Assembly: GCA_030849465.1 (NCBI GenBank)
Contig: JARVLF010000024.1
Coordinates: 62,001-126,000 of the forward strand
Direction: 5' to 3'
DNA from: Moesziomyces globuligerus
Taxonomy: Eukaryota; Basidiomycota; Ustilaginomycetes; Ustilaginales; Ustilaginaceae
Length of the DNA stretch: 64,000 nt
Below, piece after piece: positions 1 through 64,000 of this stretch (its first letter is position 1; each line of letters begins with the position of its first letter). The translations under genes and the position numbers were made by a program. Under the pieces are notes generated by a model. It had not been told where the DNA came from and did not search any database. It worked only from the letters and a program-made list of their open reading frames with translations.

Positions 1-2148
1 GTCGGTGCCGTCGCTGCCGATCTCAAAGCCTCGGGATACATCAAGAAATTCAACCAAAAGTCACGCATCGCTTTCCTCTGCACAGAGGTGGCCATGGCTG
101 CTTTCTTCATCGGAGCTTTCTGCTACAACCCGATCGCCGTCGGCATCGACCGCGGTCTCGAGAAGATCACGGACCGCGATGGCGTTCTCGGTTACGACAT
201 CACTCTCTTCACTGCAGGTCGCATGCCAAGCTACCTCATCCTGGCTGGCGTGCTCTACTTCTGGCTCGAGATGAGCGTGGTTCTCCAATGGCTGATCGGC
301 AACTGGGCATTCAAGGCGCTCGGCCGTGTTGCGCTCGGCTTCTACGTGTGCCAGATGTCGCTCATCTATGGTATCATGCCGCATCTGGTCATCTACTTCC
401 GTGACCGTGGCTACAGCTTCTGGAGCAACATGTGGGCAACCTGGGCTATCACCTTCTTCTCTGCCTATCTGGTTGCCTGGGCTATCACGCACACGCTCGA
501 TCAGTGGGCCATGCTCTTCGCCGACTGGTTTGCAAGCACTATTGTGCGCAACGATACGGTCACGACGCTGCGCATGGGAGCCGTCAACACCCTCCGCGCC
601 GTCGTGTACGGTCCCCCTGCGATTGCGCGTGCCACCCCCGCGTGGTGCCGCGAAAGGTGGGCGAAGACCAAGCACTTCACCTGGGTCCTATTCCACTGGC
701 GCACCATGGTCGAGGCGCCAGCGCCGCCTTCGCATCCGATGGAGGTTGGGCTGCAGATGAACCAGCTTCACTCGACCCTCTTTGACGCAGACATCTCGGA
801 CGACGAGCAGGCAGTGCGTACGCGATGGATGCTCCGGGCTCTCTCTTTCCTCGGACCTGTCCAGGTACTCATCATCCTCGGCCTCGGCTTCATCTGGATG
901 TGGTTCAACCCATGGGCCGACTACATTCTGGATGGCTTCGCGAACTTCTCCACGGTGTGGCGTCTGCTCTGGGCGCTCGCCTTGCCCTACTGCATCATCA
1001 CGACGCTCGGATTCGCCACGCCGGATATCACACGAACCACCGAGGAGCTCAAGAAGAAGCCCGTGGTTCGCGAGCACATTCACCGTCTGTTCATCGTCTC
1101 GGTGACCCGAGGTTCGAACCCCGAGACCACGCGACGTGCGCATCTGCACCTCAAGAAGCTCGAGAAGTACCACCCCGCTGTTCGTGCGATCGTGCTGACG
1201 GACGAGCCTTACTACTATCCGGACCTGGACAACGTCATGACGCCCAAGTCGTACCAGTCACCTCTGGGCAAGGCCAAGCACAAGGCCAAGGCGCTCGACT
1301 ACTTCCGCTCGTCGATGGGTCTGACGCCGTACGACTGGATTCTGCACATGGACGAAGAGTCGACCATGGATGCAGAGTCGCTGCGCGGCTGCTTCGACTT
1401 CATCAGGTACAACACGGCACACATCGGACAGGGCATCATCATCTACAACGGCAAGCGCGAGACCTACTGGAAGAACTGGTTCTTCGCCGTGGCCGATTGC
1501 ATTCGTGTCGGTGACGAGCTGGCGCGCTTCTCGCTGCAGGGCAACATCATCAAGCGTCCCGTGTTCGGTGTGCACGGCTCGTTCCTCATGATCAACGGCG
1601 ATGTAGAAAACAAGGTCACCTGGGACTTTGGCTCCCTCGCGGAGGACTTCGAATTCTCGCAGGCGGCGTGGTCCAAGGGCTTCACGCTGGGCCGCATCCA
1701 CGGTGTGGTTCGCGAACAATCGCCAGAGGGCTGGATGGACTTTATCAAGCAGCGTCGTCGATGGTACATGGGCATTCGCGGCATTGACGGTCTCTTCTTC
1801 CTGCCACAGATCGCGATCAAGCTCTGGACCGCGGGCATCTTCTGTCTGGTGGCCACGCTCATCAACATTCCGTTTTCGCTGCTGCTCGAGTGGTCGGGTC
1901 AGACGCCGAGGTGGCTTTACGTTATCTCGTGCTTCTGTTTCGGCAACTTCTACTGGCTTTACTACTCTGGACTCTTCTTCTCCGAGCTCGATTACGGCTA
2001 CAAGTGGCACCAGATGTGGCAGATCCCGGTGCATGCTGTGGCGCTGCTTATCCTGCAACCCATCATGGCGTTTGTAGAAGGCTTGGCCGTTATTTACGCC
2101 ATGTCGACCGAGGACGGAGAAGTCGGCTTCCAGGTCATCAAGAAGTAA
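1..2148 (+). CDS. Membrane glycosyltransferase family 2 (egghead-like) with N-terminal acyltransferase-3-like region, 5' truncated
   Basis: The frame is open from base 1 with no start codon, so the N terminus lies outside the window; about 715 residues are visible. The first ~180 residues are strongly hydrophobic helices resembling the C-terminal membrane part of acyltransferase-3 proteins (segments GRMPSYLILAG and ALGRVALGFYVCQMS). The second half resembles membrane GT2 enzymes of the egghead beta-mannosyltransferase type: WILHMDEEST supplies the acidic metal/nucleotide site, AEDFEF the probable catalytic acid, and KQRRRWYMGIRG the QxxRW signature. Four or so C-terminal membrane helices follow. 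Known for the family: sugar transfer from a nucleotide donor to a membrane acceptor. Which sugar, and whether the acyltransferase part is active, cannot be told here because its catalytic histidine would lie upstream. The stop is TAA at 2146-2148. Another GT2 subfamily is possible. Confidence 0.8.
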   Translation, partial: VGAVAADLKASGYIKKFNQKSRIAFLCTEVAMAAFFIGAFCYNPIAVGIDRGLEKITDRDGVLGYDITLFTAGRMPSYLILAGVLYFWLEMSVVLQWLIGNWAFKALGRVALGFYVCQMSLIYGIMPHLVIYFRDRGYSFWSNMWATWAITFFSAYLVAWAITHTLDQWAMLFADWFASTIVRNDTVTTLRMGAVNTLRAVVYGPPAIARATPAWCRERWAKTKHFTWVLFHWRTMVEAPAPPSHPMEVGLQMNQLHSTLFDADISDDEQAVRTRWMLRALSFLGPVQVLIILGLGFIWMWFNPWADYILDGFANFSTVWRLLWALALPYCIITTLGFATPDITRTTEELKKKPVVREHIHRLFIVSVTRGSNPETTRRAHLHLKKLEKYHPAVRAIVLTDEPYYYPDLDNVMTPKSYQSPLGKAKHKAKALDYFRSSMGLTPYDWILHMDEESTMDAESLRGCFDFIRYNTAHIGQGIIIYNGKRETYWKNWFFAVADCIRVGDELARFSLQGNIIKRPVFGVHGSFLMINGDVENKVTWDFGSLAEDFEFSQAAWSKGFTLGRIHGVVREQSPEGWMDFIKQRRRWYMGIRGIDGLFFLPQIAIKLWTAGIFCLVATLINIPFSLLLEWSGQTPRWLYVISCFCFGNFYWLYYSGLFFSELDYGYKWHQMWQIPVHAVALLILQPIMAFVEGLAVIYAMSTEDGEVGFQVIKK

Positions 2149-3644
2149 GCGACCAATCAAGCTGCGCTCTTTGCCTCTTGTGTCATCTGTCACCCTGTAC
2201 GGTCCTTTGTCTCTCCATCACTTCAGGCGCCCCTTGCTGTCTTTCCGTGTACCTGTTTACCTCGAATTACCTTGGACAATCGTATTCTGGCCATTCTCGA
2301 TATGGCGCACGTTCCTTTGGAGTGAACTCTGTCGATGAGAAGGTCGCTCGTCGGAGAGAGGCAGCCGTGTGCACGGGCCGGCCAGAAGGACAGCGCTGTT
2401 AGCGAGGAAGATAGTTAGCTCGTGGTTGGGATATCATATCGCGAAGAAGGAAGTGCGACGTGAGCCAAGCCACTAGAGTGTGCGTGGGGCCTTACGGGTG
2501 GCTTGCCTAATGGATTGGACGATGTTTCACTCCCTTTTCCGCGATATGTATGTCGTGAACGACGTCGCGAGTCTCGTGCGTCGACAGAGCGAGTGTGATG
2601 TACGGGGCCTGTTGGAAAGGCTTCCAGTGCACGAGCCTGACTCGGCGGGTGGGCAGGATCATTCCCTGCTCGGCCGGTCGATCTCGTACCTTCGCCGGCC
2701 GCCCTATCCACTTGAGCGACGACCACGAGCACCGAACCGCAATATGCTGTGGTGCCGTTGAAGCCGGCAGGCAGCGAGTCGAAACAAGCCGCTTTGGCTG
2801 AGCTCACCTGCGACTCTGTTCTTTGAGCACTCGTCGCTGCGAAGCTTACGCTCTCTCGTCGCGTGACAGACAAGGTCGTGTTCCAGACAAGCTTGTGGCA
2901 AAGCGCATAGATCTGGCACCGTGGCCCAAGCGCGATCGCAATCACGTCGCTGCTGTAGTACGCGTGAAAGTGTAGTACCCGTGATCCTCGCGTGGATAAG
3001 TGTATGCTCTTAGCACTCTTCGTGGTCGTGACCGACAACGATACGTACACTGATGGCATTGTGAGAAGCTATGCTACAAGGAATGAAACAGACAAGCTAC
3101 AGACAAACACAAGCGACGGGGTCATGCAAGTTGCATACGACTAGAACCGCTCTCTCTGCTTCATCCGTGTGTATGCGCATACACCTCACAGGAACGCACA
3201 GACCTGTAGGGGACGTGGGCCGGTCAAGCGAATACAGTATGTGTGCGGGCTGGGAGACGCGGCCTGCTGTCCGTGCCTCGACAAGTCGGGCTTTCAACGT
3301 GTATTGACCAAGATGCTAGGTACGACGCAGCAGCAGGTCCAGAGAACCAGCCCCAACAGACTCATCGATCCGATCTACACCAGACGACATCAACCCGAAT
3401 CGCAGCCCGCGTCCAATGACGACGATGCCCACATGCAAATTGTCTAGTCCCCATGCCAGATGCCAAATGCCGATTTGTTTTGATCTCAGTGGGTAAGAGG
3501 TGGGTGATGTAAGTCTCAAGGCTAACGAAGGTAGGAGCTCGCGCCGCACGGGTTCTTGAGTTCATAGTTGAGATTACGCAAGACGAATGCAGGAAAAGCT
3601 TCGTCGGGGAAGTCGTACATGGATGCTTTGGAAAGGCCAAGAGG
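2149..3644. other. Convergent intergenic region, no gene seen
   Basis: About 1.5 kb between two genes that point at each other. Base composition is lower in GC and the frames are short and without recognisable domains. It should hold both 3' UTRs. No tRNA, repeat family or transposon remnant was recognised. Confidence 0.5.
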
Positions 3645-6600
3645 CTAAGAGGATGAGTTGATGGATTCGATCCAGCGGCGGGTGATGGGCTGCCAGACGC
3701 CGCGGGTGCGGTAGGTGCCGATGGCAGCACCCGTGAGGATGGCGAGCAAGCTCGAGGCGACGGCATGTCCGAGGATGCTCTGCTGCCTCTGTTCGGTGCG
3801 GATGACCTGGGCGTAGGGCAAGTTGCTGAACGTGGTCATGGCGTACAGGCTGTTCCACATGCTCGAGGGGAGGAGGGCCATGAGGATGCCGTCGATCTTC
3901 TTGCGCAGCAGGTAGGGCCACGAGACGACCGAGTGCGCCATCTCGCGGTAGTTGTTCTCCGCTAACTGGCGGATGGCGACGAGGTCCGGATGGCGGGTAC
4001 GCGTGTACTCCTCGAGCGCACCTTCGAGCTGTTCGCTGGCATCGATGATGTCAAAGAGCACGCGCACGTCCTCGAAGCCGCAGTTGAGGCCCTGACCGTA
4101 GAACGGCAGCATGGCATGCGCAGCATCGCCCACCAGCACCGCCCGATCCTTGTAGTGGTACGGATCGCACTGCACGCTGCCCAGCGCCGAGGCACGGCGC
4201 GACGTGAGCGCACCTACGAGCTTGTCCTCGCCGATCAGCGGCAGCGCATCGGGGAAGTGCTCCTCGAAGAACGCGACGATGCCCTCCTTGGTCGAGAGCT
4301 CGGTGGTGAACATCTTGAACGGCGCAAAGAGCGTGCACGTGAAGCTGCCGTCCTGGTTGGGCAGCGCGATGAGCATGAACGAGTGGCGCGGCCAGATGTG
4401 CAGATGGTTCGGATCGAGCTCGAACGCATCGTGGCCGCCACGCTTGCCGTCGAGGCCGCCATCGCCGCGCACGCGCGATCCAGCCGTGAGCGAGGTGCGC
4501 GGCGGGATCGAGAGCTCGACGTAGCCCGTGTCGATGTAGTTGTGCGTGTAGTGCATGCGGATCAGACTGCCCATGGCCGAGCGCAGCGACGAATGCGCGC
4601 CGTCGCAGCCGAGCACGAACGACGCCAGATGCACCGTGCTCAACCTCGTCGCATGGGCATTGGTGCTGTGCACGTCGAATTCGAGCTTGACACGCTCCAT
4701 TTGACGGTTCAGCTTGATCGGCGCACCATCGGTCGTATCTGGCTTCTTGCCGTCCTGAATCGCCTTGGCGTTCTTGGCCGCGCTGCGCGTGTCATGGTCG
4801 AAATCGACGCTCTGCAGCTTGTGCTCGAAGTGCACCGCGACGTTGGGATGCATGAGCGCATGGTCGAGCAGGATGTTGTTCAGACGGCCGCGGTCGACCG
4901 AGTTGATGCACTCGCCCTTGTTGCTGTACAGCTGGCTCTGCTCGCGCACCTCGGCCTTGCGGCCGACGCTGGCGCGTCGGGTGACTACGTGGATCATCCT
5001 CGCGCGCATCGGCACCGACTCCTGCAGCACGAGGTCCGCCAGATTGCTCTCGGACGTGTACGTGCCGAGGCCGACCAGGCTCACGCTGCGCAGGCCCGTG
5101 ATGCCGCGCGTCGAGAGCGCCAGGTTGATGCTGCGTTGCGAAGCGCGCGCGATCGCATCATGCGTGCGCGGATCCGGTCGTGACTCAAACATGTCCACCT
5201 TGCAGCCGCGCTGCGCAAAGGCCAGCGCCGCCAGACAGCCCACAGGTCCGGCTCCGATGATCGCCACGCGCTCGGGCAGCTTACACTTGGATTCGATCCG
5301 AGCCGGCACGAGCGCACCGCTGGTCACCGTCTCCTTGCGCACGAGTTCGCGCGAGTTGGGTCGCTGGATTTCGGCCGCGCCCGGAGCTGGAAGTGGAATC
5401 GCAGCATCCGAACGCTGCTTTCCGTCTGCCGAGGAGTCGTCGTCTTCGATCTCGGCGATCTTGGCCGCTGGCTGCGGATGCGCGCGCAGCTCCTTGACTC
5501 GCTCGAGCAGCTCGCCGATCTGGATCTGCATCTCCTGCACCGCCTTCTCGGTGTCGCGGAGCGAATGGCTTTGTTCGGCGACGAGCGACTTCCTGACGCT
5601 GGTCATCTCGGAGACGATGGTGCTCTCGGCGCGATTCGAGACCTGCATCATAACATCCTCAAAGTGCGGCGCAAGCACACGGCTGACGACCTCCATCGCG
5701 GTGCGCTGCACAGCCGGCAGGATGGTCTGAGCGATGTTGCGCGTAAGCTCGGTTTTGAGCTCGGTCGAGGTGATGAGGCGCTCCACCTCTTTGGGGATGG
5801 CCGACTCGATGCTCTGGCGGAAACCGTCGCCAACGTTGGCCGCGATTGCTTCGTGCACCGCGGACGTGATGGTCTCGGACAGTGAGGCATCAATGTGATC
5901 TGCGGAAACAGATACGTGCGCTTCCACAGGGGCAGCAAAAGGCGCCGGCTGGGGAGCGGCAGGCTTTGAGCGAGTGGACGGGACAACCTCTGCCTTGGGA
6001 GTTGCGACCTCTGGCTCCGGCTGGCTTGGAACGGGTTGCGCTGCGTCCAACGGTGCAGACTCAGGCTGAGCCTCAGCGACGGTGTCAGGCTGAGGCTCAG
6101 GTGCAGCATCTTTGCGCTGAACCTGTTCAGCCTTGTTCTTCTTGGCCTTCTTCTTCTTGCTCGACTTGCTCGGTGTGGACTGTACCTCTGCAACAGGAGC
6201 CGAAGCAGTCTCTGGCTCGGGCGCACTTGGCTCATCCTTGAGCTGGGCGATGGGCTGGGCGGCAGGCTGGGCAGCCGGCTGTTCGGGCCGCTCGTCGGGC
6301 TCTTCCTTTGGCGGCTCTTCGATCGTCAACCTGAGGACACTGATGCCTTCCGGGAAGGCGACAAACAGCTTCGAAGGCTGATCCGCATCGGCATCGGGAC
6401 TGATCGAGGCAGAGGTGCAGGGGTCCTGCAATGCGAACTCCTTGATCGGGTACGAGAGCTGGACGCTCCACGGAAGCAAGCCCTCGTCGAGGCGCGTGAT
6501 GAGCTCGGTTTTTTGGTGATTGGCTGGCAGATCAGGCAGCGGCTGCAGCTCGAGCGGGACGGCAAAGATGGACGAGCGGAAGCTGTTGCAGACGAGCAGC

Positions 6601-8798
6601 TGGCTAGCCTGCACATCGTGGTGCACGAGGTTGAAGTGCTCCTTGTCTCCGTCGTGCGGGGGACCGTCGAACTTCCAGACGTGCTTCCAAGAGCGTGAGA
6701 CCAGATCGTAGAGGCCGAGAGTGGTGTTGCACCTGAATCCGACGAGGGCGCCCCGGATGCGCTTAGCGCTGTCAGTGATGAAGGAGAGGTGGCTGATGAT
6801 CATGGGCTCCTGCAGAGGCGTCTTGATGAGGAAGGTGTAGTCATCCTCCTTGCCAGCCGCCGCACTGCGGTCGAGCGGGAGGAAGCCAAGGATCCACGAG
6901 ACGTCGCCCTCGAGCGGCGCCGAGACGGTGGCTAACATGGAACCGTCGGGTGTGAAGGCAAAGCCACACAACGGCTCGTTGTGCGCTACGTCCTTGCTGC
7001 TGGGGTCGACGTCGAGCTCGGAGAGGGAGCGCACTTTCTTGGACGGCGAAGCAGGCTGGGTCTGGCGGAGCTGCTCGATAATATCGACGACCATGACGTT
7101 GCTGTCGCTGGTGGAGATGGCGATCCTGGGCTGGGTAGGGTGCCAGGCGATGGCGGTGAATCGGTAGATGAACGGGCTCTTGTAAGGATCGGCGGTGATG
7201 CGGCCCATGAGGAGCGGGGACTCGTGATCCTTGCCATTGACTACGAAAGAGGCAGGAATCTGCCAGAAGACGACGCCCTCGTCGGCGGCGTCTTTGGATC
7301 GCTCGGTGAGTGCCGCGAGCAGGAATGTGTCGTCGTCGCGGCTTGAAGCGAACGCAGCGATCGATCGGACGGCCGCCTTGGCTGGGGTCTGTACGACGAG
7401 CCTTGCGCCGGTAGAGACGTGAATGAGGCGAATTTTGCCCTTGGACATTGCGTAGCAGGCGACGTCGTGGCGCAGGTTGGCGATGCGCGAGGCCGGAAGC
7501 AGGCCGGCAGCCGAGACGTTGCAGGGGAAGTGGAAGGGTGAGGGGATGAGCGCGACACCGGACGACTCGACCTGGGTGTGTCTGAGACTCGAGAGGCCAC
7601 CGGGCTGCTTTGCTGAGAGGTCGAGGGTGGCGATGCTGGGAGCGCTGGATGATCGTGATGGGGAAAGCACCGAGAGGCCGGAGGACTTTGGGTCATCGAA
7701 GGCGTCGTCCTGCTTGAGGACGGCAGCGTGCCGCGAAGCGTGGAACTGCTTGTCCGGCGCATCGAGGTGCGCTGGCTGGGAAGGCAGCTTGCGGAAAGCG
7801 GGACGAGTAGCCGACTTGTTCGAGGATGCCGTGCTAGTCGAAGCACGTCTCTGCTTGGAGTCCTCGGGCGCGGATGGCTGTGGTGGAGGGAAGTTCTGCA
7901 CTGCGGCCTTGTTCTGCGCTGCCGAGCTGGAAAGCTTCTGCATGAGGCGGGCGAAGCCAGCTTCGGCGGCCTCGTAACCGGCGACCGGCGCAGCGAGCGG
8001 CTCGATAGCTGCTGATTCTTGCGAGACGTTCTCGTTCTCGTTGTCCGCCTTTGCTGGCGGGGCAGAAGCCTCGTCGCGCTGGTTTTCGCCGGAGGATAGC
8101 ATGTCGAAAGGGCTGACAAAGTCGAATGGAGTCGACGAAGGAGCGGAAGACGCTGCAGGCGTGGCGGCAGAGGTGGATGGACCAGCCGAAGGAAGGGTCT
8201 TGTCTGCGGGCGGGAGCTCCGTACTGGTTCGGGGAGGCGAGCTAGTGGCGGGCGAGTCGAAACCCGAGGAGGGATGACGGAGCTTGGCGCCGGAAGCACT
8301 GCTTACCGAGCTCGGCGGAGAAGGTGGCAGCTGAAGGGCTTTGTTGTGAATGGCTGAGTGTGGCTTGGTGGGGTTTTGCGTGTGCTTGGTCGGCGGCCGG
8401 ATGGGGTCAGAGGTGTCAGCCGACTTGGCGTTGGGCGAGAGGATGACGAGGGGAGAGGTGGGAGCCATGAATTGCTGCATGAGGTGGCTCACATCCTGAG
8501 GTTGCTTGCGAGGCTGGTTGCGCTGCGAGGCAGTCATGACTGTGGACGGCGAGCTAGGGGCGGTGGCGGCGGCATCCGTAGGAACGCTCGGTGTGGTAGG
8601 AGCGGGAGCGTTTGTGATGGTGGTAGCTGAAGAAGCCGAGTTGGACCTGGACGGGGAGGCAAATGAGAAGGTGAAGGGCGCGGACGGAGGGGACGTGACG
8701 CGGTCGGGAGCTCCTGCGAGGAGGTCGAGGAGCGAGTTGGAAGCAGGGACGCCCTCTGGACGGGAAGTGAAGCCCGAATGAGAGGCGGAGTCCGACAT
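3645..8798 (-). CDS. EDC4-like (Ge-1) decapping scaffold fused in frame to kynurenine 3-monooxygenase
   Basis: One uninterrupted frame of 1717 codons. The ATG at 8798 (context AAAATG) is preferred; the frame opens further upstream but has no earlier ATG. Residues ~1-410 are Ser/Pro/Ala-rich and disordered. ~415-825 form a WD40-like region as in EDC4/Ge-1. ~825-960 are Pro/Ala/Glu-rich with a lysine cluster. ~960-1105 are helical/coiled coil. From ~1173 to the end (~545 residues) is a full kynurenine 3-monooxygenase: FAD-binding VAIIGAGPVG, a second FAD motif VLVGDAAHAMLPFYGQG, and a hydrophobic C-terminal anchor typical of the outer-mitochondrial enzyme. EDC4 scaffolds Dcp1/Dcp2 in P-bodies; KMO makes 3-hydroxykynurenine for NAD synthesis. 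No Met lies between the coiled coil and the Rossmann motif, so the KMO half cannot start alone from a nearby AUG. A hidden intron or internal promoter remains possible. Both halves are recognised with good confidence; that they form one polypeptide is an inference. Confidence 0.82.
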   Translation of the reverse strand: MSDSASHSGFTSRPEGVPASNSLLDLLAGAPDRVTSPPSAPFTFSFASPSRSNSASSATTITNAPAPTTPSVPTDAAATAPSSPSTVMTASQRNQPRKQPQDVSHLMQQFMAPTSPLVILSPNAKSADTSDPIRPPTKHTQNPTKPHSAIHNKALQLPPSPPSSVSSASGAKLRHPSSGFDSPATSSPPRTSTELPPADKTLPSAGPSTSAATPAASSAPSSTPFDFVSPFDMLSSGENQRDEASAPPAKADNENENVSQESAAIEPLAAPVAGYEAAEAGFARLMQKLSSSAAQNKAAVQNFPPPQPSAPEDSKQRRASTSTASSNKSATRPAFRKLPSQPAHLDAPDKQFHASRHAAVLKQDDAFDDPKSSGLSVLSPSRSSSAPSIATLDLSAKQPGGLSSLRHTQVESSGVALIPSPFHFPCNVSAAGLLPASRIANLRHDVACYAMSKGKIRLIHVSTGARLVVQTPAKAAVRSIAAFASSRDDDTFLLAALTERSKDAADEGVVFWQIPASFVVNGKDHESPLLMGRITADPYKSPFIYRFTAIAWHPTQPRIAISTSDSNVMVVDIIEQLRQTQPASPSKKVRSLSELDVDPSSKDVAHNEPLCGFAFTPDGSMLATVSAPLEGDVSWILGFLPLDRSAAAGKEDDYTFLIKTPLQEPMIISHLSFITDSAKRIRGALVGFRCNTTLGLYDLVSRSWKHVWKFDGPPHDGDKEHFNLVHHDVQASQLLVCNSFRSSIFAVPLELQPLPDLPANHQKTELITRLDEGLLPWSVQLSYPIKEFALQDPCTSASISPDADADQPSKLFVAFPEGISVLRLTIEEPPKEEPDERPEQPAAQPAAQPIAQLKDEPSAPEPETASAPVAEVQSTPSKSSKKKKAKKNKAEQVQRKDAAPEPQPDTVAEAQPESAPLDAAQPVPSQPEPEVATPKAEVVPSTRSKPAAPQPAPFAAPVEAHVSVSADHIDASLSETITSAVHEAIAANVGDGFRQSIESAIPKEVERLITSTELKTELTRNIAQTILPAVQRTAMEVVSRVLAPHFEDVMMQVSNRAESTIVSEMTSVRKSLVAEQSHSLRDTEKAVQEMQIQIGELLERVKELRAHPQPAAKIAEIEDDDSSADGKQRSDAAIPLPAPGAAEIQRPNSRELVRKETVTSGALVPARIESKCKLPERVAIIGAGPVGCLAALAFAQRGCKVDMFESRPDPRTHDAIARASQRSINLALSTRGITGLRSVSLVGLGTYTSESNLADLVLQESVPMRARMIHVVTRRASVGRKAEVREQSQLYSNKGECINSVDRGRLNNILLDHALMHPNVAVHFEHKLQSVDFDHDTRSAAKNAKAIQDGKKPDTTDGAPIKLNRQMERVKLEFDVHSTNAHATRLSTVHLASFVLGCDGAHSSLRSAMGSLIRMHYTHNYIDTGYVELSIPPRTSLTAGSRVRGDGGLDGKRGGHDAFELDPNHLHIWPRHSFMLIALPNQDGSFTCTLFAPFKMFTTELSTKEGIVAFFEEHFPDALPLIGEDKLVGALTSRRASALGSVQCDPYHYKDRAVLVGDAAHAMLPFYGQGLNCGFEDVRVLFDIIDASEQLEGALEEYTRTRHPDLVAIRQLAENNYREMAHSVVSWPYLLRKKIDGILMALLPSSMWNSLYAMTTFSNLPYAQVIRTEQRQQSILGHAVASSLLAILTGAAIGTYRTRGVWQPITRRWIESINSSS

Positions 8799-9899
8799 TT
8801 TGATGGCGAGCTCCTTGGGCCGAGCCTGTCCAATCTCGAGGGGCGAGGGCAGCCGAGGAGGAGTGGCTGTGGGAGGAGGGTGCTGGTCGCGAGCCAAGCA
8901 GACCTATTTTCGGGAACGGCGACGGGCGAGGGCGAGAAGCAAACGTCAGTCGGTTGGAGAGCGAGCTGATGATGGAGGCAGAGAGAGGCAGCACTCTACA
9001 TTGGTGGGATTGGCTGAGCTCAAGAAGAACCACGCGCGGGCCGAGCCGAGGTGAGGTAAGTTGGCCCTCGCGGACTGCACCCTGACTGAGTTAATCAAAC
9101 GTCCAGCGCCTCCGAAGCCTCCGAGCCAAGCCGCCTTCTCAGTGCCGTACGCTCAGACTGTTGAATCGGAGGTTCCAATCGCAGGCCTTTGCGCATCCCA
9201 AGCTCTGCCAGCTCCTGGCCGCATCTGAATGCCTATGGATCAAGGCGACTGCCAGCCATCCGAGGCGGATCGCTGCCGTCGATCCTGAGCGAGAAATCAA
9301 AAAAAAGTGTGGGCTGAAATCTTCCCGATGAGGCCGAGAGCGGCGGCGGGCGAGTCACATGGGTCGCGTGCTGGTTCAGGGTTTTATTTTGGAACTGCAT
9401 CTGAGGTCATCTTTGGCTAATGCGCCGGTTGCCGAACCTCTCTCGCGCTCGCGAGCACGCCTTAGTGCTGTCCCGCTCTCGCCTCACCTGGCATCTCGCA
9501 CCGCCGCCCTTCTCGCCAGCCTGCGCTCCGTTGTGGCCAACCAAGTAGCACACTGTAGCCTCAACCTTGCTCGCCACCGTGTCCGTTGACCGGAACACGT
9601 CACCTCTAGCACCCAGCAACGGGGTAAGGGCGGCTGATGGCGAGTGGCCGCAGCGCCGAAAAATCTTCCGGAAAACAGATCTGTCAACCCTGCATGCCAC
9701 GGCCATCGGCATGGTAAATTGTGTTTTTGTTAGAGCTAACAAACCAACAAAAGGATATGAATTTTTGACGTCAACACTGACACTCACCAACGACTTTGAA
9801 ATTGCCCACGTGGTGCAAGTATCAAACAAGTGGCAATGCATCTGAGCATGCCGCTCGCTTGCCTTGTTCTGCGTCGATCTCTGCCTCCCGCCCTGACGC
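8799..9899. other. Promoter side of the EDC4-KMO gene; no gene seen
   Basis: About 1.1 kb upstream of the EDC4-KMO start. A comparatively AT-rich patch lies near 9715-9830. Inside it are a perfect TGACGTCA (CRE/ATF-type) site at 9766-9773 and a CACGTG E-box at 9807-9812. A 92-codon plus-strand frame crosses the patch but shows no domain or signal peptide and was not called. Function of the sites is inferred from consensus only. Confidence 0.35.
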
Positions 9900-10239
9900 T
9901 CACTCGTCTTTCCTGGTGAGTTCAGCAGTCTCCCAGTGGCCAGCTGCCATCTCGACGAGTCTTCGCCATTGAGATCGAGTATCACTATACACCGCGGTGC
10001 CAGAGAGGGTCATGTAGGACGAGCAAAGCAGCTCAAACTGTCTGAGCGCAGGGCCGAGCAGCTGCTCGTTCTTTGTATTGCGAGATAGGGTGGAACGCAC
10101 ACGACGATCTTGTACGCCAGCATGCTCCAAAAGACCCGAGCGTGTTGGCAGTGATGAATGTCGACTCACCTGTCACAGCGTCCACGACGCTACGAATCAC
10201 ACTCGAAGAAGGAATCGTATCGAATTGGGAGAAAGGCAT
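9900..10239 (-). CDS. Candidate small two-exon gene of unknown function
   Basis: A proposed 92-residue protein. Exon 1 is 10170-10239, starting ATG CCT TTC TCC; exon 2 is 9900-10108, ending TGA. The 61-nt intron 10109-10169 has a consensus donor GTGAGT and ends CAAG. Joined, the exons keep one frame (70 + 209 = 279 nt). The product runs from MPFSQFDTIPSS through LLGPALRQFELL to AELTRKDE. It looks protein-like (balanced composition, amphipathic central segment), but no family is recognised. The acceptor is weak and the intron shorter than others in this window. It sits on the same strand as egl1 and EDC4-KMO. It may be a real small gene, the remnant of a larger one, or chance. Confidence 0.3.
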
Positions 10240-10306
10240 CTACTGGGATCGTGCTCGACGCATCAAGTGACGCGTGAGTGACAGCTGGCATCGACGTGAT
10301 CCACGT

Positions 10307-11452
10307 CTAGTGCGCAGTATCGCACACCTCGGCCTTGCGGTGCTTCCTGTGCTTCTTGAGCTTCTTGCCAATGTCGGTGCTGCCAACGGGAGCAATCTCG
10401 GTACCAGGAGCGGTGGTCGCGCCGTCCTTGGGCGCAGGGGTCGAGACGGAGCCCGCGCCATAGCCCTCGGCCTGATCTCCAGCTCCACCAGCGCCAGTGT
10501 CAGGGCCAGCGCCCGAGCCAGCGCCAGATCCAGCACCGTAGCCTTCGGGCGGGTTTCCACCGGAGCCTGCGCCAGTATCGCTGCCGCTGCCGCTGCCGCT
10601 GCCTCTGCCGCTGCCGCTGCCGGAGCTGCTCTTGCCGCCTGCACCACCAGTGCAGACGCTGCGGTCACGCTTGTAGTTGGCCTCGGCAGGCTTGCAGCTG
10701 GCGTCGGTCTTGCCCTGGTACGCGCCGACGGTGTTGTCGTCCTTCCTCTGGCAGCCGGACCTGTCGATGAGGCTCTTGGGGCACTTGACGCGCTTGGGTG
10801 CACCCTTGAGCACGGGGTTGTCGCCCCAGCTGGTGAAGCGCCACTTGCAGCCCTCCTGCAGAGGTTCGGGCAGGTTGGAGCACTGCTCGACCGCCTTGAC
10901 GCCGCCGTAGGTCTCGCCCCACTTTTCGGCAGGCGTCTTCCACTGCGCAGGGCAACCCTGCGTGAAGGCACCCAGTCCACCACCGGGGATCTGGAAGTCG
11001 ATGTTGCCACTGTTGACATCGCCGCCCGTGTTGGTGACCTGGAAGAGCAGCTTGTTGCGCTTCATCGGCTTGCCGGAGCCATCGTGCTCGAACTCGGCAA
11101 AGTAGCACGCGCAGTCGGTCGCCTCCTCGTTGCCCGCCGTGAAGGCGGCGAATCCGTACGCCAGCGTGGGGTCGGTACTGTCCTCGAATGGCTGCATGCA
11201 GCTGCACATGTACAGGTCGCCTCCATTGCATCCGCTCTGGCCCGACGCGGCGGTCGTAGCGTCGACCAGAGTGACACCATCCGCCTTGCATACATCGACC
11301 GGCGACCAGACAGGTGCTTTCCCAGCCCAACTCGCCGATCCGAGACAGCAATCCCAGTATCTAGTGGCCATTCCTGCCTCAGCTCCATCGAGCAAGGCGA
11401 GGGGAAGGGCGAGAGAGAGCGCCAACACACCGACGGTGAGCTTGAACGACAT
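10307..11452 (-). CDS. egl1: Secreted GH45 endo-1,4-beta-glucanase (Egl1-like)
   Basis: 381 residues in one exon. Residues 1-26 are a signal peptide ending in AEA. A glycoside hydrolase family 45 domain follows (~27-245). Its signature TRYWDCC places the catalytic base at Asp34. The segment NIDFQIPGGG places the catalytic acid at Asp152, and NTGGD the assisting Asp145; these align with Asp10, Asp121 and Asp114 of Humicola Cel45A. Many paired cysteines fit the family fold. The last ~110 residues are a Gly/Ser/Ala-rich tail with no cellulose-binding module. The enzyme cuts internal beta-1,4 bonds of cellulose outside the cell. Length and layout match U. maydis Egl1, which is described as expressed in the filamentous stage; regulation here is inferred. 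A TATAAG sequence lies on this strand at 11689-11694. Confidence 0.93.
   Translation of the reverse strand: MSFKLTVGVLALSLALPLALLDGAEAGMATRYWDCCLGSASWAGKAPVWSPVDVCKADGVTLVDATTAASGQSGCNGGDLYMCSCMQPFEDSTDPTLAYGFAAFTAGNEEATDCACYFAEFEHDGSGKPMKRNKLLFQVTNTGGDVNSGNIDFQIPGGGLGAFTQGCPAQWKTPAEKWGETYGGVKAVEQCSNLPEPLQEGCKWRFTSWGDNPVLKGAPKRVKCPKSLIDRSGCQRKDDNTVGAYQGKTDASCKPAEANYKRDRSVCTGGAGGKSSSGSGSGRGSGSGSGSDTGAGSGGNPPEGYGAGSGAGSGAGPDTGAGGAGDQAEGYGAGSVSTPAPKDGATTAPGTEIAPVGSTDIGKKLKKHRKHRKAEVCDTAH
10579..10622. repeat. Hexanucleotide repeat coding Gly-Ser tail of the GH45 enzyme
   Basis: Near-perfect CCGCTG units (one CCTCTG variant) that encode alternating Gly/Ser in the C-terminal tail. In-frame length changes would lengthen or shorten the tail without a frameshift. 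Confidence 0.75.
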
Positions 11453-12741
11453 GGTGAAGAAAAAACGCGGAGGGGATTTGTTTGAGTGGCCAAATAGGAT
11501 GCACTGAATCCGAGTAGGAGAGAGGGCAAGGTCGGAAGCGTCCTAAGCAGTACTAATGCTTGGGATGTCGAAAAGGTAGGAGCGGATCGTCTCGTCAGCA
11601 AGACAGGAAAGAGAAACAAAAGTGGCAAGAGGCGCGACGTGAGATGGTGTTGCTGGTCTGAGATTCGGGACTGCCAGCCTGCCCGCATCTTATACGTGCA
11701 CGGCCTCTGGCTCGCACTATGACAGGAGAGGCATTCACCGTTCGGGAGAGAGTGAGCTGTGCTGGATGACAAGTGTGGTGCAAGCGTGGGTGGTCCAAGT
11801 GCACGCACAAGCTGTATCTGCGTAGTTGGTGGGCTTAGGCTCGCAGCCGATCATTATATTCCACAATGAATAGCGGCATGAGATTACCCCTGCTTTGGCG
11901 CAGGCGATGGTCGCTGCAGGGGTGTGCTTTCAAAAGGAAAGAGAGGGGGGGTTGCTTCGTTCTTCGACGGCTTGGTGCATCGGGAACGAGCAGTGGCCCA
12001 TTGTGCGTGGATGCGCTCGGTGGGGAACCTGCCAACGAGCATGTTAGGTGCGAAGTGATCCATAGGACCTGCATGAATAGCCGCTCACTGCGAAAGAGGG
12101 TTGGTCAGCTGGACCGCCCAAAGTCAGGGGTGACGAAGGTTGTTCGCAACGACCAAGATCATCTCACTGTCGCCCGCTTCACTCGTCCTTCCTCGGTTGC
12201 AGTCCGAGCACATCTGTACGAATCCCGCGGAGCTTTGCGTATGATTGGCATCAGGCTTCAAAGCGAAGGCGCAATTGACAGGATGCGGGAGGGCTGGTGA
12301 GCTACGGCAAGAGCGTTTCCGCGCAGAATCTTTCCGCTGGCACGACTATGATTCCATGAAAGCGCGTGAGGGGAAAGGGCGCCAAGGTATCGCTGTCAGA
12401 CTTTTACCCGTACGCCGACGCTGTCTACAGACGTCTCGCTTCATTACGCGGAGATGGGCAACGAGACGTGGCGACGGCGGCGGAAAAAGATGAAACAGCG
12501 CGTGCGCTGGCAATCCGGAGACGCTCCCTCCAACACTCATGCATGCACGCACACCCTGGCTCATCTCACCACCACCTCTGCGTTGCCGCTCGATGCGCCT
12601 TTCTCTCAGTCACGCCCACTCTGTGATCATGCATGCAAAGCACCAAGCTGACATTTCGTCGACGCCCGTGATGCCACCGGCGACCCTGGCGCAGTGTCGA
12701 GCTGCAACCGATGTGGGCTTGTTGCCGCCCTCGCGCCCACC
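11453..12741. other. Region between egl1 and RPC6; egl1 promoter, no gene seen
   Basis: Both flanking genes run leftward, so this holds the egl1 promoter and the RPC6 3' UTR. A TATAAG at 11689-11694 (minus strand) would give an egl1 leader of about 200 nt. A 144-codon plus-strand frame at 11866-12300 has an arginine-rich, domain-free composition and was not accepted as a gene. Confidence 0.4.
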
Positions 12742-14313
12742 TTAATCGAGCGCCACGTTGTCCTTGTCCTCGTCGCGGTCGGCGTCTTCCTCGGCCTCGT
12801 CCTCGTCGTCGGCGTCGGCAACCGTGTCGATCCAGCCGTTGGTGAGTTTGCGGCCGAGCTCGTCGTGCTTGCCGCCGTAGTACTGGCAGCTCTCGGCATT
12901 GACCGGCCCGGTATCGTCGCAAAAGTCAAACACGGGACAGTGGCCGCACGGCGTCTCTGTCCAGCCGACCTTGACGGCGTGTGGGCGTACGGCACGGTAG
13001 ACAAAGGGCACAAAGTCGCCTCCACCACCCGAGCTGGGTCGATGCGAGCCGCTCGCCTTGCCATTGCGCTTCTTCTTCTTGCTCCGCTTCCGCGCATGCG
13101 ACGATGAAGAGGATGAGGAAGATGCATCCGACTCCGAACCACTCGCCTCGGACGACGAGTCGGACGCCGCGCGAGACCGCGATCGGGATCGCGAACGGGA
13201 CCGCGAACGGGACCGCGACGACCTCTTGTCCTTCGACTTGCTGCGCTTGGATGATTTGCTCTTCTTGCGCGACGATGGCTTGCCAGACGACCTCTTGCGC
13301 TTGCCGCTCGTGGGACCGTCGTCATCGTCGCTGTTCGAATCGTCCTCATCGCCCTTGCGCTCCTTCTTGATCTTCTTCTTGCGCGGGGCATCGCTCTCCG
13401 ATCCCGTCTCCTGAGCAGATGATTCGCTGTCGGATCCGCTCCCGCTCTCGCTGTCCGAGCCGCTACCGCCCGAGGAGGTGCCTGAGTCGGTATAGTCGTC
13501 GTCGAAGCCGTTTGTCGCGCCGCCGCCAAAGGAGAAGGGCAGGACGGGGATCTTTTCGATCTGTTCGTCGTAGACGAGGATGTCCAGCAGCGAAACCACG
13601 TGCTCGAGCTCGAGCTCGGTCTCGGTGAGCCCCGAGCTGCGAAGATACGAGTGCACTGTGTTGGCCGAGGGCAGCTGCGAGGTGTGACTGGTCGGGAAGA
13701 GAGCTCTGGACTGGCCATTCTTGGGGAACGACTTGGAGCGGATAAAGTTGAGACACGCCATGGAGAGCTCGCTGATGAAGCCGGTATCGAGCTCGTTGTC
13801 CGTGTACCACGGTCCGCCCGAAAGCTCGATGGAAGGCGTGAGGCCGTAGAGCATGTAGATCTTTCGTGTTGGATACTTGACCGATTTGACGGCCTTGACG
13901 AGCTGCTTCTGCTCGAGCGACTTGAGGCAGCGGTTGATGATGGTCTGGTGGAGACCCGATCGTGCCTTTAGCTGCTTTGTCCAGATGCCCTCGTTGCGCG
14001 AGTCCTTGATGTGCTGGTAGACCATGGTTTCGGTCTCGTCGAGCTTGCCCATCATGCTCGCCTCGGCCTTGGCGGTGGCAGCATACTGGATGGAGCCGTT
14101 GAGGGTCTGGACGGTGAAGAGGCTCTTCTTGAGCAGGCCGTTGATGGCCTGAAGCTGGTCGTGGAGCTGCTCATGCTTGAACTGGTCCGTGATCTGGTCC
14201 TGGGTGATGACGCCGCCGCGGGCGGACTGCGCGGCTCGGTAGAGGGCGGACTCGAGCTTGGTGAGCTTGGCGCCTCCCACCGAGGTGGAGGAGGAGGCCC
14301 TTGCGCTGGGCAT
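12742..14313 (-). CDS. RPC34: RNA polymerase III subunit RPC6 (C34) with low-complexity insertion
   Basis: 523 residues, single exon, ATG at 14313. The N-terminal ~270 residues carry tandem winged-helix domains of the RPC34/RPC39 family (KLTKLESALYRAA, the second domain around GIWTKQLKARSGLHQTI, and a third). The C terminus has the iron-sulfur cysteines Cys456, Cys459, Cys465 and Cys476 in CGHCPVFDFC and ESCQYY. Between them (~275-440) is an unusual Ser/Asp/Lys/Arg-rich insertion with an SR-dipeptide run and acidic Ser-Asp blocks. An acidic tail ends the protein. The subunit belongs to the Pol III heterotrimer that contacts TFIIIB and helps open tRNA and 5S promoters in the nucleus. Yeast and human relatives are about 315 residues, so the insertion accounts for most of the extra length. 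It is divergent from DUG2. Confidence 0.93.
   Translation of the reverse strand: MPSARASSSTSVGGAKLTKLESALYRAAQSARGGVITQDQITDQFKHEQLHDQLQAINGLLKKSLFTVQTLNGSIQYAATAKAEASMMGKLDETETMVYQHIKDSRNEGIWTKQLKARSGLHQTIINRCLKSLEQKQLVKAVKSVKYPTRKIYMLYGLTPSIELSGGPWYTDNELDTGFISELSMACLNFIRSKSFPKNGQSRALFPTSHTSQLPSANTVHSYLRSSGLTETELELEHVVSLLDILVYDEQIEKIPVLPFSFGGGATNGFDDDYTDSGTSSGGSGSDSESGSGSDSESSAQETGSESDAPRKKKIKKERKGDEDDSNSDDDDGPTSGKRKRSSGKPSSRKKSKSSKRSKSKDKRSSRSRSRSRSRSRSRSRAASDSSSEASGSESDASSSSSSSSHARKRSKKKKRNGKASGSHRPSSGGGGDFVPFVYRAVRPHAVKVGWTETPCGHCPVFDFCDDTGPVNAESCQYYGGKHDELGRKLTNGWIDTVADADDEDEAEEDADRDEDKDNVALD
13171..13223. repeat. 12-bp tandem repeat coding SR dipeptides in RPC6
   Basis: Units of the type GCGAACGGGACC (exact at 13191-13202 and 13203-13214, diverged before and after). 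On the minus strand they encode a run of Ser-Arg dipeptides in the RPC6 insertion. Confidence 0.7.
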
Positions 14314-14897
14314 GGTGGCGAGGAGAGGAGGAGTAGGAGGATGCTCGGGTGAGGAACGACGACGCCGCCGCCGCCGCGCACGAGCTGCTGTGGAGGCGAG
14401 ATTTGGGTGTAGGAGGTGGTGAGGATGAGAGTCAAGAAGCAGATTGACACCGTGACATGACAGGGCATTAGAGTCTAAAGTGTCTTGGACGCGCGAACTT
14501 TTTCTGCCTCTCAGAGCTGCAGCCGTCCTCGTGCAGCCCTGGACTTCACCTTCTGTCTTCCGGATCCCGAACCCTGAGCGGCAGCAAATACCGCGTACTC
14601 CACCCGATAGTGACCCGATACCATGGGTCGAAGGGTCGATCTACAAAAAATAAGACTCCATCGGGAACTGACACCTGTGCCTGTGTGGAGTTGACAGGAT
14701 GAGCTGTTCGCCGTGTCGGATGACACCATATCGTACACACGCACCCAGCATTCCTCTACTTCTGGCTGCCCGCCGGTCATCCTCGACGCGGATCTGTTGA
14801 TGCCGCGAGACGCCGTGCAGCTTCATAGCTAGCATCCTGACGACCAATATCGTCCAGCGAGCGGGAAGTCATCTCTCCCGACCTAAGGCTGCTCAGC
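14314..14897. other. Divergent promoter region of RPC6 and DUG2
   Basis: 584 bp between two start codons. GCC/GAC trinucleotide runs lie near the RPC6 side (~14361-14390) and an A-rich stretch at ~14643-14652. No clear TATA box or other gene was recognised. Confidence 0.45.
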
Positions 14898-17800
14898 ATG
14901 TGCTCTCCCAACGTGCATTTTGAGCACCTTATCGGCTCGTCCAACCCACCGTCTGCGTCACAGCAGGCAGCCCATCCCTTCCGAAGTCTCTCGCACGCAC
15001 GAATCGCCGGTGCATCATCCTGGCGCCCAGCATCCACCAATGGCTCCGACCCTGCCTCGTCGACGGCGGCGCTGCTGAGCCACACGATCAACCACCGATC
15101 CTCCGTGCTCTCGCTCGCGGTCGACGAGCGCCGCAATCTGCTCTACTCGGGCTCGCAGGAAGGCACGGTTCATGTCTGGGATCTCGAGACGTTCCATCCC
15201 ACCGCGCACCTTCAGGGCCACACGGGTAGCGTGCTGGCGCTCGAACTCGCGCCCGAAAAGCACTGGCTCTTCAGCTCGTCGGGCGACAATACGGTTCGCG
15301 TCTGGCACACCGACACCAACCTGCCTCTCTTTGTGGTTCATCCTGCTGAGGACAACGTAGGCGACATCTTTGCGCTCAAGTGGTGCCCGGTACTCGAAAC
15401 GCTCTACCTCGGCTGCCAGTCCACGTCGATCCAATGGATCTGCCTCGCGGGCTTCGATAAGCAGCCCTCGTCGTCCAAACGATTCCATGTCAACCCACCC
15501 CTCGCGCCGCACAACGACAATGGCAGCACTTCGTTTGGCGACAGTCTGGCGGGCGCAGATAGCCCCATCATCTCTACACCGGACATTGTCGCGCGGCCGC
15601 ACAAGTTCTTTGACTCGGTCCCCGTCGCCTTGAGCCGGTCCGGGATGGGTAGCGGCGGAGCGTCGACCCCGACACGCGTCAGGCCACCGTCTTCCTCGCA
15701 ACAGGGCCTCGTCAAGACAGCTCTGGTCAACGACAGGCCGCACGCCACCGAGTCCGAAGCGCACCTGAGCGAGAGGGGACCGCTCGCCTCGACCCGCACG
15801 ACCGAGAAAGTGCTGCAAGCTGCCACCCAGCGTCTCGACAGCGCCGCCGTGGAGGGTGCGCCTACCTCGCACGACGTGGTGCGCGACGACTCGGCCGGTC
15901 TGGAGCGCACGCTGCTCGTGCCGCCGACGTCGTCTGTGCCCTCGGCGCACTTTGGATACGTCTACTGTCTAGCGCTGCTGACGCTCGAGGGCGATTCGCA
16001 GCACCCGACCGTGCTGGCATCGGGATCGGGCGACGAGACGATCAAGCTGTGGCACGCCACACGTGCCGGGCTCTCGCTGCTCGCGACGCTGGAAAGCCCA
16101 AATGCCGACGGCAACGCCGTGCTCGCATTGGCGTCGTGGAAGACCACGCTCTTTGCAGGGCTGCAGGGCGGAGAGGTCGAGGTGTGGGATCTCGAGACGT
16201 GCACGCTCGTCCGCACCATCCGTGCACACACCGACGACGTCATCTGCCTCGAGACGTGCCCAGAGTCCGGACTTCTCTTTACGGCCGGTGCGGACGGCAA
16301 TGTGCACACGTGGGACCGCTCCTTCCGCTGCATCAACCGTCTACAGGCGCACAAGGGCATCGTGCTCTCCATGACCAAAGTCCGAGTCCCCGTCCGCTCC
16401 CACGTCCATGATTCAAGCGTCCATTGGCAAGGCCCAGCAGCAGCAGCAGCAGTAGCAGCAGCAAGGGTCTCTCAGCTCATCACGGGCTCGAGCGACAACC
16501 TGATCCGGATATGGGACACGACACTTTCGCCCGCACCGCCCGCCTCGTCGAGCGAACCGGTCGCAGAACTTCGCCGCCGCGAGCTCGAGCATCTCTCGCT
16601 CGACGACGCTGCTGCCGCCTCGCTCAGCTCAACGCCGATCGCCAACGCAACGCACGGCAACCCGGCTGGCGAGGTGGCGGCCGCGGCCGAAGCGGAAGCG
16701 GAAGTGGAGGCGGTGTCGGCACAATGGCCGCTGCTGCGATCGCTGCTGCGCAGATTCGTCGCTATTCCGAGCGTCAGCTCGAGCGAGGAGCATCGCGAGG
16801 ATTGCCGGCAGGCGGCGCACTTTCTCAAATCGTGCTTCCAGGAGTTGGGAGCCGAAGCGCGCATCCTACCCAATCCGGTGGGCACGAATCCGCTCGTGCT
16901 CGCCACGTTCAAGGCCAACGCCAACCGCACGCGGCGGCGACGCACCGCCGCCGGCGGGGCGCAGGACCGATCGCGCAGCACCTCGACCTCGGCCTCGACC
17001 GCCTCGACCGATTCGTCCGACTCGCACATCGACGTGGACCGCGACGAGGACGACGAGGCGGCCGGGCTGAGCGGCTCAATCATGTTCGACCGCCTCGAGG
17101 CGGATGAGGGTGCGGATGCGGGCGAGGAGGCAAGGGCGAGGCCACGGCCCAAGAAGCGATGTCTGTTCTACGGCCACTACGACTGCATTGCGGCCGAGGG
17201 ATCGTGGACGTCGGATCCGTTTACGCTCGATGGACGCGATGGCTATCTGTACGGACGCGGTGTGTCGGACAACAAGGGGCCGATCCTCGCGGCGGCGTGT
17301 GCGGTGCATCGGTTGCTGTCGACGCGACGGCTGCATTCGGACGTGGTCTTCCTCATCGAGGGCGAGGAGGAGAACGGCTCGGTGGGTTTTGTCGAGGCGG
17401 TGCGGAGGTACAAGAGCGAGATCGGGGCGATCGATGTGGTGTTGCTCTCCAACTCGTACTGGCTGGATGACGAGACGCCGTGTCTGACCGTCGGGCTGCG
17501 CGGCGTGGTGCGCGCCAGGGTGACCGTGGGCGGTGGCGAGAGGGATGTGCATTCGGGCGTCGAAGGCGGTGCGATCCGCGAACCGATGGTCGACATGGTC
17601 AAGCTGCTGGCTGCGCTGACGGGCGATGGAGAGCGCGTAGCGCTGCCTGGCTTCTACGATGACGTTCGCCCTACGACCGAGAGCGAAGTCGAGGCGTACC
17701 GCGACGTGGTGCGCATCAAGCAGTCGCGACACGGCGCCGCCGAGACGGTGGGATCGCTCATGGCCAAATGGCGCTACCCTTCGCTCTCTGTGCACAACCT

Positions 17801-18287
17801 TCGCGTTTCTGGACCGGGCAACTCGACTGTGATCCCCTCGAGTGTCGAGGCGCAAGTGTCGCTGCGCATCGTACCGGATCAACAGCTAGCGGCGATCGAA
17901 GCCTCACTGCGCTCGCATGTCGCGCAGACCTTTGAAACACTCTACACCGCACCGGCCTCGTCCGGGCGTGTGGTGAGGAACAAGGTGAGCGTGACCGTCG
18001 ACCACCGTGCAGACTGGTGGCTCGGCTCCGACTCGAGCAGCTACTTTGGTCTGCTCCGCGACGCCGTCCGCCACGAATGGAACGCGCAACCCATCTCGAT
18101 CCGAGAGGGCGGCAGCATCCCCGCCATCGCCATCCTCGAGCAGGAACTCGGCGCCGCCGCCGTCCACCTGCCCATGGGCCAGAGCTCCGACTGCGCCCAT
18201 CTGCCCAACGAACGCCTCCGCCAGACCAACCTCGTCAAGGGTCACAACGTCGTCCTCCGCTTCGTCGATGGCCTCGCTCATGTCTAG
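14898..18287 (+). CDS. DUG2: Dug2-type glutathione-degrading protein: WD40 domain plus M20 metallopeptidase
   Basis: 1129 residues, one exon. Residues ~60-540 hold WD40 repeats (LLYSGSQEGTVHVWDLE, SGSGDETIKLWHA, ITGSSDNLIRIWD). From ~605 to the end is an M20-family peptidase: zinc-site motifs GHYDC (His ~759), GRGVSDNKGP, EGEEENGS and a late DCAHLPNERL histidine. This order is that of yeast Dug2 (878 residues), which pairs with the glutaminase-like Dug3 to split the gamma-glutamyl bond of glutathione in the cytosol; Dug1 then cleaves Cys-Gly. A disordered Ser/Thr/Asp/Glu-rich insertion (~675-752) interrupts the peptidase domain near its first metal motif. A CAG run at ~16437-16467 encodes an Ala stretch between WD repeats. 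It converges on GLO1, another glutathione enzyme. Confidence 0.9.
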   Translation: MCSPNVHFEHLIGSSNPPSASQQAAHPFRSLSHARIAGASSWRPASTNGSDPASSTAALLSHTINHRSSVLSLAVDERRNLLYSGSQEGTVHVWDLETFHPTAHLQGHTGSVLALELAPEKHWLFSSSGDNTVRVWHTDTNLPLFVVHPAEDNVGDIFALKWCPVLETLYLGCQSTSIQWICLAGFDKQPSSSKRFHVNPPLAPHNDNGSTSFGDSLAGADSPIISTPDIVARPHKFFDSVPVALSRSGMGSGGASTPTRVRPPSSSQQGLVKTALVNDRPHATESEAHLSERGPLASTRTTEKVLQAATQRLDSAAVEGAPTSHDVVRDDSAGLERTLLVPPTSSVPSAHFGYVYCLALLTLEGDSQHPTVLASGSGDETIKLWHATRAGLSLLATLESPNADGNAVLALASWKTTLFAGLQGGEVEVWDLETCTLVRTIRAHTDDVICLETCPESGLLFTAGADGNVHTWDRSFRCINRLQAHKGIVLSMTKVRVPVRSHVHDSSVHWQGPAAAAAVAAARVSQLITGSSDNLIRIWDTTLSPAPPASSSEPVAELRRRELEHLSLDDAAAASLSSTPIANATHGNPAGEVAAAAEAEAEVEAVSAQWPLLRSLLRRFVAIPSVSSSEEHREDCRQAAHFLKSCFQELGAEARILPNPVGTNPLVLATFKANANRTRRRRTAAGGAQDRSRSTSTSASTASTDSSDSHIDVDRDEDDEAAGLSGSIMFDRLEADEGADAGEEARARPRPKKRCLFYGHYDCIAAEGSWTSDPFTLDGRDGYLYGRGVSDNKGPILAAACAVHRLLSTRRLHSDVVFLIEGEEENGSVGFVEAVRRYKSEIGAIDVVLLSNSYWLDDETPCLTVGLRGVVRARVTVGGGERDVHSGVEGGAIREPMVDMVKLLAALTGDGERVALPGFYDDVRPTTESEVEAYRDVVRIKQSRHGAAETVGSLMAKWRYPSLSVHNLRVSGPGNSTVIPSSVEAQVSLRIVPDQQLAAIEASLRSHVAQTFETLYTAPASSGRVVRNKVSVTVDHRADWWLGSDSSSYFGLLRDAVRHEWNAQPISIREGGSIPAIAILEQELGAAAVHLPMGQSSDCAHLPNERLRQTNLVKGHNVVLRFVDGLAHV

Positions 18288-18484
18288 CCCGTCATCGCCG
18301 TCGCGGATTCGAGCCCATCACAAAGGCAGATTCGTCGTGCGTGTGAAAGTGTGTGGGATTGGCATTCAGATGCGCGCCGGATTGCGTCTTTTCGGGGTTT
18401 TACAGGCAAGTCTTTTGTGGTCAGCTTGGCAGGGCCCCAGGTGCAGGCTTGTGGATGAGCCTCCAGCGCCGCGGGCGCAGACGC

Positions 18485-19388
18485 TTACTGAGGCTTGTTG
18501 AAGGCGATGATCTCGATCCAGTAGTTGTCCTGTGGAGAACAGCACAAGCCGAGTCTGCAGTCAGCACCGCTATCTTGGTCTGATCAAGGGCGTCGGAGGC
18601 TGGGGATGGGCGGGGAAGGGATACGTACGGGATCGAGGATGAAGGCGATGTTGCGCATCTTTCCGTCGGTGAGGCGTTTCTGGAACTTGACGCCGAGCTT
18701 CTCGAAACGGTCGCAGGCGGCCTGGATGTCGTCGACCGAGACGCAGAGGTGGCCGAAGCCCTTGGGTTCCTGGTTGCCGTTGTGGTAGGCAAAGGCATCG
18801 TCGTTCTCGGTGCCGTGGTTGTGGGTGAGTTCGAGCACGGCCTCGCGCTCGCCGCGGCTGACGCCCTTCTGGTGCTGGTAGGCGAGGAAGTAGAGCGTAA
18901 AGTCGCCGCCGTCGTGCTTGTCGATGAGGTCCATGCCCAGCACGTTTTCGTAAAACTCGAGCGACTTCTTAGGATCCTTGACTCGGATCATGACACTTTG
19001 GTCGCAAAAGCCAGATGCATCCGATCAGCTACCAGGTACACTCAAAGGCCAAATTCAAACGGGGTGTAGGGGGCGTAACTTACTGGTTGAGGCGGTAGCT
19101 GGCGGTCTCTGGCGAGGATGGAAGCGCGCAAGGCGTTGACGAGTGCAGACCGCGCGAGATGGCCAGCAGCGAGCCAGGGGCGGGAGAAAAGGGTGTAGAC
19201 GGAGCAGAGGGGTGTGAGCGACGGTTCCGCATCGTCGGGGCAGCGGCGACTCGAGGCACAGCCTGGCCGGGCGCTGGGACTCGCGCCAGCCACGAGACGG
19301 AGCGCGAGGAGCACGGCGGGCGTGTCGACCGCAGCAGCGCACGGCACACAGAGGCAGAGGCCAAGTACGAACCTGCGGAGGCGGGCAT
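18485..19388 (-). CDS. GLO1: Glyoxalase I (lactoylglutathione lyase) with N-terminal presequence, three exons
   Basis: Exons 19084-19388, 18629-18995 and 18485-18529 (305 + 367 + 45 nt = 238 codons plus stop). Introns of 88 and 99 nt have GTAAGT and GTACGT donors and AG acceptors. Splicing restores SYRLNHVMIRVKDPKKS at the first junction and FILDPDNYWIEI at the second, as in other glyoxalases I. Metal/active-site candidates are His102 (Gln33 in human), Glu in VLELTHNHGTE, His in GFGHLCVSV and Glu in NYWIEI. The enzyme isomerises the methylglyoxal-glutathione hemithioacetal to S-lactoylglutathione. Residues 1-~95 form an Arg/Ser/Ala-rich presequence with almost no acidic residues. It contains RGLHSS, which fits the mitochondrial R-10 processing pattern. 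This is a single-domain enzyme, unlike the duplicated yeast form. The start (ATG 19388) is the likeliest, but an upstream in-frame start is possible. Confidence 0.88.
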
Positions 19389-19900
19389 TTTGGCGGAGAT
19401 TTGAGAGCGGTGAGCGTTAAGTGTCGATGAGGGTGATGGTGGAAAAGGAGGAGCAGGTTGGCGCCGGCGAAGCACTGATGCTACAGGCTCTGCGATGCTG
19501 CTTCGGCGACTCCGCCTACCCTTAGTCACCTGGTCGGATGCGCCGATGCGCGGGCGAGCGGGTGTGACGTTCCATGAGAGGCCGCCGCCGATGCTTTGCC
19601 GTCGGCAGCTCCGAGTGAGTCGTGTGCGGCGACTCTCTTCTTTTGGCCCGCCTCAACCTCCACTTTTCTCGTCTTTACGCGCACGGCTCATCGGGCCAAT
19701 CTCGAGAACTCAAACATGTTATAGACTACAACGTAACACTTTATCCAAGGTCGATTTCTTGGCGCGAGCGTGATGCACTTTGGAGCGACAGCAACACCTG
19801 CACGTGTCGGAGCTTCGTGCTCGCGCTCGCTTGGTCGAGCCGGTCGATCTCGCCGCTCCTCTGCGACCACCACATCAGCAAGGCTACACTTGGGGCCGGA
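19389..19900. other. Divergent promoter region of GLO1 and DPM1
   Basis: 512 bp between the two start codons. The DPM1 frame extends upstream to 19622 without a stop, but the protein similarity begins at 19901. No other gene was recognised. Confidence 0.45.
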
Positions 19901-20794
19901 ATGTCGATTGCGCTCGATATGGACTCTGCCAAGAACCGCAAAGCGGCCACGTCCGGCTCGATCTCCTCCGCCGCCTCCTCTTCGGCCTCTTGCTCGGTCA
20001 TCGTACCTGCCTTTCGGGAGAATGCGAATCTGCGACCGCTGGTGACGCGGCTCTTCCAGGCGTTTGCCTCGCATCCCGCCTCGACGACGGAGCTGCGCAA
20101 CGTCGAGGTGATCATCGTCGACGACAACTCGCGCGACGGGAGTGTGGAGACGGTGGAGCAGCTGCGGGCCGAGGGGTACAATGTGCGTATCGTCGTCCGT
20201 ACCAGCGAGCGCGGCTTGTCCTCCGCCGTCGTCCGCGGCTTCCGCGAAGCGCGTGGCGCACGCATGATCTGCATGGACGCCGATCTCCAGCATCCACCCG
20301 AAGCGGTGCCTTCGCTGCTGCTGGCGATCGATGATCGCAAGTCCTTCGTCCTCGGCACGCGCTACGGGCCCGGCGTGGCCATGGACAAAGACTGGCCTCT
20401 GCATCGACAGATCATCTCGAGCGGCGCCAGGATGCTCGCTCGACCGCTCACATCCGCCTCCGATCCCATGTCTGGCTTCTTTGGCATCTCGAGCTCCGCA
20501 TTCGCCCACGCAGACGGCAGCATCAATGCGCAGGGCTTCAAAATCGCCCTCGACCTCCTCGTCAAATCCGGCGTCCCCAACACCGCCATCGCAGAAGTCC
20601 CCTTCAGCTTCGGCATCCGACACGAGGGAGAGAGCAAACTCGACGGCAAAGTCATGCTCAACTACCTCGCTCAGCTCGCAGAACTCTATCGCTTCAAGTT
20701 CGGCACCCTCCCCCTCGTCTTTGTCCTCCTCGTCCTCCTCGTCCTCACCCTCTACGTGTGGTCCCACGTCGTCTCACCACTTCTCTTCTCCTGA
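19901..20794 (+). CDS. DPM1: Dolichol-phosphate mannosyltransferase with C-terminal membrane anchor
   Basis: 297 residues, one exon; ATG at 19901 gives the N terminus MSIALDMDSAK. GT2 fold motifs are in order: SVIVPAFREN, IIVDDNSRDGS, the metal-binding MDADLQHPPE, and a conserved DPMSGFFG segment. It makes dolichol-phosphate mannose from GDP-mannose and dolichol phosphate on the cytosolic face of the ER. The product donates mannose for N-glycans, O-mannosylation and GPI anchors. The last ~25 residues are a hydrophobic helix (LPLVFVLLVLLVLTLYVW), as in the single-subunit S. cerevisiae/U. maydis type that needs no DPM2/DPM3. Its 3' end lies 82 bp from the XMAP215-family stop. Confidence 0.95.
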   Translation: MSIALDMDSAKNRKAATSGSISSAASSSASCSVIVPAFRENANLRPLVTRLFQAFASHPASTTELRNVEVIIVDDNSRDGSVETVEQLRAEGYNVRIVVRTSERGLSSAVVRGFREARGARMICMDADLQHPPEAVPSLLLAIDDRKSFVLGTRYGPGVAMDKDWPLHRQIISSGARMLARPLTSASDPMSGFFGISSSAFAHADGSINAQGFKIALDLLVKSGVPNTAIAEVPFSFGIRHEGESKLDGKVMLNYLAQLAELYRFKFGTLPLVFVLLVLLVLTLYVWSHVVSPLLFS

Positions 20795-20838
20795 CGCACT
20801 CCTTTCCCTGTCAGCTCTCTCGGTAGGAAGGAAAAAAA

Positions 20839-20844
20839 AATAAA
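20839..20844 (+). terminator. Poly(A) signal AATAAA after DPM1
   Basis: A perfect AATAAA within an A-run, 44 nt past the DPM1 stop and inside the 82-bp gap to the convergent gene. Confidence 0.5.
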
Positions 20845-20876
20845 AGATTACTGTGCGATACACTCGGTCCGTGTGC

Positions 20877-23800
20877 TTACGAGGTGAACTTGGCGCGGAG
20901 CTGTGCGAGTCTGTCTTCGGTAGCTGAGCTTCGGATCGACGATCCGCGCGGAGACTGGGTGGCCGACGACGACGACGGGCTGCCTGCCGACCCGTCACCC
21001 GCTGCTGCCGAGAACCTCGACGAGCGGGGTGTGCCGGGCGTGCTGACGCGCTTCACCTCGGCCGGCGCTTCGGCCTCGGCGGTCGCAGCGTTGGCCATCA
21101 CGTCCGGATCCTCGGCCGCATGGTTGGCCAGCGCGCGCTTGATGAAGCGCTGGAAGATCGGGCCCGTCTTCTGCAGCGAGTTCTCCACGTGCTTCTCCAG
21201 GTGCGGATTGCGCTTCTGGAACTCGTACAGCTCCCGGATCCCCTGTCGCGACTCGGACTTGTTCGAGATGCGCTGGAAGATGTCGCGCAGCTCGGCGTGG
21301 TGCGTGCTGCTCGCATCCTCCACCGCAGCTCCATTGCTCGCGCCATGCCCGTTGCCCACTCCACCCTGCCCACCACTCGTCGCGGCTCGAGCCTTGGGAG
21401 CCGCATCGGCGTCCACATCCGCCACGCCCGCCTTGTCCGCGCCTTCGTCCGCAGCAATGTTGAGCATGCGGATGAGGTACTTGTACACGTAGCTGTTCTC
21501 CGGCTGCGGGATCATGTCCAGCATGCCCAACGCCTCCTCTCCAAAGTGGTTCGACGTATGCGACAGAATGATCTTGACCGTGCGCAGCGGCAGGTCTGCT
21601 AAAGGCACGCCATCCTGCGCCCTCTGCCTCCACTCGGACGGTGCGATGGCCTGCAAGAAGCTCTCGACATCGGCAAACAGCTGCTGCGGCTCCACCTGCC
21701 CCTGCGCCAGACTCTCCTCGAGGCGCTTGGCGATCTTCCAGAGACACTTGACCAGCAGCTCCGAGAACTTGGCGCGCGTCTCGAGCATCTCGCCCTCGAG
21801 CTCGCGCAGATCCTCGGTCGCCTCGGTGAGCATCTGCAGACATGCGCCGTAGAGCAGGTTGAGGTTGCACGCCGAGAAGCAGCGCAGCACAATGACGTTG
21901 AGGAACTTGCTCTCGTTCTGCGCGCCCGGATCGTCGGCGCGCGACGTCGACTGGATCAGCTGCTGCAGCAGCACCGTCAGGAGCGGGATCAACGCCGACC
22001 GCGACAGGTACGAACCCAGCGTTCGCCCCTCGTCCCAGACACGGTTCTTGTCGAACAACGACGTGCTGACCACGAGCAGATGCTTCTTGAGCCGCTCGTG
22101 CCCAAACTCGCCCGCATCCGCCGCGAACGCGCGCTGCGTCTGCTTGCTCAGCACGATCGCCAGCTGGTCGACGTGCTGGATCAGCTGCGGCTCCTCCTCG
22201 CGGATGAACGCCTCGACGTGCTTGAGCGCCAGCACGCTCTGCTCGACGTTGCTGCTCGCCACGAGGTTGATCGCCTGGTCCACGCTCAGCTCCTCGTCTT
22301 CCTCGGCCGGCATCTCGTCGGCCACAAGCTCGTCCCGCTCCGCGGCGCCGATGCCAGCAGCACGTGCGGCGCCCTCGCTGGGCGCACGCAGCATCGACGC
22401 TCTCGGCGAGGGCACGCCCGTCGAGCTTCGCGTGGCACGCGGAAGACCCATGGTCGACTCTCGCCGCGCTGCACCGCCAGGACCAGCCGCGCCGGGAGCA
22501 GGCAGTCTGCTGCGAGCGCCTGCCGCCGTTGCCGCGGTCGAGGGCAGCATCGACCCGGGTCGTGCGAGTCGCGATGAAGGCGGACCTGCCGAGGCACGAG
22601 CCGGCGACGAAGCACCCGCCGACGGAACCACCGACGCGCGCGGGCCAGCGCGACCGATCGCACCGCCCGTCGCCGCCGGTCTCGCTCCAGCGGCCGCGGC
22701 AGAGGCGGAGGGTGCCGTGGTGCGCTTGAGCCTCTCCTCGAGCATCGACATCTCCTTGCCCGGCAGCGCGCCTACGAGCTTATACACCTCGTCGCCGATG
22801 ATCTTGTACGCCTCTCCGAGCGCCGAGAGCGCCGCCGTACGAACGTTGGCATCGCGGTCGCTGATCTGCTTGGCGATGACGGGCAGCGTGCGCGAGGGCG
22901 AGCACACCTGCAGACCGTTCTTGGAGAAGAGGTAGCCCACCTCGCCCAGGCACTCGGTGCGGACGCGCGCGTTCTTGGACGGCAGCCCATTCTCGAGGTA
23001 GCACGTGAGCAGCTTGCTCGGCGGGAAGATAAAGGTCATCTTGCGGAAGATCTCGCGGATCCGATCGCGGAACGCCACCTTTGCGTCGCCGAACTTGGCC
23101 GTGAGGCAGGGGAGGATGCAGATGGCCTCGTAGTCGCTCATGTGGTACTGCTGCGTGCTGAGCATGGCCACGAGGTGCTCGAGGATGTCGAGGCACTTGA
23201 GCGACAGGCTCGTGTTGTTGTCCGTCAGCCGGATCGAGACGTACTTGAAGATGAGGTCCGAGTTGGCCAGCGTCCGCTCAATCGTCTCCTCGGGCGAGAG
23301 GCCGTACTGCTCCTCGGCGAACGTCGGGCTCGAGATAAAGTCGGAGAGCAAGGTCAGTGCGGCGTAGTACTCCTTCTCCGCCGAGTGGCTCTTGCTGAAC
23401 ATAGAGTCGGTCACTCCGCGACTCAGCTGGCCGTCGCACTGCTGACGCAGCACCTCGACCAGCTCGGGGCGTGGCGCACCGTCGGCGCCGATCCAGCTAG
23501 CACCCTTGCCTTCGCGCTTCTCGCGCAGCGCCTTCGCCTTGATGTCGGACCCAATCAATGGCGCAGAGCGGTCCACGGCGCTTCCACCTGCTGCGCTCGG
23601 GTTAGACGAAGCCGCACCAGCAGAGCCCGACGCGCTTCGCGAGGCGGTGCCACTTTCGGTGGCATCCGAGGCCAGGCGCGACTGGCGCGACAGCGTGGAC
23701 GCGGGCGCCTTGAGCGAGCGACCTACGGCCGAGGGCGGCTTGATGCCACCCGGACGGGCAATGGTCGATGCGCGTGGCGATGCCGAAGCCGCGGTTGCCG

Positions 23801-26800
23801 ACGAAGCTGCTCCGCCCATCCTCGCAGGCGAAGCCGCAGCGGCTCGGGAGCCAGCTGCAGCCACGCGTGCAGTCGCGGCCGGCACGGCAGCGGCAGGCGC
23901 CGCGGCGGGGGCAGCAGCAGCGGGCGCAGCCGCGCTTCGCGCTAAGCTCTGTGCCTGCAGCTTGGCGGCGTCGATGAGCGGGATTGCGGTGTTCTTGGAG
24001 GCGGTCTTGAGCTGGTTGGCCTGCTCCATCACATGCTTGTATCCTGCGCGCATGATAATGTAAGGCAGACACGCGATCGACGCCTTCCTCACCGCAGCCA
24101 GCTTGTCATCGAGACACTGGACACAAGGCAGAGCGAGGGGAGCCAGGTCCATACCCTTCTCGGGCGGATGTGCCTCGAACCATTCTGCGAGCCAACCGAA
24201 GAGCTCCTGCTTAAGCATGGGGTTGGCCGTCTTGCCCTCCAGGACGGTGCCGAATCCGGGGAGCATGGGGCCCGCGCCGACCTGGGTGGCGACCGCAGTG
24301 AGTGCGGTTGTCGCCGCAGCTCGGACGGGAGCCTTGGCATCGGCGAGCACCTGCGTGATGGCCGGCGTGAGGATGCGCGCCTGCGGTTCAAAGTGCTTGT
24401 TCATGCCCGTGGCGATCTTGGCGATGGCGTCGAGGGCCATGGACTTGCACATGATGTTGCTGTCCGAACATCGCATCTTGAGCGCATTGGCGAGCTCGGC
24501 CATGTTGCCCTTGAGGCGGCTGTTGGCGTTGACGACGGCAAGCACTTCTTCGAGGCCTTCCTTTCGCTCCTTCCAGTTGGCGTCGCCCATGCGCGCGATG
24601 GCGGTCGCAGGTACCAGTCGGTCGAGGTCGACGCGGGGCACAAGCTCATCGAGCATGTCCTCGTCAGGGCCATTGTCGTGCGCGGGGGCGCCCGCGCCAT
24701 TCGAACTGCTGGCGGCGGCTTTGCCTGCTGGTGCCTTTGTCTCGTCGCTGAAGCGGACGGGCGCGGGCGGCGGATTGGAGGCCGCCTTGTCGATCTCGGC
24801 CTCGATCGTGGTCCTGAGCTGCGGGTTGAGGTCGGCGACGAAGGCGTTGAGCGCCGTGCCGAGGAAGCGCGCCAAGGTGCCGATGGCCTTGGTGGCGTTG
24901 GTGCGCACAGCGGCGTTGGCGGACTTGAGGCAGGTGACGAGGTAGTCGATGAGAGAGCGAACGTCGACGCCGGCGGTACCGAACTCGAGCAAGGTCTGGT
25001 CGACCCAGAGGATGGAGTCGGCGATGGCCTTGGGTGCCTTGAGCGAGGCGAGCGGGCCAAGCGCCTGGGCGAGGAGGAAGCCGAACGAGGTCTTTTCGGC
25101 AAAGAGGACGAGGGTCTCGCCGGCGGGCGTCTTGAGCTTGATGTCGCCGAGCTTGTCGCACAGCGGCTGCACGGAGAGGGCGATGGAGGGCCGTGCGAAG
25201 GTGGGGCAGTCGCTAGCGAGGAGCTGGAGCGCCTTGTAGACCTCGGCCATGACCTGGAAGTTGCTCTCTTTCCAGCCGGGCTTCTTGCCCAGGGCGCGCA
25301 CGATGACTTCGGCCTCGACGGATTCGGCCTCGACCTTGAGCCAGTCGTTGAACTCAGCCATGCCTGCGAGGCGCTCCTTCCAGGCGCCGCTGGCAAGCTG
25401 CGTGGCAATGGCAGAGGGGATGAGGTCGACGGCTCGCGACTCTGCTTCGTCGGGGTGGAAGCGATACTTGACGGGCTCAGTAGCGGAGGCAGCACCCTTG
25501 CCGCCTGATGCTGCTGGGGCACGCGCGGGCGCGGCTGCCGAGGAGGCAGGAGCGGGTCTTCTCGCAGGAGCACTCGACGAGGAAGCGGAAGCGGCGGGAC
25601 GCGCAGCACCGGCTCGTGCGGCCATGCCTGCTGGCGGCCGTGCTACGGGTCTCGGTGCCTGGTTCTCCTTACCCTCTGCCGCAGGGGGGGCAGCAGGCTT
25701 GGCGCGAACGACAGCGGCCGGAGGTGCACGACTCGACGCGGCGGGCGCCGAGGCTGGTGCGGCGGGCCTTCGTGGTGCGGCGGTAGGCGCAGCGGCAGCG
25801 CCGCCCATCTTGACTCTGACCTCTGCGGACTTGAACTCGTCTTGGATCTTTGCCTTTTTGATGTCATCGAGGCCGTCGAGGAAGACGTTCATGGGACGCT
25901 CGCCGATGAGCTTCATGAGGGTGCCGAGGCCTGCGGCGCCGGCATCGCGGACGTCGGGGGAGCCGTCTGCCATGGCAGCGACGAGAGCTTCTGCGATGGG
26001 TTTGATGTCTGCCTTGGCGGGAGCGACGCGTGTGGTGCGGAGGCAGCGGACGAGGAAGCGGATGGACTCGGTCTTTACGGCGGGGTTCTTGTGCTTTGTG
26101 CCGGTGAAGATGGGCTCGAGGATGTCGGAGAAGGAGACGGTCTGGAAGATGGCGTCGAGTGCTTTTGCGAGGACCTCGACGGTGGAGGCCTTCTTCTCCT
26201 TGAGCTTCTCGATGATGGGAGGCACGACCTTGTCCTTGTAGCGTGCAAAGTAGTCGCGGAGGCCCTTTGCCATGGCTTCGAGGCACTGGCAGGAGACGAG
26301 GACGACGTTGATGTTTGCGTCCTTCTGGATCTTGAGGGCGAGGTGGTCGACGAGGTTGTCGAAGCGGCCGTCTGGCTGGATCTTGGGGGAGGAGGAGAGG
26401 ATCTTGAGGATGGTCTCGAGGGTCTCCTTGCGCTCCTGCCACTTTTTGGAGACGATCATCTCTTCGAAGTCGGAAGGATATTCTCGGCTGCCAAAGACGT
26501 GGACGGGTTCGGCGAGATCGTACGGATCCACGTCGTCGTCCTCCTGGTCGGCGTCCGGGGCAGCAGAGGCGGCAGCTGCGTTCGGGTCGGCTGCGTCTGG
26601 ACCGCCGGCGTGTGTGGGCGGCGCGGCAGCGGCCTGAAGCTTCTCACGCTGGCTGAGGAGGAAGCGTGTGGGAGCTGGCTTGGAGGAGAGCTGTGCGTCG
26701 ATGTCTGCGAACTGCTGGCGGAGCTCCTTTGCCTGGATGTCCTTGAGCGAGTCGATGGTGGGCTCGAGGGCGGCGCCGATGTACTTGTGGAGTTCGAGCG

Positions 26801-27410
26801 CGAGGAGCGAGGCCTCTGCGCGGACGTTCTTGTCGGAATGCGCAAACATGTCGGGCAGACGTTTGAGGATGGGTTTGGGAGCCACCTGCTTGTGACCAAA
26901 GTCGCGGACGAGGTGCTTGATGGCGGTGATGCAGCCGGCGACGACTTTGGGTTGCTTGGCCTTGAGGCCGTCGAGGAGATCGGAGAGGAGGGGCTCGCAG
27001 CCGACGATGTCCTCCATCTGTGCGTAGAAGGAGATGAGGTCGAGCGCGTTGTTCCTTGTGCCTGCGCGTGTGGAGCCGAGGCACTTTTCGACGAGCGCGG
27101 GGACGACGACGTCGCGGGTCTTTCCTGCTGGCTGGCCTCCGAACTCGACGCAGGCGCGGACGGCGTCGACGCCCTTCTCCTGTGCGACTGCATTTGTATC
27201 GACGACGATGGCTTTCAAGATGTCTGGGTTGCGGGTATACTGGCGGAAGATGGGGTCGTTTTCGGACGAGGTGTTGGGGAAGGCCTTTGCGAGTTCTTCG
27301 TAGGCGGATACGCGCGCCTTCCAGAGCTTGGATGCGAGGCGGTCGTCTATGGACATGGAGGAGAGGTCGATGTCTGCGGGGGCGGCGCCGCCCATCATGT
27401 CGGCGCTCAT
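20877..27410 (-). CDS. XMAP215/CKAP5-family microtubule polymerase with a TOG-domain array
   Basis: About 2177 residues from ATG 27410 (MSADMMGG); an in-frame ATG at 27494 would add 28 residues. Helical-repeat TOG domains are recognisable near residues 15-235 (DRLASKLWKARVSAYEEL), 320-560 (SKKWQERKETLETIL), 710-960 (ASGAWKERLAGM), 1015-1260 (MGDANWKERKEGLEEVL) and ~1400-1680. Ala/Pro/Ser/Arg-rich linkers that probably bind the microtubule lattice separate some of them. A further helical region and a disordered tail follow. Family members bind tubulin through TOG domains and speed plus-end growth at kinetochores, spindle poles and cytoplasmic arrays. Five TOGs match metazoan XMAP215/CKAP5 more than the two-TOG yeast proteins Stu2 and Alp14. 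It is divergent from a NudE-family gene. The domain count is by eye. Confidence 0.92.
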   Translation of the reverse strand: MSADMMGGAAPADIDLSSMSIDDRLASKLWKARVSAYEELAKAFPNTSSENDPIFRQYTRNPDILKAIVVDTNAVAQEKGVDAVRACVEFGGQPAGKTRDVVVPALVEKCLGSTRAGTRNNALDLISFYAQMEDIVGCEPLLSDLLDGLKAKQPKVVAGCITAIKHLVRDFGHKQVAPKPILKRLPDMFAHSDKNVRAEASLLALELHKYIGAALEPTIDSLKDIQAKELRQQFADIDAQLSSKPAPTRFLLSQREKLQAAAAPPTHAGGPDAADPNAAAASAAPDADQEDDDVDPYDLAEPVHVFGSREYPSDFEEMIVSKKWQERKETLETILKILSSSPKIQPDGRFDNLVDHLALKIQKDANINVVLVSCQCLEAMAKGLRDYFARYKDKVVPPIIEKLKEKKASTVEVLAKALDAIFQTVSFSDILEPIFTGTKHKNPAVKTESIRFLVRCLRTTRVAPAKADIKPIAEALVAAMADGSPDVRDAGAAGLGTLMKLIGERPMNVFLDGLDDIKKAKIQDEFKSAEVRVKMGGAAAAPTAAPRRPAAPASAPAASSRAPPAAVVRAKPAAPPAAEGKENQAPRPVARPPAGMAARAGAARPAASASSSSAPARRPAPASSAAAPARAPAASGGKGAASATEPVKYRFHPDEAESRAVDLIPSAIATQLASGAWKERLAGMAEFNDWLKVEAESVEAEVIVRALGKKPGWKESNFQVMAEVYKALQLLASDCPTFARPSIALSVQPLCDKLGDIKLKTPAGETLVLFAEKTSFGFLLAQALGPLASLKAPKAIADSILWVDQTLLEFGTAGVDVRSLIDYLVTCLKSANAAVRTNATKAIGTLARFLGTALNAFVADLNPQLRTTIEAEIDKAASNPPPAPVRFSDETKAPAGKAAASSSNGAGAPAHDNGPDEDMLDELVPRVDLDRLVPATAIARMGDANWKERKEGLEEVLAVVNANSRLKGNMAELANALKMRCSDSNIMCKSMALDAIAKIATGMNKHFEPQARILTPAITQVLADAKAPVRAAATTALTAVATQVGAGPMLPGFGTVLEGKTANPMLKQELFGWLAEWFEAHPPEKGMDLAPLALPCVQCLDDKLAAVRKASIACLPYIIMRAGYKHVMEQANQLKTASKNTAIPLIDAAKLQAQSLARSAAAPAAAAPAAAPAAAVPAATARVAAAGSRAAAASPARMGGAASSATAASASPRASTIARPGGIKPPSAVGRSLKAPASTLSRQSRLASDATESGTASRSASGSAGAASSNPSAAGGSAVDRSAPLIGSDIKAKALREKREGKGASWIGADGAPRPELVEVLRQQCDGQLSRGVTDSMFSKSHSAEKEYYAALTLLSDFISSPTFAEEQYGLSPEETIERTLANSDLIFKYVSIRLTDNNTSLSLKCLDILEHLVAMLSTQQYHMSDYEAICILPCLTAKFGDAKVAFRDRIREIFRKMTFIFPPSKLLTCYLENGLPSKNARVRTECLGEVGYLFSKNGLQVCSPSRTLPVIAKQISDRDANVRTAALSALGEAYKIIGDEVYKLVGALPGKEMSMLEERLKRTTAPSASAAAAGARPAATGGAIGRAGPRASVVPSAGASSPARASAGPPSSRLARPGSMLPSTAATAAGARSRLPAPGAAGPGGAARRESTMGLPRATRSSTGVPSPRASMLRAPSEGAARAAGIGAAERDELVADEMPAEEDEELSVDQAINLVASSNVEQSVLALKHVEAFIREEEPQLIQHVDQLAIVLSKQTQRAFAADAGEFGHERLKKHLLVVSTSLFDKNRVWDEGRTLGSYLSRSALIPLLTVLLQQLIQSTSRADDPGAQNESKFLNVIVLRCFSACNLNLLYGACLQMLTEATEDLRELEGEMLETRAKFSELLVKCLWKIAKRLEESLAQGQVEPQQLFADVESFLQAIAPSEWRQRAQDGVPLADLPLRTVKIILSHTSNHFGEEALGMLDMIPQPENSYVYKYLIRMLNIAADEGADKAGVADVDADAAPKARAATSGGQGGVGNGHGASNGAAVEDASSTHHAELRDIFQRISNKSESRQGIRELYEFQKRNPHLEKHVENSLQKTGPIFQRFIKRALANHAAEDPDVMANAATAEAEAPAEVKRVSTPGTPRSSRFSAAAGDGSAGSPSSSSATQSPRGSSIRSSATEDRLAQLRAKFTS

Positions 27411-28274
27411 GATGATGGCGGGGGTGGCAGACGGGAGGCGGGTGGGTTCAAGAGGTTTTGCGGAGAGTGCGGGGGATGCTAGGCTAGGGCGCATGCAGCC
27501 GCATCGAGGATGGTGTTGGCGGCGTCCGATGTGTGGTGGCGGTCGGTAGCGAGCAGGATGGTTGATGAGGGTGAAGGAGCGCAAGTGGAGTGCGCGTGCG
27601 AGCCTTGGACTGACGACTCAGTTGGGATGCGGCTCGCGTGCGAATCGCCGCCGACGAAATGGACGCGCGCTCTGCAGGGTGAGAGTGAGAGTCAGAGTGT
27701 TGCTCTGCCTCGCTTTTTTCCGCGCTTTGCTTGGTTTGGCCTGGCTCGCTCAAAACAAGGCTGGAGCGCTGAGACGCGTGTTGCGGGTGTTGCACGATGG
27801 CTTAACATGCCGTCTCTATTTAATTTCGCGTGTTGGAGTGTTGTTGTTGTTAACTAATTGTTGTTCTGTCGCGCGCGTGAGCCAGTCAGCCAGGCGAGCA
27901 GAGAGGCAGGAGAGCGCGCGCGCTTGTTTACGCCAAAGGATGAAGTGGCCGCTCAGTCACGGCGGCCTCAGAGTGAGCAGCTGCCAGGACGTTCTTTTTG
28001 GGTGCGCATTTTGCGAGCCTTCTTTTCGCGCTTTACAGTACAGTAAATTACACACCTTTTTCAAACTGAGCGTAGGCCAAGTCAAGTTACAACACTCTGT
28101 CGCAGAGCCAGGGCCCAGTGCGCGTTCTCTCCACCTGCACTGGCCACTGGCGGCCATACCAGCAACCTCATCCTCGACGCCAACACCATCCTCAAGCAAC
28201 CCCACTTCCCCTCAAGTTCATTCGGCGGCTGGAGCATTCGCTCCGACGCCCCCTCCTCCTCGTCGCCGTCCACC
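27411..28274. other. Divergent promoter region of the XMAP215 and NudE genes
   Basis: 864 bp between two start codons. An AT-rich core near 27810-27860 contains TATTTAATTT and a GTT repeat, flanked by GC-rich leaders. No gene was seen. Confidence 0.45.
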
Positions 28275-30119
28275 ATGAGCCAAGATGGCGCGGACCTCCG
28301 CTTCGACTCTCCGGAGCAAGAGATCAAGCACTGGAAGTCCAAGGTCGCCGACATGCAGGATGCGCTCCGCGAGACCGAATCCAGCCTGCAAGACTTTATG
28401 GAGAGCAGCAAGGAGCTCGAGACAGAGATGGAGAAGGAGCTCTCCACCTCCACAAAGACCATAACCGACCTCCGCCGCCGCAACGATCAGCTCGCCGGCG
28501 ACCTCGACGACTGGAAGGCAAAGTACTCGCGCGCCCTCTCCGAACACAACGCCACGCTCACCAACCTCCAGAAGGAGCTCGCCCTCCTCCGAGACGCCGT
28601 TGACATCTACAAGGCGAAACTCCGCGACACCGAGCTCACAAACGACGAGCTCGAGAATGCAGAGCGCATGATCGCCTCCTCGCTCGCAGACATGGAGGGC
28701 AAGTACAACAAGACCATCGAAAAGACCGCCCTCCTCGAGGAGGAGCTCATCGAAAAGGCGCGCCTCGAGGAGGACAACCAGAGGCTCAAGGACGAACTCC
28801 GCGAGATGACCGAGGAGATGGCCGTCCTCCGCGACCTCGTCACCCGCAGCAGGGCCGTCTCGCGCGCAGAGACGCTCGCCAGCTCCACCTGCGACGACCC
28901 ACCCGCACAGCGCTCCGACCACAGCTTCGACAGCTCGCCCCGCAAGGGCTCCGCTTCCGCAGCTGCAATCGAGCGCCCCTCATCGCGCCAGACGCTCGGC
29001 TCGCCCAGCCTCAACCGCGTCCCCATCTCGCGCCGCCTCGGCGCCATGGGCCACTCCCGCCGCCTCAGCCGCGACGTGCGCAGCTCCGAGACGCCCACCC
29101 TCGCCTCGGTCCACGACGACAGCCCGGCAGCCGCAACATCCTCGGCGTCAGCACGCGCCAGCCTCGCACGCAGCCACACGCTCACCTCGTCGCCCTCGGC
29201 GCGTGCCCAACTGCGCGCCTCGGTGCGTGCGGCTACGCGCATGGGCGTGCCCTCGACGCCGCGCACTCCTGGCCCTGCCGCCGGCGCCGCGGGATCCAAG
29301 CGCATGATGGCCGACATGCTCGCCAAGATGAAGGCGCTCGAGACGCGCATCAACACCGCCAAGGACCTCTCGCGCGTCGTCTACCGTGCCGACGAGAGCG
29401 CCATCCCGCGGCCCAGCAGTCGCATGGCCGGTGGCGCGCTGCACAGCTCGCCCAACGGCGCCGCTTCGGCGCTCGCCAACACCTCGGTGCATCTGGCCAC
29501 CACCTCGACGCCGCGCGCGCCGCGCCTCAGCATGGACGGCAACCGCACCATCGGCTCGTCGATCCCCGTCGCCGCGCGCGTTCGCCGTCCGAGCTCCCGC
29601 ATGTCCGAACGCGGCACGCCGCCCATGCCGAGTCTCGGCCTGCCGCGCGCGCAGACGCCCAGCGGCCGCGCATCCAGCCGCACCGGACCCTCTCCGCTCC
29701 CGCTCGAGTTCATGGAGCACGATCCGGCCAGTACGCTCCCGCACGTCGCGCGCTACGCGGCGGCGCAGGCGGCGCTCACCTCGGCGCCCGGTTCGGCCCA
29801 GCCAGCCGCACGACGCAGGAGCAGCGTCTCGGGCATGGTCCATTCGTCGTCCTACGGATCGCTCGCAAAGATCCGCACCGGATCCGCTCTCTCCTCGCTC
29901 AAATCCACCGCAGAGGCAAAGGCGAGCGCGCCCAGGACCCCGCTCTCGTCCCGCCTCGCCTCGGGCCACAGAGCAGGCTCCAGCGCAAGGGGCAGCGTCA
30001 ACGGCCCACCGAGCTCGTGGAAGTCCACTTCGGTCACGGCGCCCGCCACCCTCTCGCGCAGCAGATCCGGCTCGCTCGGCTCGCTCGGCTCGCTCGGCTC
30101 GCTCGGCTCGGTCGAGTAG
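28275..30119 (+). CDS. NudE/Nde1-family coiled-coil protein
   Basis: 614 residues, one exon, ATG in the context CACCATGAGC. Residues ~12-185 are a long coiled coil that opens with IKHWKSKVADMQDALRETE and continues through LEEELIEKARLEEDNQRL, as in NudE/Nudel proteins. The rest is a basic Ser/Arg/Ala/Pro-rich disordered tail, ending in four SLG-type repeats. Family role: dimeric adaptor linking Lis1 to cytoplasmic dynein, needed for nuclear migration and long-range transport in hyphae. Fungal NudE proteins share this coiled coil plus variable tail. It starts head-to-head with the XMAP215 gene and ends 101 bp from the convergent FAH gene. Confidence 0.88.
   Translation: MSQDGADLRFDSPEQEIKHWKSKVADMQDALRETESSLQDFMESSKELETEMEKELSTSTKTITDLRRRNDQLAGDLDDWKAKYSRALSEHNATLTNLQKELALLRDAVDIYKAKLRDTELTNDELENAERMIASSLADMEGKYNKTIEKTALLEEELIEKARLEEDNQRLKDELREMTEEMAVLRDLVTRSRAVSRAETLASSTCDDPPAQRSDHSFDSSPRKGSASAAAIERPSSRQTLGSPSLNRVPISRRLGAMGHSRRLSRDVRSSETPTLASVHDDSPAAATSSASARASLARSHTLTSSPSARAQLRASVRAATRMGVPSTPRTPGPAAGAAGSKRMMADMLAKMKALETRINTAKDLSRVVYRADESAIPRPSSRMAGGALHSSPNGAASALANTSVHLATTSTPRAPRLSMDGNRTIGSSIPVAARVRRPSSRMSERGTPPMPSLGLPRAQTPSGRASSRTGPSPLPLEFMEHDPASTLPHVARYAAAQAALTSAPGSAQPAARRRSSVSGMVHSSSYGSLAKIRTGSALSSLKSTAEAKASAPRTPLSSRLASGHRAGSSARGSVNGPPSSWKSTSVTAPATLSRSRSGSLGSLGSLGSLGSVE
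30068..30113. repeat. 9-bp tandem repeat at the end of the NudE gene
   Basis: About five copies of GGCTCGCTC in frame, encoding repeated Gly-Ser-Leu just before the stop codon. Confidence 0.75.
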
Positions 30120-30182
30120 ATGAAATCCTTGTACAACAGCCACGCACCCTGTGTGTGTATGTTTGATTCGGTCAAGATGTGC

Positions 30183-30218
30183 GGGGGTTGGGGGGTTGGG
30201 GGGTTTGGGGGTTTGGGG
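30183..30218 (+). other. G-quadruplex-type tract between convergent genes
   Basis: Five G-tracts of 5, 6, 6, 5 and 4 guanines separated by TT or TTT. The tract is G-rich in NudE read-through/3' UTR RNA and C-rich in FAH mRNA. It ends 2 bp before the FAH stop codon. Folding is inferred from the pattern. Confidence 0.6.
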
Positions 30219-30220
30219 TT

Positions 30221-31159
30221 CTACAGTCTTGGTTTGGGGAGCGCGGGGAGACGGGATTGGAATCTGACGGGATTGACGAGGCTACCGAGGCCGTGGTTGG
30301 CCCAGAGGTGGCAGGTGTCTCCGTGGGCGAGGCTGATTTTGGGATTGCGTTTGAAGCCTTCGCCGGGGGGAGTGCCCATGCTGACAATGTCGCCGGGGAG
30401 GAGGGTGGTGCCTGCGCTGAGGTGGGCGAGGGTCTCTGCGGTTTTCCAGAGCATGTGCGCGGTATTGCCGTCCTGCATGATTCGGTTGTTGAGTTTGGTG
30501 GTGAGGTGGACATTGTCCGGGTCGTGGATTCCTCTTGGATTGCTTGCCGAGACCAAGCAAGGTCCAAGCGGTAGATAGGTATCGAACGACTTTCCTAATC
30601 CCCATTGGGGTACTGCGAACATTCTGGTTCGTGCCGACACGTCGTTGCTCAACGTGTATCCGAGTACGGCTGCCATGGCTTGATCGGGAGTGGCGTCCTT
30701 GAGCGTCTGACCCAGCACGACGACGAGTTCGACTTCGTAGTCGCTCTCCGACTCGGCACATGGCGGCACAACGATATCGCATCCAGGTCCCGTGATCGAC
30801 GTGGTGGGCTTGTAGAACAGGATGGGTAGGACCGGTCGGGACTTGACCGCAGAGTGCACATCCTGGTTCGGCTGGACAAAGTTGGCTCCCAACGCCCGGA
30901 TCGACGGGATGCAAGAGGCGGCAAGCGGTGCGAGCAAGGTCGATACCGTCTTGATCACGCCCGAAAGCGGATGAGCGCGTTGGCTCGCATCGAGCGGATT
31001 GGCCAAGAGCACGTTGACCTGGATCGGCTCCGACTGGTTCACATAGGCGATTCCAACGTCGAGCGTGTCGTCGACAGGTTGGCCAAAGTACGTCTGGCCG
31101 TCCTCGCGCGCGATGAAGCGCACCAATCGCCACCACGACGTCGCCACCATTTTTGTCAT
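30221..31159 (-). CDS. Fumarylacetoacetate hydrolase (FAH) family protein
   Basis: 312 residues from ATG 31159 (MTKMVATSWWRLVRF); a second ATG lies three codons on. The FAH-fold C-terminal domain shows the metal-binding Glu pair in SDYEVELVVVLGQ, the conserved YTLSNDVSAR with its metal Asp, and GKSFDTYLPLGPCLV. The late GDIVSMGTPPGEG is also typical. Relatives include FAHD1/FAHD2-type oxaloacetate decarboxylases/acylpyruvases and hydroxymuconate isomerases. The exact substrate cannot be assigned. It is not the classical tyrosine-pathway FAH by length. It shares a divergent promoter with a glutathione transferase, so a role in catabolism of aromatic or reactive acids is plausible but inferred. 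Confidence 0.88.
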   Translation of the reverse strand: MTKMVATSWWRLVRFIAREDGQTYFGQPVDDTLDVGIAYVNQSEPIQVNVLLANPLDASQRAHPLSGVIKTVSTLLAPLAASCIPSIRALGANFVQPNQDVHSAVKSRPVLPILFYKPTTSITGPGCDIVVPPCAESESDYEVELVVVLGQTLKDATPDQAMAAVLGYTLSNDVSARTRMFAVPQWGLGKSFDTYLPLGPCLVSASNPRGIHDPDNVHLTTKLNNRIMQDGNTAHMLWKTAETLAHLSAGTTLLPGDIVSMGTPPGEGFKRNPKISLAHGDTCHLWANHGLGSLVNPVRFQSRLPALPKPRL

Positions 31160-31676
31160 ATCGCCAGAGCCCGAGGTCGGAGGGTGCGAGGGGTTGGGGT
31201 TCGATGATGAGGGAGGTTGAGCGCAAGGTGGGGGGGGCGGATAGGCTGAGACGGAACAGAGAGCGGGGATTAGCTTGGTTGCCCCGCGCGCACTCGGAGC
31301 ACAAGAGCGCATGGTCTCGAGACCTCCACATGGCGTCGTTGCTGGTGGTGACTGCCGACTGCGCACGCGGATGCCAACGATGTCACTCTGCACCTGTCAA
31401 ACACCGACATGCGCAGACCACATCCACCGCCGCACGCAGCTGCCGTCAAGTTACGGCCGCGCAGCGGCGCAGCGTGATGCAACGCCGATCGGTCGAGGCT
31501 TACCTCCGTCGCTGCTGCCCTTTCGCCGCGGATGACACATTTCGCTCGCCCGCTTGGCAACGCTCCGTGCGCAGCTCACTCACACCCATTCCCGTCTCGC
31601 CTTTGCCTGCGCAACCGATGTAGCTCCTTCTTGCATGCCGTGCTTCGACCTTGCTCTATAAGAAGCTCCTCGTCCA
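31160..31676. other. Divergent promoter region of the FAH-family and GST genes
   Basis: 517 bp between start codons. A run of eight G lies near 31233 on the FAH side. The TATA element of the GST lies at the right edge and is listed separately. Confidence 0.45.
31657..31662 (+). promoter_or_regulatory. TATA box of the GST gene
   Basis: TATAAG lies 20 nt before the first ATG (31677). A usual TATA-to-start spacing of ~30 nt would put the RNA 5' end near 31690. That is past ATG 1 and before the better-placed ATG at 31758. Confidence 0.45.
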
Positions 31677-32593
31677 ATGAATCCTTGCATCCTTTTCCGC
31701 ACCTCGACCAATCTCGCCTCTCGTCCTCTGACCCGATTCGCTCGACAGCTCAGCACCATGAAGCCGCTGCAACTCTTCACCGCCGGTACGCCCAATGGGC
31801 AGAAGGTCTCGATCATGCTCGAGGAGATCCGGGCGCTCGACGCGAGCTTCAGCTACGAGACGCGCGCCATCGATATGGCCAAGAACGAGCAGAAGGAGGA
31901 GTGGTTCCTCAAGATGAACCCCAACGGACGCATCCCTACGCTGCTCGATCCCAACAATACCGCCACCGACGCCGAGGGCTTCGCCGTGTTTGAGAGTCTC
32001 GCCATCATGCTCTACCTCGAGAAGAAGTACGATCCCGAGCACGCCTTCTCGTGGGCCGATACAGATCCCAAGGCGCAGAACTACCGTTCGCAAGTGCTGC
32101 AATGGGCGAGCTTTCAAATGTCGGGCATGGGTCCCATGCAGGGCCAGGCGAACCACTTCAGAATGCAGGCCACGGGCGATGCAAAGAACGTCGTCCCCTA
32201 CGGCCTCAAGCGCTACCACGACGAAACCGTGCGCCTGTACGAGGTGCTCGAGCGCGGTCTCGAGGGCAGAGACTACCTCGTCGGTGATGGCAAGGGCAAG
32301 TACTCGCTCGCCGACATGATCACCTTCCCTTGGGCACTGTGGTACCGCTTCGCCGGCATCCGCCACGACGAGGTCGGACCCAACGTCAAGGCCTGGATCG
32401 AACGCATCAAGGCTCGCCCCGCTGTCCAAAAGGGCTTGGCTGTCCCCACCGCCTCGGAACTCCTCAAGAACCTCGACGACGTAAGTGTCGCTTGAAACCC
32501 AGTTCGAACGCCTCGTTGCAAAGACCATATCACTGACCCGTCTGACCCGTGTGAAAACAGCCCAACTGGATGCCTCCCATGCCTGAGCTCTAA
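31677..32593 (+). CDS. Ure2-like glutathione S-transferase, two exons, two possible starts
   Basis: Exons 31677-32480 and 32561-32593; the 80-nt intron (GTAAGT..ACAG) leaves a tiny last exon coding PNWMPPMPEL. The long form has 278 residues. The N-terminal thioredoxin-fold domain (LFTAGTPNGQKVSIMLEEI, NPNGRIPTLLD, FESLAIMLYLE) and the C-terminal helical domain resemble fungal Ure2p/YghU-type transferases, which bind glutathione through the TPNG..K and ES residues. The first 27 residues are Arg/Ser-rich with no acidic residue and look like a mitochondrial presequence. The second ATG (31758, context ACCATG) starts a compact 251-residue cytosolic form. A TATA box 20 nt before the first ATG favours the short form. 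It probably detoxifies electrophiles or reduces disulfides. It is divergent from the FAH-family gene. Confidence 0.9.
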
Positions 32594-32814
32594 TCCGCTC
32601 CAAACGCCTTGCCAATGTCGAGTCGCAACGTCGAGCGTATTTTGCATCTTTGTTGATCCTGAAATGTCCACACATGCGCACGCTGTCCTGAATCGACTGT
32701 TCTAAAAGCGGCTGGAAATGCCATTTGACGCTGGTAGCGGAAGAGAGCTTCCGCTACCCTCTACCAAACTAGGGGCAAGCATGTGAGAGGCGGCGAGGTT
32801 GGCGGCGCGCCGAC

Positions 32815-33834
32815 TTAGATGCCCTGTTCGAGCATGGCGTTGAGCTTGTTGACCTTGGAGGCGACGGAGAGGTCGACGGTGTTGCCGGCAAAGTCGACGA
32901 CGAGGCCGCCCTGGATGGCGGGGTTGACCTTCTGGACGATGCGGAGTGACTTGCCGTTGCCCTTTGCGGCGATCTGGGAGCCCTTGAGCGCCGACTCGAT
33001 GCGGCCGATGGTCGACTTGTCGAGCGGCGTAGCCGAGGTGACGGTGACCTCGACCTCGCCGCGGTAGGCGGTCATGAGGTCCTGGAAGCCGGCGATCACC
33101 TTTTCGGTCTCGGCGAGACGGCCGTTCTCAGCGAGCACGGTGAAGAGGTTGCTGTTTGCCCCCAAAATAGATGTCAGTGGCACTGTTGCTGGAGGGGTGG
33201 GAAGGCTGCGTGTGCAGGGCGAGACTTACTGGGTGATGGGGTCGGCCTTGCCCTTGCCCGTGGCGAGGAGCTGTTCGAGGCCCTTGGTGCGGTCCGAGGC
33301 GCTGAGGGTGGGGTTGGCGATGAAGGTCTTGAGCTTGGCGCCCTCGGCACCGGTGAGAGCCGACTGGACGGCCTTGAGGTCGGCCTCGACCTTCTCGAGC
33401 GTCTTGGAGTCCTTGGAGAGCGCGGCGACGTATGCGGACGAAGCGTACTTGCCTGTTATGACGGACATGGACACGCAAAGGAACAAGTGTCAGCTCGATC
33501 GATCCGTGCCACGGACGAGCGAGCGAGCGAGCTAGGAGCCGCCCTGCTAATCGAGAAACTTACCGGCAAGGCCGTCGAGCTGGCGGGGAGCGCGGACAGC
33601 AGCCTGCGAGGCGTAGCCTCGGGTAGCCTGCTATGCAAGAGCAGAGAAAACAGCGACGCATAGCAGCGGTTGGATGGTGCAAGGGTGGTGAGTCGAGTTA
33701 GCGATGCTGGGCTGAGAGACGAGCGAGCGCGAGTGCAGATGCGTGTGTGCGCGCGGGTTGGTCGGGTGGTTGTGCGGTGCGCGTCGGAGGCGGCAACCTA
33801 CCTGGAAGAGGCGAGGGGTGAATCGTGCGGCCAT
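32815..33834 (-). CDS. ATP5: Mitochondrial ATP synthase OSCP subunit (ATP5), four exons
   Basis: Exons 33802-33834, 33564-33630, 33230-33452 and 32815-33151 total 660 nt (219 residues plus stop). Introns of 171, 111 and 78 nt have GTAGGT, GTAAGT and GTAAGT donors. The first exon codes only MAARFTPRLFQ, and the presequence continues QATRGYASQ. The mature part reads GKYASSAYVAALSK, LAENGRL and a C-terminal ATP-synthase delta/OSCP domain ending KVNKLNAMLEQGI. OSCP joins the F1 head to the peripheral stalk of complex V in the inner mitochondrial membrane. This is the most intron-rich gene in the window. All four splice junctions restore the family alignment. Confidence 0.93.
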
Positions 33835-34597
33835 GACTATGGATGTTGTGGAGGGGAGGTGATGGTGGATCAGAGATGGAAGGATGGCGAGTGTGGAGAT
33901 TCGGTAGCGACGACGACGACGAGCTCGGTGGCAGCAAGCCGCTTCTTTGCCCGCTTGGCCGCTTGGCCGCCGCCGCCAACCGCCAACAGCGACGACCATT
34001 CGCTCTCTCGGCCTAAACGCGCGCTCACGCATTTCTTCTCGCCTCCAAGCCAGACTGGCACCGATCGGTTCCGCGTCTGCACGAGCTGTTGTATCGGACG
34101 AAAGGAAAATCCAAGCAGCAGCGTCTGCGACCTAACACTCTTTGCCTCCCAGCCTTCGTGCTTGCTCTCCGCCCTCCGCCCTCCCATGTACGCTGCTGGC
34201 TGTGGAGAGGTAGCCATCGCTATCGTGCGCTCTTACTGTCTGGTTACACTTTTCTGGGCTGCTATCCGTTGAAGCAAGTGCGCGAAAGCAGTCGGTGTCA
34301 GTCCAGCATCACTGGCGAGTGAGCCCTTTCTTGAAAGGCAGCAGACGCAAGCGCCAATCAGGAGCGCCTTTGAAGTTCAAATGTGTCTCTGCAGTTTGAA
34401 ATGGCTCCCTTTTCCAGGGTCGAATCGCCCGACTACAACTTGAAAGCCACACAGCAGGGAGAAAAGAGCGAGGCCAAACGAGAAGAAAGCAGATTTCGAC
34501 ACGCGCCGCCGCCCAACCCAAGCCAGCCGCCTCGCTCTGCTGCGCGAAAAATTGTGTCGCGCTCCTCCTTCTCTGCAGACTGAGCTGGCTGGGCTTT

Positions 34598-34641
34598 GAG
34601 CTGGCTTGGAGCCGACTTGGAGCTGGCTTGGAGCTAGCTGG
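34598..34641. repeat. 11-bp tandem repeat upstream of NIP1
   Basis: GAGCTGGCTTG twice and GAGCCGACTTG once, followed by a partial fourth unit, about 330 bp before the NIP1 start. Confidence 0.65.
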
Positions 34642-34666
34642 CGCTGCGCTGCGCTGCCTTGGCCGC

Positions 34667-34682
34667 GTGTGTGTGTGTGTGT
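34667..34682. repeat. GT dinucleotide microsatellite
   Basis: Eight GT units about 290 bp upstream of the NIP1 start codon. Confidence 0.8.
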
Positions 34683-34969
34683 CTGAGCGAAGACGCTTGC
34701 TCGCCATCACCATCCACCACCATCCCCATCTCTCTCCTCGACAGTCTGGCTCTCACTCCTCCAACGGTCGTACGTGAGCACCTCACTTCCTGGACAACCA
34801 CCCATCCTCCTTTGCTCGGAAAAGCGGTCTTCTTCACCTTCCTTTTCCTCGCCCTCCAACCCAACCTCGCACACACGCCCAACACCCCACGCACGTACGC
34901 ACGCTCGTCGCACAGAGATCGCGTCCCACCTCGCCTCTCTGTCCTTTGTTTCGCTAGCACTTGCACAAC

Positions 34970-37672
34970 ATGTCAGGCTTCTTCCGCAAGGTCGGTGATT
35001 CCGACTCTGAATCCGACATCTCCTCGTCCGAGGAGGAGCTTTCGGAGCTCGAGTCCGGAGACGAGCAGCAGCAGCAGCAGCAGACCACCAAGACCCAGCC
35101 CGCCGCAGGTCGTTCTCGCTTCCTCAAGGGCAGCGACGACGACTCGGACTCCGACTCGGATGACGACTCGGACGACGAGTCGCTCGACTCGGACGACGAC
35201 TCGGACGACGATGGCGCACGCGCAGACGGCAAGAAGGCGCCCACCTCGCGCTTCATGAAGGGCGCCGCCGACTCGGACGACTCGGACTCCGAGGAGGAGG
35301 TCAAGAAGGTCGTCCGCTCCGCCAAGGACAAGCGCATCGACGACATGCAGACCATCGTACACCACATCGAGTCCGCACAAAAGTCGGGCGACTGGACCTC
35401 GATCAACAAGGACTTTGACAACCTCATGCGCGCCATCGACCGCCAGCGCACCCTCGGCGAGCAGATCCCCGCCTTCTTCTACAAGGCCATCTCCCAGCTC
35501 GACACCTTCCTCAACGAGTCGGCCGCCAAGGAGAAGGACGCAAAGAAGAAGATGAAGGCGCCCGTCGCAAAGGCCATGAACGGCATGAAGCAGAAGCTCA
35601 AGAAGGTCATCAAGGACAACGACGACACCGTCGCTCGCTACCGCGCCGACCCCGCCGCCTTCGACGCCGCCTACGAAGCCGCCAACGCCGCCGCCGCCGC
35701 ACCCGCAGACGTCGAGACCGCCATCTCCAAGGGCAAGAAGGAGCGCCTCGCCGCCGCGCTCGACGAGGACGCAAACGACGACTTCCAGACCGTCGGCCGC
35801 GGCGGTCGCACCGAGACCTACACCTCCGAGGGCCTCTTCAAGAGCCTCGCCGCCATCATGGAGGCGCGCGGCAAGAAGAGCACCGACAAGAACGAGCAGA
35901 TCCGCAAGCTCCACGACCTCTCGGGCGTCGCAGACTCGCCCTACAAGAAGATCCGCGTCATCCTCGCCCTCGTCGCCGCTCGCTTCGACTACAACGCCTC
36001 CGCCACCGCCTACATGCCCGTCGAGATGTGGGACGCCGCGCGCAAGGAGATCAACGAGATGCTCGCCCTCCTCTCCGCAAACCGCGCCTACCTCGTCCGC
36101 GAGGAGACCGACGACTACGACGACGAGGTCGAGCGCATCCCCGGCCAGAACGGCGAGAAGGACGTCGTCGCCGTCCGCGGCAGCATCATCAGCTTTGTCG
36201 ACCGCCTCGACGACGAGTTCACCAAGAGCCTCCAGAACATCGACCCGCACACCACCGAGTACGTCGACCGCCTCTGCGACGAGAAGAAGCTCTACGAGAC
36301 CATCGTCCTCGCACAGGCCTACTTTGAGACCCAGGCCGAGGCCGAGGCGCTCTCGCGCTGCACCATGCGCCGCCTCGACCACGTCTACGCCAAGCAGGAC
36401 GTCATCATCCGCGCGCTCGAGTCGACGCTCGGCGAGACCGCGCGCGCCGCCAACTCCAAGCTCTTCCCCGCCCCCGCACGCGTCGCCGAGCACGACGGCC
36501 CGGCGACGCTGGTGCGTGCGCTCTGCACCTACCTCTACCAGGCGCGCGGCGTCCAGGCCGAGCGCCCGCGCACGCGCGCCGTGCTCTGCCACATCTACTT
36601 CCACGCGCTCCACGCCGAGTACCACGTCGCGCGCGACATGCTGCTCATGTCGCACCTCCAGGACGCCATCCAGCTCGCCGACGTGGCGACGCAGATCCTC
36701 TACAACCGCGTCGTCGTCCAGATCGGCATCTGCGCCTTCCGCAACGGCCTCATCAAGGAGGCGCAGGTGGCGCTCCAGGAGATCTTTGCTACCGGCCGCG
36801 TCAAGGAGCTGCTCGCGCAGGGCCTGCAGAAGCAGAACCAGTTCAGCACCATCACGCCCGAGCAGGAGAAGCTCGAGCGCCAGCGCCAGCTCCCCTTCCA
36901 CATGCACATCAACCTCGAGCTGCTCGAGTGCATCTACCTCATCTCGTCGATGCTGCTCGAGGTGCCCAACATGGCGCTGGCGGGCAACGATCCGGAGCTG
37001 CGCAAGCGCGTCATCTCGCGCCCCTTCCGCCGCATGCTCGACTACACGGACCGCCAGGTGTTTTCGGGTCCGCCCGAGAACACGCGCGACCACATCATGC
37101 AGGCGTGCAAGGCGCTCCAGAACGGCGACTGCAACGCGTGCATCCAGCTGATCGCCGACATCAAGATCTGGAAGCTGCTGCCGGGCTCCGAGGCGGTCAA
37201 GCAGATGCTGACGCAGCGCATCCAGGAGGTCGGGCTGAGGACCTACCTCTTCTCCTACTCGGCCTACTACGAGACGGTCTCGCTCGCGCATCTCGCGGCG
37301 ACGTTCGACGTGCACGAGAAGCAGGTCAAGGCGATGGTCTCCAAGATGATCTACAACGACGAGCTCGCCGCTTCGCTCGACCCCAAGGCGAGCGTCGTCG
37401 CCTTCCACCGCCTCGAGCTCACAAAGGTGCAGCAGCTCGCTGCGACGCTGGCGGACAAGGCCAACTCGATGCTCGAGCAGAACGAGCGCCTGCTCGACGC
37501 CAAGCTCGGCGAGGGCAAGGAGCAGAGGAGCGGCGCAGGCGGCGACCGCGAGCGCGACGGTGGTCAGGCCGGCGGCAGGCGCGAGAGGAGAGGCGGCGCC
37601 AGCGCCCGTGGCGGTAGGGGCCGCGGACGCGGACGCGCACAACAATTCCAGGCGCTTGGCCAGAAGGTCTAA
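34970..37672 (+). CDS. NIP1: Translation initiation factor eIF3 subunit c (Nip1)
   Basis: 900 residues, one exon, ATG at 34970 in the context CAACATGTC. The N terminus MSGFFRKVGDSDSESD, with acidic Ser/Asp blocks (~8-110) and a Gln run, is typical of eIF3c. Family segments follow (WTSINKDFDNLMRAI, a central helical domain). A PCI domain lies near 690-850 (TYLFSYSAYYETVSLAHLAATFDV). An Arg/Gly-rich tail (RGGRGRGRGRAQQ) ends the protein. eIF3c is a core subunit that contacts eIF1, eIF5 and the 40S ribosome during start-codon selection in the cytoplasm. Strong C-ending codon bias fits high expression. That same bias opens a long meaningless frame on the opposite strand. Confidence 0.96.
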   Translation: MSGFFRKVGDSDSESDISSSEEELSELESGDEQQQQQQTTKTQPAAGRSRFLKGSDDDSDSDSDDDSDDESLDSDDDSDDDGARADGKKAPTSRFMKGAADSDDSDSEEEVKKVVRSAKDKRIDDMQTIVHHIESAQKSGDWTSINKDFDNLMRAIDRQRTLGEQIPAFFYKAISQLDTFLNESAAKEKDAKKKMKAPVAKAMNGMKQKLKKVIKDNDDTVARYRADPAAFDAAYEAANAAAAAPADVETAISKGKKERLAAALDEDANDDFQTVGRGGRTETYTSEGLFKSLAAIMEARGKKSTDKNEQIRKLHDLSGVADSPYKKIRVILALVAARFDYNASATAYMPVEMWDAARKEINEMLALLSANRAYLVREETDDYDDEVERIPGQNGEKDVVAVRGSIISFVDRLDDEFTKSLQNIDPHTTEYVDRLCDEKKLYETIVLAQAYFETQAEAEALSRCTMRRLDHVYAKQDVIIRALESTLGETARAANSKLFPAPARVAEHDGPATLVRALCTYLYQARGVQAERPRTRAVLCHIYFHALHAEYHVARDMLLMSHLQDAIQLADVATQILYNRVVVQIGICAFRNGLIKEAQVALQEIFATGRVKELLAQGLQKQNQFSTITPEQEKLERQRQLPFHMHINLELLECIYLISSMLLEVPNMALAGNDPELRKRVISRPFRRMLDYTDRQVFSGPPENTRDHIMQACKALQNGDCNACIQLIADIKIWKLLPGSEAVKQMLTQRIQEVGLRTYLFSYSAYYETVSLAHLAATFDVHEKQVKAMVSKMIYNDELAASLDPKASVVAFHRLELTKVQQLAATLADKANSMLEQNERLLDAKLGEGKEQRSGAGGDRERDGGQAGGRRERRGGASARGGRGRGRGRAQQFQALGQKV

Positions 37673-38318
37673 GCCCCTCGTCGCCTTCTTTGTTCAGTCC
37701 TTCTCATGTTGGTCCTTCCTCTCTTGTGAAGGGGGGAAGTAGGATCGACTCAAAAGCTCCTATGCACGTTACCTGTGTTTTTCTTCCGATTGTTGTATAT
37801 GAATCCGAGGAGCATTTCCCCTTGCAGTTTGGCGGGTTGGTGGTGGTTCTTGTCGTGCGAGAAAAGGATGTGGAGTTGGGGGGGTGAGCGGAGCCTTTTT
37901 CGGAGGAGCGCGTGCAGCGGCGACTTTTTCGGAGCGTTTGGATAAGCGTGCAGCTGCGTTAAAGTTGCCCCTCGCCTCCCCCGCACACGCCAGGTTGAGG
38001 TCGTTGCGGTTCTGGCTCTTGCCCTTGCTCTTGGCCTATATCAACCACGGCGAGGGGAACGGGCGGCTCAAGAGATTTGGAAACGAGAAAGGTGATATAG
38101 GTGGCTATCAACAGCAAGACGTGTCTTTCGCACGGAGAAGACGCACGTTGTAGACTTGGACTGCGATCGAGCGGTTCGAGTTGGGATCCGGAGGATCCGG
38201 AGGATCAGGAGGACTGGGCATTTGGTTAAGGATCGATCGTAAAAAGCGATGGTCTAAGGTTGGTGCGGACTGGGTTCGAACGACAGCGACCAAGATCACA
38301 ACCGCCCGTAGTGGAGAG
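37673..38318. other. Region between NIP1 and the J-protein gene
   Basis: 646 bp holding the NIP1 3' UTR and the J-protein promoter. The frame upstream of the J protein is open from 38181 and begins with a Gly/Ser repeat, but it has no ATG before 38319. Nothing else was recognised. Confidence 0.45.
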
Positions 38319-39314
38319 ATGGTGATGGCGATGTCCAACGTGGTACGTTTGGCGGCGAGGCATGTACGAGGTTCGATTCGTGCCGGTACGGTGGTCGGGT
38401 CGAGGTCGTCGGGAGGATCGGCGATGATGGATTGGCCAGCACCATGGCTAGTTCCCTTCAGCACGCGGTCGTTTGCAGCATCCACCTCGCGACATGCCAC
38501 GCCGTCCAAGTCGACTCGGTATACGTTTCCGTCGCACAAGGATCCGTCGCCGTACGAGATCTTCCACTTTGACCACCGCAGCGTGAGCTCGTCCGAGGTC
38601 AAGGCACGCTACTACGATCTCGTTCGACATCTTCATCCAGACCGCTACACGCCGGACTCTACCAAGTCCAAAGCGCAGGTGGAGGAGGAGTTTAAACTCG
38701 TCGTCCAAGCCTACCATCTACTCAAGGATCGGGACAAGAAACACCTCTACGATCGTGCAGGTCTAGGCTGGCTATCCAACCCTACACCAGACCGGAATCC
38801 CTGGGGTGGTTGGCAAGATCGAAGATACACGCGTCGCTACAATCCGGGATTCAAAGGTCAGGGACATGATCGGTTTGGTTGGCAACACGGTGGTTTTTAC
38901 TCCAACTACCATCCTCCCAACGCAAGTGCAGCTGGATGGAACGGTGGCAACGGTCGGTTGAGAAACGGATACTTTATCAGCACGATCTTTGTCGTCACCT
39001 GGGTCCTAGCAGGATTGCAGTACGGAAGACTCAGCCTACAGAGTCAAAAGGCAATCGAACGCGCAGATCGTCATCACCTCGATGCCGCAAAGAGCCTCCA
39101 CGAGGCACGCCAACTCGCCCGCTCCGACGAAGGTAGACAGCGTTGGATCGCCATCCGCCAGCGTGCGCGCGAACAAAAGTTCCTCCAAGAATCCACCCTC
39201 TCCGACGATCCCACCCACATCAACACCACCCATCTCGAAATAGGTCACGGTGGTCCAAGCGGTAAATCCGCCCACGACCACAGACTCCAATCCCTCCCTC
39301 CCCCACAATCCTAA
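38319..39314 (+). CDS. J-domain (DnaJ-type) protein, probably mitochondrial
   Basis: 331 residues from ATG 38319; further ATGs at 38325 and 38331 are equally usable. The first ~60 residues are Arg/Ser/Ala-rich with no acidic residue until after the start of the mature part, like a mitochondrial presequence. The J domain (~78-150) reads PSPYEIFHFD, LVRHLHPDRY with the essential HPD (~105), and KKHLYDRAG. A Gly/Trp/Tyr/Asn-rich stretch follows, then a membrane helix (~218-236, FISTIFVVTWVLAGLQYG) and a charged tail. J proteins stimulate Hsp70 ATPase. A single-span architecture suggests a membrane-tethered cochaperone at an organelle. No specific orthologue is assigned. The stop lies 98 bp from the convergent SCY1-like gene. 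Confidence 0.85.
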   Translation: MVMAMSNVVRLAARHVRGSIRAGTVVGSRSSGGSAMMDWPAPWLVPFSTRSFAASTSRHATPSKSTRYTFPSHKDPSPYEIFHFDHRSVSSSEVKARYYDLVRHLHPDRYTPDSTKSKAQVEEEFKLVVQAYHLLKDRDKKHLYDRAGLGWLSNPTPDRNPWGGWQDRRYTRRYNPGFKGQGHDRFGWQHGGFYSNYHPPNASAAGWNGGNGRLRNGYFISTIFVVTWVLAGLQYGRLSLQSQKAIERADRHHLDAAKSLHEARQLARSDEGRQRWIAIRQRAREQKFLQESTLSDDPTHINTTHLEIGHGGPSGKSAHDHRLQSLPPPQS

Positions 39315-39412
39315 CCCCCCTCCACAATACCAAGCAAATCGTTACAATGTCCGTACTTCGCAGTCTGATGGCGAGTGAAAAAAAAAAGGCATCACCATTG
39401 AGGCAATCCACG

Positions 39413-42214
39413 TCACAAGGCACGCAGACGTGCCTGTTCCTTTTCGCGCTTGAGTTGCTCGAGCCTCTGCCTGCGTTCGGCACGCTTGCGTTCGAGCTCG
39501 GCCTTCTTCTCCTCGCGGCTCAACGGCACGGCCGGCGCAGCGGGCGATGCGCTCCGACTGCGCTCAGCCTGCGCCGTTTCGTCGTCGTCAAACGAAGCCC
39601 ACGTCTCGTCGACCACGGGCGTGGCTGCAAACGCCTGCGCAGTCAGCTCCTGCGACCCCACCAGCTCCCCCACCTCCTCCTCCCCCTCCACTGCAGCAGC
39701 AGCCGGGGTGGAGGTGGCGGTGGACTGGACCCAGTCGTCTTGGCCCCACGCCTCGGGCTCATCCACCGCCGCAGATGCTACGCGTAGGCTACTGCGCTCG
39801 ATCGCGTGCTTCGCATCCACCGGCACCGACGCCGCCGCAGCACGCTTCGGACCGAGCTTAGCCTTGCCCATCCGCGTACGCCCCACCGCAGGCACCTTCT
39901 TCTTGGGCCTCCCCACCTCGAAGCTCGCCCAGTCGGCACTGTCGTCGTGCACGTCCATGAGGTCTGCATCTGCCCCTGCCGCTGGCGCGGGCGCGGTAAA
40001 CGCCAGTGCCGTCGACGCCGAGGGCGCATCGTCCAGATCGTAGGCGAGCGCCGATTTGGCCGCACTGGCCGGCGATGAGGATTCGGCCATCCAGCAAGGC
40101 GGATCGACCGAGTCGTCCACGCCTGCGCCCAGACGCAGACTCGCGAGCCCAGACGAGGGCGGTACGGGCGCTGGCGGCGTGGCGGGCGTACCGACCGACG
40201 TGGCCGGCGTACCGACCGACGTGGCCGGCGTGCTGCGACCGTCCATGGTCGACTGCAGCTCGGCCGCCGACGCCAGCGGCTTGCCCTCGCCCACCGACGG
40301 CGCCGTCGAGGCATTGGAGAGCGACGAGAGCGCCGACGACATTGCCCATCCGGCGAGCGCAGATGCTGCACTGCCCGCCGACGCCGCCATCGAGCTCGCA
40401 TAGCCCGCACCATTCGCGCCCTCGCCCTGGTACGGCGTAGCACCCGCGAGCTGCTCCGGACTCAGCGCTGTGTCGGGCATACCTGCGCGGCCCGCGTCGA
40501 TCTTGGCGAGGAACATCTTGATCGCCTTGTCCGCCTGGTCGCGGACGAGCTTCTCCTTGTCGACCAAGCACGGCGCGACGGCGGGGACGACGTGGCGTGC
40601 GCAGTCGTCGTGGTCGAACGAATCTCCGGTGGCCATGAGCGCCATGAGGCCTGCGACGCGCGCGTGGACAAAGGCGTCCTTGAGCGAGCGGGAGAAGGCG
40701 GGGATGAGCACCTTTTTGCGCGTCGAGAGGGCGAGGTGCGGGACGAGGCGGCCGAGGAGGATGGTGGTGTTGGTGCGGATGCCCGGTTCTGCGTCGACCT
40801 GGGTGCGTGCGAGGACGCGCAGCAGGTCGTTGTTGAGGATGCGCTCCGAGAGCTTGGGCGCGAGCGGGAGGATGGCGCGCAGCGTCGCCTCGCGGATCAC
40901 GCCGACGGAATCGTTGAAACCCGTGATGAGGTTCGGCCAGAGCTTGTCGACGACGGTGCGGCTGTCCATGCGCTCTACGTAGAGCGAGAGGTTCTCGAGG
41001 AGCGCCATGCGCGTCGAGCGGTCGGGCGAGCCAAACGCCTTGAGCACCGGCGGCACCACGTTGGCCGTCCACTCGTCGCTCGGCAGCGGCTGACCGAGGC
41101 GCAGCACGAGCGGCAGCAGCACCGAGGGCTGCGTGCTCGCCGATGGGATCGTCCCCGGCGGCGGCACCGCGGCGAGCGCGCCCACGAGCGCAGGCAGCAC
41201 CTTGTACATGAGGAAACCGGGCGTGAACGAATCCGGCTTCTGCTGGAGGAGCTTGATGATGTCTGCCTTTTCGTTCTCTGTGGCAAGCAAGAAGCCGTCG
41301 AGGCCTCGTGCGACCTTGACGAGCGTGTTGTCTTTGAAGAAGCCGCCGTCGGCCTCGCCGGCCTCCCAGATCTTTGCGATGGAGCTGCGTGTCTTGGCGT
41401 TGGGCACGAGCAGGCGCTGGAAGGCGGCGTAGATTGGCTGGGGCACGTGGCCGCGCGGTGTCGCCGCCGTGCCGGTGAGCGGAGGCAAGGGACCGTTGAA
41501 CGCCTCGATGGCGACGAGCGCGAGCGAGTAGCTGTCGAGCAGCGACGAGTCCATGGAAGCGAGGACGTTCCAACCATTCTGCCTCACCTCGGGCGGCGCG
41601 TATCGGTTCGCATCCGGGAGGAGCGCGGCGTGGGTGTAGAGGAGGCCGTGCGGCGCGTCTGCGTGCGGCGTCAGCGCCTCGAAGCCGGCGAGCTTCCATT
41701 CTCCCGAGGCGGTGATGAAGATGGACTCGGAGCGGAGGTTGCCGTGCGTCGAGGCGGCGTCGAGGTTGAGGAACTTGAGCGCGTTGACGATCGACGAAAG
41801 TCCCCATACGATCCAGTCCTGGCGCTGCGGGGTAGCACGCTTGTCTTCGGATTGGGCTAGCACCTTGTAGAGCGGGGAGGCCTTCTCGAGGGCGATGTAG
41901 ACGGACGAGTTGGTCTCGGCGCTGTCGATTAGCTTGAGCACGTCCGGATGGCGGGTGGTGCGGAGCTTCCTGGCCGCATTCTTTGCGAGCGGAAGGAGGT
42001 TGGCGCGCGTGGCATTGTGAGGATGCGAGAGGTCAAAGGCGAGGACGGTGCAAGCCGAGTTGTCGTCGCGCTTGGTGGCCGAGTAGAGCGACCAGAGGGT
42101 GCGCGAGCGGTATTCGACGAGCTCCTGACCGATGGCGATGTTGGGGAGCGGGCCGGAGCGCGTTGCGGAGAGCACCGACGATGCGGCCGAGCTGAGCGAT
42201 TTGAAGTAATCCAT
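39413..42214 (-). CDS. SCY1-like pseudokinase (Scyl1/Cex1 family)
   Basis: 933 residues, one exon, ATG at 42214. The N-terminal kinase-like domain (~20-300) lacks catalytic motifs: the HRD position reads STHGNLRSES and the DFG position reads LAGFEAL. HEAT-type helical repeats follow (~340-600; WPNLITGFNDSVGVIREATLRA is typical of this family). A Ser/Ala/Pro-rich region with SVGTPA repeats and a highly charged C-terminal coiled coil (REEKKAELERKRAERRQRLE) end the protein. Family members act at the Golgi/COPI and in tRNA export (Cex1 in yeast, SCYL1 in mammals). The pseudokinase status is seen directly; the trafficking or tRNA role is inferred. Confidence 0.9.
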   Translation of the reverse strand: MDYFKSLSSAASSVLSATRSGPLPNIAIGQELVEYRSRTLWSLYSATKRDDNSACTVLAFDLSHPHNATRANLLPLAKNAARKLRTTRHPDVLKLIDSAETNSSVYIALEKASPLYKVLAQSEDKRATPQRQDWIVWGLSSIVNALKFLNLDAASTHGNLRSESIFITASGEWKLAGFEALTPHADAPHGLLYTHAALLPDANRYAPPEVRQNGWNVLASMDSSLLDSYSLALVAIEAFNGPLPPLTGTAATPRGHVPQPIYAAFQRLLVPNAKTRSSIAKIWEAGEADGGFFKDNTLVKVARGLDGFLLATENEKADIIKLLQQKPDSFTPGFLMYKVLPALVGALAAVPPPGTIPSASTQPSVLLPLVLRLGQPLPSDEWTANVVPPVLKAFGSPDRSTRMALLENLSLYVERMDSRTVVDKLWPNLITGFNDSVGVIREATLRAILPLAPKLSERILNNDLLRVLARTQVDAEPGIRTNTTILLGRLVPHLALSTRKKVLIPAFSRSLKDAFVHARVAGLMALMATGDSFDHDDCARHVVPAVAPCLVDKEKLVRDQADKAIKMFLAKIDAGRAGMPDTALSPEQLAGATPYQGEGANGAGYASSMAASAGSAASALAGWAMSSALSSLSNASTAPSVGEGKPLASAAELQSTMDGRSTPATSVGTPATSVGTPATPPAPVPPSSGLASLRLGAGVDDSVDPPCWMAESSSPASAAKSALAYDLDDAPSASTALAFTAPAPAAGADADLMDVHDDSADWASFEVGRPKKKVPAVGRTRMGKAKLGPKRAAAASVPVDAKHAIERSSLRVASAAVDEPEAWGQDDWVQSTATSTPAAAAVEGEEEVGELVGSQELTAQAFAATPVVDETWASFDDDETAQAERSRSASPAAPAVPLSREEKKAELERKRAERRQRLEQLKREKEQARLRAL

Positions 42215-42323
42215 GCTTGCCTAGGCCCAGCCGCAGACCGAGGTGATCACTGTGACGCAGCAGCAAGTGGCCCTACAGAAGCGCAGAATGGCGTCGAGAC
42301 CTTGCTCCGAAGCGCTGTTGCTG

Positions 42324-42367
42324 CTGCTGCTGAGCTGCTGCTGAGCTGCTGCTGAGCTGCTGCTGAG
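42324..42367. repeat. 11-bp tandem repeat in the SCY1-like leader
   Basis: Four perfect copies of CTGCTGCTGAG, extended by CTGs on the left and CTGCAG on the right, about 110 bp upstream of the start codon (minus strand). Confidence 0.8.
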
Positions 42368-43527
42368 CTGCAGATGCGCAGCTTCTTGGCGTGATCGAGA
42401 ATGTGCTCGAGTAAGGAGCAGAGCGAAGAGCGCGAAGCTCGGATCAAGCCGACCGCCGCCTTGCAACGCACACTCACCTTTGCTTGGCGAGCGTCGGGTC
42501 GGGTGTGCGCCGGCCTGCCAACACGCACAACTGCTGCCCAGCTGGCGAGTGAATTCCGACAGCTGCCAGAGCTTGGAGCAAGCAGCTCTAACACGTTTGA
42601 AAGCGCCAAACGGGGCTCGGGTGTCGGAGATGCCGCGCATTGCAACAGACTTTCCCGCCTTCATCACCGCAACTTGCTCAACATCACAGAATCAAGCTCA
42701 CGCTCATCACTCGTTGTAGTCCCTTTGGCTTTGGACCAAGGCGGAGGCGCCGCTTCATCGGCACCTCCGGCTGCTTGACCTTGGCGTCAGATCTGCGTTG
42801 CCGTGCCTCACCCTCCAGTCTTGCCTCCAAAGCAACCAAGCTCACCGCAAGACGCGATTCAAAAAATTGATTTAGAGAAATTTAATTATTCAAATAAATA
42901 AACAGCGGTAGCGCCGCGTGCCTCGGCGGAAGAGCCGTCAGGGCGAGTGACTGTAAGCGCCGAAATTGGTGTGATGCAGCGTGGGAGTGGAGTCGGTGAG
43001 AGTCCGCCCAATCGGCATTTCGCGTACTGTACAATTCCAGCCAACAGCAGTGTGAGTATCTTGTTGGCCTGGCGGACCGGCCGACAGCCTCCCCCTACCC
43101 TGACGCGGTCTGGCAGCGCTCTCGCTGCGATGCGTTCGGAAGATGTGCTGGGTTCTCGGCTCATCCGCTCATCGCCTCCTTACCTTCCCACCTGAACCCC
43201 ATCGACCTCACGACTTGGGTCCGCTGTCGTCGTCGTCATCATCACTCTTCCCACCTACGCTTCCAACACGCAACTCCTGACGCTTGGAACCACCGCTCTT
43301 TCCAGCCGACGCCGCGTTCCACTGGATGTCGTGCACGCATTAGCTTGCTGTGCCTTTCTTTCGCTTCATCGCCACACTATCCGTCACCGTCATCGGATCT
43401 ATCCCTGGAATCGCTCATCCCAACCACCACAGCCGCTGCCATCGTCACTTTAGCAGTGCATCGACGCACCCAACCTCATCTCGCGCATTGCGAGTGTAAA
43501 GATTCGTTTCTGCGCCGCGCCGCGCCG

Positions 43528-43547
43528 CCCCGCCCCGCCCCGCCCCG
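43528..43547. repeat. CCCCG repeat in the MED14 leader
   Basis: Four CCCCG units, flanked by GCC-rich sequence. This is G-quadruplex-capable on the minus strand. It sits about 110 bp before the MED14 start. Confidence 0.65.
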
Positions 43548-43657
43548 CCTCGGCCAGTCCAACTTTCTCATCTATATCCTGCCCATCGACATAATCTTCG
43601 CATCCCTTCCGTGGCGCTTCTCCATCACTCGCTACCTTCTCCCTCGCCACTACCTGC

Positions 43658-46600
43658 ATGCCATCCACCCCGCATGGCGCCAACGCTCCCACTGCAACGC
43701 ATGATGTGAATATCAACGGCTCCCATCGCCCGTCTCTCATCCCTTCCAACATCGCTCCCGCCGCTAGCCCCGTGTCCAAGTCCACCATGGCTACCGGCGC
43801 CAACGGACATTACCGCGCCTCGTCCGATATGGCCGTCGATCAATCCAAGCGATCCACTTCCTCCCCTCACAAGCTCATGATTGGCGTCCCTCCAGCCGCC
43901 ACACCACATCCGCCGCACGCATCCAACACCTTGCAGAGCCATACTCACGATGATACCCACGACGAGCACTCGGCCCGCAACGGCCATGTGCCCTCCGAGC
44001 TCAAGGGAAAGCAAAAGCAAGTCGATCCCATCCAATCGCTTTCCCTCGAACAGCTCGAGCAGGAGCTTCCTCTCGAAGAGACCGATCTCGTCTCCCTCGC
44101 TGCCCTCGTCGAAAGGCTCGCCAACTACGGCTACGAGTCGCTCCAAAACCTCGCAGAAACCCTCCCCTCGCTCCCTTCCTCCTCCAAACGCGCAAAGATC
44201 TTCAACACCGCTCTCGACGTCCGCAAGCAGTTCATCAAGCTCCTCGTTCTCGCTCGTTGGTCCAAGGACGTCCCCGACCTCCAAAAGTCGCGCAACATCA
44301 TCGCTCTCCTCTCCGAACAGCAATGGCAGCACGAAGACGTCTTTGCCGGCCTCACCGACATTCGCAAGATCCTTCCAAACGCACGCATGAGGAACGCGGA
44401 CCTCCCCACCGCCATCGACGTCCTCCAGACGGGCACCTACCGAAGGCTTCCCTCCAGCATCAAGGACATGGCCGTCGCACCTCCCCCCTTAACCGACGAC
44501 GAGGCCCTCGCCATCGTCGCACGCCTCCAAGACGCGCTCCGCACACGCATGGCCTGCCGTGAACTCGTCCCCGCCCCGCTCTCCGACTACTCCATACAGG
44601 ATGCAAAGGTACACTTCCACGTCCACGGCCTCTTCCGCGCACAGCTCACCGCCAGCAGCGGTGGCCGCGATCAGGATGCCGGCGGCCTCGATTCACAGGC
44701 CGTCGCCGCCGGCGCGGACGCAGCTTCCTCCGCCGATGCCCAAGACAGGTGGTGGCTACTCGATCTCAGCTTCGACGCCACGCCGACCGGTTCGGGTGCA
44801 GAGTCTAGCATCAAACTCTTTCCCAAACGGCCCAAAAAGGCTTATCGCGAGCGTCTACGTGCTTGGGGCGACCAAGAGCTCGCGCCGAGATCGCACGCTG
44901 CGGATCTTCCTCCAGACGCCAACGTAGAAGCGGACACCGCTCCTCCCGAGCACGCTCAGGGTCCTGCAAGCGCAGCTTCGCCCGAGGAGATCAAACCAGC
45001 TGCGCAGCAATCTGCGCATCCCGAATCTGAGCTTCAGACGACCCAGCCTCAGGGCGATCCCGAAGCATCCAACACATCGAAAACGCGCGACACGCCTCTC
45101 GTGCGTCTCTTTGCCTTCTTACAGGAGCGCGCTCTGCACTATCAGATGGACATCCTGCAGCACCAGGCATACGAGCTCGTTCGCCTGAACTGGGGATCAA
45201 ACCTGCGCATCGAGACATCCGAACGTCCGCGAAGGCTCACCGTACACTACTGGACGCATGCACAGGGCGCAGACGGCTCCACTTCGTCGCACGATGGCCC
45301 GGCTTCCGGCGGCAACATCCAGATCAGCATGGTCGATCTCGCCGATCAAGCGGTCGCCAACAAGACGCTCGCTCGGATCTTTGACGATGATGAACCTTCC
45401 GACGATGCTCAACAGAGTCCCGCCGCGGTCAAGCGGCGTGGGCTTCGTGTCGTCTGGAATGCTCACGACAGTGTGCTCGCCGACTCGGAAACTTCGAACC
45501 TCGCCATCGACCCGCACCGCCTCGACATCGAGGCCATCCTGAGCCTCGTGATCAAGCGCCACACTGCCGCCTTGCTTCGCAACCTCCAGCGCCGCATCCT
45601 GGTGAGCGACCATGCCGTCTCGCGGCTGCTGCGCCCAGAGACTTGCACGCTCTGCGTCGAGCACGCGCACAGGCAAGGCGACGAGTTCTCCACCGCCACC
45701 GAAGCCAGCAGCTTCACCTTCCTGCGCGTAGAGCTGCACGGTCGCAACCGGCAGCGCGTGGCCAGAACAACACGGTCCGCCACGGCATCCAGCATGCCTC
45801 CACTGCGCTTGAGCGTCGATCCGGTCACTGGCAGGCTGCTGCTAGACTCGGAAGCGGTGCTCGTCTCTCCGGACACTGGCCTGCACGACTCGACCGCAGC
45901 TACGGCGGACTTCACCGCTTCCATCCTCACCACACGGGCCTCATCCACCCGCCTGGCAGAGGCGTCCGACCGGATCAATGCGTCCATCGACGCTCTCCCC
46001 GACGTGCTGTATCGGCTCGAGGTGTTCGCACGCGTGCAGGAGTGGGAGCGCATGGCGTCCTACCTGGGTCTCCGCACGGTGCGCAAGCTCAGCCTGCGGC
46101 CGCAGGACTTGGCCAAGTTCGGCACGGCGATCGCGGGCGATGCGGCTCCGCAGCTGTTCATCCCGCTGCGCAAGAGCTTCCCCGGCTACTTCCTCGCGCT
46201 GCAGCCGTCGGAGCTCGCGGGCGCGCGCATCGCGCTGGTGTACGTCGTACAGATGGTGGATGCCAACGGCGCGCCTTCGCTGACTGTCCAGTCCATCGAG
46301 TGGCTCGACCGAGCCAAGATCGCCAGCGCCTCGCAAGCCGGCCGTGGCTCCGTCGCTGATGGCGCGCCACCCAGCCCCGAGACAGGCAAGAAGCGCAAGG
46401 CGGCCTCGGGAGAGTCGGCGCCAAAGGAGGCCGAGGCGAGCTTTGCGGCGCGCGAGCTGTCGATGGACGAGCTGGCGGACGTGCATTCGTACTGCATCGC
46501 GCTCGTGTCGTACTTCCGCGTGGAGCAGCAGCTGCGCATGCGCGGCGTCCCGTACCTGCACGTGGGCAGCAACCGTGCCGAGACAGCGACGCCGCCCAAG

Positions 46601-48124
46601 TGGCGACGCCGAGTTGCCGCGGCGGCTGTCGGCGCACCCGCGGATCCGCAGGACCAGGGACTGTTCGACGAAGACGACGGCGCGGATGCGGACAAGGCTA
46701 ACGAGGATGACGCGCATGCATACGCCGGCGAGGGTGGGATTGCGGCGCTGGTGCCGACGCTGTGCCTGCGGGCGGCGGACGTGCTTGGCCCTGCCAAGGC
46801 GCATCTGGTCAAGCCGAACGTCTCGCTGCGCGTGTGCGACTGGGAAGAGGCGGACAAGACGTGCGTGCAGGTGCTGGTCAAGCTGCGCATGAAGTCGCGC
46901 CGCTTCCGGGCTCTGCACGAAGTCGTCTCCTCGGCCAGCACCTCGGACGAGCACGCGCACGCGCCGGCGACGTGGGTCGACTTTGACGACGCTACCTCCG
47001 TGCTCGCCGTCTCGACGAGGGACGTGGACAACTGCGTGGCGATCTTTGCGGCGCAGTGGGAGCGGGTGATGCGGATGGCGATGCTTACGCGCGAGGTGCT
47101 TAACGCGAGCCGGGCGTGGCAGGCGCGGGCGCTGCGCGCGCGCACCAGCTGCAAGAAGCCCGTAGAGCGCGTCGAGCTGTGTCGCTTCGAGCTGCACACA
47201 GTCGTCTTTGCCTACGGCAGCGTGGCCGGCACTGAGGGTGGGACGACGAGGCTGCTCGTGCGCGTACGCTGGCAGGACGCCAAGATGGAGCTCGCCGCGT
47301 ACGGAGCGCCGCTGGCGCAGAGCGGTGGGTACGTGGTGGAGTTCGGCTCGGTGGCCGCAGCAGAGGCCGAAGCGGTCGGCCAGGGTGATGACGAGGCCGG
47401 GTCGGTGTGGTTTGACGCCGAGCACGCTGCAGCGAATCCGCACAGCGTCATGGCGTTCGAGCTGCGGCGGACGCTCAATGTCGCTGCGCGCTCGGCGGCC
47501 ATGAACGCCATGGCTTCGCCGCACCTCGAGCGGCTCGTCTGGAAGGGATTCCTGCGTCTCCTCCGCGATACGCTGCCCGTCGTGCGCGAGCTGGCGCCGC
47601 TCGCCGCGCGCTGCTTGGAAGATCCTGACGTGCCGGAGCTCGAGATCCGTGGCGCGACGTGGTTCAGGCTGCGTTTCCACGATCGGTACGCGCTCGACAT
47701 CCGGCTGGCCTCGCGGTCCCGCCTCGTGATCGCCGATGCTGCACGCGCGCTCTTCCGCACCGAGCGGCCAGATCCTGCGTCGCCTCCTTCCGCGTCGTCC
47801 GGCGTGTTTGCCGGCTCCGAGCTGCTGAGTCCGCTCTTGGCGGGCAAGTCGGTGAGCACGACGCCGCAAGCTAGGCGCGGCAAGGAGATCGAGACGGCGC
47901 TGGCGGGAGCAACGCAGTTCGAGCCGATCCCCAGGCTCGACGAGGTGCTGCACAAGGTGCACGCGGCGTTGAGGGCAGATGCGCGCATCGGCGAGGTGTG
48001 GGATCTCCGCCGCGCGCTCCTCGTCTCGCTCACCGAGCCGGCGCTTGTTGCCAAGCTCCTCCCCGAGCTCGTCCAGCTCGTCGCAGCCGAGATTGCTCCC
48101 ACAACCGCTGTCGCCGAGGAATAG
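43658..48124 (+). CDS. MED14: Mediator complex subunit 14 (Rgr1)
   Basis: 1488 residues, one exon; ATG at 43658 is the first in frame. After a ~115-residue disordered N terminus, the Med14 signature region (~125-310) reads LEQLEQELPLEETDLVSLAALVERLANYGY in part, then RKQFIKLLVLARWSKDV, the usual hallmark of the family. Long alpha/beta modules follow, with low-complexity insertions (~365-480, ~905-940, ~985-1025). Med14 is the backbone that joins the Mediator head, middle and tail and so is needed for RNA polymerase II transcription in the nucleus. The yeast protein is about 1080 residues; the excess here is mainly disordered insertions. It converges on the MHYT gene. Confidence 0.9.
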   Translation: MPSTPHGANAPTATHDVNINGSHRPSLIPSNIAPAASPVSKSTMATGANGHYRASSDMAVDQSKRSTSSPHKLMIGVPPAATPHPPHASNTLQSHTHDDTHDEHSARNGHVPSELKGKQKQVDPIQSLSLEQLEQELPLEETDLVSLAALVERLANYGYESLQNLAETLPSLPSSSKRAKIFNTALDVRKQFIKLLVLARWSKDVPDLQKSRNIIALLSEQQWQHEDVFAGLTDIRKILPNARMRNADLPTAIDVLQTGTYRRLPSSIKDMAVAPPPLTDDEALAIVARLQDALRTRMACRELVPAPLSDYSIQDAKVHFHVHGLFRAQLTASSGGRDQDAGGLDSQAVAAGADAASSADAQDRWWLLDLSFDATPTGSGAESSIKLFPKRPKKAYRERLRAWGDQELAPRSHAADLPPDANVEADTAPPEHAQGPASAASPEEIKPAAQQSAHPESELQTTQPQGDPEASNTSKTRDTPLVRLFAFLQERALHYQMDILQHQAYELVRLNWGSNLRIETSERPRRLTVHYWTHAQGADGSTSSHDGPASGGNIQISMVDLADQAVANKTLARIFDDDEPSDDAQQSPAAVKRRGLRVVWNAHDSVLADSETSNLAIDPHRLDIEAILSLVIKRHTAALLRNLQRRILVSDHAVSRLLRPETCTLCVEHAHRQGDEFSTATEASSFTFLRVELHGRNRQRVARTTRSATASSMPPLRLSVDPVTGRLLLDSEAVLVSPDTGLHDSTAATADFTASILTTRASSTRLAEASDRINASIDALPDVLYRLEVFARVQEWERMASYLGLRTVRKLSLRPQDLAKFGTAIAGDAAPQLFIPLRKSFPGYFLALQPSELAGARIALVYVVQMVDANGAPSLTVQSIEWLDRAKIASASQAGRGSVADGAPPSPETGKKRKAASGESAPKEAEASFAARELSMDELADVHSYCIALVSYFRVEQQLRMRGVPYLHVGSNRAETATPPKWRRRVAAAAVGAPADPQDQGLFDEDDGADADKANEDDAHAYAGEGGIAALVPTLCLRAADVLGPAKAHLVKPNVSLRVCDWEEADKTCVQVLVKLRMKSRRFRALHEVVSSASTSDEHAHAPATWVDFDDATSVLAVSTRDVDNCVAIFAAQWERVMRMAMLTREVLNASRAWQARALRARTSCKKPVERVELCRFELHTVVFAYGSVAGTEGGTTRLLVRVRWQDAKMELAAYGAPLAQSGGYVVEFGSVAAAEAEAVGQGDDEAGSVWFDAEHAAANPHSVMAFELRRTLNVAARSAAMNAMASPHLERLVWKGFLRLLRDTLPVVRELAPLAARCLEDPDVPELEIRGATWFRLRFHDRYALDIRLASRSRLVIADAARALFRTERPDPASPPSASSGVFAGSELLSPLLAGKSVSTTPQARRGKEIETALAGATQFEPIPRLDEVLHKVHAALRADARIGEVWDLRRALLVSLTEPALVAKLLPELVQLVAAEIAPTTAVAEE

Positions 48125-48692
48125 CTGCCTTTCACCGAGCTCGAGCAATGCGATGTGAATCACGATGACGCCGAAGGGATCGGGAAACATTCAGTTGTGG
48201 TCGAGGACGGGGCTATGGTTGCTGCTGGTTTGACAGAGGAAGATGTGAAAGCGCGTCAGGTTGCTGTGTGGTGGCGTGGCTTGGTCTTTTGGCTTGGACG
48301 CACGGGGAGCGGTCAAAGGTGTGGGGGAAGTCGGAAGCTTGAGCTCGATTTGTGCAAGACTTGCGCAGCGCAATCGTTACACCGCCATCCTTGTCCCCTG
48401 CAGGCACGTCTGTCAACGATTTCATCAAAGAGCCATGACCGCAATCCTATCCCACCTCGGCTCCGTCCTTATCGGTCTCGGCTTGGTCCTCCTCTTGCTC
48501 AGCTTAGCCTCATGCTTGTCGCCGCTCACTGGCGCTTGCGGCCACCACATCGCCGCTTTCGTGCTCCAAACGCATCGGACCACACCATCTCTCTCGCTCG
48601 TGCTCTGAAAAAAGGAATGTGAGATGACCCATGACACGAAGCATGCAAGAGTTACAATAACAAACGGAGCCTGACCCAGCGTCTTGGGTTGT
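48125..48692. other. Convergent region between MED14 and the MHYT gene
   Basis: 568 bp holding two 3' UTRs. A 57-codon frame at 48435-48608 (+), MTAILSHLGSVLIGLGL onward, is strongly hydrophobic with one possible membrane helix. It has no recognised family and may be chance. Confidence 0.4.
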
Positions 48693-51600
48693 TTAAAAGT
48701 CTACGCCGAGGAGGGCGGTTCCGGCTGGGCTTCTCTCGAGGCTCTGGATCTGCCGGGTGTGCCAGCCGTCGGACTGGAGTCTTGCCAACTGGCTGCCTTC
48801 GTCGGTTCCGACTGCGGTTCTGTTCCTCCTCTGACGCTGGGTGGGCATTGCGCGCTGTGCGGCGCCGGCGCCTGCGCCCGAGCTCGAGGGGCGGAGGAAG
48901 TTGAGCTCCCTGCGGATGACGTTTGCGGGGGCGGTGGAGGGACGCGGTGCGGAGCGCGCCTGGCTAAACGCGCCTACGCTCGCCTCGTTGAGCGTCCTCG
49001 CGTTGACCGCGGCGGTGGGCATGTAGGGCGAATTGGCATGGTAGGCCGTCTCCTTTTCGGCGACATCGATCGACGAGACGGAACGCAACTCTGCATCGCG
49101 TCCTTCTTCGGTGATCGCATCATCGACCGGATGAACAAATCGTCCATCCGCACCCTCCTGCGCCTGCGCCTGGATAAACCTTCGAATGCCCAACGAAGCA
49201 CCGTTGGCGGCCTCGTTCTTGCGCGAGAGCGAATCGGCCCTGGTGAGACCCGCTTCGTTGAGCTGACGCATCTCGTGATCCTCGTTGGTCGCTCGCGACC
49301 TGGACGAGGTGACCGACTGTCGCCTCCCGGGCGAGAGCGCCGTAGCCGTCTCGCCGCGCGGAGCGTCGTAGTCGTACTCGTCGCGCGAGCCGCGTCTGCC
49401 CGTCCAGCGCTTGCCGCTCGGCAGCAGCGTCACCTTGTTGGCCACGGGCGAGGCCGGATGGTGCTCGTCGCTAAACTTGGACGCCGTCTCGAGCTTGTCG
49501 TCGTCGTCGCTGCCCGCATAGCCCTTGGCAAACCGACCCGCGTGCGAGACAAACGACTCCTTGTGACTGATCCTCGGCAGCCCATCGCCGTAGAGCCCCT
49601 TCTCCTCGGCCTCGGACTGCAGCGACGAGGGATACCTCCTGCGCATCTCGAGGATCACCTCGTGCTCAAAGTCGTCCGCCTGCCTGCCGCGAAGCAGCAT
49701 CATCTGCGACTTGGAAAAGAGCGTGTAGGGCACAAACACAAACGGCGTCGCCGCGCTCGGCTTGTCCGTAGGCACGATCTCCGACGTCGCATGCTGCCCC
49801 TCGGAGGCCGAGTACGACGTAGGCGCCATCGCCCTCGACTCGGGCAGCACCGCCTGGACGAGGATCATCTCGGCGGGCGGCGTCGAGTCGTCGAGGCTCG
49901 AGGGTACCTCGAGCACCTCGGCGCTGATGCGGGCCGTCTGGCAGATCTTTGGGTAGAAGCGGACCGAGTTGTGGAGCGCGTCGAGCGCGATAAAGAGCGC
50001 GGTCTGGAACTGGATCATGAGCTCGACGGCCTCCTGCTCCGCCTCGTTGTCGTGCTGGTCGGCCACGTTGACCGACGAGATGGACTGGAGGTACTTGCGA
50101 CGCTCGCCCGAGCGGATCGACTCGCGCTCGCACACCTTCATCGCCTCCTCCATCGTCGCCTGGTCGAGCGAGCCGAGGAAGGTCTTCATCTCGGGCGTGA
50201 TGGCGCCGACGTCCGGTAGACGATACGCCGGAATCTGGTGGCGCGCAAAGTTGTAGACGAGCACGTCCAGGCCGCCCTCCTTGCTCGTCGAGGCGCGCAC
50301 GCCAAAGAGGCCGCAGTAGACTCCGCCGGGCTGGACGACGGGGCGCGTGCCGCGCTTGGCGTACACCTTGAGCGAGTCGAGCAGCGGCTCCATCTCCTCC
50401 TTCTGCACGGCGACGCGGTCGGCGAGCACGCCGGCGAGGAAGCGCGTCTCGGTCATGCGGTAGCCCATCTGTCGGAAGCGTTCGGTCGAAGCCGCAGAGT
50501 TGGGCAGCTCGCGCACGAGGAAGAGCATCGCACCCTCCTCCTGATCGTTGCCCTCGCCAAAGATGCTGGGCACGGGCCCGTTGATGGAGCTCTCGTCGTC
50601 GGCAAACTGGCGCGAAGGCGTAAACTTGTCGTGCACGGCCGTGTTGAGCGAGGCGCCGTTGTTCTTGCTGCGCGTGCCCGTGGGCAGCACGTGGTCGTAG
50701 AGCACGCCGATCTCCTCAAACCCAATGTCGAGCTCCTGCGAGAGGTGGAAGGCGGCTTCGATGAAGCGGTCGCGGAAGTCGGCGAGGCTCTGCGGTCCCT
50801 TGCGACGCTCCTCCGAGAGGTCGAGGCTACGGCGGCCCTGGGCGATCATCTTCTTGCCGCGGTTCTTCCAGAGCGCGTCGTTGCGCTGGGCGTTTTGCGA
50901 CTCGGCGGCAAAGCGCGACGTGATGGCGCGCAGCCAGGGCGTGATGATCGCCCAGTCCCACGAGAGCGAGTAGAGCCACTGGAACGTCGGCTGGCGATTG
51001 TCCAGCGCATCCAGAATGTCGCGCGTGTTGACGTCCGTCTCGATGATCTGCAGCGGCATCGTGCCGTCCGGCTTGACGAGCAGACGCCCCTGCTTGTCAA
51101 AGATGGCAGAGCACACCACCACCTTTTTCGACTTGCGGCGGGCGTCGCGCACGACGAGCATGTCCGAGACGCCGATGAAGATGCAGAAGCAGATGATGAC
51201 AAAGCACATGCAGCCGATGGCGATGACGAGCACATTGTTGCGCTGACGACCGGTGAGCAGGCTGATCTCGTCGGAGCCCGAGATGGTCGACGCCTTGACC
51301 TTGTAGCTGGTGCCCCAGACGCCAATGTAGTGCATGCCCGAGACGGCGGCGGCGAGCACAAAGGCGCAGAGCATGCGCTTCCACCACGAGTCCTCCCACT
51401 GCGAGCGGAACTTGAAGAAGCCGGTGAGCGCGACGGTGGCGGCGACGCAGGCGACGACAATCGAGATGGTGACGAGCGTGGGGCTGTAGATGACGGCGTA
51501 GTTGGTCTTGAGCGAGGCCGAGTAGTGCATGAGGCTGACAATGAGGCCGGTGAGGACGCCCGAGATGGCGGTGCGGACAAAGCTAAAGGCGACGGCGGCG

Positions 51601-52119
51601 TCGACAATGAAAAAGGCGGCGTGGAGGGCAATGATGGGGACAAAGAGCGAGAGGACGGTGAAGCCGGGGTCGACCTTGATGTACCAGCTGACGTCGGCGA
51701 CGGGACGGAGGCTCATGTGCATGCCGATAAAGTGCATGCCCCAGATGCCCACGGCGGCCATGGTGGTGGCGGCGAGCGAGAGGAGGAAAATGTTCTTGAG
51801 ACCCTTGTTCGAGGTACGCTTGCCGAGCACGAGGAGGGTCGAGTACGAGCCGAGCGCCGAGACGGCGATCGAGGCGACGACAATGCCTGGGTTGAAGCGC
51901 TGTGGGATGCGGTGGCTGACATAGTATTCGGCGACGGCGGTGAGGTCTGCAGCGCAATTGGCAGAAGCGGAAGCGGAAGCAAAGGTCAGCGAGTTGATCA
52001 GGGAAGGTCCACATTTGGGCAAGACATGCGGGGGGTTACTCACTGGCCGTGTTGATGCCGCTGGGCAGGACGGGCTCGGTGTAGAGGCCACGAGGCACGA
52101 GCTGGTGAAGGGCGTCCAT
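48693..52119 (-). CDS. MHYT-domain integral membrane sensor, two exons
   Basis: Exons 52044-52119 and 48693-51946 (76 + 3254 nt = 1109 residues plus stop). The 97-nt intron has donor GTGAGT and acceptor GCAG. Exon 1 codes MDALHQLVPRGLY through GINTA; splicing makes NLTAVAEYYVSHRIP. Residues ~40-290 form seven or so membrane helices carrying three MHYT motifs: GMHFIGMH (~95), LMHYSAS (~165) and GMHYIGVWG (~230). The family is proposed to bind copper or sense O2, CO or NO. The ~820-residue cytosolic part begins KVVVCSAIFDKQGRLLVKP, a PAS-like strand pattern. It holds further uncharacterised conserved-looking regions and a disordered Ser/Arg-rich end. No GGDEF, EAL, kinase or cyclase domain is evident. 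Reading through the intron is possible in frame, but it gives an implausible N terminus. Confidence 0.87.
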
Positions 52120-52360
52120 GGCGGGCGAGAGCCTGAGCTGGCTAGGCTGCGAGGAGGCGATGTCGAGGCCGTTTCGGGACGGTGGAGAACTGAGGCCGAT
52201 GAGTCCGAGACAAAGAATGCAAGTGTGTGCCGTGGTTGAAGCGAGTGCCGGTGCCGATGAAATGCGGGTTGGTCGAGATTAGCGCGAGCTCGGGCTGGTG
52301 TAGACGAGAAGCAGCAGGAGCAGCGACGAAGACCGCACTCGACGATGCGGGCTTCGGGGT

Positions 52361-52412
52361 CGGGAGAGAGAGGGAGGGAGGGAGGGAGGACGGAGGAGGA
52401 GGAGGGGGAGCC
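52361..52412. repeat. Polypurine tract with (GGGA) repeats upstream of the MHYT gene
   Basis: An almost pure purine strand for about 50 bp. The core GGGAGGGAGGGAGGGAGG at 52372-52389 is G-quadruplex- and triplex-capable. It lies about 250 bp upstream of the start codon. Confidence 0.75.
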
Positions 52413-54004
52413 AGGTGGGGAAAGGGGGATGCGGCGGAGAGGTCGGCAGCACCAGCGAATGCTTTTGTAGTTGGGCGGAGGAAATGGCAACGAGAGAGGC
52501 GACTTTGGACGGGGTGGGGGGTGGGAAGGGGTCGGCTAGGAGAGTTACGGCGGCAAGGCGGATGTCCGGCCAAGCGCGTGTGCCACCGGAGCTGAGACTG
52601 GAAGAGAGTGGTGAGCTTGGGAGGGCATGGCGGCTGTGGGTTGGACGAGGCACCGGAGCTGGAAAAAGCTCGAGATTGCAAGCCACTGACTGCAGAGTGA
52701 GACTTGGCTGGCGGAAGCGGGCGAGGGGGCGAAGGGGCGAGTCGAAGTTCGACGTCGAGCTCCCGCGAGGAGTATTGGTTGCGGCGTTGGCTTGGTGGCT
52801 TGGGGTTGTTGGACATGTGTGTGGCTTTTGCTGGGCTGGGCACCAGGGACGGGTGGCGATGGTGCCGCCAGCAAACGGAGGGCGTTGCAAGCAATCTGTC
52901 GATGGCTGCATCAACTCAAAATCGAATTAATAAAATGCAAAATGAGTCGATGGGGTTGCCAGCACCAATCCGGACGACGAGCAAGACAAACTGGAATAGT
53001 TAGCGGGAAAAAAAGTAAAATAAAAACCAAACCGGGCAGCGTGGCGGCTGCAGCTGCAAGAGACGTGCGTTGTGCGCTTGGGTGCGTCGTGCGTCGAGGA
53101 GGACGACTGGAGCGGAGCACGAAATGGGCGCCTGTCGAGCCACGTCTCCGCCTCCTCCGTGCGTCGTTGCCAACGCTCCCCCTCGGCCCCTTGGTCTTGC
53201 CCTTCCCACCGTCTACAGTAGTGTATGCAGTGCGGCAAGGGGGTCCCACGTTGGTGGATCGAGTGGCAGATCGTGCGCATCGACTTGACGTTCCTGACTC
53301 CGAATCCGCTGCTCGTCTTCGGTCCCTGACATGGCCTTGCCTCGAAAGAGAACGAGGATGGACGGCGCATTTCCGCGGAGCCCATGCCCAGGAACCATTC
53401 CCTTGCTGCAGCTGCCCTGAGCCACGAGATAGAGGACGCATGGTCGTGAGAAGGCGGCGGCCATAGCGTGCGAAGCGCCCAACGCCCGAGCCGTGCGCGC
53501 ATTGTTCGTGCCTTTTTTCCTTCTTTTTCTCGTTGGCTTTTTGGCTTTTTTTTCATAGCAAGCTGCATGCGCGGCAACGAGCATTGTCGGCGCGGTGAGC
53601 GATTGTACCGGTGCGCGGACCGCATTGGCCGCAGTGGCAGTGGCAGCTGCAGGTGCACCTGCAGGCGCCGGGGGCGCTTGGGAGCGGAAAATCCAGCAAC
53701 GCCCGCGGACAATGGACAATACGCAGTGGCTCCTTGGCCCAACGCTGGCCGTATCGCCATGGCCCGACAGAGCAGTGACCGCGGTGACCGGTGCGACCGG
53801 TGACACGACCACAAAGAGAGGCGGCGAATTCAGCCTAACCAGAAGTGCAGCGGCCGGGATCGAAGAGACGCAAGGAGCTTCGCGCGTCAATTTCCGCCCG
53901 CTCGCTCGACATCCGCCTCGTGGAGCCAAAATTTTACCAAAATAAATAAATTCATCCACGCACCGACACACACCCACTCATGATGGAAAGCTTTTGCCGG
54001 AGCA

Positions 54005-54060
54005 TCTACTACTACTTACTACTACGACGACGACGACGATGACGATGACGATGACGATGC
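54005..54060. repeat. Compound trinucleotide microsatellite
   Basis: CTA/ACT units, then CGA units, then GATGAC units in series, in the gene-free block. Confidence 0.8.
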
Positions 54061-55428
54061 ACGCCGGTGTGCCAGGTTGATACGGTATCCAAGCATCGCC
54101 AGCAACTCGCGGGCGTTGCAGAGGCAGCGTGGTTTTTCGGCGTGCATGCAGTCGACAGGGTTCGCATCTATCTGCCGTTGGACATCGTCGTGTGCTTGGG
54201 GGGGTCTAAGCGAGCGCAACCCCTTATGCAGAGATGCTTTGGCCACGCGTCGTACGCTCGCCACCCGCCACCCCGTCGGCAGCAAGCGTTCCGTTCTTGC
54301 ATTTGCATCTGGCATTCTGGCCTACCGTAGCCAGTGGTTGGTCGTTCCGTGTTTCGATTGTGCGTGCAGAATCGGTGGTGGCGGCATTCGCCTTGGCCCG
54401 TCCCTATCGCCAATGGTGCCTGAACCCGATGCACAACCCGAGACCTTTTTTTTTTTCCTGGTGCCTGTCAGAGCCACCACAAGCTCTGGAAATTTCTCGG
54501 CATTTTTCCTTCCTTTGGCGAGTTACGGTAGATTCGCTCGCACGGGTCGCGGCAGCCAACGAGTCCAGACCTCGACCATGGCTTTTCGAGGCGGAACGGC
54601 TCGTTCAGACACCGTGCGAGCCTGCAACGCCTCGGTCGGGCCGTGACAGCCACACCCCGTCGCCACAAGCCTCTGGCCCGTCTCGGCGTGACGCAGGCCC
54701 ATGATCGTCTACCCATTGTCAGCCTTGCTGAGCCAGCTGAGTTCAAAGTGGGGATGATCAGCGGCTCGACACGCTGCTCTTGGTTCAACTTGCCCGTAGC
54801 TCATCACCAAAACGGACACTGGGGCAGCCCAACGCACCTTTTTGCTGATATCTGCTACATGCGACCGTTGAGAATGCGGTCGGGTGTGTATGTGGATGCA
54901 GATGCGGGTGGCTCAGGCTGGAAGAGAGGCTGTTTGCTAGCCGATAGAAGCTGGTTGGGTTTGGCGGTGGTCAGGTCCAAGCCAAGCTTGCGGTGCGGCT
55001 TGGGTCAAGGTGGAGCTGCAGGTCGAGGCGTAAGCGAGGCCATGTGGATAAGCTACGCAGGCAACGGTAAACTTAGTAAACTTAGGCGAGACAATCAAGC
55101 TTCGACTCTTCTTTTGTCTTTCCACGCCTGAGCCTTTTTGAAAAAGCAAGCGGCGCCGGATGCAGAGACGCTCTTTGCAGCTCGACCAACACACGCACGA
55201 CCTTTGAGCCGCTTTAACACCCCCGGCTGCAGAGCATCCAGACTCCGCCTTACCTCGGTCGATGCCTTGCTTGCTCGGAGCAACACCAAGCGAACCATTT
55301 GCCCCGCACGCACACATCCACGCTTCCCGGGCCTGCCTAGCTTGGAGTGGATCCGGATATGCAGGAACCCGCACTGTCCGCCCCCATCTCTACCACACCA
55401 ATCCGCATTCCACGCATCTTCGACCAAG

Positions 55429-55449
55429 ACGATATCGTGACGATATCGT
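55429..55449. repeat. Doubled 10-bp palindrome ACGATATCGT
   Basis: Two perfect copies of the self-complementary ACGATATCGT, one base apart (55429-55438 and 55440-55449). The layout resembles a tandem operator for a dimeric DNA-binding protein; no factor is known to me. Confidence 0.5.
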
Positions 55450-56808
55450 AAGCTTACCATGGTCGGAACGTGGTTTCAGCATGACTGTCCCGTCTAGGAT
55501 GGTTGGCCTCCGCTGCGCTTTGCCTATGCCTATTCCGGCCAACGCTGCTGCTTCTTTCTCAGCCCATCGAAAGGTCTTGGTACATGTTGGATGCGATGTA
55601 GGTGGATGGTACATCTGCCCCGACGGAGTGTTTCGACCGTGTCTTGGCCCTCGTCTTTTCCCTAAATCCCAACTTGAAGCTCAGTGCGACGAACCGTGCA
55701 GCGAGATGCAGTGGCGATGTTGAACGCGTGCAGCCGTGGCGGCCGAGCGAGCGTCTAGATCGACCTCGCTCGCCAGCTCCGGTCCCTGCTTTCTTTCTTG
55801 CCGCCTTTTGCTTTTTCCGGCCGTACCGCCTTGTGTGATTGGCGCTGGCAAAAAAGGCACGCCCGGTCAGACCTCGTGCGCATTGCGTGTTTGCAGTCGG
55901 CGGTTGTACCCGCGCATCTTTGCTGTCTCGGTCAACTTGCGACGCCCCTACAGCTTGGCGGCAGGAACAAAATATCGGCATTGCCAGAGCGAGGTGTGCC
56001 CAAAGACGGGTAGCCGCATCACCCATCGCAGTGTCGCGCGCGGGTCAGGCACCAAACACGAAACGGTAACATCCCCTGCCGAAAGCATCCTCGTGGGAAG
56101 ACCGGCCTTGGTCAGCACTGTTGGTGCAAGGGCGGGTGCGTACATCCGTCGGCCGAGCGCGCCGACCCTTTCGAGGCAGCTCCAAACGCGAGTCAAGGCG
56201 ATCTGCAAGGAGGCGGCCCCGTCCGAAATCTTGCTTGGGCCGCCGCAGGGTTTGGCCAACCCTCACCTCGATCGTCGGGGCGCGCCGACGCAAGAAAGTC
56301 CGGTCGCGGGCGCACAAGCAGAGCGGATCTGGACAACCAGGCGCATCAGACAGCCACCTGCCGCCGCGACGGTTGGCTGGCAAGCAGCAGCAAAACAAAC
56401 CCACTGGCTCCGAGAGCACATCGGTGCGAGGCGTGAGAAAAACGCACCACCGCGGTTTCAAGAGGCAGAAAACGAGTCCAACTAGAAAACCTGCCAAGAG
56501 CAGACGCAAGGAGCTTGGGCCGCATGAATTCGGTCCCACGCCAAACCAAGTTTAACTTATTCGGACATCTCCATCCTCACGGCTTCATCTCGGTTTTTCA
56601 CTCGGGAGTGTCAGATCGAGCGGCCGCGCTTCTCTACTGTGTAAGCCGTGCGGGCCTAACAGCTTAGGTCGCTGCGCGCCACGGCTCCGAAGTCAAAAAA
56701 GTTGGCACGCACTCGCACTCGTTGCACTTTGCAGCCGCCTCTGCAACTGAGCCTCTGCCCTCCTCCATCTTCCTTCATCTCACAACTTCGGAGAGCGTCG
56801 AGCCCAGC

Positions 56809-58377
56809 ATGTCGGATCCAGCAGCCAACCCTGCCGCCTCTGCAGCGGGACCCAGTGCATCCACATCAGACGCAGCCACGTCCAAACAGCCAACACAAGC
56901 GCCCACCGCCAAGCCCGCCAAGGAAGGCGGCGCCAACGACAAAAAGTCGGCAAAGGAGCTCAAGGCGGCTCGACGAGCGGCCAAGGTCGCCGATCGCGCT
57001 CCTGGCGATGCTTCCGCTCCGCAGCGGGGGCCTCCTGCCGCCGCTGCGCGCGGTGGCGCAGCAGACCGCAGCCAGCAGAACAGCCGCGACGGTCCTCCTA
57101 GCGGCAAGCGTCCCGGCTCCTCGTCGGCCACGGCGCCTGGCAGCAGACTCGGCGGCATGGCCTCGGCATCAGGTGGCGCGTTTGGCTCCACAGCCATGGC
57201 AGGCGCTTCGTCCAGCTCGGGAACGCGGCGGGCTCACGACGAGCTCGCAGCGCGCGCTCCGCCGGCGCATCCCTCGGTAGCGCTGTTCGGCAACGTCTCG
57301 TCGGCCAAGCCGCACAACGCGCACATTGCGGCGCAGGTGTCTGCGTCGTTCCGCTCCAACATCCATCCGTCGGTGCTGCGGCTCGCGTCGCAGCTGGCGC
57401 AGTACAAACTGATGGGCGCCGACGCGCGTGCCATTGCGCTGCTGCGCGCCATGGCCGACGTCATCCGCGACTACACCACCCCGCGCGGAGAGATGCTCAA
57501 CCGCGACCTGCTCAAGACCGTCTCGGCCCAGGTCGGACATCTGGTCGAGGCGCGCGCCATGGGCACCTCGCAGGGCGTCGCCGTACGCTACCTCAAGTAC
57601 GAGATCTCGGTCGTCAGCGCAGACCTCACCGAGGACGAGGCAAAGCACCATCTGCTCGAACGCATCGACCACTTTGTACGCGACCGCATCGTCTACGCAT
57701 CCAAGATCATCCGCACCCAGGCCGGTTCCAAGATCCAGCACGGCGACGTCGTCATGACCTTTGCGCGCTCCAGCGTCGTCGAGGCCACGCTGCTCGCGGC
57801 GTGGGAGCGCGGCGTTCGCTTCGAGGTCATCGTCGTAGATGCGCGTCCCTTGCTCGAAGGCAAGGCGTTGCTCAGCGTTCTGCTCGCCGCCGGAATCCCA
57901 TGCACGTACGGCTTGATCTCGAGCCTCTCGAGCCTCATCCCCCGCGCGGATCTGCTGCTGCTCGGCACTTCGGCGCTGCTCGCCAACGGCGCGCTCTACT
58001 CGCGCGCAGGCACCGCGACGTGTGCCATGATGGCAAACCAAAAGGGCATCCCCGTCATCGTCTGCTGCGAAACCTACAAGTTCTCCGAACGCGTACAGCT
58101 CGATTCTTTTGTCCAGAACGAGGCGGGCAATCCGCGCGATCTGCTCCTCCCCGCCGCAGACGAGGCCGAGAGCGACGACACCATCCGCAGAGACCGCAAG
58201 GGCATCCTCGATGTCGCAGAGTGGCAGGCTTCGCCCCACCTCGCCGTGGTCAATCTGCTGTACGACGTCACGCCGCCGCGCTTCATCTCGGCCGTCGCAA
58301 GCGAGGTCGGCCTCTCGGGCCCAGAGAGCGTAGGCGTCATCCTGCGCGACTACAAGAGCGTCCTCTACGGCGTCTAG
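56809..58377 (+). CDS. GCD2: Translation initiation factor eIF2B subunit delta
   Basis: 522 residues, one exon; ATG at 56809 (AGCATGTCGGAT). An in-frame extension upstream has no ATG. Residues 1-~165 are a disordered Ala/Ser/Pro-rich region with a lysine/arginine block, as usual for eIF2B-delta. The conserved eIF2B alpha/beta/delta fold follows: HPSVALFGNVSS, MGADARAIALLRAM, GDVVMTFARSSVVEATLLAAWERG, VIVVDARPLLEGK, LLLGTSALLANGALYSRAGTA and VCCETYKFSERVQLDSF. The subunit is part of the decameric exchange factor that recharges eIF2 with GTP and is inhibited by phosphorylated eIF2; delta lies in the regulatory core. COQ9-like follows 242 bp downstream on the same strand. Confidence 0.95.
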   Translation: MSDPAANPAASAAGPSASTSDAATSKQPTQAPTAKPAKEGGANDKKSAKELKAARRAAKVADRAPGDASAPQRGPPAAAARGGAADRSQQNSRDGPPSGKRPGSSSATAPGSRLGGMASASGGAFGSTAMAGASSSSGTRRAHDELAARAPPAHPSVALFGNVSSAKPHNAHIAAQVSASFRSNIHPSVLRLASQLAQYKLMGADARAIALLRAMADVIRDYTTPRGEMLNRDLLKTVSAQVGHLVEARAMGTSQGVAVRYLKYEISVVSADLTEDEAKHHLLERIDHFVRDRIVYASKIIRTQAGSKIQHGDVVMTFARSSVVEATLLAAWERGVRFEVIVVDARPLLEGKALLSVLLAAGIPCTYGLISSLSSLIPRADLLLLGTSALLANGALYSRAGTATCAMMANQKGIPVIVCCETYKFSERVQLDSFVQNEAGNPRDLLLPAADEAESDDTIRRDRKGILDVAEWQASPHLAVVNLLYDVTPPRFISAVASEVGLSGPESVGVILRDYKSVLYGV

Positions 58378-58619
58378 CACTGCCGAATCAATACCAGCAC
58401 ATGTTATTCTCGATCCATGCCGTGTCTGTGATGCCGTGTCTGTGACGCATGACTTTCAGTGTGCGAGGGTCGTTGAGAAGGGCAGTGGTTGGAACGAGGT
58501 GGGAGCCTCCACCTTTGAATTTTTTGGGGTCGGTGCGCGAGAAATCTGTGAAATGTGCATTTGGTCGTGGGCAAGGCTTTGTTCATTCTTGACCACATTG
58601 TTGGAGCGACGACGACGGT

Positions 58620-59567
58620 ATGGTGCAGGGACTTGTGCGGGCAAGCTGGGTTACGACTCGGTGCGGTTTGGTGCCGCGTGGAAGCCGGACCTCTGTGGAG
58701 GGTGTACGTAGGTATAGAGCAGGGGCTTGTGGTTCGGGTGCGGATTCGATCGACTTGTCAACGCGCGTGTTGCTCGAGGCGCTCGAGTCCATGCCGCAGT
58801 ACGGCTTTAGTCGTCATGCCTACATCTCGAGCTGTGTGCGGGAAGACCTAGACAAGCGGGTACGTACGCTCGAGACGCTGTTTCCAGGTCCAGAGTCGGT
58901 GTTCGATGCCGCGCTCTTTCGAGCCTGGAACACCGTTGCCGATCAAGCGACGCTACAAGCCACCACTCCCGAACACATTTTGGATTCCATCCGATCATCT
59001 ACCCCGCACCAAGAGGCCTACAAACCCATCCGTATGCAACCCCATCTGGACGAGGGAGAGGAACAAGAAGCTCTGCGAGCAGTATCGGCGTTGGTGGTCC
59101 AAAGGTTGAAGCTCAGCTGGTCAGCACGTTCGCATCTCGCCCATGGCCTAACCGCTGTATCCACAGCCTCACCCCAACAGTCAACTTGGCACTCAATCGC
59201 CCCACACCAAACCCTCCTACCCAACCTCCCCACTCCCAAACCGCTCGTCGAGATCGCCACCACCTTCGTCGGACACGCACTCACCCATCCTGCCGCACAA
59301 GCCCGCACGGGCTGGATCGACCCAGATGGTTCGACATGGTACACGATCCGGACGCGACTCAGCATCGCCTACCTCGCCGCCACACTACACATGGCCAGCC
59401 CCTCGATCACGCAGTTCGAGCACACCCAGGCGCTGTTCGAACGCATCCTCGCCGGCCACGACACGGGCGTCGTCGCCACCGCCTCTTCGCTCGCAAGCTC
59501 CACGAACCAGTGGATGCACTGGGGCGGACGAGGCTGGCTCGGCATCTTTCGAAGTCTAGGCCTTTGA
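58620..59567 (+). CDS. COQ9: COQ9-like ubiquinone biosynthesis protein
   Basis: 315 residues, one exon from ATG 58620. The first ~45 residues have several Arg and a single acidic residue, and look like a mitochondrial presequence. The core begins STRVLLEALESMPQYGFSRHAY and continues with TLFPGPESVFDAALFRAW, the helical TetR-like pattern of COQ9. The C-terminal region WYTIRTRLSIAYLAATLHM fits the lipid-binding COQ9 domain. COQ9 binds isoprene lipids and presents ubiquinone precursors to the Coq7 hydroxylase in the inner mitochondrial membrane. Sequence conservation in this family is low, so the call is moderately sure. The stop (59565-59567) is one base from the stop of the convergent 5-phosphatase gene. 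Confidence 0.72.
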   Translation: MVQGLVRASWVTTRCGLVPRGSRTSVEGVRRYRAGACGSGADSIDLSTRVLLEALESMPQYGFSRHAYISSCVREDLDKRVRTLETLFPGPESVFDAALFRAWNTVADQATLQATTPEHILDSIRSSTPHQEAYKPIRMQPHLDEGEEQEALRAVSALVVQRLKLSWSARSHLAHGLTAVSTASPQQSTWHSIAPHQTLLPNLPTPKPLVEIATTFVGHALTHPAAQARTGWIDPDGSTWYTIRTRLSIAYLAATLHMASPSITQFEHTQALFERILAGHDTGVVATASSLASSTNQWMHWGGRGWLGIFRSLGL

Positions 59568-59568
59568 A

Positions 59569-61587
59569 TTAACGAATGCGAACTACAAACGTCGCGCGCA
59601 CTGCGCGGTGATCGCTCAACTTGAGCTCACCGATGCTCTCGTACGACTGCTGCACCACGCCCTGCCTGCGCTCGACCTCGCTCGTGCCCGCCTCTGTGGT
59701 AACTGAAGCGCCGCCAGGGGAGGAGTCAGCGAGGTCGCGCGTGACGGTCCAGAGGATGCGATCCGTCCAGGCAGGCACGCGCTGCTTGTCCGATGTATCA
59801 TACCTGTCCGTGTCGATGTCGAACTTGTATGTGGGCGCGAACGCGATGGAGCCTTCGTAAAAGTCGTCCGAGAGCGCGCCGCTGGTGCGCAGCATGTCGA
59901 GCTGGTCGTAGCGGTAGAGCGTAGCGTAGGCGCGCGCGCGGATGAGCCGGTGCGCCTCGGCGTGCGACACATCGAGCCGGAAATTGAGATCGCCAAAGTG
60001 CACCACCACATCGTGCTCGAGGATCGACTGCTCCACCCACTCCAACCCCGCCGTCGCCACTTGTGCCTCGCTCGCATCCGCCTCGACTGCATCCGTCTCC
60101 TCGACCGCGGCGCTTCCGCTGTCCTCCGTCGCTCCCGGACTGTGGGTGACAGGCAGCTGGTCTCTGTCCTCGGCCTCGGTCGCTTGGGTCTGCGCCACTT
60201 TGGCATGCGTCACTTCGGATGCGGTGAGTTGCGCATCGTGCGCCGCCGCCTGCGCCGCGCCGACCGCATCCGCGCTCGGCGCGAGGCGGAAGCGGAGTCG
60301 CTTATACACCTCGTTCCAGTCCCAGCAGCGGCGCTCCATCGCATCCACGCCCTCGAACGCCGAGAGGTGCGAGTTGACAAAGCAGAGCGACCTCGCGCCG
60401 ACGACCATGCGCACGGCCACGGCGCCCTTGTTGGCCACAAACCCGCCGAGCCCCACGCCGACGCTCGCCGTGGCAACCTCGCTCAGCTCGTGCTCGACCG
60501 TGGTGCGGGCAAAGACCATGACGAGCAGGCCGACGAGCTGCTTGGCCGCGACGCGCGTGTAGAGGCGCGCGCGCCGTCCGAGCGCCTGGGTGATGGCGAG
60601 CGTCCATGCATCCTGCCGCACGGGCGAGTAGTAGAGGTACGCTCCGCCCGACGTGTCGAGCTCCTGGAAGCCGACGACGATGAGGTCCGGCTCCTCCTCG
60701 GCACGCAGCCAGCGCTTGAGCCCGATGAGCGTCGGAATGTCCGCGCGCGGCAGCCGCCCGTTGACGTTGAACGTGCCCACGCAGATGCGAATGTCATCCG
60801 CCGTCGGCGACGCCGGCCTTTCGTCTGTCTTGCCCGCCGTGGCTGCCGAGGAGCTGGGCGCAAAGCTGCTGTGGGAGAAGCGCGAAAAGACGGGTGTCTC
60901 GAGCTGCGGCGTAGCGGAATGTGTGTGGCCGGGCAGGTCGTCGGTGTAAGCGGTCATCCAGTGATGCGTGGTGGTGGGCGAGAAGTTGTGTTGCTGCGCG
61001 ACGTGGAGCAGATCCCTGAGGACGCTGAGAAAGTCCTTGAGCCCACGCGCATCGCTGGTGATGCCCGTGGCGCTCTGGCTGCCAAACGCGAGCGTGAAGC
61101 GCAACGCCGCATTCGACGTCGCCGCCTTGTCGGGCGCAAAGAGGTCCGGCACGACGCTCTCGAGCAGCGTGTGGATCGACGGCAATGCCTGCGGCAAGCT
61201 CGACAGGCCGAGCGTCGTAGCTGCGGGCGGATGATTGCGCGGCGCAGCGACCGAGGCGGTGAGCCCCTGCTGCGGCTCAATCTCGATGCGGAGGTCCGGG
61301 AGGATGGGAAGCGCGCAGAGGAGCGTCGCAGTGTTGGCGTCCTTGCGCCGCGGCTTGAGCACCAGCACGCACGACTGCTCCACTCCGGCGCTGACATTCG
61401 AGACGATCACAAAGATGCGCTGCAGGTGCGCTGGAGGTGCCGAGGCGGCCGACGAGGTGCTGGCGTCGCTGGCGTGGCTGGCGTCCGGTTGGGCAGAGAC
61501 ATCGTGCGTGACCAGCACGAGCTTCAGATGCTCCTCCGGCGTCAGCAGCGTCGATGCAAGCAGATACGGATCGGAGGTTGCGCTCAT
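59569..61587 (-). CDS. Inositol polyphosphate 5-phosphatase
   Basis: 672 residues from ATG 61587 (MSATSDPYLL); the frame is open further upstream without a convincing start. The first ~260 residues contain an uncharacterised N-terminal region with short ordered segments. The catalytic domain (~265-672) shows the 5-phosphatase series: TFNVNGRLP, VVGFQELDTSG, FVANKGAVAVRM, VNSHLSAFEG, HFGDLNFRLD, RVPAWTDRILW and LSDHRAVRATF, with all metal and phosphate-binding residues present. A ~80-residue Ala/Glu/Asp-rich insertion lies between SHLSAFEG and GDLNFRL. The enzyme removes the 5-phosphate from PI(4,5)P2 or related lipids. It lacks the Sac1 domain of synaptojanins; OCRL-type ASH/RhoGAP domains are also absent. 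Confidence 0.93.
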   Translation of the reverse strand: MSATSDPYLLASTLLTPEEHLKLVLVTHDVSAQPDASHASDASTSSAASAPPAHLQRIFVIVSNVSAGVEQSCVLVLKPRRKDANTATLLCALPILPDLRIEIEPQQGLTASVAAPRNHPPAATTLGLSSLPQALPSIHTLLESVVPDLFAPDKAATSNAALRFTLAFGSQSATGITSDARGLKDFLSVLRDLLHVAQQHNFSPTTTHHWMTAYTDDLPGHTHSATPQLETPVFSRFSHSSFAPSSSAATAGKTDERPASPTADDIRICVGTFNVNGRLPRADIPTLIGLKRWLRAEEEPDLIVVGFQELDTSGGAYLYYSPVRQDAWTLAITQALGRRARLYTRVAAKQLVGLLVMVFARTTVEHELSEVATASVGVGLGGFVANKGAVAVRMVVGARSLCFVNSHLSAFEGVDAMERRCWDWNEVYKRLRFRLAPSADAVGAAQAAAHDAQLTASEVTHAKVAQTQATEAEDRDQLPVTHSPGATEDSGSAAVEETDAVEADASEAQVATAGLEWVEQSILEHDVVVHFGDLNFRLDVSHAEAHRLIRARAYATLYRYDQLDMLRTSGALSDDFYEGSIAFAPTYKFDIDTDRYDTSDKQRVPAWTDRILWTVTRDLADSSPGGASVTTEAGTSEVERRQGVVQQSYESIGELKLSDHRAVRATFVVRIR

Positions 61588-62066
61588 CGTGTGAGCATCC
61601 CACGCCTCTTGTCGGCGCAGTCCGATCGAGCTTCTGAGTGGTGGTGGGCGCAGGCGTCGTTCCCCTGCCGGCCCTTCCGAGACAGTAGCTGCACGCGATT
61701 TGGATTTTGGCTCGACCTGCGTGCAGCCGACTGCTGCCGTCCATGATGTGGAGGGCCGTGCCCGTGAAAAATCGCGCTTCCACGCCGCACAGTTTGACCG
61801 ACGCAAAGTCTTCGGAACGCACCGATGATCTTTGGATGCGAGTTGCCCATGCCTCGCCGCGTCTTCTCAGAACCATCACACGCCCCACCATAGATATCGC
61901 TCCACTGCTATCGCTGCTATCGCTGCTATCGCTGCTATCGCTGCTATCGCTGCTATCGCATTCGCATTGCTCGAGCTACACCATCATGTCTGCATCGACA
62001 CGCTCGTGACGCTGCTTTCCCACAGGCCATCCGCGCTCCGCATCCCCCGCGTCTGCCTCCGTCGCC
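61588..62066. other. Divergent promoter region of the 5-phosphatase and GWT1 genes
   Basis: 479 bp between start codons. It has six copies of a 9-bp repeat, a 7-codon upstream frame in GWT1 phase (61986-62009, MSASTRS then stop), and a good splice-acceptor look-alike TTTCCCACAG ending at 62021. A spliced GWT1 leader is therefore possible. Confidence 0.4.
61905..61958. repeat. Six perfect copies of a 9-bp repeat upstream of GWT1
   Basis: CTGCTATCG repeated six times without mismatch, 108 bp before the GWT1 start codon, probably in its leader. Confidence 0.9.
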
Positions 62067-64000
62067 ATGGATCGACCCGCCGCCGCGGCCGCCAACCGCT
62101 TCAACGAGCCTCTGGCTGCGGCTCACGCCATCCACCGCCATCATAATCTGCAGCACACCGAGCACGGCTCCGTCTACAATCCTCCAGATCCCTCGAGCCA
62201 TCCTCTCGGGGCAGCGACCGCGGGGGAATCCTCCTACAAGGAGCTCAAGCAGGCGTGGATCGCCGACCAGACCGGCAGCTCCGTCCACTTTGTCAACGCG
62301 CTCGCACTCGTCGTGCTCGCCACCTACGCCGTCTGGGCCATCCTCAGGGCCAAGCGCATCCGCTTCGTCGCCGAGCAGCACCGCCGCGCGCCCAACGAGC
62401 TCGGCAACACACTTTTGACACAGCTCTTTGCCGCAGCCGCGAGGCTATCGGACTGGCAGCTCGAGTTCCTCATCCTCATCGTCCCTGCCGTCGGCGCACA
62501 CACCGTGCTTGCTTCGCATCTCGCACTCACCATCGTCACATTCCTGTTGGTGCTGGTGCTCCTGCTTCGCGCCGGTCCGCCCTTGGTCGGGGCGGTAAGA
62601 CCCAGCCAAAAGACGCGCACGAAACAGCACTGGTCCAAAAAGTATATCGACGACGACGGCGATGGCAGCCCAGACGAGGACGCATCAGCATACCGAGAGC
62701 CAGACGTACCGAGCGTTGTGCGACGCACTTCAGATGCCCTAACAGCCGAAGCCGAGTTGCCGTTCCGCGTATCGATCGACTCGGCCGCAGATGCCGCACA
62801 CGCTGCGGCTGCGCCGCCCAACTTCTACGACGGACCGGGCTCCTGGAGTGCAGCGCTGCGCTCCGACTCCGAGCTCTCGATCGACACCTCGCTGACCACA
62901 GCACCAGCGAGCGCTTCGCTCGGCTCGACCGCCTCGACGTTTGCCTCGCGCAGTGCCGACTCGGCGCTGCTCTCGCCCGAGATGGCAGCCACCGCATCGT
63001 TTCCTACACCGACCCATCGTATCGCCGACGCAGCCGCACTCAAGGCAGCCACACCCTTGCCGCTGCTCCACTCGCGCGACGGCTCGGATGCGCAGTCGGC
63101 CGTCTCGGCCTCGTCGGCCATGTCGCCCCTCGCACGCAGCGTCGTCGATCCGTGGGGCAGAGCCAAGTCGCCATCGTCGCTCGACCACTCGTCGCCATCC
63201 GACGACGCAACGACGCGTACAGCACCTTCGCCGACCTCAATACCAAAGACAGCGTCGACAGACGGCGCGCAGCTGTCGGATCGCAGCATGTTTGTGCGAC
63301 CCCAGCCGTTCCTCACCGTCTACCGCGCACACATGATGCTCGTCACCGTCATCTCGATCCTCGCCGTCGACTTCCCCGCGTTTCCGCGCCACATGGCCAA
63401 GTGCGAGTCGTGGGGGTCCAGCTGGATGGACATGGGCGTGGGCGCCTTTGTCTTTTCGCTCGGTATTGTCTCGGCCATGCCCATCCTCAAGAGCCCGCGC
63501 AATCGCTTCCGTCCTTTCCGCCAGCAGGTCGCCGACGACGCACGCAAGTGTCTGCCGCTACTGCTCCTCGGCTCGGTGCGGGTCATCATGGTCAAGGGCG
63601 TAGCGTATCCCGAGCACGTCTCCGAGTACGGCGTGCACTGGAACTTCTTCTTCACCCTCGCTCTGCTTCCGTTTGCCGCTACGCTCTCGCGGCCCGTGGC
63701 GAGGTACGTGCGGTACAGCCTCATCGGACTAGCACTGACCGCAGTGCATCAGGTCTTGCTAAGTACGACATCATGGCAGAGCTGGGCGCTCTCGGACACG
63801 CTACCACGCACCACGCTGCTGCGCCAGAACAAGGAGGGCCTCACGAGCATGCCCGGCTACCTGGCCATCTTCTTCCTCGGCCTCGACCTCGGCCACTACG
63901 TGCTGCCGCTCGATCCGTACTACGCCTACCGTAGGCTCCGCCGCCGCCGCGCGCGCCCACGCACCGACAAGCTCGCCATGGTGCTCGCGAGTTTGGCGAT
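62067..64000 (+). CDS. GWT1: GPI-anchor inositol acyltransferase Gwt1 (PIG-W), 3' truncated
   Basis: The open frame from ATG 62067 (GCCATGGAT) runs off the window end; 644 codons are visible. After an ~65-residue N terminus comes YKELKQAWIADQTGSSVHFVNALA, the family N-terminal motif, then several membrane helices. A disordered Ser/Ala/Asp/Thr-rich loop (~195-410) is much longer than in yeast Gwt1 (about 490 residues in total). The core resumes at RPQPFLTVYRAHMMLVTV, then AVDFPAFPRHMAKCESWGSSWMD in part and LGSVRVIMVKGVAYPEHVSEYG, all diagnostic of Gwt1/PIG-W. The enzyme acylates the inositol of GlcN-PI in the ER, an early step of GPI-anchor synthesis. It depends downstream on the Dol-P-Man made by DPM1, also in this window. 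The C terminus is missing. Confidence 0.92.
   Translation, partial: MDRPAAAAANRFNEPLAAAHAIHRHHNLQHTEHGSVYNPPDPSSHPLGAATAGESSYKELKQAWIADQTGSSVHFVNALALVVLATYAVWAILRAKRIRFVAEQHRRAPNELGNTLLTQLFAAAARLSDWQLEFLILIVPAVGAHTVLASHLALTIVTFLLVLVLLLRAGPPLVGAVRPSQKTRTKQHWSKKYIDDDGDGSPDEDASAYREPDVPSVVRRTSDALTAEAELPFRVSIDSAADAAHAAAAPPNFYDGPGSWSAALRSDSELSIDTSLTTAPASASLGSTASTFASRSADSALLSPEMAATASFPTPTHRIADAAALKAATPLPLLHSRDGSDAQSAVSASSAMSPLARSVVDPWGRAKSPSSLDHSSPSDDATTRTAPSPTSIPKTASTDGAQLSDRSMFVRPQPFLTVYRAHMMLVTVISILAVDFPAFPRHMAKCESWGSSWMDMGVGAFVFSLGIVSAMPILKSPRNRFRPFRQQVADDARKCLPLLLLGSVRVIMVKGVAYPEHVSEYGVHWNFFFTLALLPFAATLSRPVARYVRYSLIGLALTAVHQVLLSTTSWQSWALSDTLPRTTLLRQNKEGLTSMPGYLAIFFLGLDLGHYVLPLDPYYAYRRLRRRRARPRTDKLAMVLASLA

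Follow-up and report, generated by a model that had tools for sequence, protein, structure and literature searches.

Can a scaffold of the mRNA decapping machinery and an enzyme of NAD synthesis be made as a single protein? This question is raised by a locus within a 64,000 nt stretch of Moesziomyces globuligerus DNA (hereafter the window), for which a sequence-only reading had claimed a continuous 1717-codon frame leading from an EDC4-type scaffold into a FAD monooxygenase. The minus strand of the window is indeed open throughout from 8798 to 3645, where the frame ends with a stop codon. Upstream, it stays open as far as 8897, and 8798 is the first ATG. The encoded protein would comprise, in this order, a disordered N-terminus, a predicted WD40 propeller, a long coiled coil, a 66-residue linker and a complete kynurenine 3-monooxygenase (KMO). 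Coordinates are compiled in Table 1.

Table 1. Fused frame and its parts, with positions in the window and the basis of each assignment.
Feature	Residues	Position	Strand	Basis
Whole fused frame		3645..8798	-	1717 codons + stop; KMO domain in 12/12 scaffold relatives
N-terminal low-complexity region	1-429	7512..8798	-	mean identity 0.54 (residues 1-400 vs 11 relatives)
LLxxL-type motif 1, SNSLLDLLAGAP (candidate HLM)	23-27	8718..8732	-	pattern scan; conserved also in P0015
LLxxL-type motif 2, SHLMQQFMAP (candidate HLM)	106-110	8469..8483	-	pattern scan
LLxxL-type motif 3, FARLMQKLSS (candidate HLM)	285-289	7932..7946	-	pattern scan
Predicted WD40 beta-propeller (strands)	439-823	6330..7484	-	predicted model
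Lys/Glu/Pro-rich low-confidence region	828-965	5904..6317	-	pLDDT <50 at model residues 429-566
Coiled coil / long helices	966-1106	5481..5903	-	helices at model residues 567-707, also in the enzyme-half model
Disordered linker without Met	1107-1172	5283..5480	-	pLDDT <50 at 1107-1160; in-frame codon signal
KMO	1173-1717	3648..5282	-	matches to solved KMOs, predicted model, 5 substrate-site residues identical in 17/17 rows
FAD Rossmann motif GAGPVG	1182-1187	5238..5255	-	frame translation + aligned rows
C-terminal hydrophobic helix (predicted membrane anchor)	1675-1693	3720..3776	-	hydropathy scan

The identity of the enzyme half is clear. In a comparison with the solved KMOs of yeast, rat, human and Pseudomonas, the best match is yeast 4j2w (E=1.8e-84), covering residues 1173-1338 and 1392-1638. 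A model predicted for residues 960-1717 has a mean pLDDT of 78, and KMO heads its Foldseek list with full-length rat KMO 6lkd at the top (E 1.2e-40, TM 0.92 by target length). Among 17 aligned rows, the glycines of the FAD motif are invariant, and so are R1267, Y1291, N1572, E1576 and Y1617, which we take to be the KMO substrate-site positions (R85, Y99, N363, E366 and Y398 in human numbering). The C-terminal region of KMO serves as its anchor in the mitochondrial outer membrane. In the fused protein, the highest 19-residue hydropathy window (1.87) of the entire chain coincides with the predicted C-terminal membrane anchor; the corresponding value amounts to 1.82-2.09 in 12/12 fused relatives and to 1.08 in P0015, a shorter relative described below. 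Fold, catalytic residues and predicted hydrophobic helix are all present, in agreement with the earlier claim of a complete KMO that has retained its C-terminal anchor. With yeast Bna4 and the rat and human enzymes, the window protein shares the full catalytic domain, the FAD motif, the residues of the substrate site and a hydrophobic helix at the C-terminus. In contrast to the known KMOs, it carries about 1172 additional N-terminal residues and has no own start codon, whereas the solved KMOs found comprise 391-495 residues. The Met that most closely precedes the enzyme is residue 1090, in the coil, and the next one, residue 1203, is located behind the Rossmann glycines G1182, G1184 and G1187. 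This means that the enzyme half lacks an AUG of its own, as had been noted from the frame.

Is the fusion confined to this genome? The same reading had suggested searching smut relatives for it. When the scaffold region was used as query in the full-length setting, 7987 candidates were scored and 12 reached E<=0.001; all 12, protein models made by others and 1324-1799 residues long, contain the KMO Pfam domain. Eight of them are named: Moesziomyces antarcticus, the closest protein relative with 77% identity across the whole protein, Ustilago loliicola, U. tritici, U. nuda, Melanopsichium pennsylvanicum, Sporisorium reilianum, S. graminicola and Kalmanozyma brasiliensis. According to a taxonomy look-up, Moesziomyces belongs to the Ustilaginaceae, and the genera of the other named fused relatives presumably do so as well. 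The single unbroken frame and the presence of KMO in all 12 scaffold relatives suggest that the two halves would be one protein, and the product is likely one polypeptide of about 185 kDa. Two further models deviate. In P0016, a 513-residue model near Moesziomyces, the frame is broken twice, once in the linker and once within KMO, probably due to a poor, error-rich assembly. P0015 (823 residues) has an N-terminal LLxxL motif and the coil joined to KMO, and WD40 is absent from the model; this may be a genuine short form or an artefact of intron prediction. Database entries from S. reilianum, M. pennsylvanicum and M. antarcticus designated 'related to BNA4 - kynurenine 3-mono oxygenase' (1692-1749 residues) represent the same fused protein. 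The fused protein is already in the databases under the name of the enzyme half alone, with the scaffold half absent from the names shown. A description of it was not found in literature searches covering open-licence papers.

As protein models may span a frame break by a false intron, the DNA evidence proper comes from the linker of the window itself. Its codon score in frame is +0.18 bits/codon, compared to -0.62 and -0.60 in the other forward frames and -0.12, -0.03 and -0.57 on the opposite strand, and the in-frame value was reached by 0/5000 shuffles. No CTRAY branch motif is present in codons 1001-1200, i.e. the 600 bases around the junction. In the relatives, the linker varies: Its mean identity to the window protein is 0.27, compared to 0.69 for the coil (residues 985-1106, 12 relatives), 0.80 for KMO and 0.61 for the last residues before the enzyme. 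It has seven different lengths between 60 and 83 residues and is in frame in 13/13 rows (window and 12 relatives). These data bear on the suspicion that neighbouring genes were merged by an assembly error or by a chance open frame. Openness alone says little, since a linker of the same make-up stays open in 18% of shuffles, and the frame breaks of P0016 could be quoted in favour of such an artefact. However, the fusion is common to 12/12 relatives from several sources, all length changes of the linker are in frame and the linker itself has a codon signal, so that an artefact is very improbable.

Within the linker, a motif [ST]KCxLP located just before the enzyme (window 5283-5315) is kept in 13/13 fused rows, while the rest drifts. 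It could belong to the fold of the enzyme, be cleaved or act as a signal at the RNA level. If it marks a signal, one gene might yield two products, the whole fusion and KMO alone, the latter from a promoter inside the gene, by alternative splicing or by cleavage of the linker. The predicted disorder of the linker would be compatible with two products. Nevertheless, this scenario is improbable: There is no AUG between codons 1090 and 1203, and in 8/13 fused rows no Met is found from the position of residue 1100 to the enzyme. Furthermore, the CTRAY motif is missing in codons 1001-1200, and the one GTAAG-type site, at 5284, hangs on a Lys codon present only in the window and in P0001.

To trace the origin of the fusion, a KMO tree with 36 rows was used, 23 of which were taken from 120 listed KMO relatives (the best 120 of 7998 matches). 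P0040, P0047 and P0087 were dropped as the KMO-excision motif did not match them, and P0016, P0017, P0018 and P0023 were left out by choice. All 13 fused rows group in one clade (100/99), which lies in a wider clade (100/99) together with P0015, P0013 and Testicularia; the inner order of this wider clade is weakly supported (57/26). A single clade of 14 fused rows including P0015 was not rejected (p-AU 0.524). P0013 begins with MPERVAVIGAG. In Testicularia cyperi (Ustilaginales, Anthracoideaceae), 120 unrelated residues precede KMO in a model labelled 'LOW QUALITY'. Among the matches listed, the models from Tilletiaria, Malassezia, Exobasidium, Jaminaea and others have 471-548 residues. A search for KMO genes standing alone had also been proposed beforehand: Testicularia and other Ustilaginomycotina models have KMO without the scaffold, which indicates that the fusion is derived in Ustilaginaceae or perhaps a slightly wider group. 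We infer that stand-alone KMO is older and that the fusion has a single origin, in or near Ustilaginaceae.

Which scaffold was joined to the enzyme? In S. pombe Pdc1, N-terminal HLMs are followed by WD40 and a coiled coil, as described in PMC4320757. Leu-rich motifs at the N-terminus are common to Pdc1 and the window protein, and the order of WD40 propeller and subsequent coiled coil matches that of Pdc1 and metazoan EDC4 (Ge-1) (PMC4320757 and PMC8984151). Residues 1-430 contain three LLxxL-type motifs versus 0.29 expected (10/2000 shuffles), with a pattern that was picked after viewing the sequence; they may represent Edc3-binding HLMs. The Ge-1C domain, residues 932-1076 of Pdc1, is missing, and KMO is found in its place. 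The gap between coil and enzyme comprises 66 residues compared to 145 in the Pdc1 construct 932-1076 (PMC4320757), so that the linker offers too little space for a Ge-1C domain. Together with the lack of an EDC4_C match, this is in line with the earlier proposal that KMO appears to replace the usual C-terminal domain of EDC4.

The EDC4 label itself could not be confirmed. WD40 propeller and coiled coil fit it, but in contrast to Pdc1 and EDC4, the window protein has no recognisable EDC4 Pfam signature. Ge1_WD40 (PF16529), Beta-prop_EDC4L (PF24106) and EDC4_C did not match it at E<=0.1, and neither Ge1_WD40 nor the EDC4-like (Pdc1) propeller nor EDC4_C matched six family members at E<=10. As a reference, human EDC4 was used, pieces of which were validated by their own strong Pfam matches (PF16529, E 9.7e-160). 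The family WD40 profile scored 4.1 bits against it, a value reached by 0/487 shuffles reported of 1000. WDR5 and GNB1 scored 2.0 and -1.1 bits, respectively, while WD40 frames from the same genome, chosen by a crude motif count, obtained 7.9, 7.5 and 2.9 bits. Across 280 columns, hhalign aligns the profile with EDC4 in a colinear manner, albeit weakly (E 0.014, probability 3%). For the coil, the score against the human EDC4 coil was 3.4 bits (15/1000 shuffles as good), and the hhalign probability 0.6%. Since the family models do not match and the profiles do not separate EDC4 from other WD40 proteins, the assignment is based on the architecture, from which the scaffold is probably of the EDC4/Pdc1 type.

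The main alternative accepts the fusion as real and assigns its first half to another WD40/coiled-coil scaffold without a role in decapping. It would account for the unmatched EDC4 family models and for profile scores to human EDC4 that are no better than those to other WD40 proteins. It would also fit the diversity of propellers that Foldseek and VIA list for the WD40 part, among them Nup214, Erb1, RbBP5 and coronins. Against it stand the LLxxL motifs, WD40 and coil, ordered as in Pdc1 (PMC4320757), and the colinear hhalign alignment, in spite of its low probability. Moreover, the Pdc1 and EDC4_C models have no other match in this genome, although they matched no control. On this evidence, a scaffold of another kind is the less likely reading.

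To find further copies, the genome (18.5 Mb, 24 contigs) was searched for both halves. The KMO half has one full match, while three others extend over about 40 residues each (E 1e-5 to 4e-4), and the WD40 part has one match. No KMO other than the fused frame was found in the genome. Searches with the three EDC4 models yielded no match at the fused gene and either generic WD40 frames elsewhere or nothing; the Pdc1-propeller (PF24106) and EDC4_C models matched no control genome either. The kynurenine pathway is represented in the genome by 3-HAO and two IDO-type frames, and the decapping machinery by one DCP2 and two FDF-domain frames.

One of the two IDO-type frames sits in a 1058-codon open frame, possibly another long fusion in the same pathway. 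In the window, the fused gene has as neighbours a membrane glycosyltransferase (PF13632; 88-2148, plus strand), the N-terminus of which weakly resembles an acyltransferase, and a protein of glycosyl hydrolase family 45 whose tail is rich in Gly/Ser (10307-11452, minus strand). The frame at 12742-14313 (minus strand) encodes the RNA polymerase III subunit Rpc34 (PF05158, E 1.8e-79), matched in two stretches that are separated by a long Ser/Arg/Lys-rich low-complexity insert.

Taken together, we favour, with a probability of roughly 0.6, one gene that joins a WD40/coiled-coil scaffold, likely of the EDC4/Pdc1 type, to the only KMO found, yielding one mitochondrion-anchored polypeptide. In this protein, the C-terminal KMO helix is predicted to hold the molecule on the mitochondrial outer membrane with the scaffold in the cytosol. 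There, the N-terminal LLxxL motifs may bind an Edc3-type LSm protein, and the coil may oligomerise. The KMO half, with its catalytic residues intact, would make 3-hydroxykynurenine for NAD synthesis. Such a product might tether decapping to mitochondria or link mRNA decay with kynurenine/NAD metabolism, as had been proposed from the frame. Historically, an adjacent scaffold gene and a KMO gene could have been joined in or just before Ustilaginaceae, with the linker taking the position of Ge-1C in Pdc1/EDC4. In that case, one Dcp1:Dcp2 contact would have been given up in exchange for a membrane enzyme. Only tentatively can this be extended to the whole smut family, where all of the scaffold would be KMO on mitochondria, Ge-1C would have been traded, and mRNA decay sites and NAD synthesis would be locked together 1:1.

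If one protein is made, nature has carried out an experiment in these fungi by anchoring an mRNP scaffold to an organelle. It could then be asked if a decapping scaffold remains functional when it is immobilised on mitochondria and lacks Ge-1C. Should the 1:1 coupling of P-body scaffold and KMO hold, a 'KMO' knockout in these fungi would also remove their decapping scaffold. According to the title of an article, the KMO gene SsCI51640 is needed for mating/filamentation of Sporisorium scitamineum via the cAMP pathway (Shen et al., Phytopathology 113:484, cited as reference 26 in PMC11033459). S. reilianum and S. graminicola have the fusion; if SsCI51640 encodes it too, the phenotype announced in that title may stem from the scaffold half and not from the enzyme.
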